Of a stretch of DNA of 64,000 bases, positions 1-64,000 are shown piece by piece. The number at the start of each line of letters is the position of its first letter. Position 1 is the first letter of the stretch. A program made the position numbers and the translations under genes. Location: NCBI RefSeq assembly GCF_002001125.1, contig NZ_MUNV01000026.1:1-64000 (forward strand). Direction: 5' to 3'. The notes under the pieces were generated by a model that saw nothing but the letters and a program-made list of their open reading frames with translations, had not been told where the DNA came from and made no database searches. Source of the stretch: Rhodanobacter sp. B04 (GTDB taxonomy: Bacteria > Pseudomonadota > Gammaproteobacteria > Xanthomonadales > Rhodanobacteraceae).

Positions 1-1
1 C

Positions 2-2569
2 CTGGGTAGCGGCAGCATTGGCGGCAACCTGCAGGCGACCAGCAACAACGGTGCGGTCAGCGAGAGCGGCGCACTGGCGGTGAGCGGCACGAGCAACATC
101 AATGCGGGGACGGGCGCGATCACGCTGGCCAATGCCGGGAACAACTTCACGGGAGCGGTGAGCCTGACCGGTGGCACGACGCAGATCACGGATGCGGGTG
201 CATTGACGCTGGGTGCATCGAGCACGGGGGCGCTGACAGTGACCTCGGCTGGCCTGGCGATCAATGGTGCAGTGAACAGCACCACGGTGACGTTGAACTC
301 GAGCGGCGCGATCAGCGAAGGAGGCAGCGGCAGCCTGACCACAGGCAGCTTGAGCGGCCACTCGGTTGGTGCGACGACGCTCAACGGTGCGAACAAGATC
401 GGTACGTTGGGCAGCTTCGATGCCGCTGGCTTCAGCCTGACCAATGCACAGGCGTTGACGGTGGACGGTCCCTTGAATGGTGGTGCGAATGTCTCGCTGA
501 CGACGACCGCGGGTGATCTGGCGATCAATGGCGCGGTATCTGGCACGACCACGATGCTGACCTCCGCCGGTGCGATCACCGAAGGGGCGAATGGTGCGAT
601 CACCGCCGGAACGTTGACCGGAAGTTCGGTCGGCTCGACCGATCTGGATGGTGCCAATCACGTCGATGTCCTTGGCGCTTTCAATGCCGACTTCAGCCTG
701 ACCAATGCACAGACATTGACGGTAACCGGCCCGCTGAACGGTGGCCCAAGCGTGACGCTGACGACGACCGCAGGCGACTTGATCATCGATGGTGCGATCA
801 ATGGCACGACGACGACGCTGACCTCCGCCGGGGCGATCACCGAAGGAGCGGCTGGTGTGATCACAGCCGATACCCTGATGGGCAGTTCGCTGGGCGCGAC
901 CACGCTCAATGGCGCAAACCTGATCGGTACTCTGGGCAGCTTCAGTGCGGCGAATTTCGCGCTGACCAACGCGCAAGGGTTGACGGTGGTTGGCCCATTG
1001 AATGGCGGGGCCAGCACTTCGCTGGCGACGACCTCGGGTGATCTGGCGATCAACGGTGCCGTCAACGGCACGACGACGACGCTGACTTCGGCCGGTGCGA
1101 TTACCGAAGGTACAGGCGGTGCAATCACGGCCGGCACCTTGACGGGCGGTTCGACAGGCGCCACGACGCTGAATGGCACGAACGTGATCGGCACACTGGG
1201 CAGCTTCAGTGCAGCAGGCTTTAGTCTGACTGATGCACAGGCATTGACCGTAGATGGTTCGTTGAATGGTGGCTCCAGCACTTCGTTGACGACGACCTCG
1301 GGTGATCTGGCGATCAACGGTGCCGTCAACGGCACGACGACGACGCTGACTTCAGCCGGTGCAATAACCGAAGGTGCGGGCGGTGCAATCACGGCAGGCA
1401 CATTGACGGGCAGCTCGGTGGGCAGCACCACGCTCAATGGTGCGAACAAGGTTGGCACGCTGGGCAGCTTCAGCGCAGCGGGTTTTGCGTTGACCAATGC
1501 GCAGAGTCTGTCAGTGAATGGCCCGATCAATGGTGGCGCCAGCACCTCGCTGACGACGACCTCGGGTGATCTGGCGATCAACGGTGCCGTGAACGGTACT
1601 GCGACGACGCTGAAATCGGCAGGCACCATCACCGAAGGAGCGAATGGTGTTGTCACGGCGAGTACGCTGAACGGCCAATCGGCCGGAGCAACGACGCTCA
1701 ATGGTGCGAACAAGATCGGTACGCTGGGCAGTTTCAGTGCGGCAAACTTCGCACTGACCAACGCGCAGGCATTGACGGTGAGCGGGCCGCTGAATGGCGG
1801 CGCCAGCACGGCACTGACGACGACATCGGGTGGCTTGACGATCAATGGTTCCGTAAATGGCACGATGACCACGCTGAAATCGGCGGGTGCGATCACCGAA
1901 GGGACCGCCGGCGTCATCACTGCAGGCACGCTGAGCGGGCAGGCGGTTGGCCCGACCATGCTCGGCAGCAGCACGCAGACCAATAACAACATGGTCAGCA
2001 TGCTGGGCAACTTCTCTTCCACAGCCGGTTTCAGCATGACCAACACCACCACGCTGACGCTGGTTTCGGTCGGTGGTAGCGCGTTCAGCGTGAATGCGGG
2101 CACCTCGGCGTTCTACCTGTCGGTGACCAATGGCAACCTGTTCCAGACGGGCACCATCTCCCAGAATGGTGCCGTGCAGGTCTCTAATGCCACGGTGTTC
2201 GACGGACAGGGCGTATGGGGTTCCACTGGCCGCATGGGTATGGCATCGGCACCGATCTTCGTGGTGGGCACCGGCCTGCAGATGGTCGCCAATGTAGGTA
2301 TGCCGCCCGCGTACTTCTACGCGGTGGACAGCAGCGGAAACCTGCTGCCCTTGGGTGGCGGTTTTGCGGTCAACCTGCCTACGGCAACGGGCACCGGCAG
2401 CGCACAGAACGGCAACCATGGCGACTCTTACATCGATCCGAGCGTGATCACCGCCAACTACCGGTCGTACGGCATCGTGCCGTCCGGTTTGCGCTTGCCT
2501 GCCGACCAGCAAAGCGGTTGCGACCCGGATCAGCCGGATCAGCAGGATTGCCAGCAGGATGTTCAGTGA
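2..2569 (+). CDS. Filamentous-haemagglutinin-like repeat exoprotein, 3' part
   Basis: The frame is open from the left edge of the window to the stop at 2567-2569, so this is the C-terminal part of a larger protein. At least 850 residues are visible. They are rich in Gly, Ala, Thr, Ser and Asn, almost free of Cys and charged residues, and built of beta-helix-like repeats with signatures such as GAITEG, GTLTGSS and LTNAQALTV. Composition and repeat style are those of TpsA exoproteins of two-partner secretion. No transporter gene is visible. After the repeats (from about 1960) the sequence becomes non-repetitive and ends in an Asp/Gln/Pro-rich tail with two Cys. The internal GTG at 80 is not a credible start because the repeat-like sequence continues upstream of it. 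Role (adhesion, biofilm or contact-dependent toxicity) is inferred from family type only. Confidence 0.85.
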   Translation: MGSGSIGGNLQATSNNGAVSESGALAVSGTSNINAGTGAITLANAGNNFTGAVSLTGGTTQITDAGALTLGASSTGALTVTSAGLAINGAVNSTTVTLNSSGAISEGGSGSLTTGSLSGHSVGATTLNGANKIGTLGSFDAAGFSLTNAQALTVDGPLNGGANVSLTTTAGDLAINGAVSGTTTMLTSAGAITEGANGAITAGTLTGSSVGSTDLDGANHVDVLGAFNADFSLTNAQTLTVTGPLNGGPSVTLTTTAGDLIIDGAINGTTTTLTSAGAITEGAAGVITADTLMGSSLGATTLNGANLIGTLGSFSAANFALTNAQGLTVVGPLNGGASTSLATTSGDLAINGAVNGTTTTLTSAGAITEGTGGAITAGTLTGGSTGATTLNGTNVIGTLGSFSAAGFSLTDAQALTVDGSLNGGSSTSLTTTSGDLAINGAVNGTTTTLTSAGAITEGAGGAITAGTLTGSSVGSTTLNGANKVGTLGSFSAAGFALTNAQSLSVNGPINGGASTSLTTTSGDLAINGAVNGTATTLKSAGTITEGANGVVTASTLNGQSAGATTLNGANKIGTLGSFSAANFALTNAQALTVSGPLNGGASTALTTTSGGLTINGSVNGTMTTLKSAGAITEGTAGVITAGTLSGQAVGPTMLGSSTQTNNNMVSMLGNFSSTAGFSMTNTTTLTLVSVGGSAFSVNAGTSAFYLSVTNGNLFQTGTISQNGAVQVSNATVFDGQGVWGSTGRMGMASAPIFVVGTGLQMVANVGMPPAYFYAVDSSGNLLPLGGGFAVNLPTATGTGSAQNGNHGDSYIDPSVITANYRSYGIVPSGLRLPADQQSGCDPDQPDQQDCQQDVQ
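377..1957 (+). repeat. Six tandem 88-residue (264-nt) repeats within the exoprotein
   Basis: Copies begin near 377, 641, 902, 1166, 1430 and 1694. The second is one codon short (87 residues). Each contains the order T-L-N-G-A-N, LGSF, LTNAQ, LNGG, LTTT, INGAVNG, LTSAG and AITEG. Some copies are nearly identical in DNA: 1027-1089 and 1291-1353 match over 63 nt, exactly 264 nt apart. More diverged copies lie upstream. Confidence 0.9.
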
Positions 2570-2607
2570 TTCCGTGAGTTGATTGGCATGCATGGGATGA
2601 TTCATTC

Positions 2608-3717
2608 ATGAAAGCAGGCAGGCTCGGCGCAGGCATCTTGTTCGGATTGCTTGCGCCGTGCTTTATCGCTCCAGTACCGGCGCAGATCGCTCCCCGGCTG
2701 ACCGGAGCGACCATTCTCACCCAGCTTGAAACGGCTCGGCATGACTTGGCTGCCCGCGCCGCAAGCCTGCCCAACTCCAGTCTTGCGGCGACTAGTCAGC
2801 GGCTTGCGCAACTTGCGGAAGCACTGCGCAAGGCACTTGGCAATGACGCAGAAAAACCGATCGACATCATCGGCACGGATGCAAAAGCCAGCGCTTATCG
2901 CGCCTCTGCAGCAGTCCAGCGCACGCAGGCGTATCTCGATGCGACCAAGGGCTGCCTTACGGCTGATGCGACAACAATGGCGGATGCATTGGCCACGACG
3001 GTGGATCTGCTTGCCAGCGAATCCGGTTCGTCCAAGACGCAGCCCGTGATCAACGGGGTCGAGACCATGGATCACCGACAGTTGTTCGTACTGGGCAACG
3101 GCAGCAAGGAAGTGGCTTTCGCCTTGGTGGGTACGAATCTGGTCGATACCCAGTGCGAGGATCCGTTGGTCAGCGCGACTGACCGGCAGGGCAAGCGGCT
3201 GGCCATCCAGCCCAGTGTCACTGGCGTATCGCCAAGCCGTATCGAGTTGAAGCTGGCGAACAGTGCCGATCTCCAGTCGGGCAGCTATGTATTGCATGTG
3301 CAGTCCAAGCACAAGGCGTTCCTGGTGGGCTGTACCGCACAGCCGGAGGCCATCGCCGTCGTGCAGGCCGCGCCGCCCGTGAAGGCTACGGTGAACTACG
3401 CGCTCACGGCGACTTGCCGCGCCAATGGTGCCGAGCATGCGATGCCACCCGTGACGGGAACGCTGCCGGATCTCGCCGGCGGCAATACCGTGTCGCAGCA
3501 AGTCGTCACGAATGGCTGCAGTGATCCAGTGAGCTACGCGATCACGGCCACCGTGACTTTCAGCGATGGACACAGTGCCTCGATCGGGCCGATCAGCCAG
3601 ATCGCATCGGCGGGCATCACCGCCGGCTTGCAGGGCGGTTATTCACTGAGCTGGGACCCGTCGGTTCATCAGATTTTCGTGCACACCTCGCCAAGTACCT
3701 GCAAGGGTGTTTACTGA
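2608..3717 (+). CDS. Secreted protein of unknown function downstream of the exoprotein
   Basis: A 369-residue protein starting 38 bp after the exoprotein stop, on the same strand and probably co-transcribed. The N-terminus has two basic residues, a hydrophobic stretch (about residues 8-22) and a likely signal-peptidase site before Q-I-A-P. The mature part starts with an Ala-rich, probably helical region (about 35-125) followed by Ser/Thr/Val-rich sequence that looks beta-sandwich-like (about 140-369), with several Cys. No ribosome site stands out before the ATG. I do not recognise a named family. Position suggests an accessory periplasmic or surface factor for the exoprotein; that is inference. 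Confidence 0.75.
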   Translation: MKAGRLGAGILFGLLAPCFIAPVPAQIAPRLTGATILTQLETARHDLAARAASLPNSSLAATSQRLAQLAEALRKALGNDAEKPIDIIGTDAKASAYRASAAVQRTQAYLDATKGCLTADATTMADALATTVDLLASESGSSKTQPVINGVETMDHRQLFVLGNGSKEVAFALVGTNLVDTQCEDPLVSATDRQGKRLAIQPSVTGVSPSRIELKLANSADLQSGSYVLHVQSKHKAFLVGCTAQPEAIAVVQAAPPVKATVNYALTATCRANGAEHAMPPVTGTLPDLAGGNTVSQQVVTNGCSDPVSYAITATVTFSDGHSASIGPISQIASAGITAGLQGGYSLSWDPSVHQIFVHTSPSTCKGVY

Positions 3718-3813
3718 ATCACCGATCCGGCCCAGGTCGGCCAAGCGGTCGTGGCCATGACATGGTGCGCAAGCACATGCTGAAATGCCGGCATCGGTTG
3801 TGTACTGCGTCGA

Positions 3814-3839
3814 GGATGCCCCGTCAGGGTGGGGCATCC
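3814..3839. terminator. Hairpin between convergent genes
   Basis: A 9-bp perfect inverted repeat (3814-3822 with 3831-3839, GGATGCCCC / GGGGCATCC) with an 8-nt loop lies between the 3' ends of the secreted protein gene and tssA. There is no T-tract, so it is at best a weak or bidirectional terminator. Confidence 0.4.
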
Positions 3840-3869
3840 GTGGCACTCCTCGGCCTGAGTCTCCTGGCC

Positions 3870-4913
3870 TCAGCTATCCTCGGGCTCGCCGGAAACAATC
3901 CGCAGTTCCGAGATGCCGCCTGGCGCCAGATCCTTGAGCAGGTCCATGAAGTCTCTGCCGACCAACCGTTGCGCTCGGCGTAGCAGCAGGGGGACAGGGC
4001 TCGATGGCTCGCACTTGTTGTAGTAATCACACAGCTCGTCAATTCTGCGGATGACATCCTGCGGCCCGCTGATGGCGCCTGTGGATGCACGGACGGCGCC
4101 CCCGCTGCCACCGCCGTCACCCCCGCCGCTGCCATCCTCTTCGCCTGCCACATCCAGTTGCGGCAGGCGCCGTGCGAGCTGTGGATCCAGAAACTTCTTC
4201 ACTTCGTAGATGTCGCTGAGCAGGGTTTTCAAATCCGGCCCGGCGCTGCCCACGTGATCGGTGAAAATGCGGTCGATGGCCTTGGCGTGTTCGAGCGACT
4301 CGCTGATGGCGGCAGTGATCGCCACCAGATCCTCCTCGGGGCAATCCATGCAGCAGGCTTCGATTTCAGTCATCGATGCTTCCGGCCCGCTGCTCTCCGT
4401 GGTGGTCTTCAATGTACCGTTGGCGATGCGCAAGTCGCGCAAGGCAAACCGGCCCATGCGGGGCGACTGCACGAAAGGCGTGGTGCGGAAGAAGCGCAGT
4501 ACGCCCTGCACATCGCCAAGCGGAACGACGGCATTGACGCGTGAAGTCGGATCGTTGTCGTCTTCGGCATCAAGCTGCGGATGCACGTCGTCCCAGAAGT
4601 GTTCCAGCAGGCCTCGTACCAGGCCCAGGCCGGCATTCCAGCCTGGCATGCCGGAAGTTCGCATCCAGGCGGTAGTGAGGTGAACCGCGGCGCGCAGGTC
4701 CTTGGAGCGGCCGAGCACGGCTTCGGCCAGTTCGATGACCTTGTCCCAATCGGGGTCTTCGGCCGCCTTGACGGTGTCCCCCACCGCGCGCTCGGCCTTG
4801 GGCGCGGCGGCACGTTCGAGTGCGAGAAATTCCGCGTCGTATTCCAGGTCGTCACCCGACGGGGTGTCATCGCTGATCGGCGCCAGCAAGGACTCCAGAT
4901 TGAATTGCCTCAT
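3870..4913 (-). CDS. tssA: Type VI secretion system protein TssA (ImpA family)
   Basis: A 347-residue protein. The N-terminal ImpA domain (about residues 1-200) begins MRQFNLESLLAPI, followed by a conserved acidic DDTPSGDDLEYD segment and DPDWDKVIELAEAVL. The C-terminal part carries the EPSSPVPLLLRRA motif typical of short TssA proteins. TssA caps or primes the baseplate and tail-sheath of the type VI apparatus in the cytoplasm. The ATG at 4913 is preferred over in-frame codons up to 4952 because homologous sequence starts at MRQFN. A Gly/Ser-rich linker (about residues 255-270) separates the domains. No other tss gene is in the window, so the gene is an orphan here or lies at the edge of a cluster that does not continue on this side. 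Confidence 0.9.
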   Translation of the reverse strand: MRQFNLESLLAPISDDTPSGDDLEYDAEFLALERAAAPKAERAVGDTVKAAEDPDWDKVIELAEAVLGRSKDLRAAVHLTTAWMRTSGMPGWNAGLGLVRGLLEHFWDDVHPQLDAEDDNDPTSRVNAVVPLGDVQGVLRFFRTTPFVQSPRMGRFALRDLRIANGTLKTTTESSGPEASMTEIEACCMDCPEEDLVAITAAISESLEHAKAIDRIFTDHVGSAGPDLKTLLSDIYEVKKFLDPQLARRLPQLDVAGEEDGSGGGDGGGSGGAVRASTGAISGPQDVIRRIDELCDYYNKCEPSSPVPLLLRRAQRLVGRDFMDLLKDLAPGGISELRIVSGEPEDS

Positions 4914-5132
4914 GGCTTTACACCGCAGCTGGAAGGGTTTCGGCATTATCACAAATTATGGATACAAAACCAGTTGTTCAATCCGTTCAGGAGGTGCCCG
5001 AAAACCGGTTGGCGGCGGGTATCCATATGCCCGGGCCAGTTAGCCTGCAAATATTGAAAAATGGAATGGAACACAGGCGATCGCAGCCTGATGCGAATCA
5101 CTCGGGTCTGCTGATCAACCCTGCGCCGCGCG

Positions 5133-5165
5133 ATAGCGAAAATCCGTGCCCGGGATTTTCGCTAT
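5133..5165 (-). terminator. 13-bp inverted repeat overlapping a stop codon
   Basis: Perfect 13-bp arms (5133-5145 and 5153-5165; ATAGCGAAAATCC / GGATTTTCGCTAT) with a 7-nt loop. The right arm contains the TAG stop (5162-5164) of the leftward gene that ends there. The arms carry A and T tracts, so it could terminate in either direction, and it seems to separate this operon from tssA. Confidence 0.55.
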
Positions 5166-5449
5166 TCGTCCTCAGGCTCACCCTGGTCCGGCGCAACATA
5201 GTCGGGATCTTCCGAATCGCGCGCGTGTGCGATCGCGTTCTGCAGGCGAAGGTTAAGCCTGTCCCAGGCCAGGATCACCTTGCCCGAGTGAACGGCATCG
5301 ACAGCTGAGAGCGATACCACGAAATCGCCCGCGTTTTCGATATAGATGACCAGCTCCGGCAGGCCGTGGCGGATTTCGCGAACGGAGCCGACTCCTTCGT
5401 CGCCGTCGGCGACGAAGACCATGAATCCCTCGCGGATCTGTTCATGCAT
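5162..5449 (-). CDS. Small conserved hypothetical protein (PRC-barrel/DUF2171-like)
   Basis: A 95-residue acidic protein. I chose the ATG at 5449 because GGTGGAG lies six bases before it; the in-frame ATG at 5470 has no such site. Visible pattern: short beta-strands (FMVFVADG, GSVREI, LVIYIEN, FVVSLSAVDAV) then a helical stretch (VILAWDRLNLRLQNAI) and an acidic tail. The start G-x-x-V-x-x-D-G-D-x-G-V-G resembles DUF2171/PRC-barrel regulatory domains. It sits 24 bp after the FMN reductase stop and is probably co-transcribed. Function unknown. Confidence 0.7.
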   Translation of the reverse strand: MHEQIREGFMVFVADGDEGVGSVREIRHGLPELVIYIENAGDFVVSLSAVDAVHSGKVILAWDRLNLRLQNAIAHARDSEDPDYVAPDQGEPEDE

Positions 5450-5473
5450 GACGCGCTCCACCTGTAGCATTTT

Positions 5474-6028
5474 TCAGCGGGCGAAGCGCCTTATCCATGC
5501 GCTGTAGTTGTCGACAAAGCCCTGCAGGAATTTCCGGGTGCCATCGTTGCTGATCGAACCGTCGTCGGCGATCAATTCGTCCTTGAAATGGATAAACACT
5601 TCCGGCTGGGCCAGCACGGGCACGTCCAGATAGGCCAGCACGTTGCGCAGATGTTGTTGCGCCAGTGCCGTGCCAGTCGAGCCGACCGAGGTACCGATCA
5701 CCGCACCGGGTTTGCCAGCAAACGAGTTGGTGCCCCAGGGGCGCGAGGCGATGTCGATGGCGTTCTTGAGCACGCCGGGTATCGAGCGGTTGTATTCGGG
5801 CGTGACGAACAGCAGTCCGTCGGCCGATTCAATATCCTTCTTCAGGCGGATGGCGGCTGCCGGATAGGCGGCATCGAAATCCTGCGAATAAAGCGGCAGA
5901 TCGTTGATCTGGACATGCTTGAAGCCGAATTCGGCCGGGGCGAGCTTTTCAATTGCACGGGCAAGCCGGCGGTTGAACGAATCCACGCGCAGACTGCCAA
6001 CCAGTACGGCGATCTTCAGCTGACTCAT
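5474..6028 (-). CDS. NAD(P)H-dependent FMN reductase
   Basis: A 184-residue flavodoxin-fold protein of the NADPH-dependent FMN reductase family (ChrR/YieF, azoreductase and quinone reductase relatives). It has the phosphate-binding GSLRxxSFNRRLA segment near residues 11-23 and the family signature PEYNRSIPGVLKNAID, which contacts the flavin ring. It would transfer two electrons from NAD(P)H through FMN to quinones, azo dyes or metal ions. The ATG at 6028 is chosen for AGGAG eight bases upstream; the longer frame to 6190 lacks homologous sequence. Cytoplasmic. The small DUF2171-like gene follows 24 bp downstream. Confidence 0.9.
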   Translation of the reverse strand: MSQLKIAVLVGSLRVDSFNRRLARAIEKLAPAEFGFKHVQINDLPLYSQDFDAAYPAAAIRLKKDIESADGLLFVTPEYNRSIPGVLKNAIDIASRPWGTNSFAGKPGAVIGTSVGSTGTALAQQHLRNVLAYLDVPVLAQPEVFIHFKDELIADDGSISNDGTRKFLQGFVDNYSAWIRRFAR

Positions 6029-6360
6029 GGACGCTTCTCCTGTGAGTGGCGCTAAGGCGGACAAGCAACGTACGGTCTTGAAGCGGCGCCAAGGCAATCC
6101 GTCGCCCAATAGCTTTTCGGCGGAAAGCGGTGGCACGTGCATTTGTGCATGCGGGTGACCCAATCTACGCCGGTGTGGTGTCAAATCCAATCACGAGGTC
6201 GCGCCCGGTAGGGCAGGGTTCCCATACTCCAATCCCCCGTTGCCGAGGACGGGTCGATTTCGCCGGTCGTTGCGGCAACGACTGTTGCAGCCGTGTACTC
6301 TTGGCGGTCAGCCAAGGCACCTGCCTTCACCCGTTTGTCTTCAACTCGTGAATAACGCCC
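6029..6360. other. 332-bp divergent intergenic region
   Basis: Lies between the leftward FMN reductase gene and rightward dapD, so it should hold both promoters. I could not fix either promoter. The only clear structure is the palindrome at 6266-6282. Confidence 0.6.
6266..6282. promoter_or_regulatory. 17-nt palindrome upstream of dapD
   Basis: GTCGTTGC and GCAACGAC are perfect 8-nt arms around a single G, 79 bp before the dapD ATG. Spacing and symmetry fit a dimeric repressor site, but no regulator is known from the sequence. Confidence 0.3.
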
Positions 6361-7188
6361 ATGCAAGCCATTGAAGCCCTGATCGACGATGCCTTCGCGC
6401 GTCGTAGCGAACTGACCCATGCCGAAATCGAGACCCACCTTCGCCCCGCGGTGAACCAGGTGATCGAGTTGCTCGAATCCGGCGAGCGCCGCGTGGCCGA
6501 ACCGGATGGCCACGGCGGCTGGACGGTGAACCAGTGGCTCAAGAAGGCCGTGTTGCTGTATTTCCGCATCAACGACAACCGCGTGGTCGACGGTGGTCCG
6601 GCACAGGCATTCGACAAGGTTCCGCTGCGCTTCGCCCACGGCAATGACACCGAGCTGCAGAACCTTGGCGCGCGCGTGGTGCCCGGTGCGCTGGTGCGTC
6701 GCGGCGCGCATATCGCGAAGGATGCGGTGCTGATGCCGAGCTACGTCAACATCGGTGCCTACGTGGGTGCCGGCACGATGGTCGATACCTGGGCCACGGT
6801 GGGCTCCTGTGCGCAGATCGGCGCTGGCGTGCACCTGTCCGGCGGCGTCGGCATCGGTGGGGTGCTGGAGCCGCTGCAGGCCAACCCGACCATCATCGAG
6901 GACAACTGCTTCGTCGGTGCGCGTTCGGAAGTGGTCGAAGGGGTGGTGGTGGAACGCGGCAGCGTGATCGGCATGGGCGTGTTCCTGGGCCAGAGCACAC
7001 GCATCTACAATCGCGCCACCGGCGAAACCAGTTATGGCCGCGTGCCGGCCGGCAGCGTGGTGGTATCCGGCAGCTTGCCGGCGAAGGACGGCAGCCACAG
7101 CCTGTATGCCGCGATCATCGTCAAGCAGGTGGATGAGAAGACGCGCAGCAAGACCGGCATCAACGAACTGCTGCGGAGCGCCGAATGA
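6361..7188 (+). CDS. dapD: 2,3,4,5-tetrahydropyridine-2,6-dicarboxylate N-succinyltransferase
   Basis: A 275-residue enzyme, close to the E. coli length of 274. It succinylates tetrahydrodipicolinate with succinyl-CoA in the succinylase branch of diaminopimelate/lysine synthesis. The N-terminal helical domain (about 1-95) is followed by left-handed beta-helix hexapeptide repeats (about 100-230, e.g. [22 protein letters not shown]) and the conserved segment [15 protein letters not shown]. The TGA overlaps the start of the next gene by four bases, so translation is probably coupled. dapE lies 1.5 kb downstream in the same direction. Confidence 0.97.
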
Positions 7189-7541
7189 GCCCGGTCATCT
7201 ACGGTCTGCCCAATTGCGATACCTGCAAGAAGGCACGCAACTGGTTGGCCCGGTTCAACGTCGAACACAGCTTCGTCGACTACCGCGCGGATCCCGTGCC
7301 GGCGGCCACGCTGAAAGCCTGGGCGCAGCAGCTCGGCGGCTGGGAGAAACTGGTCAACAAGTCCTCGACCACCTGGCGCAACCTGCTGCCGCAGCGCAAG
7401 AACCCCGGCAGTGATCCGGAGTGGACGCTGCTGCTGAAGGAATACCCGGCGCTGATCCGCCGCCCGGTGGTCGTGCAGGCAGACGGTTCAGTGAGCGTCG
7501 GCTACACCGACAACGGCTTCAAGAAACTGTTCGGTCATTGA
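7185..7541 (+). CDS. ArsC/Spx-like thioredoxin-fold protein (YffB type)
   Basis: A 118-residue member of the ArsC family. The N-terminal [16 protein letters not shown] has the C-x-x-C pair (Cys11 and Cys14) of the thioredoxin fold, and the C-terminal half has the conserved RRPVVV segment of arsenate reductase-like proteins. YffB-type proteins are not proven arsenate reductases; a glutathione-dependent reductase role has been proposed. Its start overlaps the dapD stop (ATGA). The dapD-(ArsC-like)-dapE order suggests co-expression with lysine synthesis rather than arsenic resistance, since no ars genes are near. Confidence 0.88.
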
Positions 7542-7548
7542 TGCCGAC

Positions 7549-8613
7549 ATGACGAATCATCGAGCGCGGCGGTTTGCGAGCAATCTGCGGATCGAGCGCG
7601 ATAATGGCGCGCTTTACGCACGGCTGGCTGAGCTGGCCACCGATGCGCGATTGAGTCGTGTCTATCGGCGCATCGCCGCTGGCGAACAGGCCAACGCGGG
7701 TTTCTGGGAGGCGCGCCTGCGCGAGCTCGGCATGCCTGTGCCGCCCATGCGCGTCGGCCTGCGCGTGCGCGCGTTGAGCTGGTTCGCGCAGCGCTTCGGC
7801 ACGGAGTTCGTGATGCCGACCGTGGTGCGGCTGGAACATGCCGACCACGACGACACGCCGGTGGATCGCAGCGGTCATCGCGACCATTTCGTGTCGCCGC
7901 GCGAGCATGGCATGCTCGATGGCCGGCACCGCACGCAGAGCGGCAATACGCTGCGCGCCGCGGTGCTGGGAGCCAACGACGGGCTGGTTTCCAATGTCAG
8001 CCTGGTGATGGGCATGGCTGGGGCAGTATCGGGCGATCGCGCCGTGCTGCTGGCTGGCCTTGCCGGACTGGTGGCCGGTGCCTGCTCGATGGCACTGGGC
8101 GAATGGCTGTCGGTGAACAGTTCGCGCGAGTTCTACCAGGCGCAGATCACCGAGCGGGCCGAGCGCCTCGCGGTGGCACCGGAAGATGGCCTGGAGCACA
8201 TCGCGGGCATTTATCGCGAGAAAGGGCTGGAACCGAATGCTGCCGAACACCTGGCCGAGCATATCGCGGAGACGCCGCGCGCCGCGCTGGACATGCTGGT
8301 GCGCGAGGACCTGGGCGTCGACCCGGGCGAACTCGGCGGCTCGGCGTATGGCGCAGCGGTCTCGTCGTTCTGCCTGTTTGCGTGCGGTGCGCTGTTTCCG
8401 GTGGCGCCGTACTTCTTCCTTGGCGGCCATGCGGCGCTGCTGGGCAGCATCGGCTCCACCGCGGCCGGGCTGACCCTGATCGGCATCGGCACCTCGCTGT
8501 TCACCGGACGCAGCATGCTGTTCTCGGTGGCTCGCCAGTTCGGCATCACCGCGGCGGCCGCCATGATCACCTATGCGGTGGGCCATCTGCTGGGTGTGCT
8601 GCTGGGCGGCTGA
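7549..8613 (+). CDS. Membrane-bound ferritin / VIT1-CCC1 family iron or manganese transporter (MbfA-like)
   Basis: A 354-residue two-part protein. Residues about 1-110 form a helical, Glu/His-containing rubrerythrin-like segment (IERDNGALYARLAE, then AAGEQANAGFWE). Residues about 130-354 are a VIT1/CCC1 transporter domain with GANDGLVSNVSLVMG, the SMALGEWLSVNSSREF motif, a charged cytoplasmic loop and three C-terminal membrane segments. MbfA proteins export or detoxify Fe(II) (and Mn). The gene starts eight bases after the ArsC-like stop and precedes dapE, so it appears inserted in a dap operon. Confidence 0.88.
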   Translation: MTNHRARRFASNLRIERDNGALYARLAELATDARLSRVYRRIAAGEQANAGFWEARLRELGMPVPPMRVGLRVRALSWFAQRFGTEFVMPTVVRLEHADHDDTPVDRSGHRDHFVSPREHGMLDGRHRTQSGNTLRAAVLGANDGLVSNVSLVMGMAGAVSGDRAVLLAGLAGLVAGACSMALGEWLSVNSSREFYQAQITERAERLAVAPEDGLEHIAGIYREKGLEPNAAEHLAEHIAETPRAALDMLVREDLGVDPGELGGSAYGAAVSSFCLFACGALFPVAPYFFLGGHAALLGSIGSTAAGLTLIGIGTSLFTGRSMLFSVARQFGITAAAAMITYAVGHLLGVLLGG

Positions 8614-8690
8614 TCGGGCTGACGGCAAGCCGGTGCGCGGGCTTGGTATGCTGCGCAGGCTTTTGCCTCCCTGGTCTACCGTGAGTGTCC

Positions 8691-9839
8691 ATGTCCGACG
8701 TCCTTGATCTAGCCTGTGACCTGATCCGCCGCCGCTCGGTGACGCCGGAAGATGCGGGTTGCCTGCCGCTGCTGGGCGAGCGACTGACCCATGCGGGTTT
8801 TCGGGTCGAGCATCTGCGTTACGGTGAGGTTGACAACCTATGGGCAACGCACGGCGACAGCGGCCACACACTGGCCTTTCTCGGTCATACCGATGTGGTG
8901 CCGAGCGGGCCGGAAGCGTCGTGGCAGAGCCCGCCATTCGAGCCGACGATCCGCCATGGCCGTCTATACGGCCGCGGTGCTGCCGACATGAAAGGTTCGG
9001 TGGCGGCGATGGTGGTGGCGCTGGAGCAGTTCGTGGCGGCGCATCCTGATCATCGCGGCCGGGTCGGCCTGCTGCTGACCAGCGACGAGGAGGGGCCGGC
9101 CAATCTCGACGGAGTGCGCAAGGTGGTCGAGCATTTTCGTGCCATCGGCGAGCGCATCGACTGGTGCGTGGTCGGCGAGCCGTCGGCGAAGGAAAAGCTG
9201 GGTGACCTGATCCGCGTGGGCCGTCGCGGCTCGCTGTCGGGCACGCTCAGCGTGCGTGGCGTGCAGGGGCATGTGGCGTATCCGGAGAAGGCGCTGAACC
9301 CGATCCATGCATTCGCGCCGGCCCTGGCCGAGCTGGCTGCCGAGCGCTGGGACGAAGGCAATGGCGACTTTCCACCGACTTCGTTCCAGGTTTCCAACCT
9401 CAACGCAGGTACCGGCGCCAACAACGTGATTCCCGGCGGACTGCGGGCGCTGATCAATTTCCGTTATTGCACGGCCAGTCGTGCGGAGGATCTGCGTGCG
9501 CGCACCGAGGCGATCCTGCGCCGGCATGGCCTCGACTTCGAGTGCGAGTGGAACCTTTCCGGCGAGCCGTTCCTCACGCCGCCGGGCGGCCTGCTGCGCA
9601 AGACCGTGGTCGGCGTATGCCGCGAGCTGTACGGTCTCGATCCCGAACAGAGCACCGGCGGCGGCACTTCGGATGGCCGCTTCATCGCGCCGATGGGCGC
9701 CGAAGTCGTCGAGATCGGCCCGGTCAATGCAACGATCCACAAGGTGGACGAGTGCGTCGCACTGGAGGAGCTGGAGCAATTGCCGGCGATATACCGGACG
9801 GTTTGTGAACGATTGCTGCTGCGTGAAGACTTGCGATAG
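8691..9839 (+). CDS. dapE: Succinyl-diaminopimelate desuccinylase
   Basis: A 382-residue M20 family di-zinc hydrolase that removes succinate from N-succinyl-LL-diaminopimelate, giving LL-diaminopimelate for lysine and peptidoglycan. Seen in sequence: [11 protein letters not shown] (zinc His and bridging Asp, near residue 67), [11 protein letters not shown] (catalytic Glu), [22 protein letters not shown] and [14 protein letters not shown] 8691 is preferred to the in-frame GTG at 8685. Cytoplasmic; same strand as dapD. Confidence 0.97.
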
Positions 9840-9905
9840 GCATGCATCGATTCCGTGTGGCACTGTCCCATCTGGCGATCGGGACTGGAACGTGCGGATC
9901 AGTAC

Positions 9906-10985
9906 ATGTCGGAAAGCATCGAAAGCGAGTCATCCATGGCACTTGGGCATGCCCCCTGGCCAGCCGACGAACTGGAGCGCGTGGCGACGTGTCCGGTATG
10001 TGGCGGCAGTGACCGCGACATGCTCCACGGCGGCCTGGTGGACAACGCCTTCTTCGTCGCTCCGGGCCGCTGGAATCTCTATCGTTGCACGCATTGCCAC
10101 AGTGCCTATCTTGACCCGCGACCGAACGAGGCGGGCATCGGCAAGGCCTATGGGGTCTATTACACGCACGCCGCCGAAAGCCCGCGTGGCGGGTCGGGCA
10201 ACCCGGGTGCCGTGCGGCAGCTGAAGCTGGCATTGACGAACGGCTATCTCAATTCCCGCTACGGCACGCGGCGGCAGCCGGCAAGCAGGCTGGGCGTGTG
10301 GCTGGCGAAGGTTTTGCCGGTGCGCCGGCAGAAGCGCGATGCGGAGTTTCGCTATCTGCCAAAGCCGCGACCGGGCCAGCGCCTGCTGGACATCGGTTGT
10401 GGCAATGGCGACTTTCTGGTGAACGCGCGCGACGCAGGCTGGAGCGTGACAGGGATCGATACCGATCCCAAGGCGGTGGCGGTCGCGCGGCAGCGCAACC
10501 TCGATGCCAGGGTGGGTTCGGTCGATTTGTTCGCCAGCGAATCGGCTTGTTTCGACGTCGTCACGCTGAGCCATGTGCTGGAACATCTGCATGAACCCAG
10601 GTGCTTCCTCCAGGCCGTCCATCGCCTGCTGAAGCCCGGTGGCGTGATCTTTGTCGATACCCCGAACATCGAAAGCCGCGGGGCGCGATATTGGGGCAGG
10701 AACTGGCGCGGTCTGGAAACACCGCGGCATCTGCTGCTTTTCAGTCGTGCCGGATTGCTTGGCATGTTGAAGGCCGCCGGCTTCGAGAGCATCCAAACGA
10801 AGCGGCGCACGGCCGTCAGGCGATCGATGTACCTGGCCAGCCTGCGGATGCAGATGGGCAAGTCGCCAGACCGGTCGGAGCCGGCCCGCTTGCCGTGGCT
10901 GATGCGCCTCCGTCTGAGCTGGCCGGTGGCCAGCGTGCGGGAGGATGAGTTCCTGACGTTCCTGGCGCGGAAAGGCCGTGCATGA
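9906..10985 (+). CDS. Class I SAM-dependent methyltransferase with N-terminal zinc-finger-like segment
   Basis: About 359 residues if the ATG at 9906 is used; 9855 and 9936 are alternative starts. Residues about 30-60 carry two Cys pairs (CPVCGG and CTHC) typical of the zinc-knuckle head of this methyltransferase group. The SAM-binding motif LLDIGCGNGDFL lies near residue 160, followed by VTGIDTD and the post-motif VLEHLHEP. A late segment (RGLETPRHLLLFSRAGL) resembles sugar or lipid-linked methyltransferases encoded in polysaccharide loci. Substrate cannot be told. No polysaccharide genes surround it. Confidence 0.82.
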   Translation: MSESIESESSMALGHAPWPADELERVATCPVCGGSDRDMLHGGLVDNAFFVAPGRWNLYRCTHCHSAYLDPRPNEAGIGKAYGVYYTHAAESPRGGSGNPGAVRQLKLALTNGYLNSRYGTRRQPASRLGVWLAKVLPVRRQKRDAEFRYLPKPRPGQRLLDIGCGNGDFLVNARDAGWSVTGIDTDPKAVAVARQRNLDARVGSVDLFASESACFDVVTLSHVLEHLHEPRCFLQAVHRLLKPGGVIFVDTPNIESRGARYWGRNWRGLETPRHLLLFSRAGLLGMLKAAGFESIQTKRRTAVRRSMYLASLRMQMGKSPDRSEPARLPWLMRLRLSWPVASVREDEFLTFLARKGRA

Positions 10986-11023
10986 GGAGCACCATACGGC
11001 GGTGGGTTTCGCCCGAATCAGGC

Positions 11024-13447
11024 TCAGCCTGCGGCTGGCTCCAGTATCAACGTGTGCTGCGCCGATCCCGGCAATAACGGGGTGGGGCGGCCCTTGACCC
11101 AGTCCGCATGTCCCGCGCCGAAATAAGGCGACAGCGGGTGGTCGCTCTGCCCACCGGGCATCTCCAGGATGCCCTGCGCCTCATGGCCAGGCGCCACGTC
11201 GAAGCGTTCGGACGCTCCGAAGCCGGGAGCGGCGACGCGCGGCATGTTGTTGTCGCCAGGCAGCGGCTGGTCGGGCATGTCGATCAGACGGCCGAGCCAG
11301 TGCGGCAGGGCCGCAGACAGCGGGTGATTGATCTCGCTGGGGTTGTGCTCGCCCCAGGTGCGTGCGGCGAGCCCGCCAGGCTGCTGGCCGAGTTCGGTGG
11401 CCGTCTGGCGTGCGGCGTCGACAAGCAGGGCCGGCCAATCGTGGTATTTCGGATCGAGCAACTGCATCGGTTGGGCCTGGATCAGCGCCCATACCGCGGC
11501 TTCGGCGCTGTTTTCGCCGGGCCAGCTGAAGTCGCCGTAGCGCCGCTTCACCTGTGCCGCGAACGGTGCCAGCACCGCCTGGCTGACCTTGCTGCGGAAC
11601 GCGCGCACCAGGCGGTAGTCGACGCTATCGATCGCGGCGTGGCCTTGCCAGGTCGCGCTGAGCTGACGCAGTTGCTGCAGAGCCGGATCCCGATGGTCGG
11701 CCAAGGTCTGCTGCAGCAGCTGTTGCCAGCGGCTCAGCAGCACGGCGCGGTTATCCAGCTGGATATCGAGCAGGTCGGCGGGGGTGAAGCCGGCGCGTGC
11801 GCGCAGATCGTCGCGGATCTGCTGCGCGCGCGCGCCAAGGTCGTGGCCGCCATTGCCGAGCAGGGCCAGCGCATCGCCGTCCACCGTGCGGTTGTTGGCC
11901 GTCCACAGGCGGCCGTCGGCGGGATTCTCGACACGCGGATACTGCGCCGGGGCGGCCCAGCCCTGCCAGCCGCTGCCGGGTTTGGTCCAGTCGGACGGCA
12001 GCTGCGGATCGATGCCGACACGCAGCGGAATGCTGTTGCCGGCCAGGGTCCAGCCGACATGCCCGGCGCTGTCGGCGACCAGCAGGTTCTGTGGCGGCAT
12101 GCCGAGCCGCGGCGCGAGGTCCAGGGCGCTGACCACGTCAGGCATGCGCTCCAGCTGCATCAGTTCGACGTTGTAGCCGCGCGGCAGCGCGCCGATCCAG
12201 GCCAGGGCCAGTGGCGTACCGTCGGTGTCCTTGGCCATGATCGGACCCCAGCGGGTGTCCTCGACCTTGAGCAGGGTATCCGGCCGGCCCTTGACCTGGA
12301 TGTGCTCGTCATGGCTCTCGATGCGTGCCCAGCCTTCGGGCACCTTGTAGCGGCCGGGATCGGCCGGGTCGCGCAGCACGCGGACCCAGTCCAGCCAGTC
12401 GCCATAGCTGTTGGTGAAGCCCCAGGCGATCTGGCCGTTGGAGCCGACCACGACGGCCGGCGTGCCGGGCAGGCTGACGCCGTTGACGTCGCGCAGACCG
12501 TTCGGCGCGTGCGGATCGGGGTAGCGCAGGCGCGTGCGGAACCAGATGTTGGGTACCCGCAGGCCCAGGTGCATGTCGTTGGCGAGTATGCCCGCACCGC
12601 TGCTGGTAAGCGTGCCCGCGACCGCGAAACTGTTGCTGCCTGGGCGTGCTGGATCGAGCGCCGATGCCAGTGCGGCGAGGCTGCCCTGCGGTACGGCTGG
12701 CGCGGCGCGGCGCAGGTCGAATACGTCGGCGGCCGGAATCACCGGTGCAGGCGACAAGGCTCCTTTCAGCGGTGCTTCCCAGTCGGGGTCGGGCGCCAGC
12801 AGGAAATCCACCAGTGGGCCGGGTAGCGCCGCGCGCATCTGGGCGATGTGCAGCTCGCGCTCGTTGCGGCCGTCGCCGTTGAGATCCAGGTACATCGCGG
12901 CGATCACCAGGGCGGTGTCTTCCGATCGCCACGGCTGCGGCTTGCTGCCGAGCAGCATGTACTCCCACGGCCGCACACGCAGATCGGTGAGGCCGGCGTT
13001 GACGCCGTCGCGGTAGCGGTCCAGTTCAAGCTTCTGTGCTGCAGGCAGCTGCGCATAAGCCGCTTCGACGACCGCACGCAGGCGGTGGCGACGATGGTTC
13101 AGGTCGAGCTTGAGCGCTGCCGGACCGACCAGCGCGGACAATTCGCCGGCGGCCACGCGGCGCATCAGGTCCATCGCGAAGTAGCGCTCCTGCGCATGCA
13201 CGTAACCGAGCGCATAACTGATGTCGCTGCGGCTTTTTCCCTCGATGGTGACGGTGCCCAGCGCATCGCGGCTGATGCTGACGCTGGCGCCGAGGCCGGG
13301 CAGCGGGCGCTTGCCATCGAGCAGGGCACGGCTGCCGGCGAGCAGCCACCAGCCGGTGGCGAAGGCGCTCAGCAGCAGGGCCAGCAGCGCGAGCAGAATG
13401 CCGCGCAGCATGCGCCAGCGGCCAGTCGACCGGGTGTGCGCCGTCAT
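11024..13447 (-). CDS. Penicillin acylase family protein (S45 N-terminal nucleophile hydrolase)
   Basis: An 807-residue precursor. A membrane/signal segment (about residues 14-36) is followed by an alpha-chain region and the autoproteolytic site G-S-N-S, where Ser271 would become the N-terminal nucleophile of the beta-chain. Downstream motifs ANDMHLGLRVPNIW and PGTPAVVVGSNGQIAWGFTN fit penicillin G or acyl-homoserine-lactone acylases. Members hydrolyse amide-linked acyl chains in the periplasm; the substrate here is unknown. The ATG at 13447 overlaps the TGA of the upstream glycosidase gene (ATGA), which argues against the much longer open frame reaching 14008. Confidence 0.9.
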   Translation of the reverse strand: MTAHTRSTGRWRMLRGILLALLALLLSAFATGWWLLAGSRALLDGKRPLPGLGASVSISRDALGTVTIEGKSRSDISYALGYVHAQERYFAMDLMRRVAAGELSALVGPAALKLDLNHRRHRLRAVVEAAYAQLPAAQKLELDRYRDGVNAGLTDLRVRPWEYMLLGSKPQPWRSEDTALVIAAMYLDLNGDGRNERELHIAQMRAALPGPLVDFLLAPDPDWEAPLKGALSPAPVIPAADVFDLRRAAPAVPQGSLAALASALDPARPGSNSFAVAGTLTSSGAGILANDMHLGLRVPNIWFRTRLRYPDPHAPNGLRDVNGVSLPGTPAVVVGSNGQIAWGFTNSYGDWLDWVRVLRDPADPGRYKVPEGWARIESHDEHIQVKGRPDTLLKVEDTRWGPIMAKDTDGTPLALAWIGALPRGYNVELMQLERMPDVVSALDLAPRLGMPPQNLLVADSAGHVGWTLAGNSIPLRVGIDPQLPSDWTKPGSGWQGWAAPAQYPRVENPADGRLWTANNRTVDGDALALLGNGGHDLGARAQQIRDDLRARAGFTPADLLDIQLDNRAVLLSRWQQLLQQTLADHRDPALQQLRQLSATWQGHAAIDSVDYRLVRAFRSKVSQAVLAPFAAQVKRRYGDFSWPGENSAEAAVWALIQAQPMQLLDPKYHDWPALLVDAARQTATELGQQPGGLAARTWGEHNPSEINHPLSAALPHWLGRLIDMPDQPLPGDNNMPRVAAPGFGASERFDVAPGHEAQGILEMPGGQSDHPLSPYFGAGHADWVKGRPTPLLPGSAQHTLILEPAAG

Positions 13448-14262
13448 GGCTTGGCAAACACGGCAAAGATGCCTGCATACGGTTTGACCATCAGGGCCGG
13501 TGCGCCGGCGTAGCCCTCGCCGTCGACATACAACTGCGAAATACTGCCATCCAGATAGAGCGCGTCTCGGCAGCCCAGCTTGTCGCGGAACAGCCGTCCG
13601 AAGGTATGGAAGTTTACGGGGGCCTCGCTGACGGCAAAGATCACCTGGGTCGGGGTTTTCACGCACACGCCGCTGCGCCATTTCAGGCTGGCGGAGTCGT
13701 CGACGAACTGCTCGTTGAGCTTGCCGTCGATCAGCAGCATCGGACCGGACTGGGTGGCCCACTGCGCGGGCTTGCCGTCGGCCTTGAATGCGGCGCTGCT
13801 GCGTACGGCGGCATGGCCGTCCGGATACACCGCGAAAACGCCGTTCGGCAGCAGCGAGAAATTGCCGGAGGCGGGATTGCCGTGCGACAGGTTCAGCGGC
13901 ACGGCGGTCTTGCCGTTTTCCACATACAGGCCGAGCGGCGCGAACTGCTTGTCGTAGATCCCCGCATTGGTGGCAAACAGTAAGCGCTGGCCGCGCGCCT
14001 CGCCCCACTGGCGCAGCGCATCGATGCTGCCGAACGGCTGGCCGCTCTGCGGGTCGCGCCAGTGCAGGCTCAGCGGCTCGCGCCGGAGATCCAGCCGCAC
14101 CACGCGGTAATTCTGGCCCTCGAAGGCCACTTCGCGGCTATCCAGCGCCTTGGCCGACGAGGTGCAGCCGGACAGGCAGCCCAGCAGCGCCAACGCCGGC
14201 AAGCTGCGGAGAAGGCGATGAGCGAGGCGATCGCGTCGTGATGGTTGAGCATGGGAACGCAT
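13444..14262 (-). CDS. Phosphodiester glycosidase family lipoprotein (DUF2233/NAGPA)
   Basis: A 272-residue protein with a lipoprotein signal: basic N-terminus, hydrophobic stretch and lipobox L-S-G-C with Cys33 as the likely lipidated residue. The mature domain contains ATNAGIYDKQFAPLGLYVENG, NFSLLPNGVF, QSGPMLLIDG and YLDGSISQLY, the pattern of the phosphodiester glycosidase (uncovering enzyme/NAGPA) family. It overlaps the acylase gene by four bases and is first in that two-gene operon. Both are predicted envelope hydrolases and may act on related acylated or glycosylated wall material; this is inference. Confidence 0.88.
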   Translation of the reverse strand: MRSHAQPSRRDRLAHRLLRSLPALALLGCLSGCTSSAKALDSREVAFEGQNYRVVRLDLRREPLSLHWRDPQSGQPFGSIDALRQWGEARGQRLLFATNAGIYDKQFAPLGLYVENGKTAVPLNLSHGNPASGNFSLLPNGVFAVYPDGHAAVRSSAAFKADGKPAQWATQSGPMLLIDGKLNEQFVDDSASLKWRSGVCVKTPTQVIFAVSEAPVNFHTFGRLFRDKLGCRDALYLDGSISQLYVDGEGYAGAPALMVKPYAGIFAVFAKP

Positions 14263-14333
14263 GTGTCGATGGTCGCCGCCCAGCCGTGCCGGTGCAAGTC
14301 CGGCAAGAGGCCCCTATCGGAACCTCGAAAAAT

Positions 14334-14408
14334 CATCGTCATCCCTGCGAAGGCAGGGAGCCAGTGCCTTTTGATTCAGTCACTGAAAGCCGCTGGATTC
14401 CTGCTTGA
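14334..14408. repeat. Partial dispersed intergenic repeat with small hairpin
   Basis: Holds the type of sequence seen as dispersed palindromic repeats in related genomes: CGTCATCCCTGCGAAGGCAG, then CCAGTGCCTTTTGATTCA, then GCTGGATTCCTGC. The left end has a 7-bp hairpin (TCCCTGC GAAG GCAGGGA, 14342-14359). The right arm, which should mirror the left, breaks off after CTGGATTCCTGC, so the element is incomplete. The rest of the 276-bp gap shows nothing I recognise. Confidence 0.5.
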
Positions 14409-14538
14409 CCAGCCGTTCGGCTGTGAAACCGCAGGAATGAAGAGAAATAGCCCGGTTTCGGGACTGCTTGTGCAGTGTGTGGTCAGGCGCGTGCAGGTGA
14501 CTGCCGCTAGACTTTGCCTTTTGCCGTGGACTTCATCC

Positions 14539-15027
14539 ATGCCGTATACCCCGATCGTGGCCACGCTCGGCTACGTGCTGTCGCCAGATCGCAGCGAAGT
14601 GCTGATGATCCACCGCAACGCGCGTCCGGACGACCTGCACCTGGGCAAATACAATGGCCTTGGCGGCAAGATGGAGGCGGGCGAGGACATCGCCGCCTGC
14701 ATGCAACGCGAGATCCTCGAAGAGGCCGGCATCGTCTGCGAGTCGATGCGCCTGCGCGGCACGCTGAACTGGCCGGGTTTCGGCAAGCATGGCGAGGATT
14801 GGCTGGGCTTCATCTTCGTCATCGATGGCTATCGCGGCGAGCCGCACCGCGGCAATCACGAAGGCACGCTGGAATGGGTGCGGCGCGACAGGCTGATGGA
14901 GCTGCCGATGTGGGAAGGCGACCGCCATTTCCTGCCGCTGGTGTTCGACGACGATCCGCGCCCGTTCCATGGCGTGATGCCGTATCGCGACGGTCGCATG
15001 CAATCGTGGTCGTATACGCGGCTGTAG
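14539..15027 (+). CDS. Nudix hydrolase (8-oxo-dGTP diphosphatase-like)
   Basis: A 162-residue protein with an exact Nudix box from about residue 38, GKMEAGEDIA then REILEEAGI, matching G-x5-E-x7-REUxEExGU. Length and the PIVATLGYVLSPD start resemble MutT-like 8-oxo-dGTP diphosphatases (MTH1 type) that clean the nucleotide pool. Substrate is not provable from sequence. The ATG at 14539 is preferred to the longer frame from 14245, which would run through the repeat element. It stands alone, convergent with lplA. Confidence 0.88.
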   Translation: MPYTPIVATLGYVLSPDRSEVLMIHRNARPDDLHLGKYNGLGGKMEAGEDIAACMQREILEEAGIVCESMRLRGTLNWPGFGKHGEDWLGFIFVIDGYRGEPHRGNHEGTLEWVRRDRLMELPMWEGDRHFLPLVFDDDPRPFHGVMPYRDGRMQSWSYTRL

Positions 15028-15079
15028 CGGTTTGGTCCGGCGCTGGCAGCCTCGACCGCTCCCGCCAGAGTTGCCCGGG

Positions 15080-15856
15080 CTACGGCACATCGGCCAGCCA
15101 TGCCGCGCTGGCGAACTTGCCTTGCGCCATGGCTTCGGCGGCGGCCAGTTCGTCTGCTTGCAGGCTGCCATCGGCCAGGCCGTGCAGGCGGCGAAAGGTG
15201 GCGATCATGTGTTCGATCACCGCTTCGCGCGGCAGGCCAGTCTGGCTGCGCAGCGGGTCGACCCGCTTGGCCGCGCTGGCGGTGCCCTTGTCGGACAGCT
15301 TTTCGCGGCCGATGCGCAGCACGTCCAGCATCTTGGCGGCGTCGATGTCGTAGGCCATCGTCACGTGATGCAACACGGCGCCGCCACGATGCGTCTGCGC
15401 CGCGCCGGCGATCTTGCCCCCTGCGGAGGTGATGTCGTTGAGCGGCTGGTACCACGCCTTGATGCCCAGTTCGCCGAGTGCCTGCAGCACCCAGGCGTCG
15501 AGGAAGGCATAGGCTTCCTGAAACGACATGCCCTTGATCAGCGAAAGCGGGGCGTAGATCGAGTAGGTGATCGTGTTGCCCGGCTCGATGAACATCGCGC
15601 CGCCGCCGCTGACCCGGCGTACCACCTCGATGCCGTGGCGTTGTGCGGCTGCGGCGTCGACTTCGTTGCGCAGCGACTGGAAGCGGCCGATCACTACCGC
15701 CGGCGCGGCCCATTCCCAGATGCGCAGCGTCGGGGCGCGGCGATCGGCGCCGACCTCATGGGTCAGCACGTCGTCCAGCGCCATGTGCAGGGCGGGCGAT
15801 TGCGGAATGGTGTGGATCAGCTGCCAGTCGTGGTCGCGCCAGTCGGTGCGCATCAT
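15080..15856 (-). CDS. lplA: Lipoate-protein ligase, catalytic (large) domain protein
   Basis: A 258-residue biotin/lipoyl ligase-fold protein. It has the lipoate-binding RRVSGGGAMFIEPGNTITYS segment (RRxSGGGxV type), DITSAGGKIAG with the conserved lysine, and AVLHHVTM. It would activate lipoate as lipoyl-AMP and transfer it to lipoyl domains of 2-oxoacid dehydrogenases. The C-terminal accessory domain of E. coli LplA is absent and is encoded by the overlapping upstream gene. The start ATGATG overlaps that gene's TGA. Confidence 0.92.
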   Translation of the reverse strand: MMRTDWRDHDWQLIHTIPQSPALHMALDDVLTHEVGADRRAPTLRIWEWAAPAVVIGRFQSLRNEVDAAAAQRHGIEVVRRVSGGGAMFIEPGNTITYSIYAPLSLIKGMSFQEAYAFLDAWVLQALGELGIKAWYQPLNDITSAGGKIAGAAQTHRGGAVLHHVTMAYDIDAAKMLDVLRIGREKLSDKGTASAAKRVDPLRSQTGLPREAVIEHMIATFRRLHGLADGSLQADELAAAEAMAQGKFASAAWLADVP

Positions 15857-16143
15857 GCCTCGGAACCCCGGTGCAGGGCACGGCCCACGGCGACCGCGAT
15901 CGCCTCCGGCGACACGCCGTACATCATCACGTCAGGTGACAGCGCAGCGCGCAGCGCGTTGGCCAACGTGGCCTCGCCGGCATCCGCCGGTTGACCGTCC
16001 AGCGCGGCATTGATCCTGTGCAATGCACTGTCAGGCTCAAGGAAGAAGTCGCCGCTCAGCTGCACTTTCGCCAGGCGGCCGTCATGCACGTCAAGGTCGA
16101 TCACCACCAGCTTGCCGCCGGGCATCTTGTACTCACCGTGCAT
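15853..16143 (-). CDS. Stand-alone lipoate-protein ligase C-terminal domain (LplB-like)
   Basis: A 96-residue protein matching the accessory C-terminal domain of LplA: KMPGGKLVVIDLDVHDGRLAKVQLSGDFF, with the conserved GDFF turn, then LEPDSALHRINAAL. Start ATG 16143 has AGGGAAG upstream; the frame up to 16206 has no homologous sequence. It precedes and overlaps lplA by four bases, so the pair would be made in equal amounts. A split ligase is best known from archaea (Thermoplasma LplA/LplB), where the small protein is needed for lipoate activation. Confidence 0.88.
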   Translation of the reverse strand: MHGEYKMPGGKLVVIDLDVHDGRLAKVQLSGDFFLEPDSALHRINAALDGQPADAGEATLANALRAALSPDVMMYGVSPEAIAVAVGRALHRGSEA

Positions 16144-16225
16144 CGTTCGCTTCCCTACGTTGCGAATAGCTGACCCGGCATGCTGGACTTGCTGATCGCC
16201 AGCCAAGCGTCATGTGGCTCCTGGC

Positions 16226-16675
16226 TCAGTAGCCGTGACTGCCATGGAAATTGCCCTGGCCGACACCGACCGAGAAGCTGATGGCGCCGGTGGGGTGGTC
16301 GCAATCGCCGAGGGGCTTGGTGATATTGACTTCGCCGGTCTGGTAGTTGCCGCTCACGTGGTTGCCGGCGACCACGCCCATGCCTACGCTGCCGTGCACC
16401 TGGGCATCGTTGTACTTGGAGTCGTCGCAGGTCGCTGCATCGGCGGTTCGGCTATCGCTCATGCGTCCGCTGGTATCGCCGTAATACGTGCCCGGTGCCG
16501 ACTTGGCGGTTGCTGCGGTGGAGCTGGCGCTTGCCGGCTGGGCGGTGGTCGAGCTGGAGGCCGGTATGTCGCCGGGTGGCAGCTTGAGGTTCAGTGGCTT
16601 GGTGGCCGTTTGCGCCCAAGCCGAACCGACCAGCAGGGCGCCTGCCAAGGCGATGATCAGACGTTTCATGTTCAT
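16226..16675 (-). CDS. Small exported protein of unknown function
   Basis: A 149-residue protein with a clear signal peptide (MNMKRLIIALAGALLVGSAWA, cleavage about residue 21). A Ser/Thr/Ala/Pro-rich low-complexity stretch (about 38-62) is followed by a Gly-rich C-terminal region with three VGxG/VxGN-type short repeats and two Cys. CGGAG lies five bases before ATG 16675. It follows parC on the same strand but about 100 bp away. No family recognised. Confidence 0.7.
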   Translation of the reverse strand: MNMKRLIIALAGALLVGSAWAQTATKPLNLKLPPGDIPASSSTTAQPASASSTAATAKSAPGTYYGDTSGRMSDSRTADAATCDDSKYNDAQVHGSVGMGVVAGNHVSGNYQTGEVNITKPLGDCDHPTGAISFSVGVGQGNFHGSHGY

Positions 16676-16777
16676 ACGTGCTCCGGAGATATGACGTGTT
16701 CAACGCACGATGCTGGGTTGGCGTGCACATCCCTATTTGAAACACCGGGCCCCAGGAAGTTCCTGCCGCTCCTCGGG

Positions 16778-19018
16778 TCAGGCCGTCGTCTCGATCCGCT
16801 CCACCCGGCGCAGGCCGCGTGGCAAGAGGCCGCCGCGGGTGGCGCGGTTGCCGCCGTACTCGACCAGGTCTGACCATTTCAGGGTGAGTTTACGCTGACC
16901 GGCGTAGAGGGTGACCTCGCCCCTGCCCTCGCTGACCACGGCGACGCCGGCGATGCGTTCGTCGCCGCTGGCGAGTTTCGCCTTCGGCACCTCGATCAGC
17001 TTGTTGCCCTTGCCCTTGTCCAGCTCCGGCAACTCGGCCACCGAGAACATCAGCAGGTGGCCTTCGGTGGTGACCACCACGATGCGATCCCGGGCCGGGT
17101 CGGCGCTGACCTGCGGCGCAAGGACATGCGCGCCATCGCTGAGGCTGATGATCTGCTTGCCGGCCTTGTTGCGTCCGGTGAGCGACTCGAAGCGGGTGAC
17201 GAAGCCGTAGCCGAAATCGGTGGCGAGGATCAGCCGGGTATCGTTATCGCCGGCGATCAGCGCATCGAAGCTGGCCCCCGCCGTCGGGCTGAAGCGCCCG
17301 GTCAGCGGTTCGCCATTGCCGCGCGCCGAGGGCAGCGTATGCGCCGGGGTGGAATAGCTGCGACCGGTGGAATCGATGAACGCCACCTGCTGGGTGGTGC
17401 GTGCCTTCACCGCGGCGAGCAGGCCGTCGCCTTCGCGATAATTCAGGCCTTCGGCGTCGATGTCGTGGCCCTTGGCCGCGCGTGCCCAGCCCTTCTGGCT
17501 CAACACCACGGTGACCGGTTCGCTGGCGACCAGCGCACTCTCGTCCAGCGCCTGCGCGGCTTCGCGCTGTACCAGCGGCGAGCGGCGGTCGTCGCCGAAC
17601 TTGGCGGCGTCGGCACGCAGCTCGTCCTTGATCAGCCCCTTCAGCTTGGCTGGCGATTTCAGCAGCACGCTGATCTTCGCGCGCTCTTCTTCGAGCTGGT
17701 CGCGCTCGGCGTTGATCTTCATCTCTTCCAGCCGCGCCAGCTGGCGCAGGCGGGTTTCGAGGATGTAGTCGGCCTGTTCCTCCGACAGCTTGAAGCGGGC
17801 GATCAGGACGGGCTTGGGCTCGTCCTCGCTGCGCACGATGCGGATCACTTCATCGAGATTGAGATAGGCGATGCGCAGCGCCTCGAGCAGGTGCAGGCGG
17901 CGCTCGACCTTGGCCAGCCGGTGTTCCAGCCGCCGGGTGACCGTGCTGGTGCGGAACGCCAGCCATTCGGTCAGGATGCGCTTGAGGTCTTTGACCTGCG
18001 GCCGGCCGTCCAGGCCGATCATGTTGAGGTTGACGCGGAAGCTCTTTTCCAGATCCGTCGTCGCGAACAGGTGCTGCATCGTCTCGTCCGCATCGACGCG
18101 GTTCGAGCGCGGCACGATCACCAGGCGAATCGGGTTCTCGTGGTCGGACTCGTCGCGCAGGTCCTCGATCATCGGCAGTTTCTTCGCGCGCATCTGCGCG
18201 GCGATCTGTTCGAGGATCTTCGACGGGCTGACCTGATGCGGCAGCGCGGTGATCACGATGTTGCCTTCCTCGCGCTGGTACACCGCGCGGGCACGCACCG
18301 AACCGCCGCCGCTCTGGTACATCGCCAGCAGGTCGGCGCGCGGGGTGATGATCTCCGCCTCGGTCGGGTAATCCGGGCCGCGCACATGCTCGAACAGGTC
18401 GGCCACGGTGGCGTCCGGGTCGTCCAGCAGGCGGATGCAGGCGCTGGCCAGCTCGCGCAGGTTGTGCGGCGGGATGTCGGTGGCCATGCCCACCGCGATG
18501 CCCATCGAGCCGTTCAGCAGCACGTGCGGCACGCGTGCCGGCAGCCAACTCGGCTCCTCCAGGGTGCCGTCGAAGTTCGGTACCCAGTCGACCGTGCCCT
18601 GGCCGAGCTCGCCCAGCAGCGCCTCGGCGATCGGGCTGAGCTTGGACTCCGTGTAACGCATCGCCGCGAAGCTCTTCGGGTCGTCCGGCGAGCCGAAGTT
18701 GCCCTGGCCGTCGACCAGCGGATAGCGGTACGAGAACGGCTGCGCCATCAGCACCATCGCTTCGTAGCAGGAGCTGTCGCCGTGCGGATGGAACTTGCCG
18801 ATCACGTCGCCGATGGTGCGGGCGGATTTCTTCGGCTTGGCGGTGGCGGCCAGGCCCAGCTCGCTCATCGCGTAGATGATGCGCCGCTGTACCGGCTTGA
18901 GGCCGTCACCGACGAAGGGCAACGCGCGGTCCAGCACCACGTACATCGAGTAGTCGAGATAGGCCCGCTCGGCGTACTCCTTGAGCGGGATCTGTTCGTA
19001 ATTGGCTTGCAGGTTCAT
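16778..19018 (-). CDS. parC: DNA topoisomerase IV subunit A
   Basis: A 746-residue ParC. Motifs: [28 protein letters not shown] (quinolone-determining region), catalytic Tyr122 in [28 protein letters not shown] and C-terminal beta-pinwheel blades ([37 protein letters not shown]). It decatenates daughter chromosomes together with ParE, which is not in the window. The residues equivalent to E. coli Ser80 and Glu84 (here Ser82 and Glu86) are the quinolone-sensitive forms. Residue Phe in place of Tyr before HPHG is conservative. Confidence 0.98.
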
Positions 19019-19182
19019 GGGCTTGCATCAATCAGGTAGCGCGCAGGCTGCGCGGATAACCGGACGATGGTGCCAGAAAGCGCCGAACTCGTGTAGGAAC
19101 GCCCCGTGCCTGATGGTTCTTGCGGCGAATGCGCGAATGGCGTCGCGCACGGGCGTACTCCAAACAAAAGCAGAGGCGCGGA

Positions 19183-20052
19183 TTATTGGCGCGCTGCTTC
19201 GATACCCAGCTTGCGCAACTGCGCCTGCACGCTGTCCGGGCCGGCCAGGTGCGCGGCGCCGACGGCGATGAACACGGTGCCGGGCTGCTGCAGCATGGTG
19301 GCGATCTTGCCGGCCCAGGCCTGGTTGCGCTGTACCAGCAGGCGTTGATAGAGCTCCGGCGACTGCCGGCGGATCTCGTCGTTCTCGAGTTGCGCGATGT
19401 TGTCCGTATCGCCGTCCTTCCATGCGCTGATCAGTCGGGTGAGTTCGGTCGGCCCTTTGTCGATGTCGCGCAGGGCCGAGCGCAGGAAATCCAGCTGCAC
19501 GCCCGGCGGCAGGTCGGCCAGCATGCGGATCTGCTGCTCGGAAGTCTCCATGCCGTTCACCGGCTTGCCGGCCTGCAGCATCTGTGCCTTGAGCAACTTG
19601 TCCACGCCATGGGCAGGGTCGAGCCCGGCCTTGAGCAGCGGCTGCACGGTCAGCGTCAACGCAGCCAGCCACGGCCGCATGATCTGCAGGGTCTGCGCAC
19701 CGCCAGGAAGGCCAGCGCTCTGGGCGGCTTGTTGCAAGGTGGCGTTTTCGGTGGCGCTGAGCTGATCCGACAGCGGATGGGTTGGATCCAGGCCGTACTG
19801 CAACACCAGCGACTGCATGGTCGCCGTATCGTCGTCAGCCAGCTCGATGGTCAGCGAGTCGCTGGCGGCGAGTGCCTTGTCCAGCGCCGGGTAATGCCAG
19901 TCGGCATCGTTCGGCAGCAAGTGCACGGTGCCGAACAGGTAGATGGTGGTGTGGGCATTGCGCACGACCCACAGCGCCGGGTTGGCGATGGCTGCCATGG
20001 GCAGCAGCAGGGCGACGCATACAAGCAGGCGGGCGAGCGAGACGGGCTTCAT
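19183..20052 (-). CDS. TraB/GumN family protein
   Basis: A 289-residue protein with a signal peptide (cleavage about residue 23, after AAIA). The TraB/GumN pattern is present: an N-terminal GTVHLLPND with the conserved His, GLDPAHGVDKLL in the middle, PVNGMETSEQQ, and a C-terminal FIAVGAAHLAGPDSV with the second conserved His. Related TIKI proteins are metalloproteases; the bacterial role is not settled. GumN is named after the xanthan cluster of Xanthomonas, but no gum genes are here. Likely periplasmic. Confidence 0.9.
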   Translation of the reverse strand: MKPVSLARLLVCVALLLPMAAIANPALWVVRNAHTTIYLFGTVHLLPNDADWHYPALDKALAASDSLTIELADDDTATMQSLVLQYGLDPTHPLSDQLSATENATLQQAAQSAGLPGGAQTLQIMRPWLAALTLTVQPLLKAGLDPAHGVDKLLKAQMLQAGKPVNGMETSEQQIRMLADLPPGVQLDFLRSALRDIDKGPTELTRLISAWKDGDTDNIAQLENDEIRRQSPELYQRLLVQRNQAWAGKIATMLQQPGTVFIAVGAAHLAGPDSVQAQLRKLGIEAARQ

Positions 20053-20167
20053 GCCTGACAGTGTCGCGGCAAGCGCGGAGCGGATTCAATCACGCCGTGC
20101 ACGCAGATTTTGCCGTGTGCCGGAAGATGGGCGCATGCCGAGGGCATGTGCCGAGGCGCCATCGAGG

Positions 20168-20507
20168 TTATTCCGCGGTACTACGCGCCGGGCCAGGATT
20201 GAGCACAAGGCCATGCGGGTCGCGCATGTAGCAGCGCGGTACCAAGCGACTTCCTCGATGACCGCGCAGCCGGCGGCCTGCAATCGCCGCCTGGTGGCCT
20301 GGATGTCCGTGACGAGAAAGTCGAACACAGGTCCATGCGGATGGCCGCGTTCGACATGGAGGTAAAACGCGCCGGTCCCGAAACCCATCAGCGTGTCGCT
20401 GCGGCGGCTGACCGGCAGGCCAAGCAGCGCGCCATAAACGCAATGGCCTCGTCCCATGCATCGGTACGGATGATGACGTCGCGCGAAGACCGGAGGGCTT
20501 CTGCCAT
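20168..20507 (-). pseudogene. VOC/glyoxalase family gene with two single-base frameshifts
   Basis: Reading from the ATG at 20507, a VOC protein is spread over three frames: DVIIRTDAWDEAIAF, then YGALLGLPVSRRSDTLMGFG to AAGCAVIEEVAW, then PRCYMRDPHGLVLNPG and a stop at 20168-20170. Adding one T to the TTT at 20436-20438 and one G to the GG at 20242-20243 (coding-strand sense) restores a continuous 113-residue protein. Both sites are short homopolymers. It is either a recently broken gene or carries two sequencing deletions. Confidence 0.8.
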
Positions 20508-20535
20508 GGCGGCATCCTGATGGTGATGCACGACG

Positions 20536-21654
20536 TCAGCGCGCTGCACGATAGCCGCCGGATACGCCGTGCGGGCTCAGCACGAGCTGCCACAACTGAT
20601 CGCGACGACTGCGGAAGACCGCGGTGGAAACCGACAGGTAGTAGTGCCACATGCGCCGGAAGCGCTCGTCGTAGCGGGTCGACAGTGCCGGCCACGCGGC
20701 ATCGAAGTTGGCGCGCCACGCGGTCAGCGTGCGGTCGTAGTCGGCACCGAAGTTGTGCCAGTCCTCGACCACGAACAGGTCTTCCATGGCGGCGGTGAGC
20801 TGGCTGGCGGCGGGAATCATCGAGTTGGGGAAGATGTACTTGTCGATCCACGCATCGGTCTGCGCGGGTGCGCCGTTGCTGCCGATGCAGTGCAGCAGCG
20901 ACAGGCCGTCGTCCTTCAGGCAGCGGCTTACCGTCTCGAAATACGCGCGATAGTTCTTGCCGCCGACATGCTCGAACATGCCGATCGAATACACCGCGTC
21001 GAAGCCTTCGTTGATGTCGTGGTAATCCTGCAGGCGGATCTCGATCGGCAGTCCGGCGCACAGCTCACGCGCATAATCGGCCTGCTCCTGCGACACGGTG
21101 ATGCCGACACCCTCGATGCCGTAGTGTTCGGCGGCATACTTCAGCGCCTCGCCCCAGCCGCAGCCGATGTCCAGCACGCGCTGGCCGGTCTTGAGCTGCA
21201 GCTTGCGGCAGACCAGGTCGAGCTTGGCCGCCTGCGCGTCGTCGAGGTTGTCGGCTTTTGCCCAGTAGCCGCAGGAATACACCAGCCGCTTGCCGAGCAT
21301 GGCCTGGAACAGGTCGTTGCCGAGGTCGTAATGCACCCTGCCGATCTCGAACGCGCGCTCGCCGCGTTGCAGGTTGATGAAACGGGCCTTCAGATGGGCG
21401 AGCAAGGTGTCGAGGGTCTTCAGTTCCTGGTCCAGCCCGGCGGTGAGCAGCCGGGTGCACAGGCCGGGCAGGTCGTCCGCATCCCACCAGCCGTCCATGT
21501 AGGCTTCGCCCAGGCCCAGCGAGCCGTGCGCGAACACGCGCGCGTAAAGGCGCTCGTCATGCACGCACAGGTCGATCGGGGCATCGCCGTCGATGCGGAT
21601 GCCGGCCTGCTCAAGCAGTTCGCTGGCGCGATTCTTCAAGTCGTCCTGGCCCAT
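20536..21654 (-). CDS. cfa: Cyclopropane-fatty-acyl-phospholipid synthase
   Basis: A 372-residue SAM-dependent enzyme that methylenates cis double bonds of membrane phospholipid acyl chains. Family signatures: GEAYMDGWWDADDL (about 49-62), HYDLGND (108-114), YSCGYW (126-131), SAM site VLDIGCGWG (160-168), SIGMFEHVG and a C-terminal FxRRMWHYYLS. The E. coli enzyme is 382 residues. The gene follows the DUF190/fluC pair on the same strand with a 33-bp gap, so read-through is possible. Inner-membrane associated. Confidence 0.96.
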   Translation of the reverse strand: MGQDDLKNRASELLEQAGIRIDGDAPIDLCVHDERLYARVFAHGSLGLGEAYMDGWWDADDLPGLCTRLLTAGLDQELKTLDTLLAHLKARFINLQRGERAFEIGRVHYDLGNDLFQAMLGKRLVYSCGYWAKADNLDDAQAAKLDLVCRKLQLKTGQRVLDIGCGWGEALKYAAEHYGIEGVGITVSQEQADYARELCAGLPIEIRLQDYHDINEGFDAVYSIGMFEHVGGKNYRAYFETVSRCLKDDGLSLLHCIGSNGAPAQTDAWIDKYIFPNSMIPAASQLTAAMEDLFVVEDWHNFGADYDRTLTAWRANFDAAWPALSTRYDERFRRMWHYYLSVSTAVFRSRRDQLWQLVLSPHGVSGGYRAAR

Positions 21655-21687
21655 GCGTTGCCTCGCCGCGGATGAAGTCCGTGAATG

Positions 21688-22026
21688 TCAGTGCTTGCTC
21701 ACCACGGCAAAGCTTGCCGGCCAGCGTGCATATGTGGCGTCGACGTCGGCCACGCGCACCAGTTGCAGCAGCAACTCGGCCTGATCCTCGCGCAGCAGGA
21801 ACTCGATCTTGACTGGCAGATCGTCGGCCAGCTCAAAGAATTGTTCCTCGTGCAGCACGCCATGCCGACCGAATCCGGCGATCGCACGGAACACCGAGCC
21901 GCCGCCAAGGCCATGTTCCTTGGCCTGTCCCAACAACCATTCGGACAGCAGCATGCCGTCGTGCTTCGCGCGCAGATGGCAATAGAAGGTCAGGTGCACG
22001 CCCTGTTGCACGTTTTCCTGGTTCAT
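21688..22026 (-). CDS. DUF190 family protein, fluC partner
   Basis: A 112-residue PII-like (ferredoxin-fold) protein, with GLGGGSVFRAIAGFGRHG and LPVKIEFL as the DUF190 signature. ATG 22026 has AGGAG six bases upstream. It lies 14 bp after fluC and is a common partner of CrcB/Fluc fluoride channels, where it may sense or modulate the channel. No direct function is established. Confidence 0.88.
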   Translation of the reverse strand: MNQENVQQGVHLTFYCHLRAKHDGMLLSEWLLGQAKEHGLGGGSVFRAIAGFGRHGVLHEEQFFELADDLPVKIEFLLREDQAELLLQLVRVADVDATYARWPASFAVVSKH

Positions 22027-22040
22027 GCGGTGCTCCTGTA

Positions 22041-22427
22041 TCAGTGACGCAGCAGGCTGCGGGTGAGGAAGATGCCGAGCACGGTCATCGCCAACGAACC
22101 GACCACATGCACCGCCACGTGACCGCTGAACCACAGGTATTGCTGGCGCAGCAGCAGCGTGGCGGATTCGGCCGAGAAGGTGGAGAACGTGGTCAGTCCA
22201 CCGAGGAAGCCGGTGAACACGAACAGCCGCAGTTCCGGCGGCAGCGTCTGGAAGTGATCGAAGAGGCCCATCACGCAACCCATCACCAGGCCGCCGGCGA
22301 GGTTCGCCGCCAAGGTGCCCAACGGCAGGGTGGGGAACAACGGGTTGAGCAGGACGCCCAAGCCCCAGCGCAGCCAGCAGCCCAAGGCGCCGCCGATGCC
22401 AATCGCAAAAAATCCGGTAAAGCCCAC
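22041..22427 (-). CDS. fluC: Fluoride efflux channel Fluc/CrcB
   Basis: A 128-residue, four-helix membrane protein. It has GGALGCWLRW (family GGxxGAxxRY), GTLAANLAGGLVMG with the conserved Asn, and the pore/selectivity segment GFLGGLTTFSTFSAE. Fluc channels work as antiparallel dimers that let toxic fluoride leave the cell. The GTG at 22427 is chosen because AGGAG lies seven bases before it and it gives the usual length; the ATG frame to 22601 would add 58 unrelated residues. Co-transcribed with the DUF190 gene. Confidence 0.92.
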   Translation of the reverse strand: MGFTGFFAIGIGGALGCWLRWGLGVLLNPLFPTLPLGTLAANLAGGLVMGCVMGLFDHFQTLPPELRLFVFTGFLGGLTTFSTFSAESATLLLRQQYLWFSGHVAVHVVGSLAMTVLGIFLTRSLLRH

Positions 22428-22779
22428 GAGCGCGTCTCCTGACAATGAAAGTGTCCGGTTGCCGCGGTGGCAGGCACGCCTGCGCCGCCGGAAGCCGGTG
22501 GTGCAGGCATCATCAACCTCAACGACGGACGAGAGGTGGTTTGTTCCGGGAATGCCGCAGGCGCTCGCGAAACGGGAGGCATGCCATCTCCCGTTGCCCA
22601 TCGTAGTGGATCAGGCGGGCAGAGCGTCAAGGGCTCCGTGTGTACGGGTCGGGGTCGCGAACGTCAAACATCGTCGGCTGTTTCAGCGACGCGGCAGCAG
22701 CTTCGTTTGCCGAGTGCGCTCGACGCGCAGGGGAGCAGACAGGCTACCCTGATCCCGGTTTCCCTTTGCGATGTTTTTC
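22428..22779. other. 352-bp divergent intergenic region
   Basis: Between leftward fluC and the rightward DUF3228 gene. Apart from the candidate structured leader at 22546-22592 I see no repeat, small gene or clear promoter. Confidence 0.5.
22546..22592 (-). ncRNA. Possible fluoride (crcB) riboswitch, weak match
   Basis: About 120 nt before the fluC start, on the same strand, GGGAG-AUGGCAUGC-CUCCC forms a 5-bp hairpin whose loop GGCAU could pair (one mismatch) with the downstream AUUCC of CUGCGGCAUUCCC. That is the arrangement of the crcB aptamer (GGxGAUGGxGU hairpin, ACxCC pseudoknot). The conserved AAC linker and the GAUG/CUAC ends are poorly matched, so this is only a candidate. Confidence 0.22.
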
Positions 22780-23337
22780 ATGTCCATTGTGCTCACCCCG
22801 TTCGCCCGCACCCGCCTGTTTCCCCGCAACGCTCGCCGCAACACCATCCAGGACTGCACGGCGGAGGAGTTCGAATGCCGCCTCAACGACGACGCCCCGC
22901 TGAAGGTGCTCGACGGCTACGCCTCGTTCTGCAAGCTGCATGTGCATCGCAACTGGACGTCGACGCGTTGCCTGACCGCACCCATCACCGAGGCCAACCG
23001 CCACTTGTTGCGTTCGGCGTATGAAGCGCGCTCGTCGGCGGAGCTGCCGGTACTGGTGCGCTGGTTCGAAGGGCTGGACGTGCCGGTGGCCAACTACCTC
23101 CTGGTCATCCTTTATGACCGTGAGCAGCTGGCCAGGGAAGGCACGCCTATCGAGGCCGACTGGGGTGTCGTCGGCTGCCTCTACACCGAGCTGCCGGAGG
23201 AGATCCCGATGGCGCCGATCACGATGATGCGCAATGCACTCGGGGTGGATGAGGGCGGTTCGGGCGTGCCGCTGGACCCCGCGGCGTACCGGCGCAGCGT
23301 GGCGTTCTGGGAGCAGAACGCGAACTGGCGGCCGTAG
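22780..23337 (+). CDS. DUF3228 family protein
   Basis: A 185-residue protein from the ATG at 22780 (an in-frame ATG at 22771 would add three residues). Visible features: FPRNARRNTIQDCTAEEFE near the start, DGYASFCKLHVHRNWT, ANYLLVILYDREQL and DWGVVGCLYTELPEEIPMAPITMMRN, a pattern of the DUF3228 family. There is no signal peptide or membrane segment. Function unknown; no operon partner. Confidence 0.78.
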   Translation: MSIVLTPFARTRLFPRNARRNTIQDCTAEEFECRLNDDAPLKVLDGYASFCKLHVHRNWTSTRCLTAPITEANRHLLRSAYEARSSAELPVLVRWFEGLDVPVANYLLVILYDREQLAREGTPIEADWGVVGCLYTELPEEIPMAPITMMRNALGVDEGGSGVPLDPAAYRRSVAFWEQNANWRP

Positions 23338-23418
23338 GGCACGCCACGCGACGCAAATGCTGTCGCCGCGGAAGTTATGCGGTGATTCCCCGGTTCTGCC
23401 CGGATCGAGCCCGCCCGC

Positions 23419-23461
23419 TACAATGGTGGATCGGATCGGGCGGTATGTGCCGCACCCGATC
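23419..23461 (+). promoter_or_regulatory. Putative acnD promoter with inverted repeat
   Basis: TACAAT at 23419-23424 is a good -10 box 64 bp before the acnD ATG, with no convincing -35. Just downstream an inverted repeat GATCGGG / CCCGATC (23434-23440, 23455-23461) straddles the expected transcript start, a position fit for a repressor site. Confidence 0.4.
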
Positions 23462-23488
23462 GTCCGTTCACGAACTCAGAAGCCAGTC

Positions 23489-26098
<2,610 letters not shown>

Positions 26099-26106
26099 TG
26101 GGTTGT

Positions 26107-26241
26107 AAGAGCACCCCTCTCCCTCGATCCCTCTCCCGCAAGGGGAGAGGGAGGTGGCACGTTTGCAGGTGCGAGGTTTCTTGAAGCTTTTGAAAGCCCC
26201 TCTCCCCTTGTGGGAGAGGGGGTGGGGAGAGGGGGAGCATA
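26107..26241. repeat. Two CCCTCTCC hairpins between acnD and prpF
   Basis: Two GC-rich hairpins: 26129-26137 with 26143-26151 (CCCTCTCCC / GGGAGAGGG, loop GCAAG) and 26197-26206 with 26212-26221 (CCCCTCTCCC / GGGAGAGGGG). This type of purine/pyrimidine-strand repeat is scattered between genes in Xanthomonadales. It may attenuate or stabilise the acnD-prpF transcript; it has no T-tract. Confidence 0.7.
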
Positions 26242-26270
26242 CTGACATGAACCACGAAACAGGATTCCCG

Positions 26271-27458
26271 ATGAACCACCTTCCCCAGATCCGCATCCCT
26301 GCCGCCTATATGCGCGGGGGCACCAGCAAAGGCGTGTTCTTCCGCCTGCAGGATTTGCCCGCGGCAGCACAGGTGCCGGGGGCGGCGCGCGATGCGCTGT
26401 TGCTGCGGGTGATAGGCAGCCCCGACCCCTACGGCAAGCAGACCGACGGCATGGGCGGAGCGACCTCCAGCACCAGCAAGACAGTGATTGTGTCTGCCAG
26501 CGAGCGCCCGGATCACGACGTCGACTATTTGTTTGGCCAGGTATCCATCGACCAGCCGTTTGTGGACTGGAGCGGCAACTGCGGCAACCTGTCGGCGGCG
26601 GTCGGTTCGTTTGCGATCGCCAGTGGGTTGGTCGAGGCGAGCCGCGTGCCGCACGATGGCATCTGCACGGTGCGGATCTGGCAGGCGAATATCGGCAAGA
26701 CCATCATGGCGCATGTGCCGATGACGGATGGCGAGGTACAGGAAACCGGTGATTTCGAGCTGGATGGGGTGACCTTTCCTGCCGCCGAAGTGCAGCTGGA
26801 ATTTCTTGATCCGGCCGATGAGGGCGAGGGGGGCGGGGCGATGTTCCCGACCGGCAACGTGGTGGATGAGTTGGACGTGCCGGGTGTCGGCACGCTCACC
26901 GCCACGCTGATCAACGCCGGCATCCCGACCATTTTCGTCAACGCCGCCGCCGTCGGCTGCACCGGCACCGAATTGCAGGATGCGATCAACGGCGATGCGA
27001 AGGCGCTGGCGATGTTCGAGACGATCCGTGCCCATGGCGCGGTGCGGATGGGTTTGATCAAGCACATCGAGGAAGCGGCGCAGCGCCAGCACACGCCCAA
27101 GGTGGCTTTTGTAGCGCCGCCTTCGGCCTACGTCGCCTCGAGCGGCAAGCAAATCGCTGCCGCGGATATCGACCTGCTGGTGCGCGCGATGTCGATGGGC
27201 AAATTGCATCACGCGATGATGGGTACGGCGGCGGTGGCGATCGGCACGGCCGCCGCCATTCCCGGCACCGTGGTGAACCTGGCCGCTGGCGGCGGTGAGC
27301 GTACATCCGTCCGTTTTGGCCATCCCTCCGGCAGCTTGCGCGTGGGTGCGGAAGCTGCCCTGGTTGATGGTAAATGGCAGGTGACCAAGGCGATCATGAG
27401 CCGCAGCGCCCGGGTGCTGATGGAGGGTTCGGTGCGTGTGCCAGGTCGTGCGTTCTGA
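26271..27458 (+). CDS. prpF: 2-methylaconitate cis-trans isomerase PrpF
   Basis: A 395-residue protein of the PrpF/diaminopimelate-epimerase fold, near the usual 396. It opens with IPAAYMRGGTSKGVFF and contains GSPDPYGKQTDGMGGATSSTSKT, DWSGNCGNLSAAVG with the active-site Cys region, and GHPSGSLRVGAE near the end. PrpF isomerises the methylaconitate made by AcnD so that aconitase B can rehydrate it to 2-methylisocitrate. ATG 26271 (AGGA upstream) is chosen; ATG 26247 with GGGGGAG upstream would add eight residues and is nearly as good. Confidence 0.93.
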   Translation: MNHLPQIRIPAAYMRGGTSKGVFFRLQDLPAAAQVPGAARDALLLRVIGSPDPYGKQTDGMGGATSSTSKTVIVSASERPDHDVDYLFGQVSIDQPFVDWSGNCGNLSAAVGSFAIASGLVEASRVPHDGICTVRIWQANIGKTIMAHVPMTDGEVQETGDFELDGVTFPAAEVQLEFLDPADEGEGGGAMFPTGNVVDELDVPGVGTLTATLINAGIPTIFVNAAAVGCTGTELQDAINGDAKALAMFETIRAHGAVRMGLIKHIEEAAQRQHTPKVAFVAPPSAYVASSGKQIAAADIDLLVRAMSMGKLHHAMMGTAAVAIGTAAAIPGTVVNLAAGGGERTSVRFGHPSGSLRVGAEAALVDGKWQVTKAIMSRSARVLMEGSVRVPGRAF

Positions 27459-27539
27459 GCGCACTGGTAACCCAGGCAACCAAGACCTCTCCAGCACGCC
27501 GGACTGACGGGTCTGGTCGGGAATAGCTCGTCCGGGGCT

Positions 27540-27545
27540 TATACT
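27540..27545 (+). promoter_or_regulatory. Candidate -10 box of the MFS gene
   Basis: TATACT lies 32 bp before the ATG at 27578. No good -35 hexamer is seen at the usual distance. Confidence 0.3.
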
Positions 27546-27577
27546 GGCCCGCTTCGCGCTGCCTGGTCATTCTGCTG

Positions 27578-28846
27578 ATGAGTTCCATCACCCGCCCAAG
27601 GCTGCGCAGCCTGCCGTGGCTGCTTGCTGCGCTGTCGATGATCGGCCCGTTCTCGATCGATGCGGTGTTCCCGGCGTTTCCGCTGATCGGCGCGCGTTTC
27701 GTGGTGGATGACACGGCGCTGCAGCAACTGCTCAGCGTCTACCTGGTCACCTATGCAGCGATGAGCCTGTTCCATGGGGCGATCTCCGATGCAATCGGGC
27801 GCAAGCCGGTCATGGTCACCGGCATGCTGGTGTATGCGCTTGCCTCGGTGGGTGCTGCGATGTCGACCTCGTTCGCCATGCTGCTGGCCTGCCGCGGCCT
27901 GCAGGGCGTGTGTGCCGGTGCGGGCCTGGTGGTGGGGCGTGCGGTGATCCGCGACACGCTTGAGGGCGCAGCCGCCCAGCGACTGATGTCGCAGGTGATG
28001 ATGATTTTCGGGGTGGCGCCGGTGATCGCGCCGATGGTCGGTGCACTGCTGCTGCCGCTCGGAGGCTGGCACGGCATCTTCTGGGTGCTGGCGGGGTTCA
28101 CCACGCTGCTGGCGCTGGCACTCGCCCTGTTGCTGGCGGAGAGTCATCCGCCGGCGCGGCGCACGTCGTTTGCGCCACGGCCGCTGCTGGCCAGCTATGT
28201 ATCGTTCGGCCGCGATCGCCCGTTCTGGCCGCTGCTGATCTCCTGCTCGGTGAATTTCGCCGGACTGTTTTTGTACATCGCCTCGGCACCGCGCATCGTG
28301 CGCGGCTTGCTGCACCTGTCGGCGGCAGGTTTTCCGTGGCTGTTCCTGCCGGTGGTGACCGGCCTGATCGGAGGCGCGTGGCTGTCCGGGCGCATGGCCG
28401 AACGGCGCAGCGCTGGTTTCACGGTGAATCTGGGGTATGCGGTGATGCTGCTGGCCTGCGCGCTGCATCTGCTGATGGCGCTGGTATTCCCGGCGTCGCG
28501 GCTGCCATGGTCGATGTTGCCGCTGATCTTGCACGGTATTGGCGTCCAGTTGGCGTTCCCCACTTTGACGCTGTTGTTGCTTGACCGCTTCCCGCAGCAA
28601 CGCGGCAGCATTTCTTCGGTGCAGGCGTTCGCCAGTCTGCTGCTGTGCAGCTTCGTCGCCGGCATGCTGTCGCCACTGCTCTCGGGCACCATGCTGCAAC
28701 TCGCTCTGGGCGCATCGACGCTGACCGTGACCGGCGCGTTGGCATGGGGCTGGTACCACGCGATTGCACGGCGGGCGCTGGAACATGCGCAGGTGGGCGC
28801 CATCCAAGTGGCCGAGCTGCAGGCGCAGATCGCCGAGCCACGTTGA
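27578..28846 (+). CDS. Bcr/CflA family drug-resistance MFS transporter
   Basis: A 422-residue protein with about 12 hydrophobic helices. MFS signatures: motif A GAISDAIGRKPVM (about residues 66-78), DHA1-type motif C in APVIAPMVGALLLPLGGW, and the Bcr/CflA hallmark RDTLEGAAAQRLMSQVMMIFGVAP. These proteins exchange protons for drugs (bicyclomycin, chloramphenicol, sulphonamides) or export amino acids and dipeptides. The actual substrate cannot be told. The gene stands alone, convergent with the DUF2235 gene. Confidence 0.9.
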   Translation: MSSITRPRLRSLPWLLAALSMIGPFSIDAVFPAFPLIGARFVVDDTALQQLLSVYLVTYAAMSLFHGAISDAIGRKPVMVTGMLVYALASVGAAMSTSFAMLLACRGLQGVCAGAGLVVGRAVIRDTLEGAAAQRLMSQVMMIFGVAPVIAPMVGALLLPLGGWHGIFWVLAGFTTLLALALALLLAESHPPARRTSFAPRPLLASYVSFGRDRPFWPLLISCSVNFAGLFLYIASAPRIVRGLLHLSAAGFPWLFLPVVTGLIGGAWLSGRMAERRSAGFTVNLGYAVMLLACALHLLMALVFPASRLPWSMLPLILHGIGVQLAFPTLTLLLLDRFPQQRGSISSVQAFASLLLCSFVAGMLSPLLSGTMLQLALGASTLTVTGALAWGWYHAIARRALEHAQVGAIQVAELQAQIAEPR

Positions 28847-28894
28847 GCTTGATGCGCTGTGGCCTGCCGGCGCAGACCCCGTGCAGACAAGGGA

Positions 28895-30049
28895 CTAGGC
28901 CGGTGTCCATGGTGGGTCACCTCGGGCCGGGACGTCCTGCACCACCACGGCCTCGACCGACATCAGCACCACGGCACGGGTCAGCGCCTGCGCCAGCGAG
29001 GGTGACCGATAACTCGCATCGGCGAGCCAGCGGTCCCACACCGAGGGATCCACCTTTTCATTGACGCCGGTGCCTATGCAGCGGTCGAAAGGTGGCTTGA
29101 ACTCCTTGTAGATGCCGCTCATGAATTCCGCGTAGGAATTGCGGGGTACGCCGCTGTCGGCATCGGCGGGCGGCTGCATGATCTCGAGGCAGGCCAGGCC
29201 GGCACCGATCGCCTTGCGCTGCAGCCATGCCAGCGACAGGTCCGGGAGTGGATCGGGCTTGCGCCCGGCGCCATCGCGATCGTTGCCGCCGCCGACGTCG
29301 GAATGCGAACCGATGAACCAGCGTTGTTCGACCTCGATTTGTTCGAGTTTCTTCGAGGTCAGGCTCTCGCCGGGCTTCACGCTGTCCGGATTGCGTGTCC
29401 ATACGGCTGGCGCGAAATCGGCGCGGTGCTCGTCCAGCGCCAGCGCCTGATAGGCATATTTGACGATCTTGCTGAGCTCGGTGTCGTGGAATTGATAGTG
29501 CGAGCGGGCATACGGAAACCACGAAGCGGTATCCGGTATGCCGAGCGAGCCGACCGTATCCCATACCCCGATGAAGTGGATCCCGATCTCGATCGAGTGG
29601 CGGGCGCGAAAGGTTACTGCCGCCGGGTCATCGGGCTTGCTGGTGGTGTCGCGGTAGAAATCGTAGGCGGTGGATATATCCGCGTTGCTTGCGTTGCCGT
29701 CGGCGCCGCGCTTGAGCAGGCCGCATTTGCGGATCAGGCCGCCGAGGCTGCGCGCGGTGTAGGCGCCACGGCTGAAGCCGAACAGATAGAGTTCGTCGCC
29801 GGGTTGCCAAGTGGCGCACAACCAGCGGTAACCGTCGATCACGTTGCTCGACAGGCCATAGCCGAAAGCGCCGCCGAGCAGATGGGTCAGCCCGGGCTTC
29901 ACGCCGACGCCGGGAATGTAGTTGACAAGCTGCTCGATGCCGCCGGCGTCACGCGGCGCGATGAGGCGGCGCAGGCGCTCGACGTTGGTATTCGACTCGG
30001 GCTTGTTCCAGGTGCCGTCGAACAGCAGCACAAGCCTGCGGTTGACCAT
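28895..30049 (-). CDS. DUF2235 alpha/beta-hydrolase-like protein (Tle1-related)
   Basis: A 384-residue protein. It starts RLVLLFDGTWN and has the nucleophile elbow GFSRG (Ser93), then VWDTVGSLGIPD and GSHSDVGGG, the Ser/Asp/His pattern of DUF2235 proteins, which include Tle1 phospholipase effectors of type VI secretion. GGAGGG lies just before ATG 30049. There is no signal peptide and no adjacent vgrG or obvious immunity gene, so an effector role is possible but not shown. Many genomes carry DUF2235 proteins of unknown role. Confidence 0.85.
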   Translation of the reverse strand: MVNRRLVLLFDGTWNKPESNTNVERLRRLIAPRDAGGIEQLVNYIPGVGVKPGLTHLLGGAFGYGLSSNVIDGYRWLCATWQPGDELYLFGFSRGAYTARSLGGLIRKCGLLKRGADGNASNADISTAYDFYRDTTSKPDDPAAVTFRARHSIEIGIHFIGVWDTVGSLGIPDTASWFPYARSHYQFHDTELSKIVKYAYQALALDEHRADFAPAVWTRNPDSVKPGESLTSKKLEQIEVEQRWFIGSHSDVGGGNDRDGAGRKPDPLPDLSLAWLQRKAIGAGLACLEIMQPPADADSGVPRNSYAEFMSGIYKEFKPPFDRCIGTGVNEKVDPSVWDRWLADASYRSPSLAQALTRAVVLMSVEAVVVQDVPARGDPPWTPA

Positions 30050-30331
30050 GGTGCCCTCCAATGCGATCCGTCCATGTGGAGCCTGGGGGGAACTCTAGGC
30101 GGTGACAATGCGCCAGGCCAGTGCCGTGCCGGTGGCCCTTGTGACCGGGTTGGCATGCTGCACAGGCCACGCAGGCGGCGTAATCTTCCGGTTCGATCAG
30201 TGGCGATGGGCGGGCAATCTGGATGGACAGGCAAACACAGGCCGGGCGCGCCCTGTCCATGCGGGAAAGGGGCGGCTGCAACAGTCCAGGTTCCAACCTG
30301 TCGCATGCGGGCGTGCAACGGCGGCCTGCAC

Positions 30332-30922
30332 ATGCCTGATCGGCGCGGCAGGCTTGATCGTGCGTTCTATCGGCGCGATCCGTGCGTGGTCGCCGTGGCG
30401 CTGCTGAACAAGGTCCTGGTCAATGCTGACGGTCGCCGCGGGCGCATCGTGGAGACCGAGGCCTACAACGGGGCACACGACCCCGCGGCACATTCATGGC
30501 ATGGCCGGACGGCGCGCAACACGACGATGTTCGGTGCCCCGGGCCTGCTCTACGTATATTTCACCTACGGCATGCACTGGTGCTGCAATCCGGTATGCGG
30601 GGAAGCAGGCGAGGGTGTCGCAGTGCTGCTGCGTGCGCTGGCGCCACTCAACGGGCTCGATGCGATGCGCACCGCGCGACCTGCCTGCCGCCGTGATCGC
30701 GACCTGTGCCGCGGTCCGGCGCGGCTGTGTCAGGCGATGGGTATCGATGCTGCGCAGGACGGCGTCGATCTGGTCAGCGGCCGCGGCGGTTTCAGCATTG
30801 TCGACGACGGCATGCCGCCACCGGACGTGCCCACGGTGACGGAACGTATCGGCATTACCCGTGCGATGGACAAGCCCTGGCGCTGGTATGTGCCGGGCGA
30901 CCCGCATGTCTCGTGCCGTTGA
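30332..30922 (+). CDS. 3-methyladenine DNA glycosylase (AAG/MPG family)
   Basis: A 196-residue protein of the alkyladenine glycosylase family. Seen: VAVALLNKVLVN, RGRIVETEAYNGAHDPAAHSW with the catalytic Glu and DPAAH motif, GAPGLLYVYFTYGMHWCCN, GVAVLLRAL, and LCRGPARLCQAMGI. It excises alkylated purines in base-excision repair. ATG 30332 gives the usual length; 30305 is an in-frame alternative adding nine residues. The 282 bp before it hold nothing else that I recognise. Confidence 0.92.
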   Translation: MPDRRGRLDRAFYRRDPCVVAVALLNKVLVNADGRRGRIVETEAYNGAHDPAAHSWHGRTARNTTMFGAPGLLYVYFTYGMHWCCNPVCGEAGEGVAVLLRALAPLNGLDAMRTARPACRRDRDLCRGPARLCQAMGIDAAQDGVDLVSGRGGFSIVDDGMPPPDVPTVTERIGITRAMDKPWRWYVPGDPHVSCR

Positions 30923-30948
30923 GTCGGAGGCGGCCGGGTGACACGCTT

Positions 30949-31446
30949 TCAGACCAGGCCGCGCGCCTGCAAGAATGACCTTGCCTCGCCTGCGTCGTGC
31001 TCGAACCAGGCGCGGGTCGAGCCGAGCCGAAACGAATACCCCCAGGCATCCATGTCGGCCATCAGTCGTGCACGTCCCACGCCGGGCAGTTCGTCGGCCA
31101 GCACGATCTGCAGGTAGCAGGTGGCGTCCTCTTCCTCGATCGAGTCGGTCGCATCGGTATGGACGTCCAGACGTCTTTCCGGCGGCAATACGATCAGGTG
31201 GCAGGCTTCGTGCAATAGCGAATGCACCGGTGTGTCGTCGCGGGCATGCACGGCATTGCCGATGATGCCGGCTTCCTCGTCCCCCCAGAAACTGCCGGGG
31301 ATCGGTTGGCCGGGCCCGACCCGGTGAAGCTGCAGGCCGAAGCGGGCAAGCAGGGCTGCGGGCGCGTCGAAGCCGAGCTGGCGCAGCCGCATCACGCCGT
31401 CGGCAGGGGCGCTGGATTCTTGCTGGATGTCGGTTTCAGGGTGCAT
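30949..31446 (-). CDS. Hypothetical protein with HExxH zinc-protease-like motif
   Basis: A 165-residue protein without signal peptide. The central HSLLHEACHLIV has a canonical HExxH (His79, Glu80, His83), and EEEDATCYLQIVLA about 25 residues later could give the third (Glu) ligand of a gluzincin-type site. The C-terminal part is rich in aromatic residues (WGYSFRLGSTRAWFEHD). The family is not one I can name. Lies 78 bp beyond minE on the same strand. Activity is inference from the motif only. Confidence 0.7.
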   Translation of the reverse strand: MHPETDIQQESSAPADGVMRLRQLGFDAPAALLARFGLQLHRVGPGQPIPGSFWGDEEAGIIGNAVHARDDTPVHSLLHEACHLIVLPPERRLDVHTDATDSIEEEDATCYLQIVLADELPGVGRARLMADMDAWGYSFRLGSTRAWFEHDAGEARSFLQARGLV

Positions 31447-31524
31447 GCGCGTGCGCGGACCGCGCGGGTCGGCAGGCCGGAAGCCAGGCTAGGCATGGCT
31501 TCCGGCGATAACGGTTGGCGAACG

Positions 31525-31791
31525 TTACACGGCCGCCGGCTTGCCTTCGGGCAAGGCGACCGACAGCTCGAGGATCTCGTGACCACTGTCGCGCTCGACG
31601 TTGATGTTGATCGCCTCAATGTCGACGTGGACGTATTTCTTGATCACTTCGAGCAATTCATTGCGCATCATCGGCAGGTAGTCCGGTGCGCCGCGGGTGG
31701 ATCGCTCCTGCGCCACGATGATGCGCAGGCGTTCCCTGGCCACGCTGGCGGTCGCTTCCGGTTTGCGCTTCAGGAAATCAAGAATGCCCAT
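31525..31791 (-). CDS. minE: Cell division topological specificity factor
   Basis: An 88-residue MinE. It begins MGILDFLKRK, the membrane-targeting and MinD-contact helix, followed by VARERLRIIVAQERS (anti-MinCD region) and the C-terminal dimerisation domain ending in SVALPEG. It drives MinD ATP hydrolysis and pole-to-pole oscillation. The ATG at 31791 is chosen over 31800. It starts five bases after minD and is last in the GNAT-minC-minD-minE operon. Confidence 0.96.
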   Translation of the reverse strand: MGILDFLKRKPEATASVARERLRIIVAQERSTRGAPDYLPMMRNELLEVIKKYVHVDIEAININVERDSGHEILELSVALPEGKPAAV

Positions 31792-31796
31792 CGTGA

Positions 31797-32612
31797 TCAA
31801 CCTCCGAACACGCGCTGGAGAAAGCCCTTCTTGGGCACGTCGATGAAGCGCAGCGGACGCTCTTCGCCGAGGATTCGAGCCACGGTGTCGCTATAGGCCT
31901 GACCGGCGTGTGAATTGGCATCGACGATCACCGGGATGCCGTTGTTGGAGGCGGTCAGCACGTTTTCCGATTCGGGGATCACTCCGACCACCTCGATGCC
32001 GAGGATTTCCTCGACATCCTTCACGCTGAGCATTTCGCCGATCGCGACGCGGGCCGGGTTGTAACGGGTCAGCAGCAGGTGTTGGGTAACCGCGCCTTCG
32101 CCGCGCTCGGCGCGCCGGGTCTTGCTGGCGAGCAGGCCAAGGATGCGGTCCGAGTCGCGCACCGAGGAGACTTCCGGGTTCACCACCACGACGGCGTGAT
32201 CGGCGAAGTACATCGCCAAGTGTGCGCCTTTCTCGATGCCGGCCGGCGAGTCGCACACGATGTAGTCGAAACCATCCTCCGAGAGGCCATCGAGCACCTT
32301 CTCGACGCCTTCCTGGGTCAGCGCATCCTTGTCGCGCGTCTGGCTGGCGGCCAGCACGTACAGGTTGTCGTGGCGCTTGTCCTTGATCAGCGACTGCTTC
32401 AGCGTGGCCTCGCCGTGCACCACGTTGACGAAGTCGTACACCACGCGCCGCTCGCAACCCATGATCAGGTCGAGGTTGCGCAGGCCGACGTCGAAATCGA
32501 TCACGGCAACTTTCTTGCCGGCCATCGCCAGGCCGGTGGCAAGCGAGGCGCTGGTCGTCGTCTTGCCGACGCCGCCCTTGCCGGAGGTGACAACGATAAT
32601 CTCAGCAGTCAA
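31797..32612 (-). CDS. minD: Septum site-determining ATPase MinD
   Basis: A 271-residue ParA/MinD ATPase, near the E. coli length of 270. It has the deviant Walker A KGGVGKTT (residues 12-19), DFDVGLRNLDL (switch I region), CDSPAGIE (Walker B) and a C-terminal amphipathic helix PKKGFLQRVFGG for membrane binding. With ATP it binds the inner membrane and recruits MinC. Follows minC by 48 bp. Confidence 0.98.
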   Translation of the reverse strand: MTAEIIVVTSGKGGVGKTTTSASLATGLAMAGKKVAVIDFDVGLRNLDLIMGCERRVVYDFVNVVHGEATLKQSLIKDKRHDNLYVLAASQTRDKDALTQEGVEKVLDGLSEDGFDYIVCDSPAGIEKGAHLAMYFADHAVVVVNPEVSSVRDSDRILGLLASKTRRAERGEGAVTQHLLLTRYNPARVAIGEMLSVKDVEEILGIEVVGVIPESENVLTASNNGIPVIVDANSHAGQAYSDTVARILGEERPLRFIDVPKKGFLQRVFGG

Positions 32613-32660
32613 TGGCCCATCTCCCGGTGTAGTTCTTGTTGTCGTTCTTGTTGTCGATGA

Positions 32661-33440
32661 TCACAGCTTTGCGATCAACAGTTTTTCGCCTTCGAGCCAG
32701 CATTGCACGGACTGGCCTTTGAGGTCGTCAGGAATTTGTTCGAACACGCGATAGTGGCCGGCGATCGCCACCAGCTCGGCGCGGAAGTCGGAGACGAAGA
32801 TGCGCGCCTTTTCGTCGCCCTGCGCACCGGCCATGGCACGACCGCGCAGGCCACCGTAGACGTGGATGTTGCCGTCGGCGATCACCTCGGCACCGTTGGC
32901 GATGGCGCCGGTGACGATCAGGTCGCGATCGCGCGCGTAGATCTGCTGACCCGAACGCACCGAACCGGCATGGTGCTGGGCACCCTGCATGCCGCCGGGC
33001 GTCGGCGCGGACAGGATCGGCTCGCGCTGAGCCGGTACCGGCGTCTCGGCGCGAGCGGCAGGTTCAATGGCGACCGGGCTCGGGCCGCCGCTGGCCGGCT
33101 CGTAAGCCGCGCGGAATTTGGCGATCAGCGGCAACCCCATGCGCCTGGCCAGCGCCTCGGTCTCGCTGGTGCCATAGGCCAGGCCCACCGGCAGCATGCC
33201 CGCGCTGCGCACGGCCTCAAGCATGGCGTCGACGGTGCCGTCGTCCGGCAGATTGAGCAGGTGGCTCAGGTCCAGCACCACCGCGGCACGGGAAAACATC
33301 TGTGGTGCGGCATGCACGCGGCGTTCCAGTTCATCGCACAGTGCGGCAGCGTCGACCCGGCGCACACGCACGCAGGCAATGCCGACCTGGCCGAAGCGCA
33401 GGTCGCAGGCGTCGTTTGTTGTATCCATTTTTGCATTCAT
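32661..33440 (-). CDS. minC: Septum site-determining protein MinC
   Basis: A 259-residue FtsZ inhibitor. The N-terminal domain (about 1-110) would antagonise FtsZ. A variable Pro/Ala-rich linker (about 115-155) is followed by the C-terminal beta-helix domain with VRSGQQIYARDRDLIVTGA, ADGNIHVYGGLRGRAMAG and the MinD-binding region. ATG 33440 overlaps the TGA of the upstream GNAT gene (ATGA); an in-frame ATG at 33428 is less well placed. Confidence 0.96.
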   Translation of the reverse strand: MNAKMDTTNDACDLRFGQVGIACVRVRRVDAAALCDELERRVHAAPQMFSRAAVVLDLSHLLNLPDDGTVDAMLEAVRSAGMLPVGLAYGTSETEALARRMGLPLIAKFRAAYEPASGGPSPVAIEPAARAETPVPAQREPILSAPTPGGMQGAQHHAGSVRSGQQIYARDRDLIVTGAIANGAEVIADGNIHVYGGLRGRAMAGAQGDEKARIFVSDFRAELVAIAGHYRVFEQIPDDLKGQSVQCWLEGEKLLIAKL

Positions 33441-34057
33441 GGGCGCCGCTCTCCAGCGAGGCGGCGCGGGGTGGAATGAGATACGGAAGAGCGGTCGCGC
33501 TCGGCCAGCCAGGGCACGTCGGGCAGGCCGCCGCGATCCAGGTAGGTCTCGCGCACGTAGGCGTAGCTGGGCAGGTCCCTGGCCAGCAGGCTCACCTGCG
33601 GACCATGTTCGCCCATGCGCTGCTGGCCCACTTCCTGGAAGCCGTAGGTACCGTGGAACAGCACTACCACGTCGTCGCGCGGTTCCAGGAACACCTCGCA
33701 GGTGAGCAGCGGCACGCGCACCTCGGCGTAGCTGTGCACGTCGCAATAGAAGATGCGGCCCAGGCCATGGCGACGATAGGCATTCGCGATCACGATGCGG
33801 TCGATGTAGACGAATTGCGGGTAATGCCTGGCGAACCAGCGGTAGTTGGGACTTTCGTAATCGCCGCCTTCGCGCAGCGCGATCAGGAATCCGGCGAGGT
33901 GGCCGTCGATCTCGGCCACACGGAAATACTCGGCATGCTCGTAGAAATAGCGCAGCCGGGTGGCGTCGAGGGCGAGGATGGAGCGGCCGGCAGCGTTGTT
34001 GAGCGCCAGCACGGCATCCAGGTCGTGCTCGCGCACGTCGCGGATGGCAAGGGCCAT
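33437..34057 (-). CDS. GNAT family N-acetyltransferase, first gene of the min operon
   Basis: A 206-residue GNAT-fold protein: IRDVREHDLDAVLALNNA at the N-terminus, FRVAEIDGHLAGFLIAL (beta-strand core) and the acetyl-CoA motif IDRIVIANAYRRHGLGRIF (Q/RxxGxG/A type). It would transfer an acetyl group from acetyl-CoA to an unknown amine. The four-base overlap with minC implies coupled translation. Whether it modifies a division protein is speculation. The C-terminal 20 residues are poorly structured. Confidence 0.88.
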   Translation of the reverse strand: MALAIRDVREHDLDAVLALNNAAGRSILALDATRLRYFYEHAEYFRVAEIDGHLAGFLIALREGGDYESPNYRWFARHYPQFVYIDRIVIANAYRRHGLGRIFYCDVHSYAEVRVPLLTCEVFLEPRDDVVVLFHGTYGFQEVGQQRMGEHGPQVSLLARDLPSYAYVRETYLDRGGLPDVPWLAERDRSSVSHSTPRRLAGERRP

Positions 34058-34217
34058 TCGTTGCTCCGCAATGACATGGGTACAGGAACCAAGGCCGACG
34101 GGTCGACCTCATACATGGGCGCATTATGGCATGCGGCCGGGGCCGGCACATCTCGCAAGGGCACATGTAAAGGCTTCGTAAAGCAGCGGTAGCACGGAAT
34201 TTGCCGCGGCGACAGGC

Positions 34218-35492
34218 ATGACTTCTCGCGCATTGCGCGAAAATCGCGCACGGCCAATGATGCGTCGCATGCGCTGGCCATTTTTCAACCACATTCGTCT
34301 GCTCCGCTATGCGGGTTTCTTCACCTACCTGTCGGTGGGCACGCCGCTGATCACCAACTGGGCCACCGAGCGCCTCAATCAACTGCAGCGCCCGAATTTC
34401 TCGCTGCTGTTGTGGACGCTGTGCTATCTGGTTTTCGGTCTGATGTACTGGCTGCTGACCAGCAATCTCGGCTCACGGCGTTACCCGGGCCTGAAACTGC
34501 TCGGGCTGGCCCTCATGACGGCGGCGGCCATGGCGGTGGGCTGGTACAGCCACAGCGGGCTGTCGGCGATGCTGATGGTGGTCGCCTCGGTGGCGCTGCC
34601 CTGGCTGCTGCCGTTCTGGCTCGCGGTGTTCTGGCTGGTGTTCCAGCAGCTGATCCTGGTGCCGATCTTCGCTACCTTTCCGGAGTATGACCACAGCTTC
34701 ACGCTGAGTTTCCTGCAGGCCAGCCTGTACCTGGGCATCGCCGTGTTGGTGTTTGTGGCCTCGGCCGTGGCCAGCCAGCAGACCGAGGAGCGCGAGGCAC
34801 AGCGCAGGCTCAATTCCGAACTGCGCGCCACGCGCGCGCTGCTGGCTGAATCCAGCCGCATCGCGGAACGCATGCGTATCGCCCGCGACCTGCACGATCT
34901 GATCGGCCATCACTTGACCGCGCTCAGCCTGAACCTGGAAGTGGCCAGCCACCTCACCAACGAAGCTGCCGGTGCGCATGTGCGCAAGGCGCAGAGCACG
35001 GCCAGGCTGCTGCTGGCCGATGTGCGTGAAGTGGTCAGCGAGCTGCGCCAGGACGATGCGATCGATTTGACCCAGGCCTTGCGCAGCCTCACCGAGGGCG
35101 TGCCTGGACTGAACGTGCACGTGATCATGCCGCCGCGCTTCAGCGTGGAGGATCCGCGGCGCGCGCAAGTGTTGCTGCGCTGCGCGCAGGAGATCATCAC
35201 GAATACCGCCAGGCATGCCGGTGCGCGCAACCTGTGGCTCAATTTTGCCTATGCCGACGCCAGCCTGCTGGGCCTGCATGCACGCGACGACGGGCGTGGC
35301 GTCGACCAGATCGAACCCGGCAACGGCCTGTCCGGCATGCGCGAACGGTTGGTCGAGTTCGGTGGCAGCCTGACGTTGGATACCGCGACGGGACGGGGTT
35401 TCGCCCTGACCGTGCGCCTGCCACTGGGCGAACACACCGCACTGGCGCATGCGCCGTCACGATTTGAGCCGCCGGCGCTGAATGTGTCGTAA
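34218..35492 (+). CDS. Sensor histidine kinase, DesK/NarX-type (HisKA_3)
   Basis: About 424 residues. The N-terminal half has five or six hydrophobic helices (about residues 28-185) with little periplasmic loop, as in DesK or membrane-stress sensors. The dimerisation region has MRIARDLHDLIGHHLTALSLNLE with the phospho-accepting His226, followed by the ATPase domain (EIITNTARHAGA as N-box, ARDDGRGVDQIEPGNGLSGMRERL as G-boxes). The start is uncertain: ATGs at 34218, 34257 and 34260 all lack a clear ribosome site. Its partner regulator begins 97 bp downstream. Confidence 0.9.
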   Translation: MTSRALRENRARPMMRRMRWPFFNHIRLLRYAGFFTYLSVGTPLITNWATERLNQLQRPNFSLLLWTLCYLVFGLMYWLLTSNLGSRRYPGLKLLGLALMTAAAMAVGWYSHSGLSAMLMVVASVALPWLLPFWLAVFWLVFQQLILVPIFATFPEYDHSFTLSFLQASLYLGIAVLVFVASAVASQQTEEREAQRRLNSELRATRALLAESSRIAERMRIARDLHDLIGHHLTALSLNLEVASHLTNEAAGAHVRKAQSTARLLLADVREVVSELRQDDAIDLTQALRSLTEGVPGLNVHVIMPPRFSVEDPRRAQVLLRCAQEIITNTARHAGARNLWLNFAYADASLLGLHARDDGRGVDQIEPGNGLSGMRERLVEFGGSLTLDTATGRGFALTVRLPLGEHTALAHAPSRFEPPALNVS

Positions 35493-35589
35493 TTAATGTT
35501 GATGGCTCACGCCGGCATGGCAGAATGCGTTTTTGCCGGCCTGCCGGTTTCAAATCACCCCCTGAATCACGTTTCTCCGAGGATGCGCG

Positions 35590-36231
35590 ATGATCTCCGT
35601 TTGTCTCGTCGACGACCAGAATCTGGTGCGCCAGGGGGTCCGCTCGCTGCTTGACCTGGCTGAAGATATCCGTGTGATTGGCGAATGTGCCGACGGTGCC
35701 CAGGCGGTGCTGGAGATCCCGCGGATCAGGCCCGACGTGGTGTTGCTGGATCTGCGCATGCCGAACATGAGCGGGCTGGAGGTGCTGCAGGCACTGTCGG
35801 CGCGCAACGAGCTGCCTCCCACCATCATCCTCACCACCTTCGACGACGATCAACTGGTCCTGCAGGGCCTCAAGGCCGGTGCCCGCGGCTATCTGCTGAA
35901 GGATGTTTCGCTGGAGCAACTGGTGGAGGCGGTGCGCACGGTCGCCGGTGGCGGCTCGCTGGTGGCGCCGATGGTCACCCAGCGGCTGATGGCGGGGGTG
36001 TCGCGGATGCAAAACCATTTCACCAGCCTGGAACAGCCCGATCCGCTGACCGAGCGCGAAACCGAGATCCTGCGGCTGCTGTCCGGCGGCTACAGCAACA
36101 AGGAAATCGCCAACTCGCTGAAGGTGGCCGAAGGTACGGTGAAAAACCACGTTTCCAACATCCTTTCCAAGCTGGGCGTGCGCGACCGCACCCGGGCGGT
36201 GTTGAAGGCGCTGGAAATGGGCATCGTCTGA
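35590..36231 (+). CDS. NarL/LuxR family response regulator
   Basis: A 213-residue protein with a receiver domain (acidic pair Asp8/Asp9, phospho-acceptor Asp54 in VLLDLRMPN, Thr/Lys switch residues in ILTTFDDD and LLKDVS) and a C-terminal LuxR helix-turn-helix (LTERETEILRLLSGGYSNKEIANSL through VKNHVSNILSKLG). It pairs with the adjacent kinase. Targets are unknown; the 287-bp gap and the SRPBCC gene downstream are candidates. Confidence 0.94.
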   Translation: MISVCLVDDQNLVRQGVRSLLDLAEDIRVIGECADGAQAVLEIPRIRPDVVLLDLRMPNMSGLEVLQALSARNELPPTIILTTFDDDQLVLQGLKAGARGYLLKDVSLEQLVEAVRTVAGGGSLVAPMVTQRLMAGVSRMQNHFTSLEQPDPLTERETEILRLLSGGYSNKEIANSLKVAEGTVKNHVSNILSKLGVRDRTRAVLKALEMGIV

Positions 36232-36518
36232 GGCCGACTGGCCTGGAGGCTGCCCGCAGGCGCGGCGGCACGGCGCTGGCGAGACAAGTTCGGTGGCAGG
36301 TCTTGCGTGGCGCGATGTCTGTTTTTCCTCGTTTTTTTGGCCATCCAGAAGTGCGTGCAGCGGCAGATGGCGTTCCAGCCCGCGAGCAAGTAACATCCGT
36401 AGCTTCGGCGTTTGCCGACCCCCTGTCATGGCCCTCGGAACGACCCTTCGGGCAGGCGCGCGTGGCGCTGGGGCGACATCTTTAGGTATGGCGTAAGAGA
36501 CGCTCGGAGAACTCTGGA

Positions 36519-37877
36519 ATGATGCGTGTCCTTGAATTTCTTGTTGCACTGGTCATCGTCGCGGTGATCGGTGTGGTGGCGGCCGTGGTCATGCCCGGCA
36601 GTGGTCATGTGGAACGCCAGCTGGTGATCGGCAAGGACATGCGCCAGGTCTACGATGTGCTCAACAACTTCCGCCGGCTGCCGGACTACGTCGTGCTGCG
36701 CAACTATGATCGCAATGCGCAGTTCAGCTTTTCCGGCAAGGCCTTTGGCCCAGGTGCCGAAGTCAGCTGGACCAGCAACGATCCCAAGGTGGGCAACGGT
36801 GGCTTGACCGTCGCCAGCGCCACGCCGGATTTCGACAAGATCGACAGCAACACCAAGACTGCCAGCGTCGTCTGGAACCTGGACAACGACTGGCGCGGCT
36901 TCGACAAGCATTTCACGCTGGACCTGGAGCGCCAGGGCAGCCGCGGCCAGCTCACCCAGGTGACCTGGTCGTATGACGTGGCCTACGGCTGGAACCTGAT
37001 CAACCGGTTTTCCAGCATGTACATCCATGGCGATCCCGATGCCTTCGTGCAGTTCAGCCTGAACAACCTGCAGAACGTGCTGGCCGGCGTGGCGAATGTC
37101 GATTACAGCCAGCTGGTTCCGTACATCGAGCAGACCCAGCCTACGCCGGTGCTGCTGATCTCCACCTCGACCCAGCGCAAGGATGGCAACGACGCGGTTG
37201 ATGACGAGGTCGCCAAGGTATCGACCCAACTGCAGGCCGAGGCCAAGAAGCTGGGCGTGAACGTGACCGGTACGCCGATCCTGTTCATCACCAACTTCGG
37301 TGACCAGACCTTCGGTTTTGATGTGGCGCTGCCGATCGACTCCAGCACGCTTAGCGTCAATGGCCAGAGCACGCAGCTGACCGCACCGACCGCACCGTCG
37401 CTGGATGCATCCGCTGCTCCGGCCGAGGGCAGCAGCGCAGGTGCCGCCAGCAGCGCCACGCTCGCGGCGGGTAGCCATGACCGCTTCGGTCGCCTGGTGG
37501 TGGATGGCAATGTGCGCGCCACGCTGGCGTTTGGCGGCGCGGCGCTGAAGGGTGTCTGGAACGGCACGTTCGCCGGCGTCCCGCAGACCCGCGAAATGCT
37601 GAAGGCCTATGCGCAAACCCATGGCTACACCTTCGACGAGGTGGTCAGCCCGGTCTACGACATCGTGGCCACGCCGGCGCAGAAGGACGCCAGTGGCAGC
37701 ATCACCCGCTACGCCAAGTACAACGTGTTCCTGCCGATCACCAACGCGCCGACACAGACGCCGGAGCAGATCGCCGGCATCCAGCCGCCGTCGCCCGATT
37801 CGGATGCCCCGGCAGCTTCCGGCACCGCGCCGGCTCCGGCCAGCACGGCTGCCGCACCGGCCAGTGCCGCTCAGTAA
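36519..37877 (+). CDS. Membrane-anchored SRPBCC (polyketide cyclase/START-like) protein
   Basis: A 452-residue protein with one N-terminal transmembrane helix (about 6-25), then a START-like domain (RQLVIGKDMRQVYDVLNNFRRLPDYV, FGPGAEVSWTSNDPKVG) to about residue 200, a second region that looks like a GyrI/SOUL-type effector-binding domain (about 205-430), and Ala/Pro/Ser-rich low-complexity stretches near 290-325 and at the C-terminus. GGAG precedes ATG 36519. Ligand unknown. A strong terminator follows. The 287 bp upstream show T-tracts but no feature I can name. Confidence 0.75.
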   Translation: MMRVLEFLVALVIVAVIGVVAAVVMPGSGHVERQLVIGKDMRQVYDVLNNFRRLPDYVVLRNYDRNAQFSFSGKAFGPGAEVSWTSNDPKVGNGGLTVASATPDFDKIDSNTKTASVVWNLDNDWRGFDKHFTLDLERQGSRGQLTQVTWSYDVAYGWNLINRFSSMYIHGDPDAFVQFSLNNLQNVLAGVANVDYSQLVPYIEQTQPTPVLLISTSTQRKDGNDAVDDEVAKVSTQLQAEAKKLGVNVTGTPILFITNFGDQTFGFDVALPIDSSTLSVNGQSTQLTAPTAPSLDASAAPAEGSSAGAASSATLAAGSHDRFGRLVVDGNVRATLAFGGAALKGVWNGTFAGVPQTREMLKAYAQTHGYTFDEVVSPVYDIVATPAQKDASGSITRYAKYNVFLPITNAPTQTPEQIAGIQPPSPDSDAPAASGTAPAPASTAAAPASAAQ

Positions 37878-37902
37878 GAGCCAAGGCCGGTCGCAAGACT
37901 CG

Positions 37903-37935
37903 AAAGGCCCTTCCGACGGAAGGGCCTTTTCTTTA
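37903..37935 (+). terminator. Strong rho-independent terminator
   Basis: A perfect 12-bp stem AAAGGCCCTTCC (37903-37914) and GGAAGGGCCTTT (37918-37929) with a 3-nt loop, followed by TTCTTT. It closes the SRPBCC gene 25 bp after its stop. Confidence 0.92.
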
Positions 37936-38075
37936 TCGGCATCTGCCAGCGTCTGGCCGCCGGCATCCGCCGAATTTCCCGGGTGTCTTGCGGTACATTG
38001 CCGGACACTCCACGTCGTAAACAGCCACGGTTGCCGGCAATCGTTGGTGCGTTCAAGCACAGTCTCACACCGGAC

Positions 38076-39032
38076 ATGATCGAAACCGACCAGCTCACCC
38101 GATGCTATGGCAACCTGACCGCGGTGGATGCACTGAGCATCCGCGTCGAACCGGGTCAGGTGCTGGGCCTGCTGGGACCCAACGGCGCGGGGAAATCCAC
38201 CGCGATGCGCATGATCGCCGGGTTCCTGGTGCCTACCTCGGGCACGGCGCGGGTCTGCGGGCACGATGTGGTGCGTGAACCTTTGCAGGCAAAACGCGCG
38301 CTGGGTTATCTGCCCGAAGGCGCACCGAGCTACGGCGAGCTGACGGTGCGCGAGTTCCTGCAGTTCATCGTTCGCATGCGCGGCTTCAGGCCGGATGTCG
38401 GTTTCCGTCGTTTCGACGAAGTGGTGCACCGGCTGCAGCTGGAGGAGGTGCTGGGCCTATGCATCGACACCTTGTCAAAAGGCTTGCGCCGGCGCGTCGG
38501 ACTGGCCCAGGCGATCCTGCACGATCCGCCGGTGCTGATGCTGGACGAGCCCACCGACGGTCTGGATCCGAACCAGAAACACGCGGTGCGCCAGCTGATC
38601 GACGTGATGGCGCGCGAGCGCACGATCCTGATCTCCACCCATCTGCTGGAAGAGGTGCATGCGCTGTGCAACCGCGTGGTGATCATCGCCCGCGGCAAGC
38701 TGATGGCGGATGCCACCCCGGCCGAACTGGAGCAGCGTTCGCGCTACCACGGCGCGGTGTCGTTCAGTGCGCCAGGCAGCGGCATGTCGCAGGAGATGCT
38801 GGGTCGCTTGCCGCAGGTGGCGGCGATCGAGGTGGATCCGCTGGATGGCCGCATCACGGTGTTCCCGAAGCCTGGCGAGCGCATCCTTGACGCCGTCGAA
38901 CAGCTGCTGCGCGAGCAGGGGCTGGAAGTCTCGGAGATCCAGCTCGAGCGTGGCCGGCTGGACGAGGTGTTCCGGCAGATAACAACCGATGCTGGCCGCC
39001 ATGCCGGCGTGGCGGCAGGAGGCCGGGCATGA
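38076..39032 (+). CDS. ABC transporter ATP-binding protein, GldA-like
   Basis: A 318-residue ABC ATPase: Walker A GPNGAGKS (34-41), signature LSKGLRRRVGLAQ, Walker B VLMLDEPTDGLD and H-loop STHLLEE, then a C-terminal domain of about 100 residues typical of ABC-2/GldA ATPases. ATG 38076 is used; an upstream in-frame start at 37983 has no homologous sequence. It overlaps the permease gene by four bases. First gene of a three-gene operon. Confidence 0.93.
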   Translation: MIETDQLTRCYGNLTAVDALSIRVEPGQVLGLLGPNGAGKSTAMRMIAGFLVPTSGTARVCGHDVVREPLQAKRALGYLPEGAPSYGELTVREFLQFIVRMRGFRPDVGFRRFDEVVHRLQLEEVLGLCIDTLSKGLRRRVGLAQAILHDPPVLMLDEPTDGLDPNQKHAVRQLIDVMARERTILISTHLLEEVHALCNRVVIIARGKLMADATPAELEQRSRYHGAVSFSAPGSGMSQEMLGRLPQVAAIEVDPLDGRITVFPKPGERILDAVEQLLREQGLEVSEIQLERGRLDEVFRQITTDAGRHAGVAAGGRA

Positions 39033-39763
39033 GTCAGCTGGGCGCGGTGATGCGACGCGAGTTGCGCAGCTATTTCGTGACGCCGGTGGCCTATGTATTC
39101 CTGGTGATCTTTCTGGTGCTGGCCGGCATCCTCACGTTCTACGCCGGCGACTTCTACGAGCGGGGACAGGCCGACCTGCAGCCGTTTTTCGTGATGCATC
39201 CCTGGCTGTACCTGATCCTGGTGCCGGCGTTGACCATGCGCATGTGGGCGGAGGAGACCAGGGGGGGTACGCTGGAGCTGCTGCTGACCCTGCCGATCAC
39301 GCTGTGGCAGGCGATGCTGGGCAAGTTTCTGGCGGCGTGGCTGTTCATCGGGCTGGCGCTGGTGCTGACGTTTCCGATCTGGATCACCGTCAACTATCTG
39401 GGCTCGCCGGACAACGGCGTGATCCTGGCCGGCTATCTCGGCAGCTGGCTGATGGCCGGCACCTTCATCGCGATCGGTGCCTGCCTGTCGGCGCTGACCC
39501 GCAGCCAGGTGGTGGCCTTCATCCTGACCGCGCTGGTCTGCGTGTTGCTGATCCTGGCCGGGCAACCGCAGGTGCTGGATTTCTTCCAGGGCACCCTGCC
39601 GCGCAAGCTGGTCAATGGCGTGGCGCATCTGTCCATGCTGCGGCATTTCGAGGCGATCGCGCGCGGCGTGCTCGATGTGCGCGACCTGCTGTACTTCCTG
39701 CTCAGCACGATCGGCTGGCTGCTCGCCGGCGTGCTGCTGCTCGACCTGAAACGGACGCGTTGA
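39029..39763 (+). CDS. ABC-2 type permease, GldF-like
   Basis: A 244-residue membrane protein with six predicted helices. It opens GAVMRRELRSYFVTPVAYVFLVIFL and contains LTMRMWAEETRGGTLELLLTLPI, the ABC-2 permease hallmark of GldF/NosY-like proteins. Overlaps the ATPase gene (ATGA) and is followed after three bases by the GldG-like gene. Substrate unknown. Confidence 0.92.
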   Translation: MSQLGAVMRRELRSYFVTPVAYVFLVIFLVLAGILTFYAGDFYERGQADLQPFFVMHPWLYLILVPALTMRMWAEETRGGTLELLLTLPITLWQAMLGKFLAAWLFIGLALVLTFPIWITVNYLGSPDNGVILAGYLGSWLMAGTFIAIGACLSALTRSQVVAFILTALVCVLLILAGQPQVLDFFQGTLPRKLVNGVAHLSMLRHFEAIARGVLDVRDLLYFLLSTIGWLLAGVLLLDLKRTR

Positions 39764-39766
39764 CGC

Positions 39767-41668
39767 ATGCCCCGCCTGCGCCTGCCACCTGTGTTTTCCG
39801 TTCCGCTGCAACTGACCCGGCGCGGCGCGCTGTATGCGGGGCTGATGCTGCTGGTGCTGGTGTTCGTGCCGTTGATCGTGGTCAGCAGCCGCTGGCTGCA
39901 CGCGTCGCGGATCGATCTCACCACCGACAAGCTGTACACGCTGACGCCGGGCACGCTGCAGATCGTCGACACGCTGCAGCGGCCGCTGCGGCTGACCCTG
40001 TATTTCTCCGAGCACGCCACCCGCGACCTGCCGCAGCTGCGCAGCTACGAGCAACGGGTGAACGAGATGCTGCAGGAGATGGTGGCGCGCTCGCATGGCC
40101 GCATCCGGCTGCAGGTGATCGATCCGGTGCCGTATTCCGACGACGAGGCCAGCGCCGAAGGCGGCGGCCTGACCGCCGCCAATGGCGGCAGCAACGGCGA
40201 GCGGGTGTTCTTCGGACTGGCCGGCAGCGCCACGGTCGCCAGTACCGATGGCGAGACGGTGGAGAAGACGCTGGCGATTCCGTTCTTCGATCCGGCGCGC
40301 GAGACGTTTCTCGAATACGACATCGCCAAGCTGCTGTACGAGCTGAACCAGGCCAGCAAGCCGCCGATCGGTGTGGTCAGTGCGTTGCCGGTCGCAGGCA
40401 ATCCGGCGCTAGGCCAGCCCGTGTGGACGGCGATAAAGCAGCTCGATCAGTTGTTCGACATGAGGATGCTCGATGCGGCCACGCTGAAACATGTCGACGA
40501 CGGCATCAAGGTGCTGCTGCTGATCCATCCCAAGCAGTTGACGCTCGATGCGCAGTATGCGATCGACCAGTATGTGCTGCGTGGCGGTCATCTGGCGGTA
40601 TTCGTCGATCCGGATGCGGAGCTCGACGCCACGCCGTACGCCGCCGAAAGTCCGACGTTTCCCGATCACAGCTCGGATCTTCCGCACCTGTTCGCCGCGT
40701 GGGGTGTGCTGTACGACCCGCGCAAGGTGGTACTCGATCGTTCCCGCGCACTGCAGATCGAACTGGCCGGCAGCAGCCTCAACCATCCGGCGATGCTCGA
40801 TCTTGGCGCGCAGGAGCTCAACCGCAACGATGCCATCACCGCCAGCCTGCAGCGCATCAATGTCTCCAGTGCCGGTTATTTCGACCTTGCCGCGGACGCG
40901 CATACGCGGCTGATACCGCTGCTGCAGAGTACCGCCGAGGCAGAGGTGGTGCCCACCCAACGCGTGCTGGACGCAAGCAATGACCCGGGCTCGCTGTTGC
41001 AGGGTTACCAGCCGGACAATGTGCACTACGTGCTGGCGGCGCGCCTGCGCGGCACCTTCAACAGCGCGTTTCCCGAGCGCGCCGGCGAGGCGGGGCACCT
41101 GGCCCAGTCCGCGCCGAATGCCGAGGTGATCCTGGTCGCCGATACCGACCTGCTCAGCGACCGGCTGTGGGTGGAGCCGCAGACCATGCTCGGCCAGACG
41201 ATGATGCAGGCCTTCGCCAACAATGGCGACTTTCTCACCAACCTGGTGGACAACCTCAACGGTTCCTCGGCACTGCTGTCGATCCGCGGCCGTTCCACTT
41301 CGCAGCGTCCATTCACGCGGGTGGATGCGCTGCGCAACGTGGCCGACCAGAAATTCCTGCAGAAGGAACATGAGCTGGAGCAGGAGCTGGCCGAGACCCG
41401 GCGCCGGCTGGATGAGCTGCAGCCGTCCAAGGGCAGCCATGGCAGCGCGGTCTCCGCCGAGCAGCGGCAGGAGATCGAGCAGTTCCGTCAACGCCAGCTC
41501 GCGATCAACCAGGAGCTGCGCGAAGTGCAGCATCAGCTCAACGCGGAGATCGATGCACTCGGCCTGCGCGTGAAATTCATCAATATCGTGCTGGTGCCGG
41601 TGCTGGTGGTGCTGATCGGGCTCCTCTACGGCTGGCGTCGCAGCCGGTTCAGCCGCCGGCGCAGGTGA
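39767..41668 (+). CDS. GldG-like ABC transporter auxiliary protein
   Basis: A 633-residue protein with a transmembrane helix near residues 20-42, a large extracytoplasmic domain (SRIDLTTDKLYTLTPGTLQI at its start, YDIAKLLYELNQASKPPIGVVSALP in the middle) and a C-terminal coiled-coil (about 545-605) before a final helix and a basic tail. This is the DUF4350/GldG-type auxiliary subunit. In Bacteroidetes GldAFG supports gliding; in proteobacteria the ATPase/permease/GldG trio occurs without motility and its cargo is unknown. Confidence 0.9.
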   Translation: MPRLRLPPVFSVPLQLTRRGALYAGLMLLVLVFVPLIVVSSRWLHASRIDLTTDKLYTLTPGTLQIVDTLQRPLRLTLYFSEHATRDLPQLRSYEQRVNEMLQEMVARSHGRIRLQVIDPVPYSDDEASAEGGGLTAANGGSNGERVFFGLAGSATVASTDGETVEKTLAIPFFDPARETFLEYDIAKLLYELNQASKPPIGVVSALPVAGNPALGQPVWTAIKQLDQLFDMRMLDAATLKHVDDGIKVLLLIHPKQLTLDAQYAIDQYVLRGGHLAVFVDPDAELDATPYAAESPTFPDHSSDLPHLFAAWGVLYDPRKVVLDRSRALQIELAGSSLNHPAMLDLGAQELNRNDAITASLQRINVSSAGYFDLAADAHTRLIPLLQSTAEAEVVPTQRVLDASNDPGSLLQGYQPDNVHYVLAARLRGTFNSAFPERAGEAGHLAQSAPNAEVILVADTDLLSDRLWVEPQTMLGQTMMQAFANNGDFLTNLVDNLNGSSALLSIRGRSTSQRPFTRVDALRNVADQKFLQKEHELEQELAETRRRLDELQPSKGSHGSAVSAEQRQEIEQFRQRQLAINQELREVQHQLNAEIDALGLRVKFINIVLVPVLVVLIGLLYGWRRSRFSRRRR

Positions 41669-41800
41669 TGGCGCCGGTCGGCCGGAGCATGCCGGCGTCA
41701 ATCTGCCGCAAGGCAGGCGGCGTGCGCGGCATTATGCTGGAGCGTTGCGGGGTTTCGAGCCGAAGTTCCGGCCCGGATGGGTCGCTGGTGCGCTGACGTG

Positions 41801-42676
41801 ATGGCAACGTTGTTGAAATGGCTGGTGCCGTGGGAGTTCTCGTGGGTATTTCTCGCGATCTTCCTGTCGACCTGCGTGCTCTACGCACGCGGCAGTCGCC
41901 GGCTCTCGGTGAGCTTCGGTCGCAAGCTGGCGTTCTGGACCGGCATGGCGATCATCTACCTGTCGCTGCAGACCTATCTGGACTACTACGCCGAGCATGA
42001 GTTCTTCATGCACCGCATCCAGCAACTGCTGCTGCATCACCTGACCCCCTTGCTGATCGTTGCCACCTACCCGGCCACGGTATTGCGGGCCGGGCTACCG
42101 CTGGCGTGGCGCGTGCGCGTACTGCGGCCGGTGCAGCGATCGTGGCCATGGCGCCTGATCAGCGCGGTGATCCTGAACCCGCTGCTGGCCACGCTGCTGT
42201 TCGTCGTGTTCGTGCTGATCTGGCTGATCCCGTCGCTGCAGACACTGGCGATGCTGGACTGGCGGATCTACCGCTTCATGAACTGGACGATGCTGATCAG
42301 CGGGTTCGCCTACTGGTCGCTGGTGCTCGATCACCGGCCGCATCCGCCAGGACGGATGACCGCCGGTTTGCGGGTGTTGTCGCCGGCGGTCACCATGACG
42401 CCGCAGATCCTCGCCGGCGCCATCGTCACGTTTTCCAAGACGGATCTGTACCCGATCTTCGAGATCTGCGGTCGCGCGTTCACCTTCAACGTGCTGACCG
42501 GTCAACTGATCGGCGGCGTGATCACCTGGGTGCCGGCAGCCCTGATCGAGTCGATCGGTGGGTTGCTGGCGCTGCGTCAGTGGCTGCGGCTGTCGCGCAA
42601 CGGGCGGCTGCCACGCAGCCTGCCGCGGCGGCGTCCGGCAGCGCACGCGGCGGTCGATGCGATCGCACCGGACTGA
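41801..42676 (+). CDS. Cytochrome c oxidase assembly factor, CtaG/caa3 type
   Basis: A 291-residue membrane protein with about seven helices. Family features: YYAEHEFFMHRIQQLLLHHLTPLL with conserved His residues, the GMAIIYLSLQTYLDYYA helix and PAVTMTPQILAGAIVTFSKTDLYP. The caa3_CtaG family helps copper insertion into cytochrome oxidase. ATG 41801 is chosen over 41777. It converges on the PCuAC and SCO genes, which encode further copper-delivery factors. Confidence 0.88.
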   Translation: MATLLKWLVPWEFSWVFLAIFLSTCVLYARGSRRLSVSFGRKLAFWTGMAIIYLSLQTYLDYYAEHEFFMHRIQQLLLHHLTPLLIVATYPATVLRAGLPLAWRVRVLRPVQRSWPWRLISAVILNPLLATLLFVVFVLIWLIPSLQTLAMLDWRIYRFMNWTMLISGFAYWSLVLDHRPHPPGRMTAGLRVLSPAVTMTPQILAGAIVTFSKTDLYPIFEICGRAFTFNVLTGQLIGGVITWVPAALIESIGGLLALRQWLRLSRNGRLPRSLPRRRPAAHAAVDAIAPD

Positions 42677-42689
42677 TCGGCAGCGTGGG

Positions 42690-43208
42690 TCAGTGGCCCG
42701 CCTGTGGCATCGCGGCGTGATCCATCGATTTCATGCCCATGGCCGGCATGGCGCGATCTTCGCCGGCATCCACGGCATTCGCCGGGCGTGCGAGGAAATC
42801 GGCAGGCAGGGTGCTGCCATCGGTGAACTGGAGGATCAGCCTGACCGAGTCGCCAGGCTGCACCGGCCGCGTCGGTTTCATCAGCATCAGGTGATAGCCG
42901 GCTGGGGCCAGCACGGCCGAACCATGGGCCGGAACGCTCAGCGAGTCGACCATCGCCATGCGGCTCATGCCGCCTTCGCTGGAACTCCGGTGCAGCATCA
43001 CCTCGCCGTACGTCGTACTGTGCGCGCCGCTCAGCGCGGCCGCCATGTCGCCATCGTTGGATAGCGTGACATAGGCGCCCGCAGGCAGGTTGCCTGGCAA
43101 CACGCGGATCCAGGCGTGGCTGGCATGGACGTGCTCGGCCGCGCTGGCATGCGCGCCACCGGTCAGCAACAGGCCGGCGAGCAGGAACGACAAGCGGCGT
43201 GCCCTCAT
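42690..43208 (-). CDS. Periplasmic copper chaperone PCu(A)C
   Basis: A 172-residue protein with a signal peptide (cleavage about residue 24, after SAA). The PCuAC domain has HAWIRVLPGNLPAGAYVTLSN, the copper ligand motif MLHRSS with downstream Met residues (GMSRMAM), and HLMLMKPT. The Met/His-rich tail (MPAMGMKSMDHAAMPQAGH) may add copper sites. It delivers Cu(I) to the CuA site of cytochrome oxidase. Its ATG overlaps the SCO stop by four bases. Confidence 0.92.
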   Translation of the reverse strand: MRARRLSFLLAGLLLTGGAHASAAEHVHASHAWIRVLPGNLPAGAYVTLSNDGDMAAALSGAHSTTYGEVMLHRSSSEGGMSRMAMVDSLSVPAHGSAVLAPAGYHLMLMKPTRPVQPGDSVRLILQFTDGSTLPADFLARPANAVDAGEDRAMPAMGMKSMDHAAMPQAGH

Positions 43209-43822
43209 GGCGTGGCTCCGGTGCTGAGCAGCAGGTGCAGGTCATGCACGATGTCATCCTGCGAGGCTGCCGGTGTGGCCAGCGCGCGTGCGCGGCCGTC
43301 ACGGTCGAACAGATAGATGGCCGAACCGTGGCTGACCTCGTAGTTGCCGTCGGTGCTGGCCGGCTCGCGGGTGAATGACGAACGGTAGCGCTTGACCAGC
43401 GCCTCGACCATGCGCGGGCTGCCGGTGAGCCCAACCGCGCGTGGATCGAAGGCATTGACGTAGGCATGCATCACGTCCGGCGTGTCGCGGGTCGGGTCGA
43501 CGCTGACGAACAGAATGCGCGCGCCATCGGCCAGTGGCCCCAGCCGCTGCATCACCACATGCAGGTGCGCCAGGGTCAGCGGGCAGACATCCGGGCAATG
43601 GGTATAGCCGAAATACAGCAGCACCACCTTGCCGCGATAGTCGGCGCCGCTGACCGCCTTGCCGTGATCGTCAGTGAGCTTGAAATCGAGGTCGGGCATG
43701 TGGCCGCTGACATTGGTCAGCCGCAGCGGCAACGGCTCGCTGCGTTGGCAGCCGCCGAGCAGCAAGCCGGTGGCAAGCAGCAGCAAGAGCAGGGCGATGC
43801 GCAGTGGATGGCGGGGCTTCAT
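43205..43822 (-). CDS. SCO1/SenC family copper-binding lipoprotein
   Basis: A 205-residue protein with a lipoprotein signal (LLLLLATGLLLGGC; the Cys lies near residue 25) and the thioredoxin fold. The copper site is complete: C-P-D-V-C-P in FGYTHCPDVCPLTL and the later His in YEVSHGSAIYLFD. SCO proteins pass copper to, or reduce, the CuA centre of cytochrome oxidase. ATG 43822 is chosen over 43855. Forms an operon with PCuAC. Confidence 0.93.
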   Translation of the reverse strand: MKPRHPLRIALLLLLLATGLLLGGCQRSEPLPLRLTNVSGHMPDLDFKLTDDHGKAVSGADYRGKVVLLYFGYTHCPDVCPLTLAHLHVVMQRLGPLADGARILFVSVDPTRDTPDVMHAYVNAFDPRAVGLTGSPRMVEALVKRYRSSFTREPASTDGNYEVSHGSAIYLFDRDGRARALATPAASQDDIVHDLHLLLSTGATP

Positions 43823-43900
43823 GCGAGAATCCGGAATCTTCAAGCGATCAAGCATACGACAGCGGCTGCGGCAGGGGTTCGGCCGCCGGAGAATTCACTG

Positions 43901-44281
43901 ATGCTGCGACAACCTGTCAGTACCCGCGTCGGCCTGCTGGCCGGCGCTGCCGGAGCCAGCGCCGTGTTGCTTGGGGCGTTTGGCGCGCACGCCTTGCGTG
44001 GCGTACTCGACGAACATGCCGGCGATCTGTGGCGCACCGCGGTGAACTACCACGCCTGGCATGCACTGGCGCTGGTGCTTGCCATCGGGCTTGGTCGTGG
44101 CCGCAGCGGCCGTTTCGCGATGGCGGCTTTCGCACTCGGCATCGTGCTGTTCAGCGGCAGCCTGTATGCGCTGGCCTTGGGCGCGCCACGCTGGACCGGC
44201 ATCATCACCCCGTTCGGCGGGGTGGCCTTCATCAGCGGCTGGATCGCATTGGGCCTGTCGCTGCGCACCCGCGAGGAGTGA
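43901..44281 (+). CDS. DUF423 family membrane protein
   Basis: A 126-residue protein with four hydrophobic helices. The start GLLAGAAGASAVLLGAFGAHALRGVL and the end GIITPFGGVAFISGWIAL match the DUF423/YwdK family, of unknown function. GGAG lies upstream of ATG 43901. It is divergent from the SCO-PCuAC operon with an 78-bp gap. Confidence 0.88.
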   Translation: MLRQPVSTRVGLLAGAAGASAVLLGAFGAHALRGVLDEHAGDLWRTAVNYHAWHALALVLAIGLGRGRSGRFAMAAFALGIVLFSGSLYALALGAPRWTGIITPFGGVAFISGWIALGLSLRTREE

Positions 44282-44329
44282 TTCCGGCCCCGTCATTCGC
44301 CTGTCACGCCGTCGCGTCAGCATGCCGGC

Positions 44330-44692
44330 ATGAACTTCGCGACGATCCTGCGCGCCCATCCATGGCTGGCCGCCTCCGGCATGCTGGCCGGGCTGCTGGT
44401 GATCGTGCTGAATGGTTTCGGTCTGGTTCGCCCGTTGCCGGGGTCCGGTTCATTGATGCGCTGGCATGACGCCAGCCACGACTGGCTGCTGGTCGCCGAT
44501 GATCGGGCCAATCAGCTGATCGTCTACGACGCCACCGATGGACGGCCGTTGCAGCGGCTCGGCCCCAGTGCGGTGGGCGATGTCGCCGAACTGGCACAAC
44601 ACGATGGCCGCCTGTTCGTGATCGATGACGACGGCACGCGGAACGAACTCAAGCTGCCGCAGCTGAAGACGGTTGCCTCCAGCGCACCTTGA
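44330..44692 (+). CDS. Hypothetical protein with N-terminal membrane helix
   Basis: A 120-residue protein with one N-terminal hydrophobic helix (about 13-33) and a 75-residue soluble part whose short strands (WLLVADDRANQLIVYDATDG, LFVIDDDGT) look like two blades of a beta-propeller. It lies 48 bp after the DUF423 gene on the same strand and converges with the CPBP gene. No family recognised. Confidence 0.65.
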   Translation: MNFATILRAHPWLAASGMLAGLLVIVLNGFGLVRPLPGSGSLMRWHDASHDWLLVADDRANQLIVYDATDGRPLQRLGPSAVGDVAELAQHDGRLFVIDDDGTRNELKLPQLKTVASSAP

Positions 44693-44699
44693 TATCGCG

Positions 44700-45479
44700 T
44701 CAGAGGCTGGCCGCCAGCGGCAGCGCCACGTGCAATACCAGGTCGGCGCAGAAGTGCGCCAGCATCGCGTGCTCCAGCCCGTACTTCCAGAACAGCGTGC
44801 CGGTTACCAAGCCGACCAGCGCATTGAGCAGCACGATGCGGGCGATCGCGAACGGCGCGTGCGCGATGCCGATCGCGAACGCGGCCGGCAAGTGACCGGC
44901 GCCGAACAGCAGTGCGGCCAGCACGATCGCGACGACGAACATCCACGCCTGCGCCTGCTGCCGGTTGAGCCATGCCAGCAGCCACACGAACAGGCTGACC
45001 AGCAGCAAGCGGCATTCGGTCTCTTCGACGATGCCGCCATAGAACGAAGCCAGCGCACCGCGCCAGGCCGAACCGAAGGCTGTGCCGGTGCCGGCGGAAT
45101 GCCATGGTGCATGGATCCGGTCGATGCCGATCACCAGCAGCCCGGCCAGCACGCCGAGCATGGCAGCCAGCCACCAGCGCGCGCGCCGGGCAGGATCGCG
45201 CGGCTGGCGATAAATCCACGCGCGCAGCCAGGGCGCATCGAGTCCGTGCCGTGCGCCGAGGAACAGGCCCAGCCAGCCCAGCAGCCAGCACAGCACGCCT
45301 GCCTGCAGGGCCTGGGCCGGCAGCAGCAGCCATGGCGGTACGGGTGATGCAGCGAATTTCAGCGGCATCAAGGCGACCAGATAGGGGCTCAGCGCCAGCG
45401 TTGCCAGCATCGCGGCAAGACCAAGCCACAGCGCCAGCTTCAGGTGCGGTCCACGTATGGCCGGATCGGGCTGCGTCAT
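44700..45479 (-). CDS. CPBP family intramembrane glutamic protease
   Basis: A 259-residue protein with about eight hydrophobic helices. The CPBP (CAAX protease / bacteriocin-processing, ABI) motifs are visible: EETECRLLL (EExxxR), FGAGHLP with the second His, and HFCADLVLH. Such proteins cleave or bind membrane peptides. It starts eight bases after the DUF3887-like gene and is the last gene of the SPFH operon, which makes a role in membrane protein quality control or peptide processing plausible. Confidence 0.87.
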   Translation of the reverse strand: MTQPDPAIRGPHLKLALWLGLAAMLATLALSPYLVALMPLKFAASPVPPWLLLPAQALQAGVLCWLLGWLGLFLGARHGLDAPWLRAWIYRQPRDPARRARWWLAAMLGVLAGLLVIGIDRIHAPWHSAGTGTAFGSAWRGALASFYGGIVEETECRLLLVSLFVWLLAWLNRQQAQAWMFVVAIVLAALLFGAGHLPAAFAIGIAHAPFAIARIVLLNALVGLVTGTLFWKYGLEHAMLAHFCADLVLHVALPLAASL

Positions 45480-45487
45480 GCTGGCGC

Positions 45488-45865
45488 TCAGCGGTGGGGC
45501 TTGATGTAGAAACCGCCGATCCTGCCATCGGCATCACAGGCCACCTGCGCGTCGATCAGGTTCTGGCCGTAGTGCAGCGAAGTAATCACCAAGGCATGGC
45601 CATCCGCCTGACTGAGTCGAGGCGACTCACGTGTTCCACGCACACCAAATTGTTGTGCGACGGCAGGCCATATCCTGGCCAGCCGGTCGGCGCTTAGCCC
45701 GGCTTTCATGCGGTCGTCGAAGTCGGTGGTGGCTCCGGCGTAATCGCCCTTGTCCAGATGATCGAGCAGCCTGGTGGAGGTGGCCTGGCAATCGGCGCCG
45801 GCGGCGTGCGCCATGCCGGCGGCGAGGCCGAGTGCGATACAGGTCGTGCAGACGATTCTCTTCAT
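45488..45865 (-). CDS. Small secreted DUF3887-like protein
   Basis: A 125-residue protein with a signal peptide (cleavage after MAHA, about residue 22). The mature part has Cys27, LDHLDKGDYAGATTDFDDRMK, a helical pattern seen in DUF3887 and Tim44/NTF2-like folds, and LHYGQNLIDAQVACDADGRIGGFYIKP at the end. AGGAAGG precedes ATG 45865, so the longer frame to 46006 is rejected. Fifth gene of the SPFH operon. Confidence 0.75.
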   Translation of the reverse strand: MKRIVCTTCIALGLAAGMAHAAGADCQATSTRLLDHLDKGDYAGATTDFDDRMKAGLSADRLARIWPAVAQQFGVRGTRESPRLSQADGHALVITSLHYGQNLIDAQVACDADGRIGGFYIKPHR

Positions 45866-45893
45866 GACGGTTCCTTCCTCGGGATGACGCCGC

Positions 45894-46088
45894 TCAACGC
45901 GGCCGCTTGAAGTACAGCAGGGTAGGTTGTGCAGGGCCGACGCAGACGGCATTGACCAGTTCCCAGCCAAGCGCACCCTCGCGGTTGAGCGCGCTGATGG
46001 TTTCATCGTCCGTGGGCGTCAGGCTGAGCTTGAGGCCGCCGCCGCCGTGCTTCAGCGTCACGACCTTGTATTCCCATGTGGCTGTCAT
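45894..46088 (-). CDS. DUF4177-like small protein
   Basis: A 64-residue protein: WEYKVVTL at the start, LNREGALGWELVNAV in the middle and LLYFKRP at the end, the DUF4177 pattern of one alpha-beta unit. Between the RHH regulator (19 bp upstream) and the DUF3887-like gene (28 bp downstream). Function unknown. Confidence 0.8.
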   Translation of the reverse strand: MTATWEYKVVTLKHGGGGLKLSLTPTDDETISALNREGALGWELVNAVCVGPAQPTLLYFKRPR

Positions 46089-46107
46089 CGGGTGCCCCTG
46101 GTTACTC

Positions 46108-46299
46108 TCAGTGATTGTCGTCGTCGGCCGGCGGTGCGGCTTTTTCGGGTTTCAATCGGCCGTTCTTGCGCAGCGCCTCGCGCAGTACGTATTCGATCTG
46201 CGCATTGACGCTGCGCAGCTCGTCGTCGGACCAGCGCTGCATCGCATCGAGTACGGCCGCGCTGATGCGCAACGGGTAGGCTTTTTTATCGGAAGCCAT
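46108..46299 (-). CDS. Ribbon-helix-helix (Arc-type) DNA-binding protein
   Basis: A 63-residue protein with the Arc/MetJ pattern: a short strand KKAYPLRIS, then helix A ([14 protein letters not shown]), a turn and helix B ([16 protein letters not shown]), followed by an acidic/His tail. RHH dimers bind direct or inverted repeats with the strand in the major groove. There is no adjacent toxin gene. It lies inside the SPFH operon and is a natural candidate for binding the direct repeats at 47285-47304. Confidence 0.85.
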
Positions 46300-46305
46300 G
46301 CGCGC

Positions 46306-46377
46306 TCAGTGCTGCCGGCGATGTCGCGCGATGCCGGCGGCGACTGCAATGGCGATGATGATGAGAATGGCGGCCAC
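46306..46377 (-). CDS. Putative 23-residue membrane micropeptide
   Basis: A GTG at 46377 with GAGGAG six bases upstream, the site overlapping the SPFH stop. It encodes one hydrophobic helix ([16 protein letters not shown]) followed by a basic tail ARHRRQH. The stop at 46306-46308 is six bases before the RHH start. The ribosome site, exact fit between two genes and membrane-like composition support it; it is too short for ordinary gene finders. Confidence 0.55.
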
Positions 46378-46387
46378 GCGGTGCTCC

Positions 46388-47257
46388 TCAACCGCTGTAC
46401 AAGGTGCCGGTGTTCACCACCGGCTGGGTGCCGCGCTCGCCGCACAGCACCACCAGCAGGTTGCTGACCATCGCCGCCTTGCGCTCTTCGTCGAGCTGTA
46501 CCACGCCACGCTTGCTGAGCTGGTCGAGCGCCATCTCGACCATGCTGACGGCGCCTTCGACGATCCGGGTACGCGCCGCGATGATCGCGCCAGCCTGCTG
46601 CCGTTGAAGCATCGCCTGGGCGATTTCCTGGGCGTAGGCGAGATGGCTGATGCGCGCCTCGACCACCTGCACGCCGGCCTTGCCGAGGCGGGTCTGGATC
46701 TCGTCGCGCAGATGTGTGTTGATCTCGTCGCCGTGGCTGCGCAGCGAGGGCTTGCCGTCGTCGTGCGAGTCGTACGGATAGCTCTGTGCCATCTGGCGCA
46801 GCGCCGATTCGCTCTGGATATGCACGTAGTTCTCGTAATCGTCCACGCAGAACACGGCCTCGGCGGTATCCACCACCTGCCATACCACGACAGCGGCGAT
46901 CTCGATCGGGTTGCCGTCGCTGTCGTTGACCTTCAGCTTGCCGCTCTCGAAGTTGCGCACGCGCAGCGACAGGCGCTGCTTGGTGTAGAAGGGATTGGTC
47001 CAGCGCAGGCCTGCCTCGCGTACGGTGCCGGCGTACTTGCCGAACAGCTGCAGCACCTGGCCTTCGTTCGGTGCGACCTGGAAGAAGCCCTTCAGCAGGA
47101 ACACCTCGAGCACACCCAGGGCGGTGCCGAGAAATATATGCAGCACGGGTTGCGCCGGATCGGCGCCAAAAATCAGTGCCGCACAGACGCCGGCCAGCAC
47201 GATGCAGAAGCCGATGAAAGGGATGCCGGCGATGGAAAAGCCATTGCGTTCGTTCAT
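46388..47257 (-). CDS. SPFH domain (stomatin/prohibitin) membrane protein
   Basis: A 289-residue protein with two N-terminal hydrophobic helices (about 10-33 and 40-58), a band-7/SPFH domain ([57 protein letters not shown]) and a C-terminal helical region ([28 protein letters not shown]), which would drive oligomerisation. SPFH proteins form ring scaffolds around membrane proteases or lipid domains. AGGGAG precedes ATG 47257. No NfeD gene is adjacent; instead a CPBP protease ends the operon. Confidence 0.93.
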
Positions 47258-47284
47258 GGTGTTGTCTCCCTGAGATGCGAAAAG

Positions 47285-47304
47285 TAGATATCAAATAGAT
47301 ATCA
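47285..47304 (-). promoter_or_regulatory. Tandem direct repeat in the SPFH promoter, candidate RHH operator
   Basis: TAGATATCA occurs at 47285-47293 and again at 47296-47304, an 11-bp period (one helical turn). Each copy contains palindromic GATATC. On the operon strand it reads TGATATCTA twice and lies 28-47 bp before the SPFH start, overlapping where a -10 box (TATGAT, just upstream) would be. Tandem half-sites at one-turn spacing are typical of Arc/MetJ-type repressors, and the operon encodes one. Confidence 0.5.
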
Positions 47305-47384
47305 TATGCAAGTGCCGGCCAGCCGTTGCCGTGCAAACTGGCATGGAACCCGGATCGGGCGGCCTGATGGGCCTCCCGGCCGCA

Positions 47385-47390
47385 TACAAT
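47385..47390 (+). promoter_or_regulatory. Candidate -10 box of purT
   Basis: TACAAT in CGCATACAATG, 27 bp before the purT ATG. A -35 match at the right distance is weak. No PurR-like palindrome was seen. Confidence 0.35.
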
Positions 47391-47417
47391 GCCGCTTTGC
47401 CTGCGCCGGAGAACCCG

Positions 47418-48599
47418 ATGAAGCCGTTTGGTACGCCCCATTCCGATCATGCCCTGCGCGTCCTGCTGCTCGGTGCCGGCGAACTGGGCAAGGAGGTGGC
47501 GATCGAGCTGCAACGCTACGCGGTGGAGGTGATCGCGGTGGATCGCTACGCCAATGCGCCGGCGATGCAGGTTGCCCATCGCAGCCATGTGATCGACATG
47601 CTCGACGGCAACGCGCTGCGCTCGGTGATCGCGCTGGAAAAGCCCGACCTGGTGGTGCCGGAGATCGAGGCGATCCACACGCCCACCCTGATCGAACTGG
47701 AGAAGGAAGGGCAGCGGGTGATTCCGACCGCCCGTGCGGCGTGGCTGACGATGGACCGCGAAGGCATCCGCCGGCTGGCGGCGGAGGAGCTGAAACTGCC
47801 GACCTCGCCATACCGTTTCTGCGATGACGAAGCACAGTATCGCGAGGCGGTTGCCGTGATCGGCTACCCGTTCGTGATCAAGCCGGTGATGAGTTCATCC
47901 GGCAAGGGCCAGAGCGTGGTGCGCAGTGCCGATGAATTGCAGCACGCCTGGGACTACGCGCAGTCCGGTGGCCGTGCCGGCAAGGGCCGGGTGATCGTCG
48001 AAGGCTTCGTGGATTTCGATTACGAGATCACCCTGCTGACGGTGCGCCATACCGATGGCGTCAGCTTCTGCGCGCCGATCGGTCATCGCCAGGAGGGTGG
48101 CGACTACCGCGAGTCGTGGCAGCCGCAGCCGATGAGTGAAGTCGCGCTGGCAGAAGCGCAGCGGCAGGCGGCGGCGGTGACCGGCGCGCTCGGCGGCTGG
48201 GGCGTGTTCGGCGTGGAGTTTTTCGTCAAGGGCGACGCGGTGATTTTCTCCGAGGTCAGTCCGCGTCCGCACGATACCGGCCTGGTCACGCTGATCTCGC
48301 AGGAGCTCTCCGAGTTCGCGCTGCACGCGCGGGCGATCCTGGGCCTGCCGATTCCGGTGATCCGTCAACACGGCCCGTCGGCTTCCTGCGCGGTGCTGGT
48401 CGAAGGAAACAGCACTGCGCCGCGCTACCACGGTGTCGGCGACGCGCTGGCCGAGCCGGATACGCAGCTGCGCATCTTCGGCAAGCCGACCGTCAATGGT
48501 CGCCGGCGCATGGCGGTGACGCTGGCGCGCGCCGAGTCGCTGGAGGCGGTGGTGGGCAAGGCGGTACGCGCCGCAGGGCGTCTACGCATCGAGTTGTAA
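47418..48599 (+). CDS. purT: Formate-dependent phosphoribosylglycinamide formyltransferase
   Basis: A 393-residue ATP-grasp enzyme (E. coli PurT 392). Signatures: [19 protein letters not shown] at the N-terminus, [30 protein letters not shown] (ATP-binding lysine and loop), [16 protein letters not shown] and [14 protein letters not shown]. It formylates GAR with formate and ATP in purine synthesis. ATG 47418 has GGAG six bases upstream. Confidence 0.96.
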
Positions 48600-48656
48600 G
48601 CCTTGGCGATGCGCTAGGCTTGATCGATACGGCAGCTGATCGAGAGGAGAGCAGAT

Positions 48657-50177
48657 ATGCAATCGAGCGGATTCGCGCACTGGCTGGTCGTGGTGGTGGA
48701 ACTCTGCACGGCGTTCGCGTTGCTGTTGCTGGCACTGGCGGTGATGGTGGTGCTGGTGACCTGGGTGGTCGACCGCAACCAGACCGGCAACGCGGTGTTG
48801 CGCAACTTCCCGGTGATCGGCCATTTCCGCTATTGGTTCCTGCATCTGGGCGAGTTTTTCCGCCAGTACCTGTATTCCAGCGATCGCGAGGAGATGCCGT
48901 TCAACCGCGCCCAGCGCACCTGGGTGTACCGCGCCGCCAAGGACGTCGACAACACCAACGCGTTCGGCTCCAGCCGCGACCTGCGCGGCGAAGGCGTGCC
49001 GTTCTTCGTCAACGCACCGTTCCCGGACCTCGGCGTGGATCACGTCAAGCCAGTGCCGGTGACGATCGGCCCGTATGCGCGCGAACCGTACAGCCATGCG
49101 CCGTTCTTCAACATCTCGGCGATGAGTTTCGGCGCGCTGTCGGCGCCGGCGGTACGCGCGCTGTCGCGCGGCGCGGCCAAGGCCGGGATCTGGATGGATA
49201 CCGGCGAGGGCGGCCTGGCGCCGTATCACCTCGAAGGCGGCTGCGACATCATCTTCGAGATCGGCACCGCCAAGTACGGCGTGCGCACCCCCGACGGCAG
49301 GCTCGACGACGGCAAGTTGCTGGCGATCTGCGCGCACAAGCAGGTGAAGATGGTCAGCATCAAGCTGGGGCAGGGCGCCAAGCCGGGCATGGGCGGCCTG
49401 TTGCCCGGCGCCAAGGTCACTGCGGAGATTGCCGCGATCCGCGGCATCCCGGTCGGTGAGGATTCGCAGAGCCCGAATCGCCATCTGGACATCGGCAACG
49501 TGTCGCAACTGATGGACAGCATCAACCACATCCGCGAACTCACCGGCAAGCCGGTCGGCTTCAAGGCGGTACTCGGTGGGGTGGAATGGATCAGCGAGCT
49601 ATGCGATGAAGTGCACCAGCGCGGCATCGAGAGCGCACCGGATTTCATCATCGTCGACGGCTCCGAGGGCGGCACCGGCGCGGCGCCGCAGACGTTGATG
49701 GAAGGCGTCGGCCTGCCCTTGCATGAAGCGTTGCCGGCCTTGCTCGACATGCTGATCGTCAAGGGCCTGCGCGAGCGCATCAAGGTGGTCTGCTCGGGCA
49801 AGTGCATCACCGCCTACGACGTGGCGTGGGCACTGTCGCTCGGCGCTGACTTCGTCAATTCCGCGCGCGGCTTCATGCTTGCGCTGGGCTGCATCCAGTC
49901 GCTGCAGTGCAACCGCAACACCTGTCCCACCGGCATCACCACGCAGAACCCGAAGCTGCAGCGCGGCCTGGTGGTGCTGGACAAGAGCGAGCGCGTCTAC
50001 CATTACGCCACGAACGTGATGAAGGAAGTCGGCATCATCGCGCACAGCTGCGGCGTCAGCGAACCGCGCCAGCTCAATCGCGGGCATTGCCGCGTGGTCG
50101 GCGATGACGGCTTGTCGATTCCGCTGGAGAAGCTGTTCCCGTATCCCCGGACGCAACAGTCATCCGGGGTGCGATGA
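48657..50177 (+). CDS. FMN-binding glutamate synthase family protein
   Basis: A 506-residue protein with an N-terminal membrane helix (about 10-38) that glutamate synthase itself lacks, then a GltB-like TIM barrel: FFNISAMSFGALSAPAVRALSRGA, GEGGLAPYHLEGGCDIIFEIG, IVDGSEGGTGAAP and the [3Fe-4S] ligand region CIQSLQCNRNTCPTGI. No glutaminase domain is present, so it does not make glutamate from glutamine by itself. GAGGAG precedes ATG 48657. The physiological reaction of this YerD/archaeal GltB-like family is not established. Confidence 0.9.
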   Translation: MQSSGFAHWLVVVVELCTAFALLLLALAVMVVLVTWVVDRNQTGNAVLRNFPVIGHFRYWFLHLGEFFRQYLYSSDREEMPFNRAQRTWVYRAAKDVDNTNAFGSSRDLRGEGVPFFVNAPFPDLGVDHVKPVPVTIGPYAREPYSHAPFFNISAMSFGALSAPAVRALSRGAAKAGIWMDTGEGGLAPYHLEGGCDIIFEIGTAKYGVRTPDGRLDDGKLLAICAHKQVKMVSIKLGQGAKPGMGGLLPGAKVTAEIAAIRGIPVGEDSQSPNRHLDIGNVSQLMDSINHIRELTGKPVGFKAVLGGVEWISELCDEVHQRGIESAPDFIIVDGSEGGTGAAPQTLMEGVGLPLHEALPALLDMLIVKGLRERIKVVCSGKCITAYDVAWALSLGADFVNSARGFMLALGCIQSLQCNRNTCPTGITTQNPKLQRGLVVLDKSERVYHYATNVMKEVGIIAHSCGVSEPRQLNRGHCRVVGDDGLSIPLEKLFPYPRTQQSSGVR

Positions 50178-50190
50178 CCGCCGTCGGGTG

Positions 50191-50904
50191 TCATGCCCGT
50201 GGCATGGATTGCCAGCCCTCGGCCGTGCGTACCTGCAACGGCCTGAAGCGCCGCTTGTAATCCATCTTCGGGTGACCGTCGATCCAGAAGCCGAGATACA
50301 GCCACGGCACGCCGCGGCGGCGGGCCAGTTCGACCTGTTGCAGGATCGCGTAGGTGCCGAGGCTGCGTGCGCTTTCGCTGGGGTCGTAGAACGTGTAGAC
50401 GGCTGAAATGCCGTTGAGGCAGACATCGGTGACGGCTACCGCGAGCAGGCGCTCGCCCTGGCGCAATTCCAGGAACAGCGTGGGGCTCCACGGCGCGGTG
50501 AGGAAGCGGCGGAAGTCGCTGGCTTCGGCATCGTCCATGCCGCCGCCGGGGTGGCGGCTTTGCAGGTAACGCTCGTACAGGCTGTGGCGTTCGCGGTTGT
50601 AGCCGGGCATGGATTCGCTGACGACGAGGTCGGCGTTGCGTTTCAGGCAGCGCCGCTGGGTGCGATCGGGCTGGAAGTTCGCCACGTCGAGCCGGCACGG
50701 CGTGCAGGCGTGGCACTGCGGGCAATGCGGGAAATACAGGTGGCCGCCGGCGCGCCGGAAGCCGCGCTCCAGCGCGGGTCCGTACAGGCGGTCGAGATGC
50801 GGCGCGGCCGGATCCAGCACCAGATTCTGCGCCGTGCGCTCGGCGTAGTAGCCGCACGCGTGCGGCAGGGTCTGGAACAGGCGGACTTGGTCGGTGCGGC
50901 GCAT
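50191..50904 (-). CDS. bpt: Aspartate/glutamate leucyltransferase (Bpt)
   Basis: A 237-residue protein of the Ate1/Bpt family. It has CGYYAERTAQNLVLDP, a Cys-rich FPHCPQCHACTPCRLDV segment, DDAEASDFRRFL and YLGFWIDGHPKMDYKRRFRP. Bpt transfers leucine from Leu-tRNA to proteins with N-terminal Asp or Glu, marking them for ClpS/ClpAP. No clpA or clpS gene is in the window. Confidence 0.95.
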   Translation of the reverse strand: MRRTDQVRLFQTLPHACGYYAERTAQNLVLDPAAPHLDRLYGPALERGFRRAGGHLYFPHCPQCHACTPCRLDVANFQPDRTQRRCLKRNADLVVSESMPGYNRERHSLYERYLQSRHPGGGMDDAEASDFRRFLTAPWSPTLFLELRQGERLLAVAVTDVCLNGISAVYTFYDPSESARSLGTYAILQQVELARRRGVPWLYLGFWIDGHPKMDYKRRFRPLQVRTAEGWQSMPRA

Positions 50905-50959
50905 GGCCCGATTCTATGCCTGCCTGTGGGCGCGGCACCATCGGCGCGTCAGGTTTCCG

Positions 50960-51352
50960 CTAGACGACGTGCAGGTAGCGCAGCAGCACCATCGCGAACG
51001 CGGCGAGCACGAGCATCAGCACGATGCGGCGCACGCGGGCCACGGTGTGGCCGCGCCGCATCTCCGGCGTGGGGTTGCGCGCGGCGGCCAGTTCCTCGGC
51101 GTGGCGGATCACCGGCTCGATGCCGATCTCGCGCAGCAGCGCGCGCGCCCTGGTGTAGTCGTCGGCGCTGGTGATCCACACCTGCGCCCAGCTGTCGCGG
51201 TTTTCCTGCCGCTGCGAGTAGCTGAAGCGTTGCCAGGTAGGGCGGTTGTAGTTCGATCGATTGGCCACGGAAGCCTCGATGCCGTGTTCGGCCATCAGGG
51301 CGACCACGCGATCGATGTTTTCCGGGCGGGGCGAGGTATAGATCTGGCGCAT
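50960..51352 (-). CDS. DUF2007-like protein with C-terminal membrane helix
   Basis: A 130-residue protein. The N-terminal two-thirds have the small alpha/beta pattern of DUF2007 (signal-transducing-like) proteins: IYTSPRPENIDRVVALMAEHGIEASV and SWAQVWITSADDYTRARALLREIGI. A single C-terminal hydrophobic helix (about 108-126) anchors it, with the N-terminus cytoplasmic. Lies 55 bp upstream of bpt on the same strand. Function unknown. Confidence 0.75.
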   Translation of the reverse strand: MRQIYTSPRPENIDRVVALMAEHGIEASVANRSNYNRPTWQRFSYSQRQENRDSWAQVWITSADDYTRARALLREIGIEPVIRHAEELAAARNPTPEMRRGHTVARVRRIVLMLVLAAFAMVLLRYLHVV

Positions 51353-51409
51353 GCGCGCAGTTTACCTCGTTGACCGGCCCTGATCCGGATGGGCCGGCCG
51401 TTCGTGCGC

Positions 51410-52276
51410 TCAGGGCTGGCGGACGCGGATCAATCCTTCCTGCGCAGTGGAGGCCACCAGTCGCCCGTCGCGGCTGAAGATCTGTCCTCGCGCGAGGCCA
51501 CGGCCGCCTTGCGCGGTGGGGCTGTCGAACGAATACAGCAGCCACTCGTCGACGCGGAACGGGCGATGGAACCACAGCGCATGATCGAGGCTGGCCATCT
51601 GCACGTTGTGGGTGAGATAGGAGATGCCGTGCGGCAGAGTGGCGGTGCCGATCAGGTGAAAATCCGATGCATACGCCAGCAGCGCGCGATGCAGGATCGC
51701 CGAATCGTTGATCGGCGAAGTCAGCTTGAACCAGATGTGCTGGATCGGCGGCCGCTTGGCCGGGTGGCGCTCATCGCGCGGCCAAACCTGGCGGAATTCG
51801 AATGGGCCGTCGATGCCGAGCCAGCGCTGCAGCTTCACTGGCAAGCGGGCCAGCTCATCCGGCGGCAGCGGGTGCAGCGGTTCGATGTCTTCCGGTGCCG
51901 GCACCTCGGGCATCGAGGTCTGGTGTTCGACGCCGTTTTCCGGAAGCTGGAACGAGATCGAGCCATTCAGGATCGGCTGGCCGTGCTGGATCGCCAGTAC
52001 CCGCCGCGACGAGAACGTGCCGCCATCGCGGGCACGCTCCACGCTGTAGACGATCGGCGCATCGATATCGCCGGCGCGTAGGAAGTAGGCGTGCAGCGAA
52101 TGGGCCTCGCGTTCCGGGTCAACGGTTTGCTGTGCAGCCGCCAGCGCCTGGCCCAGCACCTGGCCGCCAAACACGAAGCGGGTGCCGATGTCGCGGCTCT
52201 GGCCGCGGAACAGGTTGTCCTCCAGCCGTTCGAGCTGCAACAGCTCGACCAGTTCGGTGACGTGGTTTGGCGACAT
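51410..52276 (-). CDS. tesB: Acyl-CoA thioesterase II
   Basis: A 288-residue double hot-dog thioesterase (E. coli TesB 286). Conserved blocks: LEDNLFRGQSRDIGTRFVFGGQVLGQAL near the N-terminus, LHAYFLRAGD, NGSISFQ, MASLDHALWFHRPFRVDEWLLY and ARGQIFSRDGRLVASTAQEGLIR at the end. It hydrolyses medium- and long-chain acyl-CoA. Cytoplasmic, alone on its strand. Confidence 0.95.
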   Translation of the reverse strand: MSPNHVTELVELLQLERLEDNLFRGQSRDIGTRFVFGGQVLGQALAAAQQTVDPEREAHSLHAYFLRAGDIDAPIVYSVERARDGGTFSSRRVLAIQHGQPILNGSISFQLPENGVEHQTSMPEVPAPEDIEPLHPLPPDELARLPVKLQRWLGIDGPFEFRQVWPRDERHPAKRPPIQHIWFKLTSPINDSAILHRALLAYASDFHLIGTATLPHGISYLTHNVQMASLDHALWFHRPFRVDEWLLYSFDSPTAQGGRGLARGQIFSRDGRLVASTAQEGLIRVRQP

Positions 52277-52332
52277 GGGGAGGAACTCGTTGTGGCGGCG
52301 AAGGCGCGATTATAGCGGCCGCAGAGTGGCGC

Positions 52333-52893
52333 CTAGCGCGTGCCGATCCGCGCCAGCCCGCTGCCATCCAGCACCGCGGCCCATGGAAACAGCGGGCCGG
52401 GATCGAGCTTGCGATGGATTTCCAGCGCGGGGTCGTCGCTGGCCGGCATCATCGCGGTATCCAGGTCTTCGTGGCCGGCGATCTGCCGCAGGTTCGGGAA
52501 ATCATGGCGCAGCTGGGCCAGCAGGGCACGCAGCGCGCTGATCTGGGCGGCGGTGTACGGCTCGGTCATCTGTTGGTGATGCGAATCCCACCAGTGCGGA
52601 TAACGACCGAGGTTGACCAGTTCGATGCCGATCGAGTTCGGGTTGTGGCCACGCACGTGGTTCGCCGCGCGGGTCCCGGGAACGTAACGGTACACCGTGC
52701 CGTCGCGATCGATGTAGTAATGGCCGCTGTTGCCGCTGCCGTTGTCGTACAGGGCTTTCTCGCCGTATTCGCGGGCGGTGGCCAGGTCCGGCAGTTCGGT
52801 GCAGTGGATCACCACCAGCTCAACCGCGCTGGCGGGGCGCTCGGGCAGGCGGGCGACGTAGGGCAGCGGCTGGTCATGGATGGTCAGTGGCAT
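52333..52893 (-). CDS. N-acetylmuramoyl-L-alanine amidase (Amidase_2, AmpD-like)
   Basis: A 186-residue protein without signal peptide. The zinc site looks complete: His30 in VVIHCTE, a later His in AGHEDLD, and Asp in RKLDPGPLFPW. It also has GHYYIDRDGTVYRYV and SIGIELVN, the Amidase_2 core. A cytoplasmic AmpD-like role in recycling anhydro-muropeptides is likely, but chromosomal ampR/ampE partners are absent here. Confidence 0.88.
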   Translation of the reverse strand: MPLTIHDQPLPYVARLPERPASAVELVVIHCTELPDLATAREYGEKALYDNGSGNSGHYYIDRDGTVYRYVPGTRAANHVRGHNPNSIGIELVNLGRYPHWWDSHHQQMTEPYTAAQISALRALLAQLRHDFPNLRQIAGHEDLDTAMMPASDDPALEIHRKLDPGPLFPWAAVLDGSGLARIGTR

Positions 52894-52983
52894 CGGGCAA
52901 GTCTCGCATGCGTCAGGGTCGGGCGGAAACGTCGCCTGTTACCATGCACCTCTTGGCTTTTCGAAGTTTTCATGGAGACCGCC

Positions 52984-53511
52984 ATGCGCGGCCAGATCAT
53001 TCTCTCGCACGGCTCGGATTCCGGCCCGGACGCCATCAAGGTCAGCGTGCTGGCCGCCCTGGCCGAATCGCTGGGCTGGCGCACGCAGCGGCCGGACTAC
53101 CGCACCGACGATGCGCGCGGCCATGCCGGTTCGGTGGCGCCGCGCATCGCCCGCCTGCGCGCCACCATCGAGGCATTGGATGCACCGCCGCTGCTGGTGG
53201 GGTCCAGCATGGGTGCGTTCGTGTCCGGGCTGGTCTCGCTGGATGTGCCGGTGGCTGGCCTGCTGCTGCTGGCCACGCCGAGCGAGATCCCCGGCTACGC
53301 GCGCGCGTTCGATCTGCGCCGTGACGTGCCGACGATGCTGATTCATGGCTGGCGCGACGAGGTGTGTCCGCTGGCCGGCGTGCAGGCGTTCGCTGCCCGG
53401 CGCCGGCTGCCGTTGCTGCTGCTGGACGACGACCATCGGCTGGGCGCCAGCATGGACATGATCGCCGCGCAGTTCCGCGACCTGCTCGATCGTTTGGCGG
53501 TGAGCGCATGA
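52984..53511 (+). CDS. Small alpha/beta hydrolase
   Basis: A 175-residue hydrolase: ILSHGSDSGPDA near the N-terminus, nucleophile elbow GSSMGA (Ser near residue 76), Asp in LIHGWRDEVCP and a C-terminal His in DDDHRLG. ATG 52984 is chosen because GGAGA lies just before it. It overlaps rlmKL by four bases, so the two are coupled. Substrate unknown. Confidence 0.85.
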   Translation: MRGQIILSHGSDSGPDAIKVSVLAALAESLGWRTQRPDYRTDDARGHAGSVAPRIARLRATIEALDAPPLLVGSSMGAFVSGLVSLDVPVAGLLLLATPSEIPGYARAFDLRRDVPTMLIHGWRDEVCPLAGVQAFAARRRLPLLLLDDDHRLGASMDMIAAQFRDLLDRLAVSA

Positions 53512-55694
53512 GTCACTACTTTGCCACCTGCCCGAAGGGGCTGGAATACCTGCTGCGCGACGAACTGATCGCGATCGGCGCCAACGACGTGCGCGAGGCG
53601 CTGGCCGGCGCGCATTTCTCCGGCACGCTGGAAACCGCCTATCGCGCCTGCCTGTGGTCGCGGCTGGCCAGTCGCATCCTGTTGCCGCTGGCCGAGTTCG
53701 ATGCAGCCGATGACGATGCGCTGTATCGCGGCGTGCAGGAGATCGACTGGAGCCAGCACCTGGCCGCGCACGCCACCTTCGCGGTGGATGCCGGCACCGC
53801 GATGAGCAAGCTCACCCACAGCCAGTTCATCGGTCTGCGCACCAAGGATGCGGTGGTCGACCAGTTCCGCCAGCGTGACGGCAGCCGGCCGGGGATCGAC
53901 ACGGACGAACCGGACATCCGCATCAACCTGCGCCTGCGTCGCGACCGCGCGACCTTGTCGCTCGATCTGGCCGGTTCGCCGCTGCACCGCCGTGGCTGGC
54001 GGGAAATGCAGGGAGAAGCGCCGCTGAAGGAAAATCTCGCCGCCGCGATGCTGCTGCGTGCGCGCTGGCCTGAGGTGTATGCCGCCGGCGGTGCCTTGCT
54101 CGACCCGATGTGCGGTTCCGGCACGCTGCTGATCGAAGGCGCGCTGATGGCGGCCGATGTGGCGCCAGGCCTGCGCCGCGAGTATTTCGGTTTCCTCGGC
54201 TGGCAGCAGCATGACATCGCGCTGTGGCGCGGCCTGCTCGACGAAGCGAAGCAGCGCGCCGAAACCGGTCTGCGCGGATTGCGCAGCGTGTTCTTCGGCA
54301 GCGACGCCGACCCGCGCATGGTGCAGACCGCCATCCGCAATGCGCAGGAAGCGGGCGTGGCCGGCTTCTTCACGCTGGACCGGCAGGACATGACGCATGC
54401 CGCCCCACCAAGCGGTGTCGATTACGGCCTGGTCATCACCAACCCGCCGTACGGCGAACGGCTGGGCGAGCGCGCCGAGATGCCGAAGCTGTATCGCGCG
54501 CTGGGCGACACGTTGCGCACGCGCTTCACCGGCTGGCGCGCCGCCGTGCTGGCCGGCGACGTGGAACTCGGGCGTGCGATGCAGCTGCATGCAGACAAGC
54601 GCTATGCGCTGTACAACGGTGCACTGGAAACCGTGCTGCTGACCTTCGACCTGAGCCGGCGCGAAGAAGCACCGCGCGAACCGAAGCCGTTGTCGGCCGG
54701 CGCGCAGATGCTGAAGAACCGGCTGGAGAAAAACCTCAAGCACCTGCGCAAGCGGCTGACCCGCGAAGGCATCCACTGCTGGCGTGCCTACGATCAGGAT
54801 CTGCCCGAGTACGCCGCGGCGATCGATGTCTACGGCGCCACGAATGGCGACGATCACCTGCATGTCCAGGAATACCGCGCGCCGGCCGATGTGCCTGCCG
54901 ACATCGCGCGGCTGCGGCTGCGCGAGATCGCCCGCGTCGCCGGTGAAGTGCTCGGTGTTCCGCGCGAGCGCATCGCGATCAAGACGCGCGAGCGCGGCAA
55001 GGGTGGCTCCAAGTACGGCCAGCTCGACCAGCGCAACGAGTTCATCGAGGTGGACGAGGGCGGCCTGAAGTTCCTGGTCAACCTCACCGATTATCTCGAC
55101 ACGGGGCTGTTCCTCGATCACCGGCTGGTGCGCGCTAAAGTGCGCGAACTGGCGGACGGAAAGTGCTTCCTCAACCTGTTCGCCTATACCGCCACCGCCA
55201 GCGTGCACGCGGCAGCCGGCGGCGCACTGGAAACCACCAGTGTGGACCTGTCGGCCACGTACCTGGAATGGGCCTCGCGCAATCTTGCATTGAACGGCTT
55301 CAGCGGTTCGAGCCACCGGCTGATGCAGTTCGATGCACTGGAATTCCTGCAGCGCGACCGCGGCCATTACGGGCTGATCTTTGTCGATCCACCGACGTTC
55401 TCCAACTCCAAGCGCGCCGACGATTTCGACGTGCAACGCGACCACGTGAAGCTGCTCGATGCCTGCAACGAGCGGCTGACCCGCGATGGCGTGATCGTGT
55501 TCTCCAACAACTTCCGCCGCTTCAAGCTCGATCGCGCGGGACTGGAGCAGCGCTTCGAGATCGAGGACTGGACCGTGCCCAGCATCCCGTTTGATTTTGC
55601 CCGTCGCGCCGATATCCACGGCTGCTGGCTGCTGCGCCGGCGCAAACCTGACGCCGGGATTAATCCGTGGGAGACGGCCCGGATCAAAAAGTAA
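53508..55694 (+). CDS. rlmL: Bifunctional 23S rRNA methyltransferase RlmKL
   Basis: A 728-residue fused enzyme (E. coli RlmL about 700). N-terminal THUMP region (about 50-160), then the RlmL domain that makes m2G2445 with LLDPMCGSGTLLIEGA and the NPPYGERLG catalytic motif, then the RlmK domain that makes m7G2069 with FLNLFAYTATASVHAA and DPPTFSNSKRADDF. It modifies 23S rRNA during assembly of the large subunit. The start overlaps the hydrolase gene (ATGA). Confidence 0.97.
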   Translation: MSHYFATCPKGLEYLLRDELIAIGANDVREALAGAHFSGTLETAYRACLWSRLASRILLPLAEFDAADDDALYRGVQEIDWSQHLAAHATFAVDAGTAMSKLTHSQFIGLRTKDAVVDQFRQRDGSRPGIDTDEPDIRINLRLRRDRATLSLDLAGSPLHRRGWREMQGEAPLKENLAAAMLLRARWPEVYAAGGALLDPMCGSGTLLIEGALMAADVAPGLRREYFGFLGWQQHDIALWRGLLDEAKQRAETGLRGLRSVFFGSDADPRMVQTAIRNAQEAGVAGFFTLDRQDMTHAAPPSGVDYGLVITNPPYGERLGERAEMPKLYRALGDTLRTRFTGWRAAVLAGDVELGRAMQLHADKRYALYNGALETVLLTFDLSRREEAPREPKPLSAGAQMLKNRLEKNLKHLRKRLTREGIHCWRAYDQDLPEYAAAIDVYGATNGDDHLHVQEYRAPADVPADIARLRLREIARVAGEVLGVPRERIAIKTRERGKGGSKYGQLDQRNEFIEVDEGGLKFLVNLTDYLDTGLFLDHRLVRAKVRELADGKCFLNLFAYTATASVHAAAGGALETTSVDLSATYLEWASRNLALNGFSGSSHRLMQFDALEFLQRDRGHYGLIFVDPPTFSNSKRADDFDVQRDHVKLLDACNERLTRDGVIVFSNNFRRFKLDRAGLEQRFEIEDWTVPSIPFDFARRADIHGCWLLRRRKPDAGINPWETARIKK

Positions 55695-55757
55695 ACGCTT
55701 CAGTCCACATTAAGCACGCCAGGCCGAGCATAGGCACCGTATCAACGGAGAAGTGTC

Positions 55758-56147
55758 ATGACCAAACGTTTCAGTGGTGCAGGCAAGATGTTGGCCTTGG
55801 GCCTTGCTGTTGCGGCGACCGTGGCGATGCCACTGAGTGCGTCCGCGCGTGGTTGGGGCGGTCATGGCTACGGCTACCGTGGGGGTTATCACGGCTACTA
55901 CCATGGCGGCGGTTACTGGAGTGGCGGTCGCTGGATTGCCGGTGCGCTTGTTACCGGCGCCGTAGTCGGGCTGGTGGCCAATGCCTTGGCTCCGCCCCCG
56001 GTGTATTACAGCCAGCCGACGGTGGTCTACGCGCAGCCGAACGTGGTTTACGCGCAGCCGCAGGTGGTCTACACCCAGCCGGGTGTGGTCTACAGCAATA
56101 CCCCGCCGCCGACGCGCTACATCCGCGACGACGGTTACAGCAACTGA
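55758..56147 (+). CDS. Small exported Gly/Tyr-rich protein with VVYxQP repeats
   Basis: A 129-residue protein with a signal peptide (cleavage after SASA, about residue 30). A Gly/Tyr/His-rich stretch (GYGYRGGYHGYYHGGG) is followed by a hydrophobic helix (IAGALVTGAVVGLVANAL, glycine-zipper-like) and four or five copies of a nine-residue unit QPxVVYxQP. GGAGAAG precedes ATG 55758. Such proteins are common exported or outer-membrane-associated orphans in Xanthomonadales; function unknown. A strong terminator follows. Confidence 0.78.
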   Translation: MTKRFSGAGKMLALGLAVAATVAMPLSASARGWGGHGYGYRGGYHGYYHGGGYWSGGRWIAGALVTGAVVGLVANALAPPPVYYSQPTVVYAQPNVVYAQPQVVYTQPGVVYSNTPPPTRYIRDDGYSN

Positions 56148-56173
56148 TCGGACTGATCAGGCCATTGGCATCA

Positions 56174-56206
56174 AGAAGCCCGGCATCCAGCCGGGCTTCT
56201 TGTTTT
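56174..56206 (+). terminator. Rho-independent terminator
   Basis: An 11-bp perfect stem AGAAGCCCGGC / GCCGGGCTTCT with a 5-nt loop ATCCA (56174-56200), followed by TGTTTT. Closes the Gly/Tyr-rich protein gene. Confidence 0.9.
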
Positions 56207-56340
56207 CGGCGTGATGATTTCCCTTCCGCCCGCCATGGAATTGCCATCGGGGTATCACGGGAATTGAACGGTAGGCAGGGCATGCTGTCGCGCATGTTTC
56301 GGCTCGACCCATCCATCATCATCCTTGCAGCGGCATCCTC

Positions 56341-57618
56341 ATGGATGGCTGGGCCGGGGTGTCCGTAGTGGCAAGTCGGCCCCTGATCGTCCTGGAGTCG
56401 ATGGCCGCCCGATTCCGGCAGGTGCGCCAGCAGACGCTGGCGTTGTGCGCCGGGCTCAGTGCCGAAGACCTGCTAGTGCAGTCGATGCCGGACGCCAGTC
56501 CTGGCAAGTGGCATCTGGCGCATACCAGCTGGTTCTTCGAGCAGTTCGTGCTCGGGCGTGATGCCGCTTATCGGCCGCGCGATACGGCGTGGCATTACCT
56601 GTTCAATTCCTACTATCAGTCGATCGGGCCCATGCATGCACGGCCGCAGCGCGGCCTGCTGTCACGCCCCACGCTGGATGAAGTGCACGACTACCGGCGC
56701 CATATCGACGATGCGGTAGGCGAACTGCTTGAGCGTAACGGGGACGCCGAGTTGGCGACGCTGGTCGAGCTTGGCCTGCAACATGAACAGCAGCATCAGG
56801 AATTGCTGCTCACCGACATCAAGCATGCGTTCTGGAGCAATCCGCTGCGGCCGTCATACCGATCGGTAGCGCTCACACCTCGGTCGGCTGCGACAGTGTC
56901 GCTGCGCTTTCTCGATGGCCGCGAGGGCATTGTCGACATCGGTCATCGCGGCGAAGGGTTTGCGTTCGACAACGAGACCCCGCGCCATCACACGCTGCTG
57001 CAGCCGCATGCGCTGGCCAACCGGCTGGTGACCAATGCCGAATACCTGGCGTTCGTGCGTGAGGGCGGTTATCGCGAACCAGGCCTGTGGCTGGCCGACG
57101 GCTGGTCCATGGTGCAGCGCGAGGGCTGGGAGCGTCCGCTCTACTGGCAGCCCGATCTGGACAGCGAGTTCACCCTTGCCGGCGTGCGTGCGCTGGATCC
57201 CCACGAGCCGGTATGCCACCTGAGCTATTTCGAGGCCGAGGCGTTTGCACGCTGGGCGGGTGCCCGATTGCCGACCGAGGCCGAATGGGAGTCGGCCGCG
57301 CAGGGCATCGCCATCAACGGCAACCTGCAGGACGAACAGCGCTTCCATCCATGTGCGGCAACGGCTGGCGAAGGCCTGTTGCAGCTGTACGGCGATGTGT
57401 GGGAATGGACCGCCTCGCCATACGTCAGCTATCCGGGCTTTCGCCCGCTGCCCGGTTCGCTGGGCGAATACAACGGCAAGTTCATGTGCGGCCAGTGGGT
57501 GTTGCGTGGCGGTTCCTGCGTCACCCCGCGCGATCACCTTCGCGCCAGTTACCGCAATTTCTTTCCACCCCAAGCCCGCTGGCAGTTTGCCGGGCTGCGA
57601 CTGGGACAGGACCGATGA
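56341..57618 (+). CDS. egtB: Ergothioneine biosynthesis protein EgtB
   Basis: A 425-residue non-haem iron sulfoxide synthase with a DinB-like N-terminal domain and C-terminal formylglycine-enzyme-like domain. The His triad is His61 (WHLAH), His148 and His152 (LQHEQQHQELL). Late motifs include CHLSYFEAEAFARWAGARLPTEAEWESAA, DVWEWTASPY and WVLRGGSC. It joins a thiol substrate to hercynine with oxygen. The start is uncertain (56341, a GTG at 56368, or ATG 56401). Its stop overlaps egtD (ATGA). No egtC/egtE here. Confidence 0.93.
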   Translation: MDGWAGVSVVASRPLIVLESMAARFRQVRQQTLALCAGLSAEDLLVQSMPDASPGKWHLAHTSWFFEQFVLGRDAAYRPRDTAWHYLFNSYYQSIGPMHARPQRGLLSRPTLDEVHDYRRHIDDAVGELLERNGDAELATLVELGLQHEQQHQELLLTDIKHAFWSNPLRPSYRSVALTPRSAATVSLRFLDGREGIVDIGHRGEGFAFDNETPRHHTLLQPHALANRLVTNAEYLAFVREGGYREPGLWLADGWSMVQREGWERPLYWQPDLDSEFTLAGVRALDPHEPVCHLSYFEAEAFARWAGARLPTEAEWESAAQGIAINGNLQDEQRFHPCAATAGEGLLQLYGDVWEWTASPYVSYPGFRPLPGSLGEYNGKFMCGQWVLRGGSCVTPRDHLRASYRNFFPPQARWQFAGLRLGQDR

Positions 57619-58604
57619 GCAGTGTGCAACCCTGTGGCGTCAGCGACGACGAACGTCGCCCGCCGACAAACGATTTGCTGGAAATCGCGCAGCGCGGACT
57701 CGCGCTCAAACCCAAGCGGTTGCCATCGTGGCTGTTTTACGACGAGCGCGGCTCGGCCCTGTTCGAGCGGATCTGCGAGCAGCCGGAGTACTATCTCTGC
57801 CGCTGCGAAATTGCCTTGATGGCGGAGCATGCACAGAGCGTTGCCGATACTCTCGGCAGCGAAGTGCGGCTGGTCGAATACGGCAGCGGCAACGCACACA
57901 AGACCAGCATGTTGCTGCAGCATCTGCAGTCGCCCGTGGCTTATGTGCCGGTGGAGATTTCGCCGGAGCCGTTGCGGCAAAGTGTGGAGCGGCTGGCGGT
58001 GGAATTTGCGTCGCTGCCGCTGCAGCCGCTGTGCGCCGATTTCAGCAAGCCGCTGCGCCTGCCGATCCCGCCGCGTGCGCCACGTCGCACGGTACTGTAT
58101 TTCCCTGGCTCGACCATCGGCAATTTCGAGAACCGCGAGGCGGCGACGCTGCTGCGCAAGATGCGCAACGAGATGGGCGATGCCGGCGGCATCCTGATCG
58201 GCGTGGACCTGAAGAAAGACCCTGCGGTGATCGAGGCAGCCTACAACGATCGCGCCCGTGTCACCGCAGCATTCACCCTCAACATGCTGACGCGGTTGAA
58301 CCGCGAGATCGGCAGCAATTTCGAGCTGTCGGGATTTGCCCACCGTGCGCACTACAACCCGATGGCCGGGCGCATCGAGACGTATATCGTCAGTCGCCGC
58401 GAGCAACAGGTAAAAGTCGGGCGGGTGAACGTGCCGTTCCACGAAGACGAGGCCATGCAGGTCGAATACAGCTGCAAGTATTCGCTGGCCGATTTTGCCG
58501 CGCTGGCTGCCCGTGCCGGACTGGCCGTGCAGCAGGTGTGGACCGATCCGGAGAAGATGTTCAGCCTGCAATATCTGGTGCGCGCCGGCACCCGCATCCA
58601 TTGA
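57615..58604 (+). CDS. egtD: L-histidine N-alpha-methyltransferase EgtD
   Basis: A 329-residue SAM enzyme that trimethylates histidine to hercynine, the first ergothioneine step. Seen: PKRLPSWLFYDERGSALFERICEQPEYY at the N-terminus, LVEYGSGNAHKTSMLL (SAM site), YFPGSTIGNFE, and SGFAHRAHYNPMAGRIETYIVS. Overlaps egtB by four bases, so the two enzymes are coupled; together they give hercynylcysteine or hercynyl-glutathione sulfoxide. Confidence 0.95.
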   Translation: MSSVQPCGVSDDERRPPTNDLLEIAQRGLALKPKRLPSWLFYDERGSALFERICEQPEYYLCRCEIALMAEHAQSVADTLGSEVRLVEYGSGNAHKTSMLLQHLQSPVAYVPVEISPEPLRQSVERLAVEFASLPLQPLCADFSKPLRLPIPPRAPRRTVLYFPGSTIGNFENREAATLLRKMRNEMGDAGGILIGVDLKKDPAVIEAAYNDRARVTAAFTLNMLTRLNREIGSNFELSGFAHRAHYNPMAGRIETYIVSRREQQVKVGRVNVPFHEDEAMQVEYSCKYSLADFAALAARAGLAVQQVWTDPEKMFSLQYLVRAGTRIH

Positions 58605-58668
58605 ATCCCTGCGCCGGCTGATCGGAGGCGCAAGCCGGGGCGTAGATGGCACGCCCCGGCAGGATGAA

Positions 58669-60174
58669 CTACTTCACGCCGTACAGCGCCCGCACATCGC
58701 TGGTCAGTGCGGCCTGGCTGTCCTGGCGGCTATAGAACATGTGGCCGCCGGCGTACTCCTTGACCTGCACGCGGGTCGGGTCGCCCATCGCCGGCATTTG
58801 GTCGACGATCAGCACCGAGGCCATGAACGGACAGGACAGATCGTCCCAGCCGTGCGCGATCAGCACGCGCAGTCCCGGATCGTTGGCGACCGCTTCGCGC
58901 AACTGCGACACCGATCCCTGGTTGGCGTCGTCGTCCTCATGCCACAGCTTGTTAACCTCGTAGCTCAGCGCGTTGTAGCGGCCATCGTATTTCCAGCCCA
59001 CCATCTGCGTGACGAAGTTGACCATCGCGCTGGTGGTCGGCGCGATGATGCCGTTGAGGATCGGATCGCCGGTGCGCTGGTGCGGCGCGTACGGGAACGG
59101 GTCCCAGGCGGTGACGTTGGAATCGTAGCGGCTGCCCAGCTTGCCTTCGGCGCGGTACACCTCGCGCAGATAGGCCTGGGTTTCCAGTCGCCCGCCGGAA
59201 CGTTTCACGAACAGCGGATCGAGTCCGGTCATTGCCGTCACCTTGCTTACCACGCGGTCGGTGGCCTGCGGATCGGCGCGGCCACGCATCAGGTCGCTGG
59301 CATATTCGCCGCGGGTGTATTCGATGATCGGTGCCATCGCCTCGGCGGTGAGTTTGTGTTCGCGTTCGAGATGGGCGGCGGCGATCGACGGCAGGGTGAG
59401 CATCCACGGCAGCGGCGAGACGTTTTCGTCGTTCGATGCAGCCGGGTCGAGATACGGCGACAGCAGTACCACGCCGTTCATCGCCACGCCGAGCTGGGTC
59501 TGCAGGTAGTCGGTGATGCGCGGGCCGCGGAAGCCGCCGTAGCTCTCGCCGACCAGGTACTTGCGAGAGGTCATGCGGGCGTTCTTCACCAGCCAGTCGT
59601 AGACGATGCGCGAGAGGTACTTGATGTCGCTGTCGGTGCTGTAGAACTGCTTGGTGGCTTCCTTGTCGTCCACCAGCGCGCGGCTGAAGCCGGTGCCGAC
59701 CGGATCGATGAACACCAGGTCGGTGAAGCCGAGCCAGGTGCCGGGATTGTCGTGCAGCGTCGCCGGGTCGGACGGGTTGTCGCCCTCGACGCCGAAGTTC
59801 ACTTTCTTCGGGCCGATCGCGCCGAGGTTCAGATACACCGATGAGGCGCCCGGGCCACCATTGAGCGCGAACGTCACCGGCCGGTCCTTGCCGGCCATGG
59901 TGTAGGCGGTGAACACCACCTCGCCGGTGATGTCGCCTTTTTCGTCGCGTACCGGCAGCGAACCCACCGTGACGGTGTACTTCAGCGTCTTGCCGTCCAC
60001 GCTAGTGGACTGGGTCACGTGTGCATCGGCCGGAAACGGTGGCAGATGGAAACCGTTGCTGCTGGCGGCATCTTGCGTCGCTGCTGGCTTGTGGGTATCT
60101 GCAGCCGGCACCGATGTCGTGAATCCAGCGGTGATCAGGGCCACCAGCAGGGCGGTTTGCAAGGACTTGCGCAC
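58669..60174 (-). CDS. S10 serine carboxypeptidase-like secreted peptidase
   Basis: A 501-residue protein from a GTG at 60174 with GAGGAA nine bases upstream; an earlier in-frame ATG at 60237 has no such support. A signal peptide (about 1-25, ending SVPAA) is followed by the S10 fold: LNGGPGASSVYLNLG (oxyanion segment), LVGESYGG with nucleophile Ser211, Asp in HGWDDLSCP and His in GGHMFYSR near the end. It would trim C-terminal residues in the periplasm or outside. Alone on its strand next to trxC (84-bp gap). Confidence 0.9.
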   Translation of the reverse strand: MRKSLQTALLVALITAGFTTSVPAADTHKPAATQDAASSNGFHLPPFPADAHVTQSTSVDGKTLKYTVTVGSLPVRDEKGDITGEVVFTAYTMAGKDRPVTFALNGGPGASSVYLNLGAIGPKKVNFGVEGDNPSDPATLHDNPGTWLGFTDLVFIDPVGTGFSRALVDDKEATKQFYSTDSDIKYLSRIVYDWLVKNARMTSRKYLVGESYGGFRGPRITDYLQTQLGVAMNGVVLLSPYLDPAASNDENVSPLPWMLTLPSIAAAHLEREHKLTAEAMAPIIEYTRGEYASDLMRGRADPQATDRVVSKVTAMTGLDPLFVKRSGGRLETQAYLREVYRAEGKLGSRYDSNVTAWDPFPYAPHQRTGDPILNGIIAPTTSAMVNFVTQMVGWKYDGRYNALSYEVNKLWHEDDDANQGSVSQLREAVANDPGLRVLIAHGWDDLSCPFMASVLIVDQMPAMGDPTRVQVKEYAGGHMFYSRQDSQAALTSDVRALYGVK

Positions 60175-60258
60175 GGATCGTTCCTCATCGGGGAAAGATC
60201 CAAGCCTAACCGCCTGCGGCGCGGTCGGACTGTGCACAAAGGCATGGGTCGTGACAGT

Positions 60259-60702
60259 TCAGGCCTGTGCAAGCGCCGCCTGGACGAACTGCTGCAACTG
60301 CGCTGCGCTGAGCGCGCCGGATTGCCGCGCGACTTCACGGCGTTGCCGGAACAGGATCAGCGTGGGGATGCTGCGGATATGGAAGCGCTGCGCCAGCTGC
60401 GGCTGCGCCTCGGTATCGAGCTTGGCCAACCGCAGACGCGGCTCCAGCTGGCCCGCGGCCTGCACGAACACCGGCGCAAAGCCGACACACGGCCCGCACC
60501 AGGGCGCCCAGAAATCCACCAGCACCGGCAGGTCGCCACGGCCGGCGACCGCGTCGAAATTCGCGGCGGTCAGCTCCACGGGATGCCCGTCGAACAGCGC
60601 CTTCTTGCAGCGGCCACAAGCCGGCTGCTCGCCCAGGCGTTCGGCTGGCACACGGTTGAGTGCGCCGCAGTGCGGGCAGGGAATGCTCAAGGACGTACTC
60701 AT
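60259..60702 (-). CDS. trxC: Thioredoxin 2 (zinc-containing)
   Basis: A 147-residue thioredoxin. The N-terminal zinc site has two Cys pairs (Cys9/Cys12 and Cys29/Cys32), then the thioredoxin fold with FWAPWCGPC (active-site Cys69/Cys72) and the cis-Pro segment SIPTLILF. It reduces disulfides and responds to oxidative stress in E. coli. ATG 60702 has CGGAG six bases upstream. Confidence 0.95.
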   Translation of the reverse strand: MSTSLSIPCPHCGALNRVPAERLGEQPACGRCKKALFDGHPVELTAANFDAVAGRGDLPVLVDFWAPWCGPCVGFAPVFVQAAGQLEPRLRLAKLDTEAQPQLAQRFHIRSIPTLILFRQRREVARQSGALSAAQLQQFVQAALAQA

Positions 60703-60872
60703 GGCAGACTCCGGCAAGGGCGGCGCACCGCGCCATGCGTGGCTAGATGGCGGCGCCGGGCCGCAAACCCAAGCTGGCCGCAGAGGGGACGCCGTTGAAC
60801 ATGCAAAAACATTGCCCTGGTGCCAGGTCATCCTTGCCGCGTCCCTTGCTGCATGGCGCGATTGCACTCGGC

Positions 60873-61287
60873 ATGTGCTGGACCTTGCCGAACACCATGC
60901 TCGGTATGCTCGCAGCTTGCGTCGGCTTCAGGTTCGGCGCACGCGCATGCGCTGGCGGCGGCGCCGCGAACTGGCTCTGGTGATACGCGGCTGGCCGTGG
61001 GGAGGAGGCGCGCTCACGCTTGGCAACGTGATCGCGCACACCGGTGAGCGGCTGGATGCGACATGCCTCACGTACGCGCAGCGTGTCGGTCGCGGTGCCG
61101 AACTGCCCGTGTCACCGGCTGACCATGAGCGCGCGCACGTGTATCAATACCTGCTGCTGGGCCCGTTGTTACTGTCCTTGTACTAATGCTGCGTGGCGGC
61201 ATCCGGGCGCGCAATCCTTTCGAGCATGCGGCGGATCGCTACGCGCAAACCGGCTGCGGCTGGTGGCCGTGGGCAGGCCGCGATTGA
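60873..61287 (+). pseudogene. Frameshifted gene for a small conserved hypothetical protein
   Basis: Three frames join into one protein: MCWTLPNTMLGMLAACVGF with FGAR; then RRRELALVIRGWPWGGGA to HVYQYLLLGPLLLSLY; then MLRGGIRARNPFEHAADRYA and GCGWWPWAGRD to the stop at 61285-61287. The first shift lies within about 60936-60960 in GC repeats, the second at 61183-61186 where TAC-TA-ATG lacks one base. The rebuilt protein, with its HERAHVYQY segment, resembles a Xanthomonadales family of unknown function. ATG 60801 is an alternative start. Confidence 0.7.
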
Positions 61288-61335
61288 TCCGGTGGTGTGG
61301 ATCCTGCCAGGCCATGCTGGGGTTCCAGTTGCAAG

Positions 61336-61360
61336 GACGCCGCGGCCTGGCCGCGGCGTC
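61336..61360. terminator. GC-rich hairpin between convergent genes
   Basis: Perfect 11-bp arms GACGCCGCGGC / GCCGCGGCGTC with a CTG loop (61336-61360), extended by CAAG/CTTG-type pairing on both sides. It lies 16 bp past the stop of the leftward SH3 gene and 48 bp past the frameshifted gene. No T-tract. Confidence 0.5.
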
Positions 61361-61376
61361 TTGCGAGGACAACGCC

Positions 61377-62153
61377 TCAGTGGCCGTTGTTGTTCTTGTC
61401 GTCAGATGCTGGTCGGGCCTGCGGCTTGGGTCGATTGCCCTGGCCTTGCGCTGGACGATTGCCGGGGCTGTTGCCCTGGCTGGGCGGTGGTCGGTTAGCT
61501 TGCTGGCCATCCGGCGGCGGACGATTCCCTTGTGCGGGAGGCGGACGATTCCCTTGCCCTGGCGTGGGACGGCTGCCTTGACCCGGTGAGGGACGATTGC
61601 CCTGGCTCGGTGGCGGCCGATTGCCCTGGCCCGGCGATGGGCGGTTGCCATGGCCTGGATTGCCGATGCCGGGGCGCGGCGGCGGCCTGTTTCCGTTGCC
61701 CGGCTGCGGGCGCGGTGGCGGGCGATGGATGGGCCGTGGCGGTGGCCGGCTGATGATCGGCCGGCGGTACCAGTCATTGCGCTGGCGATAGAACGGGCGG
61801 TTGCTGTAGTAGTTGCCCCAGTAGCTGGCGATCACGAAGCTGATGATCGGAATGCCGATGTTCGCGCCGTACTCCTGCACCACCACCGGCTGGTTTTGAT
61901 ACTGGTACTGGATGAACGTGCCGGCGACCCAGCCGCGTGCGCCCATGGTGATCACGTCGCACCATTCCCAGCCGGTAGTGCAGCCCTGGATATCGACCGG
62001 GGTGCCGGCAGGAATCGTGAGGATGAGCGGATATGCCGAGTCGGGTCCGGCGCGCAGGTTGACGTTGCCAGTGACGAAGCCATCGGCGGCACGGCCCAGG
62101 GTGGGTACAGCCAGTGCAAGTGAAGAAACAACCAACCATGCAAGACGTTTCAT
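61377..62153 (-). CDS. Exported SH3 domain protein with Pro/Gly-rich tail
   Basis: A 258-residue protein with a signal peptide (cleavage after GRAA, about residue 23). A bacterial SH3 domain follows (VTGNVNLRAGPDSAYPLILTIPAGTPVDIQGC, then WCDVITMGARGWVAGTFI). After a short hydrophobic/aromatic linker, residues about 135-258 are low-complexity RPPP and NRPxPGQG repeats, about 10 copies, likely unstructured and wall-associated. AGGAG lies nine bases before ATG 62153; ATG 62162 is an alternative. The role may be peptidoglycan binding. Confidence 0.82.
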   Translation of the reverse strand: MKRLAWLVVSSLALAVPTLGRAADGFVTGNVNLRAGPDSAYPLILTIPAGTPVDIQGCTTGWEWCDVITMGARGWVAGTFIQYQYQNQPVVVQEYGANIGIPIISFVIASYWGNYYSNRPFYRQRNDWYRRPIISRPPPRPIHRPPPRPQPGNGNRPPPRPGIGNPGHGNRPSPGQGNRPPPSQGNRPSPGQGSRPTPGQGNRPPPAQGNRPPPDGQQANRPPPSQGNSPGNRPAQGQGNRPKPQARPASDDKNNNGH

Positions 62154-62234
62154 CGTTGACATCTCCTGAGTTGCTGTCCGCTAAAGAGCATCCCCAACAT
62201 GCGTGGTGTCGCGATGTATGCCTGTCCACTCTGG

Positions 62235-62426
62235 TCCTGTTGGGGTTGCCGCGCAAGCCCGGCTGGCAACAGCGCGCCGCCACGGATCACCGCCCAGCCT
62301 GTGCAGGCTTGCCGGCCTGTACGGTGCCAGCACCCCGACGGCAGGAGCACGCCGGAACCGATCATGCTGCCGACCGTCGCCGCAATCAGCCGCCGCAGCC
62401 CAAGCCGGGCGTGTGTCGGGACTCAT
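62235..62426 (-). pseudogene. Remnant of an amino-acid permease gene (APC family)
   Basis: From ATG 62426, which overlaps the oxygenase stop, three frames give pieces of the APC N-terminus: MSPDTR; LGLRRLIAATVGSMIGSGVL; LAPYRPASLH; GWAVIRGGALLPAGLARQ. The family consensus is of the type VGSMIGSGIF-LLP-LAPYGPASL-GW. At least three frameshifts are needed (CCC run near 62408, GGGG near 62338, AGG near 62310), and homology stops after about 65 residues. A true decayed and truncated gene. Confidence 0.65.
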
Positions 62427-63502
62427 GCGTGTTCGCGATAGGCGCGGCGCAGCAGTTCGTGGAAGTGGTGCACCGCGTTCTCGCGCAGCGGATTGAGCCG
62501 GCCGGCCTCATAGGAGCCGGAGGCGAGGCCGCGCTGCACGTCCTCGCAGATCGTCACGTCCTCGTCCTGCACCTCGTCGCTGAAGGCGATGTCCCTGGCG
62601 CGGCGCGCCAGCGCTTCGGGCGTGATCGCCGGCGCGTAGTAGAAGTCGAACTCGACGCGGCAGCGGTCCACGCCCAGCGGCAGCACGCGGTTGGTCTGCA
62701 AGCGGCCGGGCAGGATGTTGAGCATCGCGTTCGGATACAGGAAGTAGTACAACGCCTCGCCGCTGCCGTAGAGGTCGTCGCCGCTCTCCAGCGGGCTGAA
62801 CTGGAACGAATACCACGCGGCCGTCTCGGTGATGTAGCTGCGGTAGTCGAGCACGCTGTTGAGGCCTGGGTGGATGTGCGGCACGTGGTAACCCTCCAGG
62901 TAGTTGTCCACGTAGACCTTCCAGTTGCACGCCACCTCCCAGCTGGCGCGATGATGGAATTCGAAGCCGGCCAGCGAGCGCTCCGGCCCCAGTCGTGCAT
63001 CGATGCCGGCGACAAAATCCCCGAAAGGCGGCGCCTCGCCCGTGGCGACGAACACCAGCCCTTGCCACACCTGCACGCGCACCTCGGGCAGGCGGATCTC
63101 GGCCGGGTTGAAGTCGGGCGTGCGGCCCATCTCCGGGGCTCCGCGCAGCACGCCGTCGAGTCCGTAGGTCCAGCCGTGGTAACGACAGCGCAGTGCAGTC
63201 GCGCCACGGCCGTCGCAGCTGGCAATCGGTCCGGCACGATGCCGGCACACGTTGTGGAACGCACGGATCGTGGATTCGTCGCTGCGCACGATCAGCAGGG
63301 GCAGGCCGGCGATCGCGGTCACCACATGGTCGCCGACGCCGCTCAGCTGCGACTGGTGGCACACCAGCTGCCAGCTCTGCGCAAACACTGCGGCGCCATC
63401 CAGCAGCGGCATGCGTGGGTCGATGTAATAGCGCGCCGGCAGCGCCAGCGCGTGATCGAGCGGCTGCGGGGCGAGCACGTCGGGCGAAAACAGCTCGGTC
63501 AT
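62423..63502 (-). CDS. Rieske non-haem iron oxygenase, alpha subunit
   Basis: A 359-residue ring-hydroxylating-type oxygenase. The Rieske [2Fe-2S] ligands are Cys86, His88, Cys106 and His109 (VCRHRAG and LRCRYHGWTYGLDG). The mononuclear iron site is in the KVYVDNYLEGYHVPHIHPGL segment (conserved Asp and two His). ATG 63502 with weak AGG upstream is chosen over 63571. Reductase partners are absent nearby. The substrate is unknown; aromatic acids or quaternary amines are possible. Confidence 0.9.
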   Translation of the reverse strand: MTELFSPDVLAPQPLDHALALPARYYIDPRMPLLDGAAVFAQSWQLVCHQSQLSGVGDHVVTAIAGLPLLIVRSDESTIRAFHNVCRHRAGPIASCDGRGATALRCRYHGWTYGLDGVLRGAPEMGRTPDFNPAEIRLPEVRVQVWQGLVFVATGEAPPFGDFVAGIDARLGPERSLAGFEFHHRASWEVACNWKVYVDNYLEGYHVPHIHPGLNSVLDYRSYITETAAWYSFQFSPLESGDDLYGSGEALYYFLYPNAMLNILPGRLQTNRVLPLGVDRCRVEFDFYYAPAITPEALARRARDIAFSDEVQDEDVTICEDVQRGLASGSYEAGRLNPLRENAVHHFHELLRRAYREHA

Positions 63503-63579
63503 GGCAATACCTGACAGTGGCGATGCCGGAGTATTGACCGCGGAACGATCCGCGGGAAGAGGCCGCGGCAAGAGGGAGG

Positions 63580-64000
63580 CTAGTGCACGCCGACCAGTTC
63601 GATATCGAATACCAGCGACGCGTTGGGTGGCACCGCATTGCCGACGCGGCGGCCACCGTAGCCGAATTTCGGCGGGATCAGCAGGGTGCGCTTGCCGCCC
63701 ACGCGCATGCCCTTGATGCCCTTGTCCCAGCCGGGAATGACCTTGCCTTCCCCGAGGGTGAAGCTGATGGTCTGGGCGCGGTCGTACGAGCTGTCGACTT
63801 TCGCGCCGTGGTGGTCTTTCGCGTTCTCGTCATACAGCCAGCCGATGTAGTTGAGTTCGACTACGGCACCGTTGCGCGCGACCGCGCCCGTGCCGACCTG
63901 GCGATCGATGACGTCGAGCCGGGAGAGATCCGTGGCGGCACAGACGGATGGAGCGATCGCAGCGACTGCAAGCAGCAGTGCGGCAGTCAGCAGCGACGGT
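63580..64000 (-). CDS. FKBP-type peptidyl-prolyl isomerase, 5' end beyond the window
   Basis: Partial: the stop (TAG) is at 63580-63582 and the frame is open to 64000, so the start lies outside. About 139 residues are visible, beginning with the hydrophobic end of a signal peptide (LLTAALLLAVAAIAPSVCAA). The FKBP core follows: VVELNYIGWLYDEN, FTLGEGKVIPGWDKGIKGMRVGGKRTLLIPP, YGGRRVGNAVPPNASLVFDIELV. It speeds proline isomerisation in the periplasm. Confidence 0.93.
   Translation of the reverse strand, partial: PSLLTAALLLAVAAIAPSVCAATDLSRLDVIDRQVGTGAVARNGAVVELNYIGWLYDENAKDHHGAKVDSSYDRAQTISFTLGEGKVIPGWDKGIKGMRVGGKRTLLIPPKFGYGGRRVGNAVPPNASLVFDIELVGVH

Follow-up and report, generated by a model that had tools for sequence, protein, structure and literature searches.

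The locus described here lies in the window, by which the whole stretch of 64,000 nucleotides analysed from Rhodanobacter sp. B04 is meant, and comprises six minus-strand reading frames in a row, separated by gaps of 10, 6, 19, 28 and 8 bp, together with a paired GATATC element. The features are the following:

47287..47303, minus strand: GATATC-TATTT-GATATC, proposed operator of the ribbon-helix-helix (RHH) protein, conserved just upstream of SPFH; core
46388..47257, minus strand: SPFH/Band_7 protein, 289 aa (Pfam Band_7, E 4e-27; AlphaFold2; Foldseek); core
46306..46377, minus strand: micropeptide of 23 residues with a GTG start, a single helix and a basic tail (similar peptide in relatives)
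46108..46299, minus strand: Arc-like RHH protein, 63 aa (family profile against Arc; in 110/110 family loci); core
45894..46088, minus strand: DUF4177 protein, 64 aa (Pfam PF13783, E 9e-9); accessory
45488..45865, minus strand: DUF3887-like protein, 125 aa (Pfam PF13026, E 2e-9); accessory
44700..45479, minus strand: CPBP/Rce1-like membrane protease, 259 aa (Pfam PF02517, E 5e-8); accessory

The original prediction had placed six leftward frames no more than 28 bp apart; all six are present and their operon-like layout is confirmed, and we infer that one transcript runs across them. The paired GATATC element was absent from that prediction, although it lies inside the interval that it covered (44700-47304). 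The Band_7, DUF4177, DUF3887 and Rce1-like/CPBP matches of the window proteins all exceed the Pfam cut-offs. A PurT-like gene lies divergently upstream of the operon, while past the CPBP gene come minus-strand genes for SCO1 and PCu(A)C and a plus-strand gene for CtaG.

The SPFH protein belongs to the Band_7/SPFH superfamily (PF01145, 95.7 bits against a cut-off of 23.6). In the AlphaFold2 monomer model (pLDDT 81, pTM 0.58), helices at residues 11-30 and 37-55 are followed by the SPFH domain and a long helix, and the protein is predicted to possess two N-terminal membrane helices ahead of the SPFH domain. The Foldseek neighbours of the model include HflK, stomatin, QmcA and prohibitin; since the global TM-scores are about 0.5, the arrangement of the domains is uncertain. 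The fold is common to HflK/HflC, which are found with FtsH (best Foldseek match 7vhq_E, E 2.4e-12), whereas no FtsH was detected by Pfam among the six window proteins, and identity with HflK or HflC was rejected on NCBIfam scores (26.6 bits against 159.4 for HflK, 18.6 against 134.4 for HflC). An NfeD-type SPFH operon was likewise rejected, as none of the six proteins matched NfeD in Pfam at E 0.5.

The RHH protein taken as a single sequence falls below the Pfam cut-offs (Arc, 18.8 bits against 20.4; ParD_like, 19.5 against 23). A profile built from 20 of its relatives, on the other hand, matches the Arc repressor 1arq (E 8e-4) and single-chain pArc (E 3e-8), which places the protein in the Arc-type RHH sequence family and bears out the earlier proposal that the operon encodes its own DNA-binding protein. 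In PHROGs, which was applied to four of the six proteins, the RHH protein matched an Arc-like repressor, and the SPFH protein matched a family labelled lipoprotein.

A close SPFH relative was found in 151 of the 197 genomes of the window's family, and a profile search of the whole genomes for the RHH protein was also positive in 151 of the 197. Both proteins occur in 150 of these genomes and neither in 45, leaving two discordant genomes, one with SPFH alone (G128) and one, 76% complete, with RHH alone (G129). For the analysis of gene order, 110 family loci were chosen from the 151, with priority for the best matches and for one or two loci of each genus and with the window genome included; family membership of the named loci was judged from record title and identity. 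In all 110 family loci the RHH gene is encoded downstream of SPFH in the same orientation, at a distance of up to 790 nt, and it follows SPFH in 92 of the 95 loci studied outside the family, although these counts are not independent, the loci being related to one another. The adjoining of RHH and SPFH across the family and the outside loci indicates that the core genes are not neighbours by chance. As to conservation of the gene neighbourhood, the SPFH-RHH pair stood, while the full set of six genes did not, being seen in only two genomes among the 110 loci.

The presence of an RHH protein might suggest a unit resembling a type II toxin-antitoxin system, with RHH as the antitoxin and a neighbour as the toxin. 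The RHH protein of Qipengyuania is indeed annotated as 'HicB family antitoxin', and the ParD_like score, below its cut-off as noted above, points the same way. However, the only constant neighbour of RHH is SPFH, a scaffold and not a known toxin, and none of the six proteins matched anything in PADLOC at E 0.1, so that this reading is highly improbable. A toxin-antitoxin pair was rejected for the window itself, where Pfam and PADLOC revealed no adjacent toxin, the neighbours being SPFH, the micropeptide and DUF4177; the same PADLOC result led to the rejection of a defence system.

Accessory genes were counted in those 79 family loci for which 2.8 kb or more of downstream sequence was available, the remaining 31 of the 110, the window's among them, being shorter. 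DUF4177 occurs in 13 of the 79, DUF3887 in 24 and CPBP in 14, whereas 42 loci have none of these genes and 0 have the complete trio; over all 110 family loci the respective counts are 19, 34 and 30. There the complete trio was seen solely in the genome of the window and in that of a congener (L001, L004), and a few more full six-gene sets may exist in the genus, given the shorter loci. In Lysobacteraceae the block is larger and comprises DUF4177, a fusion of DUF3887 to an alpha/beta hydrolase, a bacterial PH-domain protein, a VanY-type peptidase and sometimes CPBP, Pfam having identified representative members of three of these clusters, namely the hydrolase fusion, the PH-domain protein and the VanY-type peptidase; the fusion was detected, for instance, in the Stenotrophomonas relative L123. 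The DUF4177, DUF3887, CPBP, VanY-type peptidase and PH-domain genes are optional and none of them is singly needed, while their nature suggests an envelope theme, with part of the set being envelope-related cargo.

The last gene of the operon had been predicted to encode a CPBP intramembrane protease, and this assignment was borne out. The motifs of this protease class are EExxxR, FxxxH and HxxxD/N; the window protein carries EETECR, FGAGH and HFCAD, as judged by eye, and matches PF02517 with 33.5 bits against a cut-off of 22.4, so that both the domain and the motifs place it in the CPBP/Rce1-like class. Of the 30 homologues in the family, some of them incomplete, 26 have the motifs. The six genes could accordingly be read as a membrane quality-control machine in which an SPFH ring organises the CPBP protease, all six being contiguous in the window, the catalytic-type motifs appearing intact, CPBP recurring in 30 of the 110 family loci, and the SPFH proteins HflK/C and QmcA being described, in the source text available, as acting with FtsH. 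Nevertheless, a CPBP gene follows the SPFH-RHH pair in only 14 of the 79 family loci and 4 of the 95 loci outside the family, and the three accessory genes are never found together among the 79, which makes such a machine distinctly unlikely. Neither the self-contained unit of six genes nor the organisation of CPBP by SPFH as its core, both of which had been put forward originally, was sustained; with DUF4177, DUF3887 and CPBP optional, such an organisation is not the core.

The original prediction also named a possible membrane peptide of 23 residues, a frame that is doubtful by itself and gains credence from relatives. Measured to the aligned RHH start, the gap between SPFH and RHH is below 60 nt in 68 of the 110 family loci, 60-145 nt in 30 and larger in 12. 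A micropeptide-like frame is present in 19 of the 30 loci with a gap of 60-145 nt and in none of the other 11, under criteria (23-27 residues, a start 7-45 nt past the last SPFH codon, a single hydrophobic segment and a basic end) that were set after examples had been viewed. No such frame was obtained in 500 letter shuffles or on the reverse strand of the 30 loci. Among close relatives, substitutions at codon positions 1, 2 and 3 number 56, 22 and 72, figures that are indicative since they derive from overlapping pairs; with only 22 substitutions, the second positions, which set hydrophobicity, appear to be held. In other loci the slot is occupied by membrane proteins of about 75-120 residues, three clusters of which (c7, c20 and c38) were found in 16, 3 and 2 of 100 loci, the calls of the home-made gene caller being approximate and the membrane nature being judged by eye; in Pfam three of the larger proteins from this slot gave sub-threshold matches or none.

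The pattern GATATC-N5-GATATC was recognised by side-by-side reading of the DNA upstream of SPFH. Within 200 bp upstream of SPFH, it is exact in 89 of the 110 family loci and has one mismatch in the other 21, so that all 110 lie within one mismatch. Outside the family, among the 94 of the 95 loci with enough upstream sequence (L131 had too little), it is exact in 61, with one mismatch in 21, two in 8 and four or five in 4. When each upstream stretch was shuffled once, the best match had at least three mismatches for the family and at least two outside it. Three of the four poorest outside loci, L141, L148 and L154, with four or five mismatches, are exactly the three loci that lack RHH; the Gemmatimonadetes locus L154 is among them.

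Exact GATATC pairs are spaced by 11 bp in 151 cases, and four other spacings were encountered once each. The linker is rich in AT, which makes up 92.7% of it in family sites (upstream DNA, 40.3%) and 89.5% of it outside the family (upstream DNA, 48.6%). A third box lies exactly 11 bp away in 6 of 91 outside sites, compared with 1 at the other six tested offsets combined, and in none of the 110 family sites. The exact motif occurs once in the assembly of the window's genome, at 47287-47303, and is present in 131 of the 197 family genomes, namely in 128 of the 151 SPFH-positive and 3 of the 46 SPFH-negative ones. One of the latter, G140, contains what resembles a decayed SPFH locus, and a few of the exact sites in family genomes are located elsewhere, with GC-rich linkers (e.g. 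G038 and G188). In a sample of Pseudomonadota assessed by eye, the exact motif was present in 17 of the 46 genomes that have a close relative of SPFH and in 74 of the 352 that do not; the bare motif is therefore non-diagnostic outside the family, and it is its position, not its mere presence, that constitutes the evidence.

The breadth beyond the phylum was assessed from the best 80 loci of a scan of genome contigs and from 10 of 20 plasmid or chromid records containing an SPFH relative. The former include loci titled Acidobacteria, Terriglobia, Gemmatimonadetes and Vicinamibacterales that contain the SPFH-RHH pair; the element has 0-2 mismatches in most of these. In the latter, RHH follows SPFH in 8 of the 10 records opened, a thin sample of one or two records per phylum. 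The significance of the element in these records was estimated from 2000 dinucleotide shuffles each. In Acetoanaerobium it is exact, 161 nt before the rule-chosen start codon, and was equalled in 0 of 2000 shuffles. One mismatch was seen in Qipengyuania (equalled in 4 of 2000 shuffles) and two in Deinococcus (15), Nonomuraea (1) and Prevotella (4), while the two mismatches in Parabacteroides, with 54 of 2000 shuffles as good, are modest evidence. The Bosea record has RHH and a doubtful element (three mismatches, 142 of 2000), and in the Rhizobium record RHH is present and the element was not seen, the best match having four mismatches (1192 of 2000). In the plasmids of Pseudomonas amygdali and Vibrio campbellii, RHH was not found and the paired element is absent. 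The conserved unit is SPFH, RHH and the paired GATATC cis-element, and not the set of six genes.

The position of the element relative to the promoter bears on its role. A strict promoter scan of the window found none. Across the family, however, 95 of the 110 loci have a TTG whose first base lies 8-10 nt ahead of the first box, and the promoter hexamer score is 8.35, against 6.9 with shuffled flanks. From the position of this TTG, the two boxes would fill the promoter spacer and reach the -10 region, so that occlusion of RNA polymerase, i.e. repression, is the natural expectation. The paired GATATC might alternatively be nothing but the core promoter of SPFH, served by another regulator or by none, with RHH acting elsewhere or as an adaptor of SPFH that does not bind DNA. 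Part of the conservation could in fact be due to promoter constraint, as the element overlaps the inferred -10 region, and in addition to the Bosea and Rhizobium records, the outside locus L146 has RHH and no recognisable element upstream of SPFH. Yet a promoter alone offers no reason for two perfect palindromic hexamers at a fixed phase of 11 bp, nor for the third box that, in outside sites, prefers that same phase, though family sites have none; moreover, the element and RHH are jointly missing in L141, L148, L154 and the two plasmid loci. We consider this alternative unlikely.

Gene order, co-occurrence, and the conservation and geometry of the element, which is missing where RHH is missing, lead instead to the reading of the locus as an SPFH scaffold operon with a dedicated RHH autoregulator acting at the paired GATATC, which is probable as a whole. 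As judged from sequence, RHH very probably binds the element and controls the operon, and it is quite probable that the control is repression. RHH dimers would sit side by side on the two half-sites, 11 bp apart, upstream of SPFH, and would when bound repress the operon and thereby their own synthesis. The purpose of such autoregulation may be to hold a ring-forming membrane scaffold at a constant level and to release the operon under membrane stress, and the micropeptide encoded between SPFH and RHH could plausibly serve as a partner or adaptor of SPFH.

The proposed operator has the layout known from Arc-type repressors, namely paired half-sites with a five-base linker. Arc, to which the RHH family profile matches, and CopG both use such half-sites, and the five-base sequences between them are printed in a paper on AmrZ, the binding of which is reported there to be most altered by a G/C-rich linker (PMC3325190). 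AmrZ represses its own transcription (PMC3325190), as does RelB according to the part of the source available. In contrast to Arc, CopG, AmrZ and RelB, the window's RHH has a membrane scaffold gene as its constant partner.

Prokaryotic SPFH proteins were grouped by sequence and operon in 2009, with NfeD as the partner (PMC2636767). The SPFH-NfeD operons described there (SPFH1/2/5) and QmcA-YbbJ of E. coli, whose QmcA matches the window SPFH in fold (Foldseek), likewise combine an SPFH gene with a membrane-protein partner, whereas the window has an Arc-like regulator and a micropeptide, or in relatives a larger membrane protein, without NfeD. Control of yuaFGI by sigma-W is mentioned in the same paper, in which the term 'DNA-binding' occurs 0 times (PMC2636767). 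The YdjI-PspA-YdjG/H system of B. subtilis similarly ties an SPFH protein to envelope stress and to two integral membrane proteins, but its other genes differ, and the abstract mentions no RHH regulator (PMC8581546). A survey of P. aeruginosa SPFH proteins from 2026 reports, in its accessible text, no conserved context (PMC13086221). 'SPFH domain' and 'ribbon-helix-helix' occurred together, among the matches listed, only in a paper on the Agrobacterium membrane, the available text of which describes a non-Hfl SPFH gene adjoining NfeD. No description of the SPFH-RHH pair was found among the matches listed from the literature searched, which covers few subscription journals.

How the signal would reach RHH is a more speculative matter. 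It is possible, though we hold it doubtful, that the signal comes via SPFH or the small membrane peptide. A bolder proposal, to which we give similarly low credence, is that SPFH, the micropeptide and RHH form a membrane-to-promoter sensor, with or without the peptide, shared across phyla (Pseudomonadota, Acidobacteriota, Gemmatimonadota, Deinococcota, Bacteroidota, Bacillota and perhaps Actinomycetota). On disturbance of the membrane, RHH would be captured there by the SPFH cage or by the micropeptide's basic tail, leaving the paired GATATC operator empty and the operon induced.

Bacterial SPFH proteins are widespread, and to our knowledge little is known of their induction outside a few cases. 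A linked regulator and a near-invariant operator-like site, extending from Xanthomonadales to a record from Clostridia, may thus offer a simple experimental handle, as the condition that opens the operon would tell the purpose of the scaffold. The locus also draws attention to a set of membrane peptides of about 25 residues tied to SPFH genes, which could easily be missed by gene callers. The adjacency of SPFH and RHH is itself visible in databases, since in the deposited annotation of the Parabacteroides record SPFH is followed by an 'Arc family DNA-binding protein'.

In three of the SPFH loci compared (L161, L125 and L260), the region upstream of the SPFH gene contains three consecutive GATATC-like boxes. 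Because these boxes follow one another in a row at 11-bp steps, their arrangement suggests that the Arc-like ribbon-helix-helix (RHH) protein encoded after SPFH may bind cooperatively.

An exact copy of the proposed RHH operator (GATATC-N5-GATATC) is present at approximately position 1500 of locus L075, in genome G140, where the DNA after it opens like an SPFH gene over a short stretch but gives no match to SPFH. L075 is apparently a decayed SPFH locus in which the operator has been retained. Among the other genomes of the family, G133 and G167 contain the exact motif and lack an SPFH match; G128 encodes SPFH and lacks an RHH match.

In the genome of the window, the RHH profile, searched at a threshold of E 1e-6, yielded a single match, located at the SPFH operon, and six further Band_7 matches were detected besides the SPFH of the operon (contigs C11, C27, C28, C29 and C30). 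Past the operon lie genes for supplying cytochrome oxidase with copper:

41777-43855: SCO1, PCu(A)C and CtaG genes

The micropeptide slot, the interval between SPFH and RHH, is occupied in other loci by membrane proteins of approximately 75–120 residues, three of which were tested against Pfam, with none scoring above the cut-off.

Loci with a larger membrane protein between SPFH and RHH:
L089, L046, L050, L108, L117, L123, L124, L164, L166

The block downstream of RHH is enlarged in loci among L100–L132, mostly from Lysobacteraceae, and includes DUF4177, a DUF3887-hydrolase fusion, a bPH_5 protein and a VanY peptidase, as well as CPBP in some loci.
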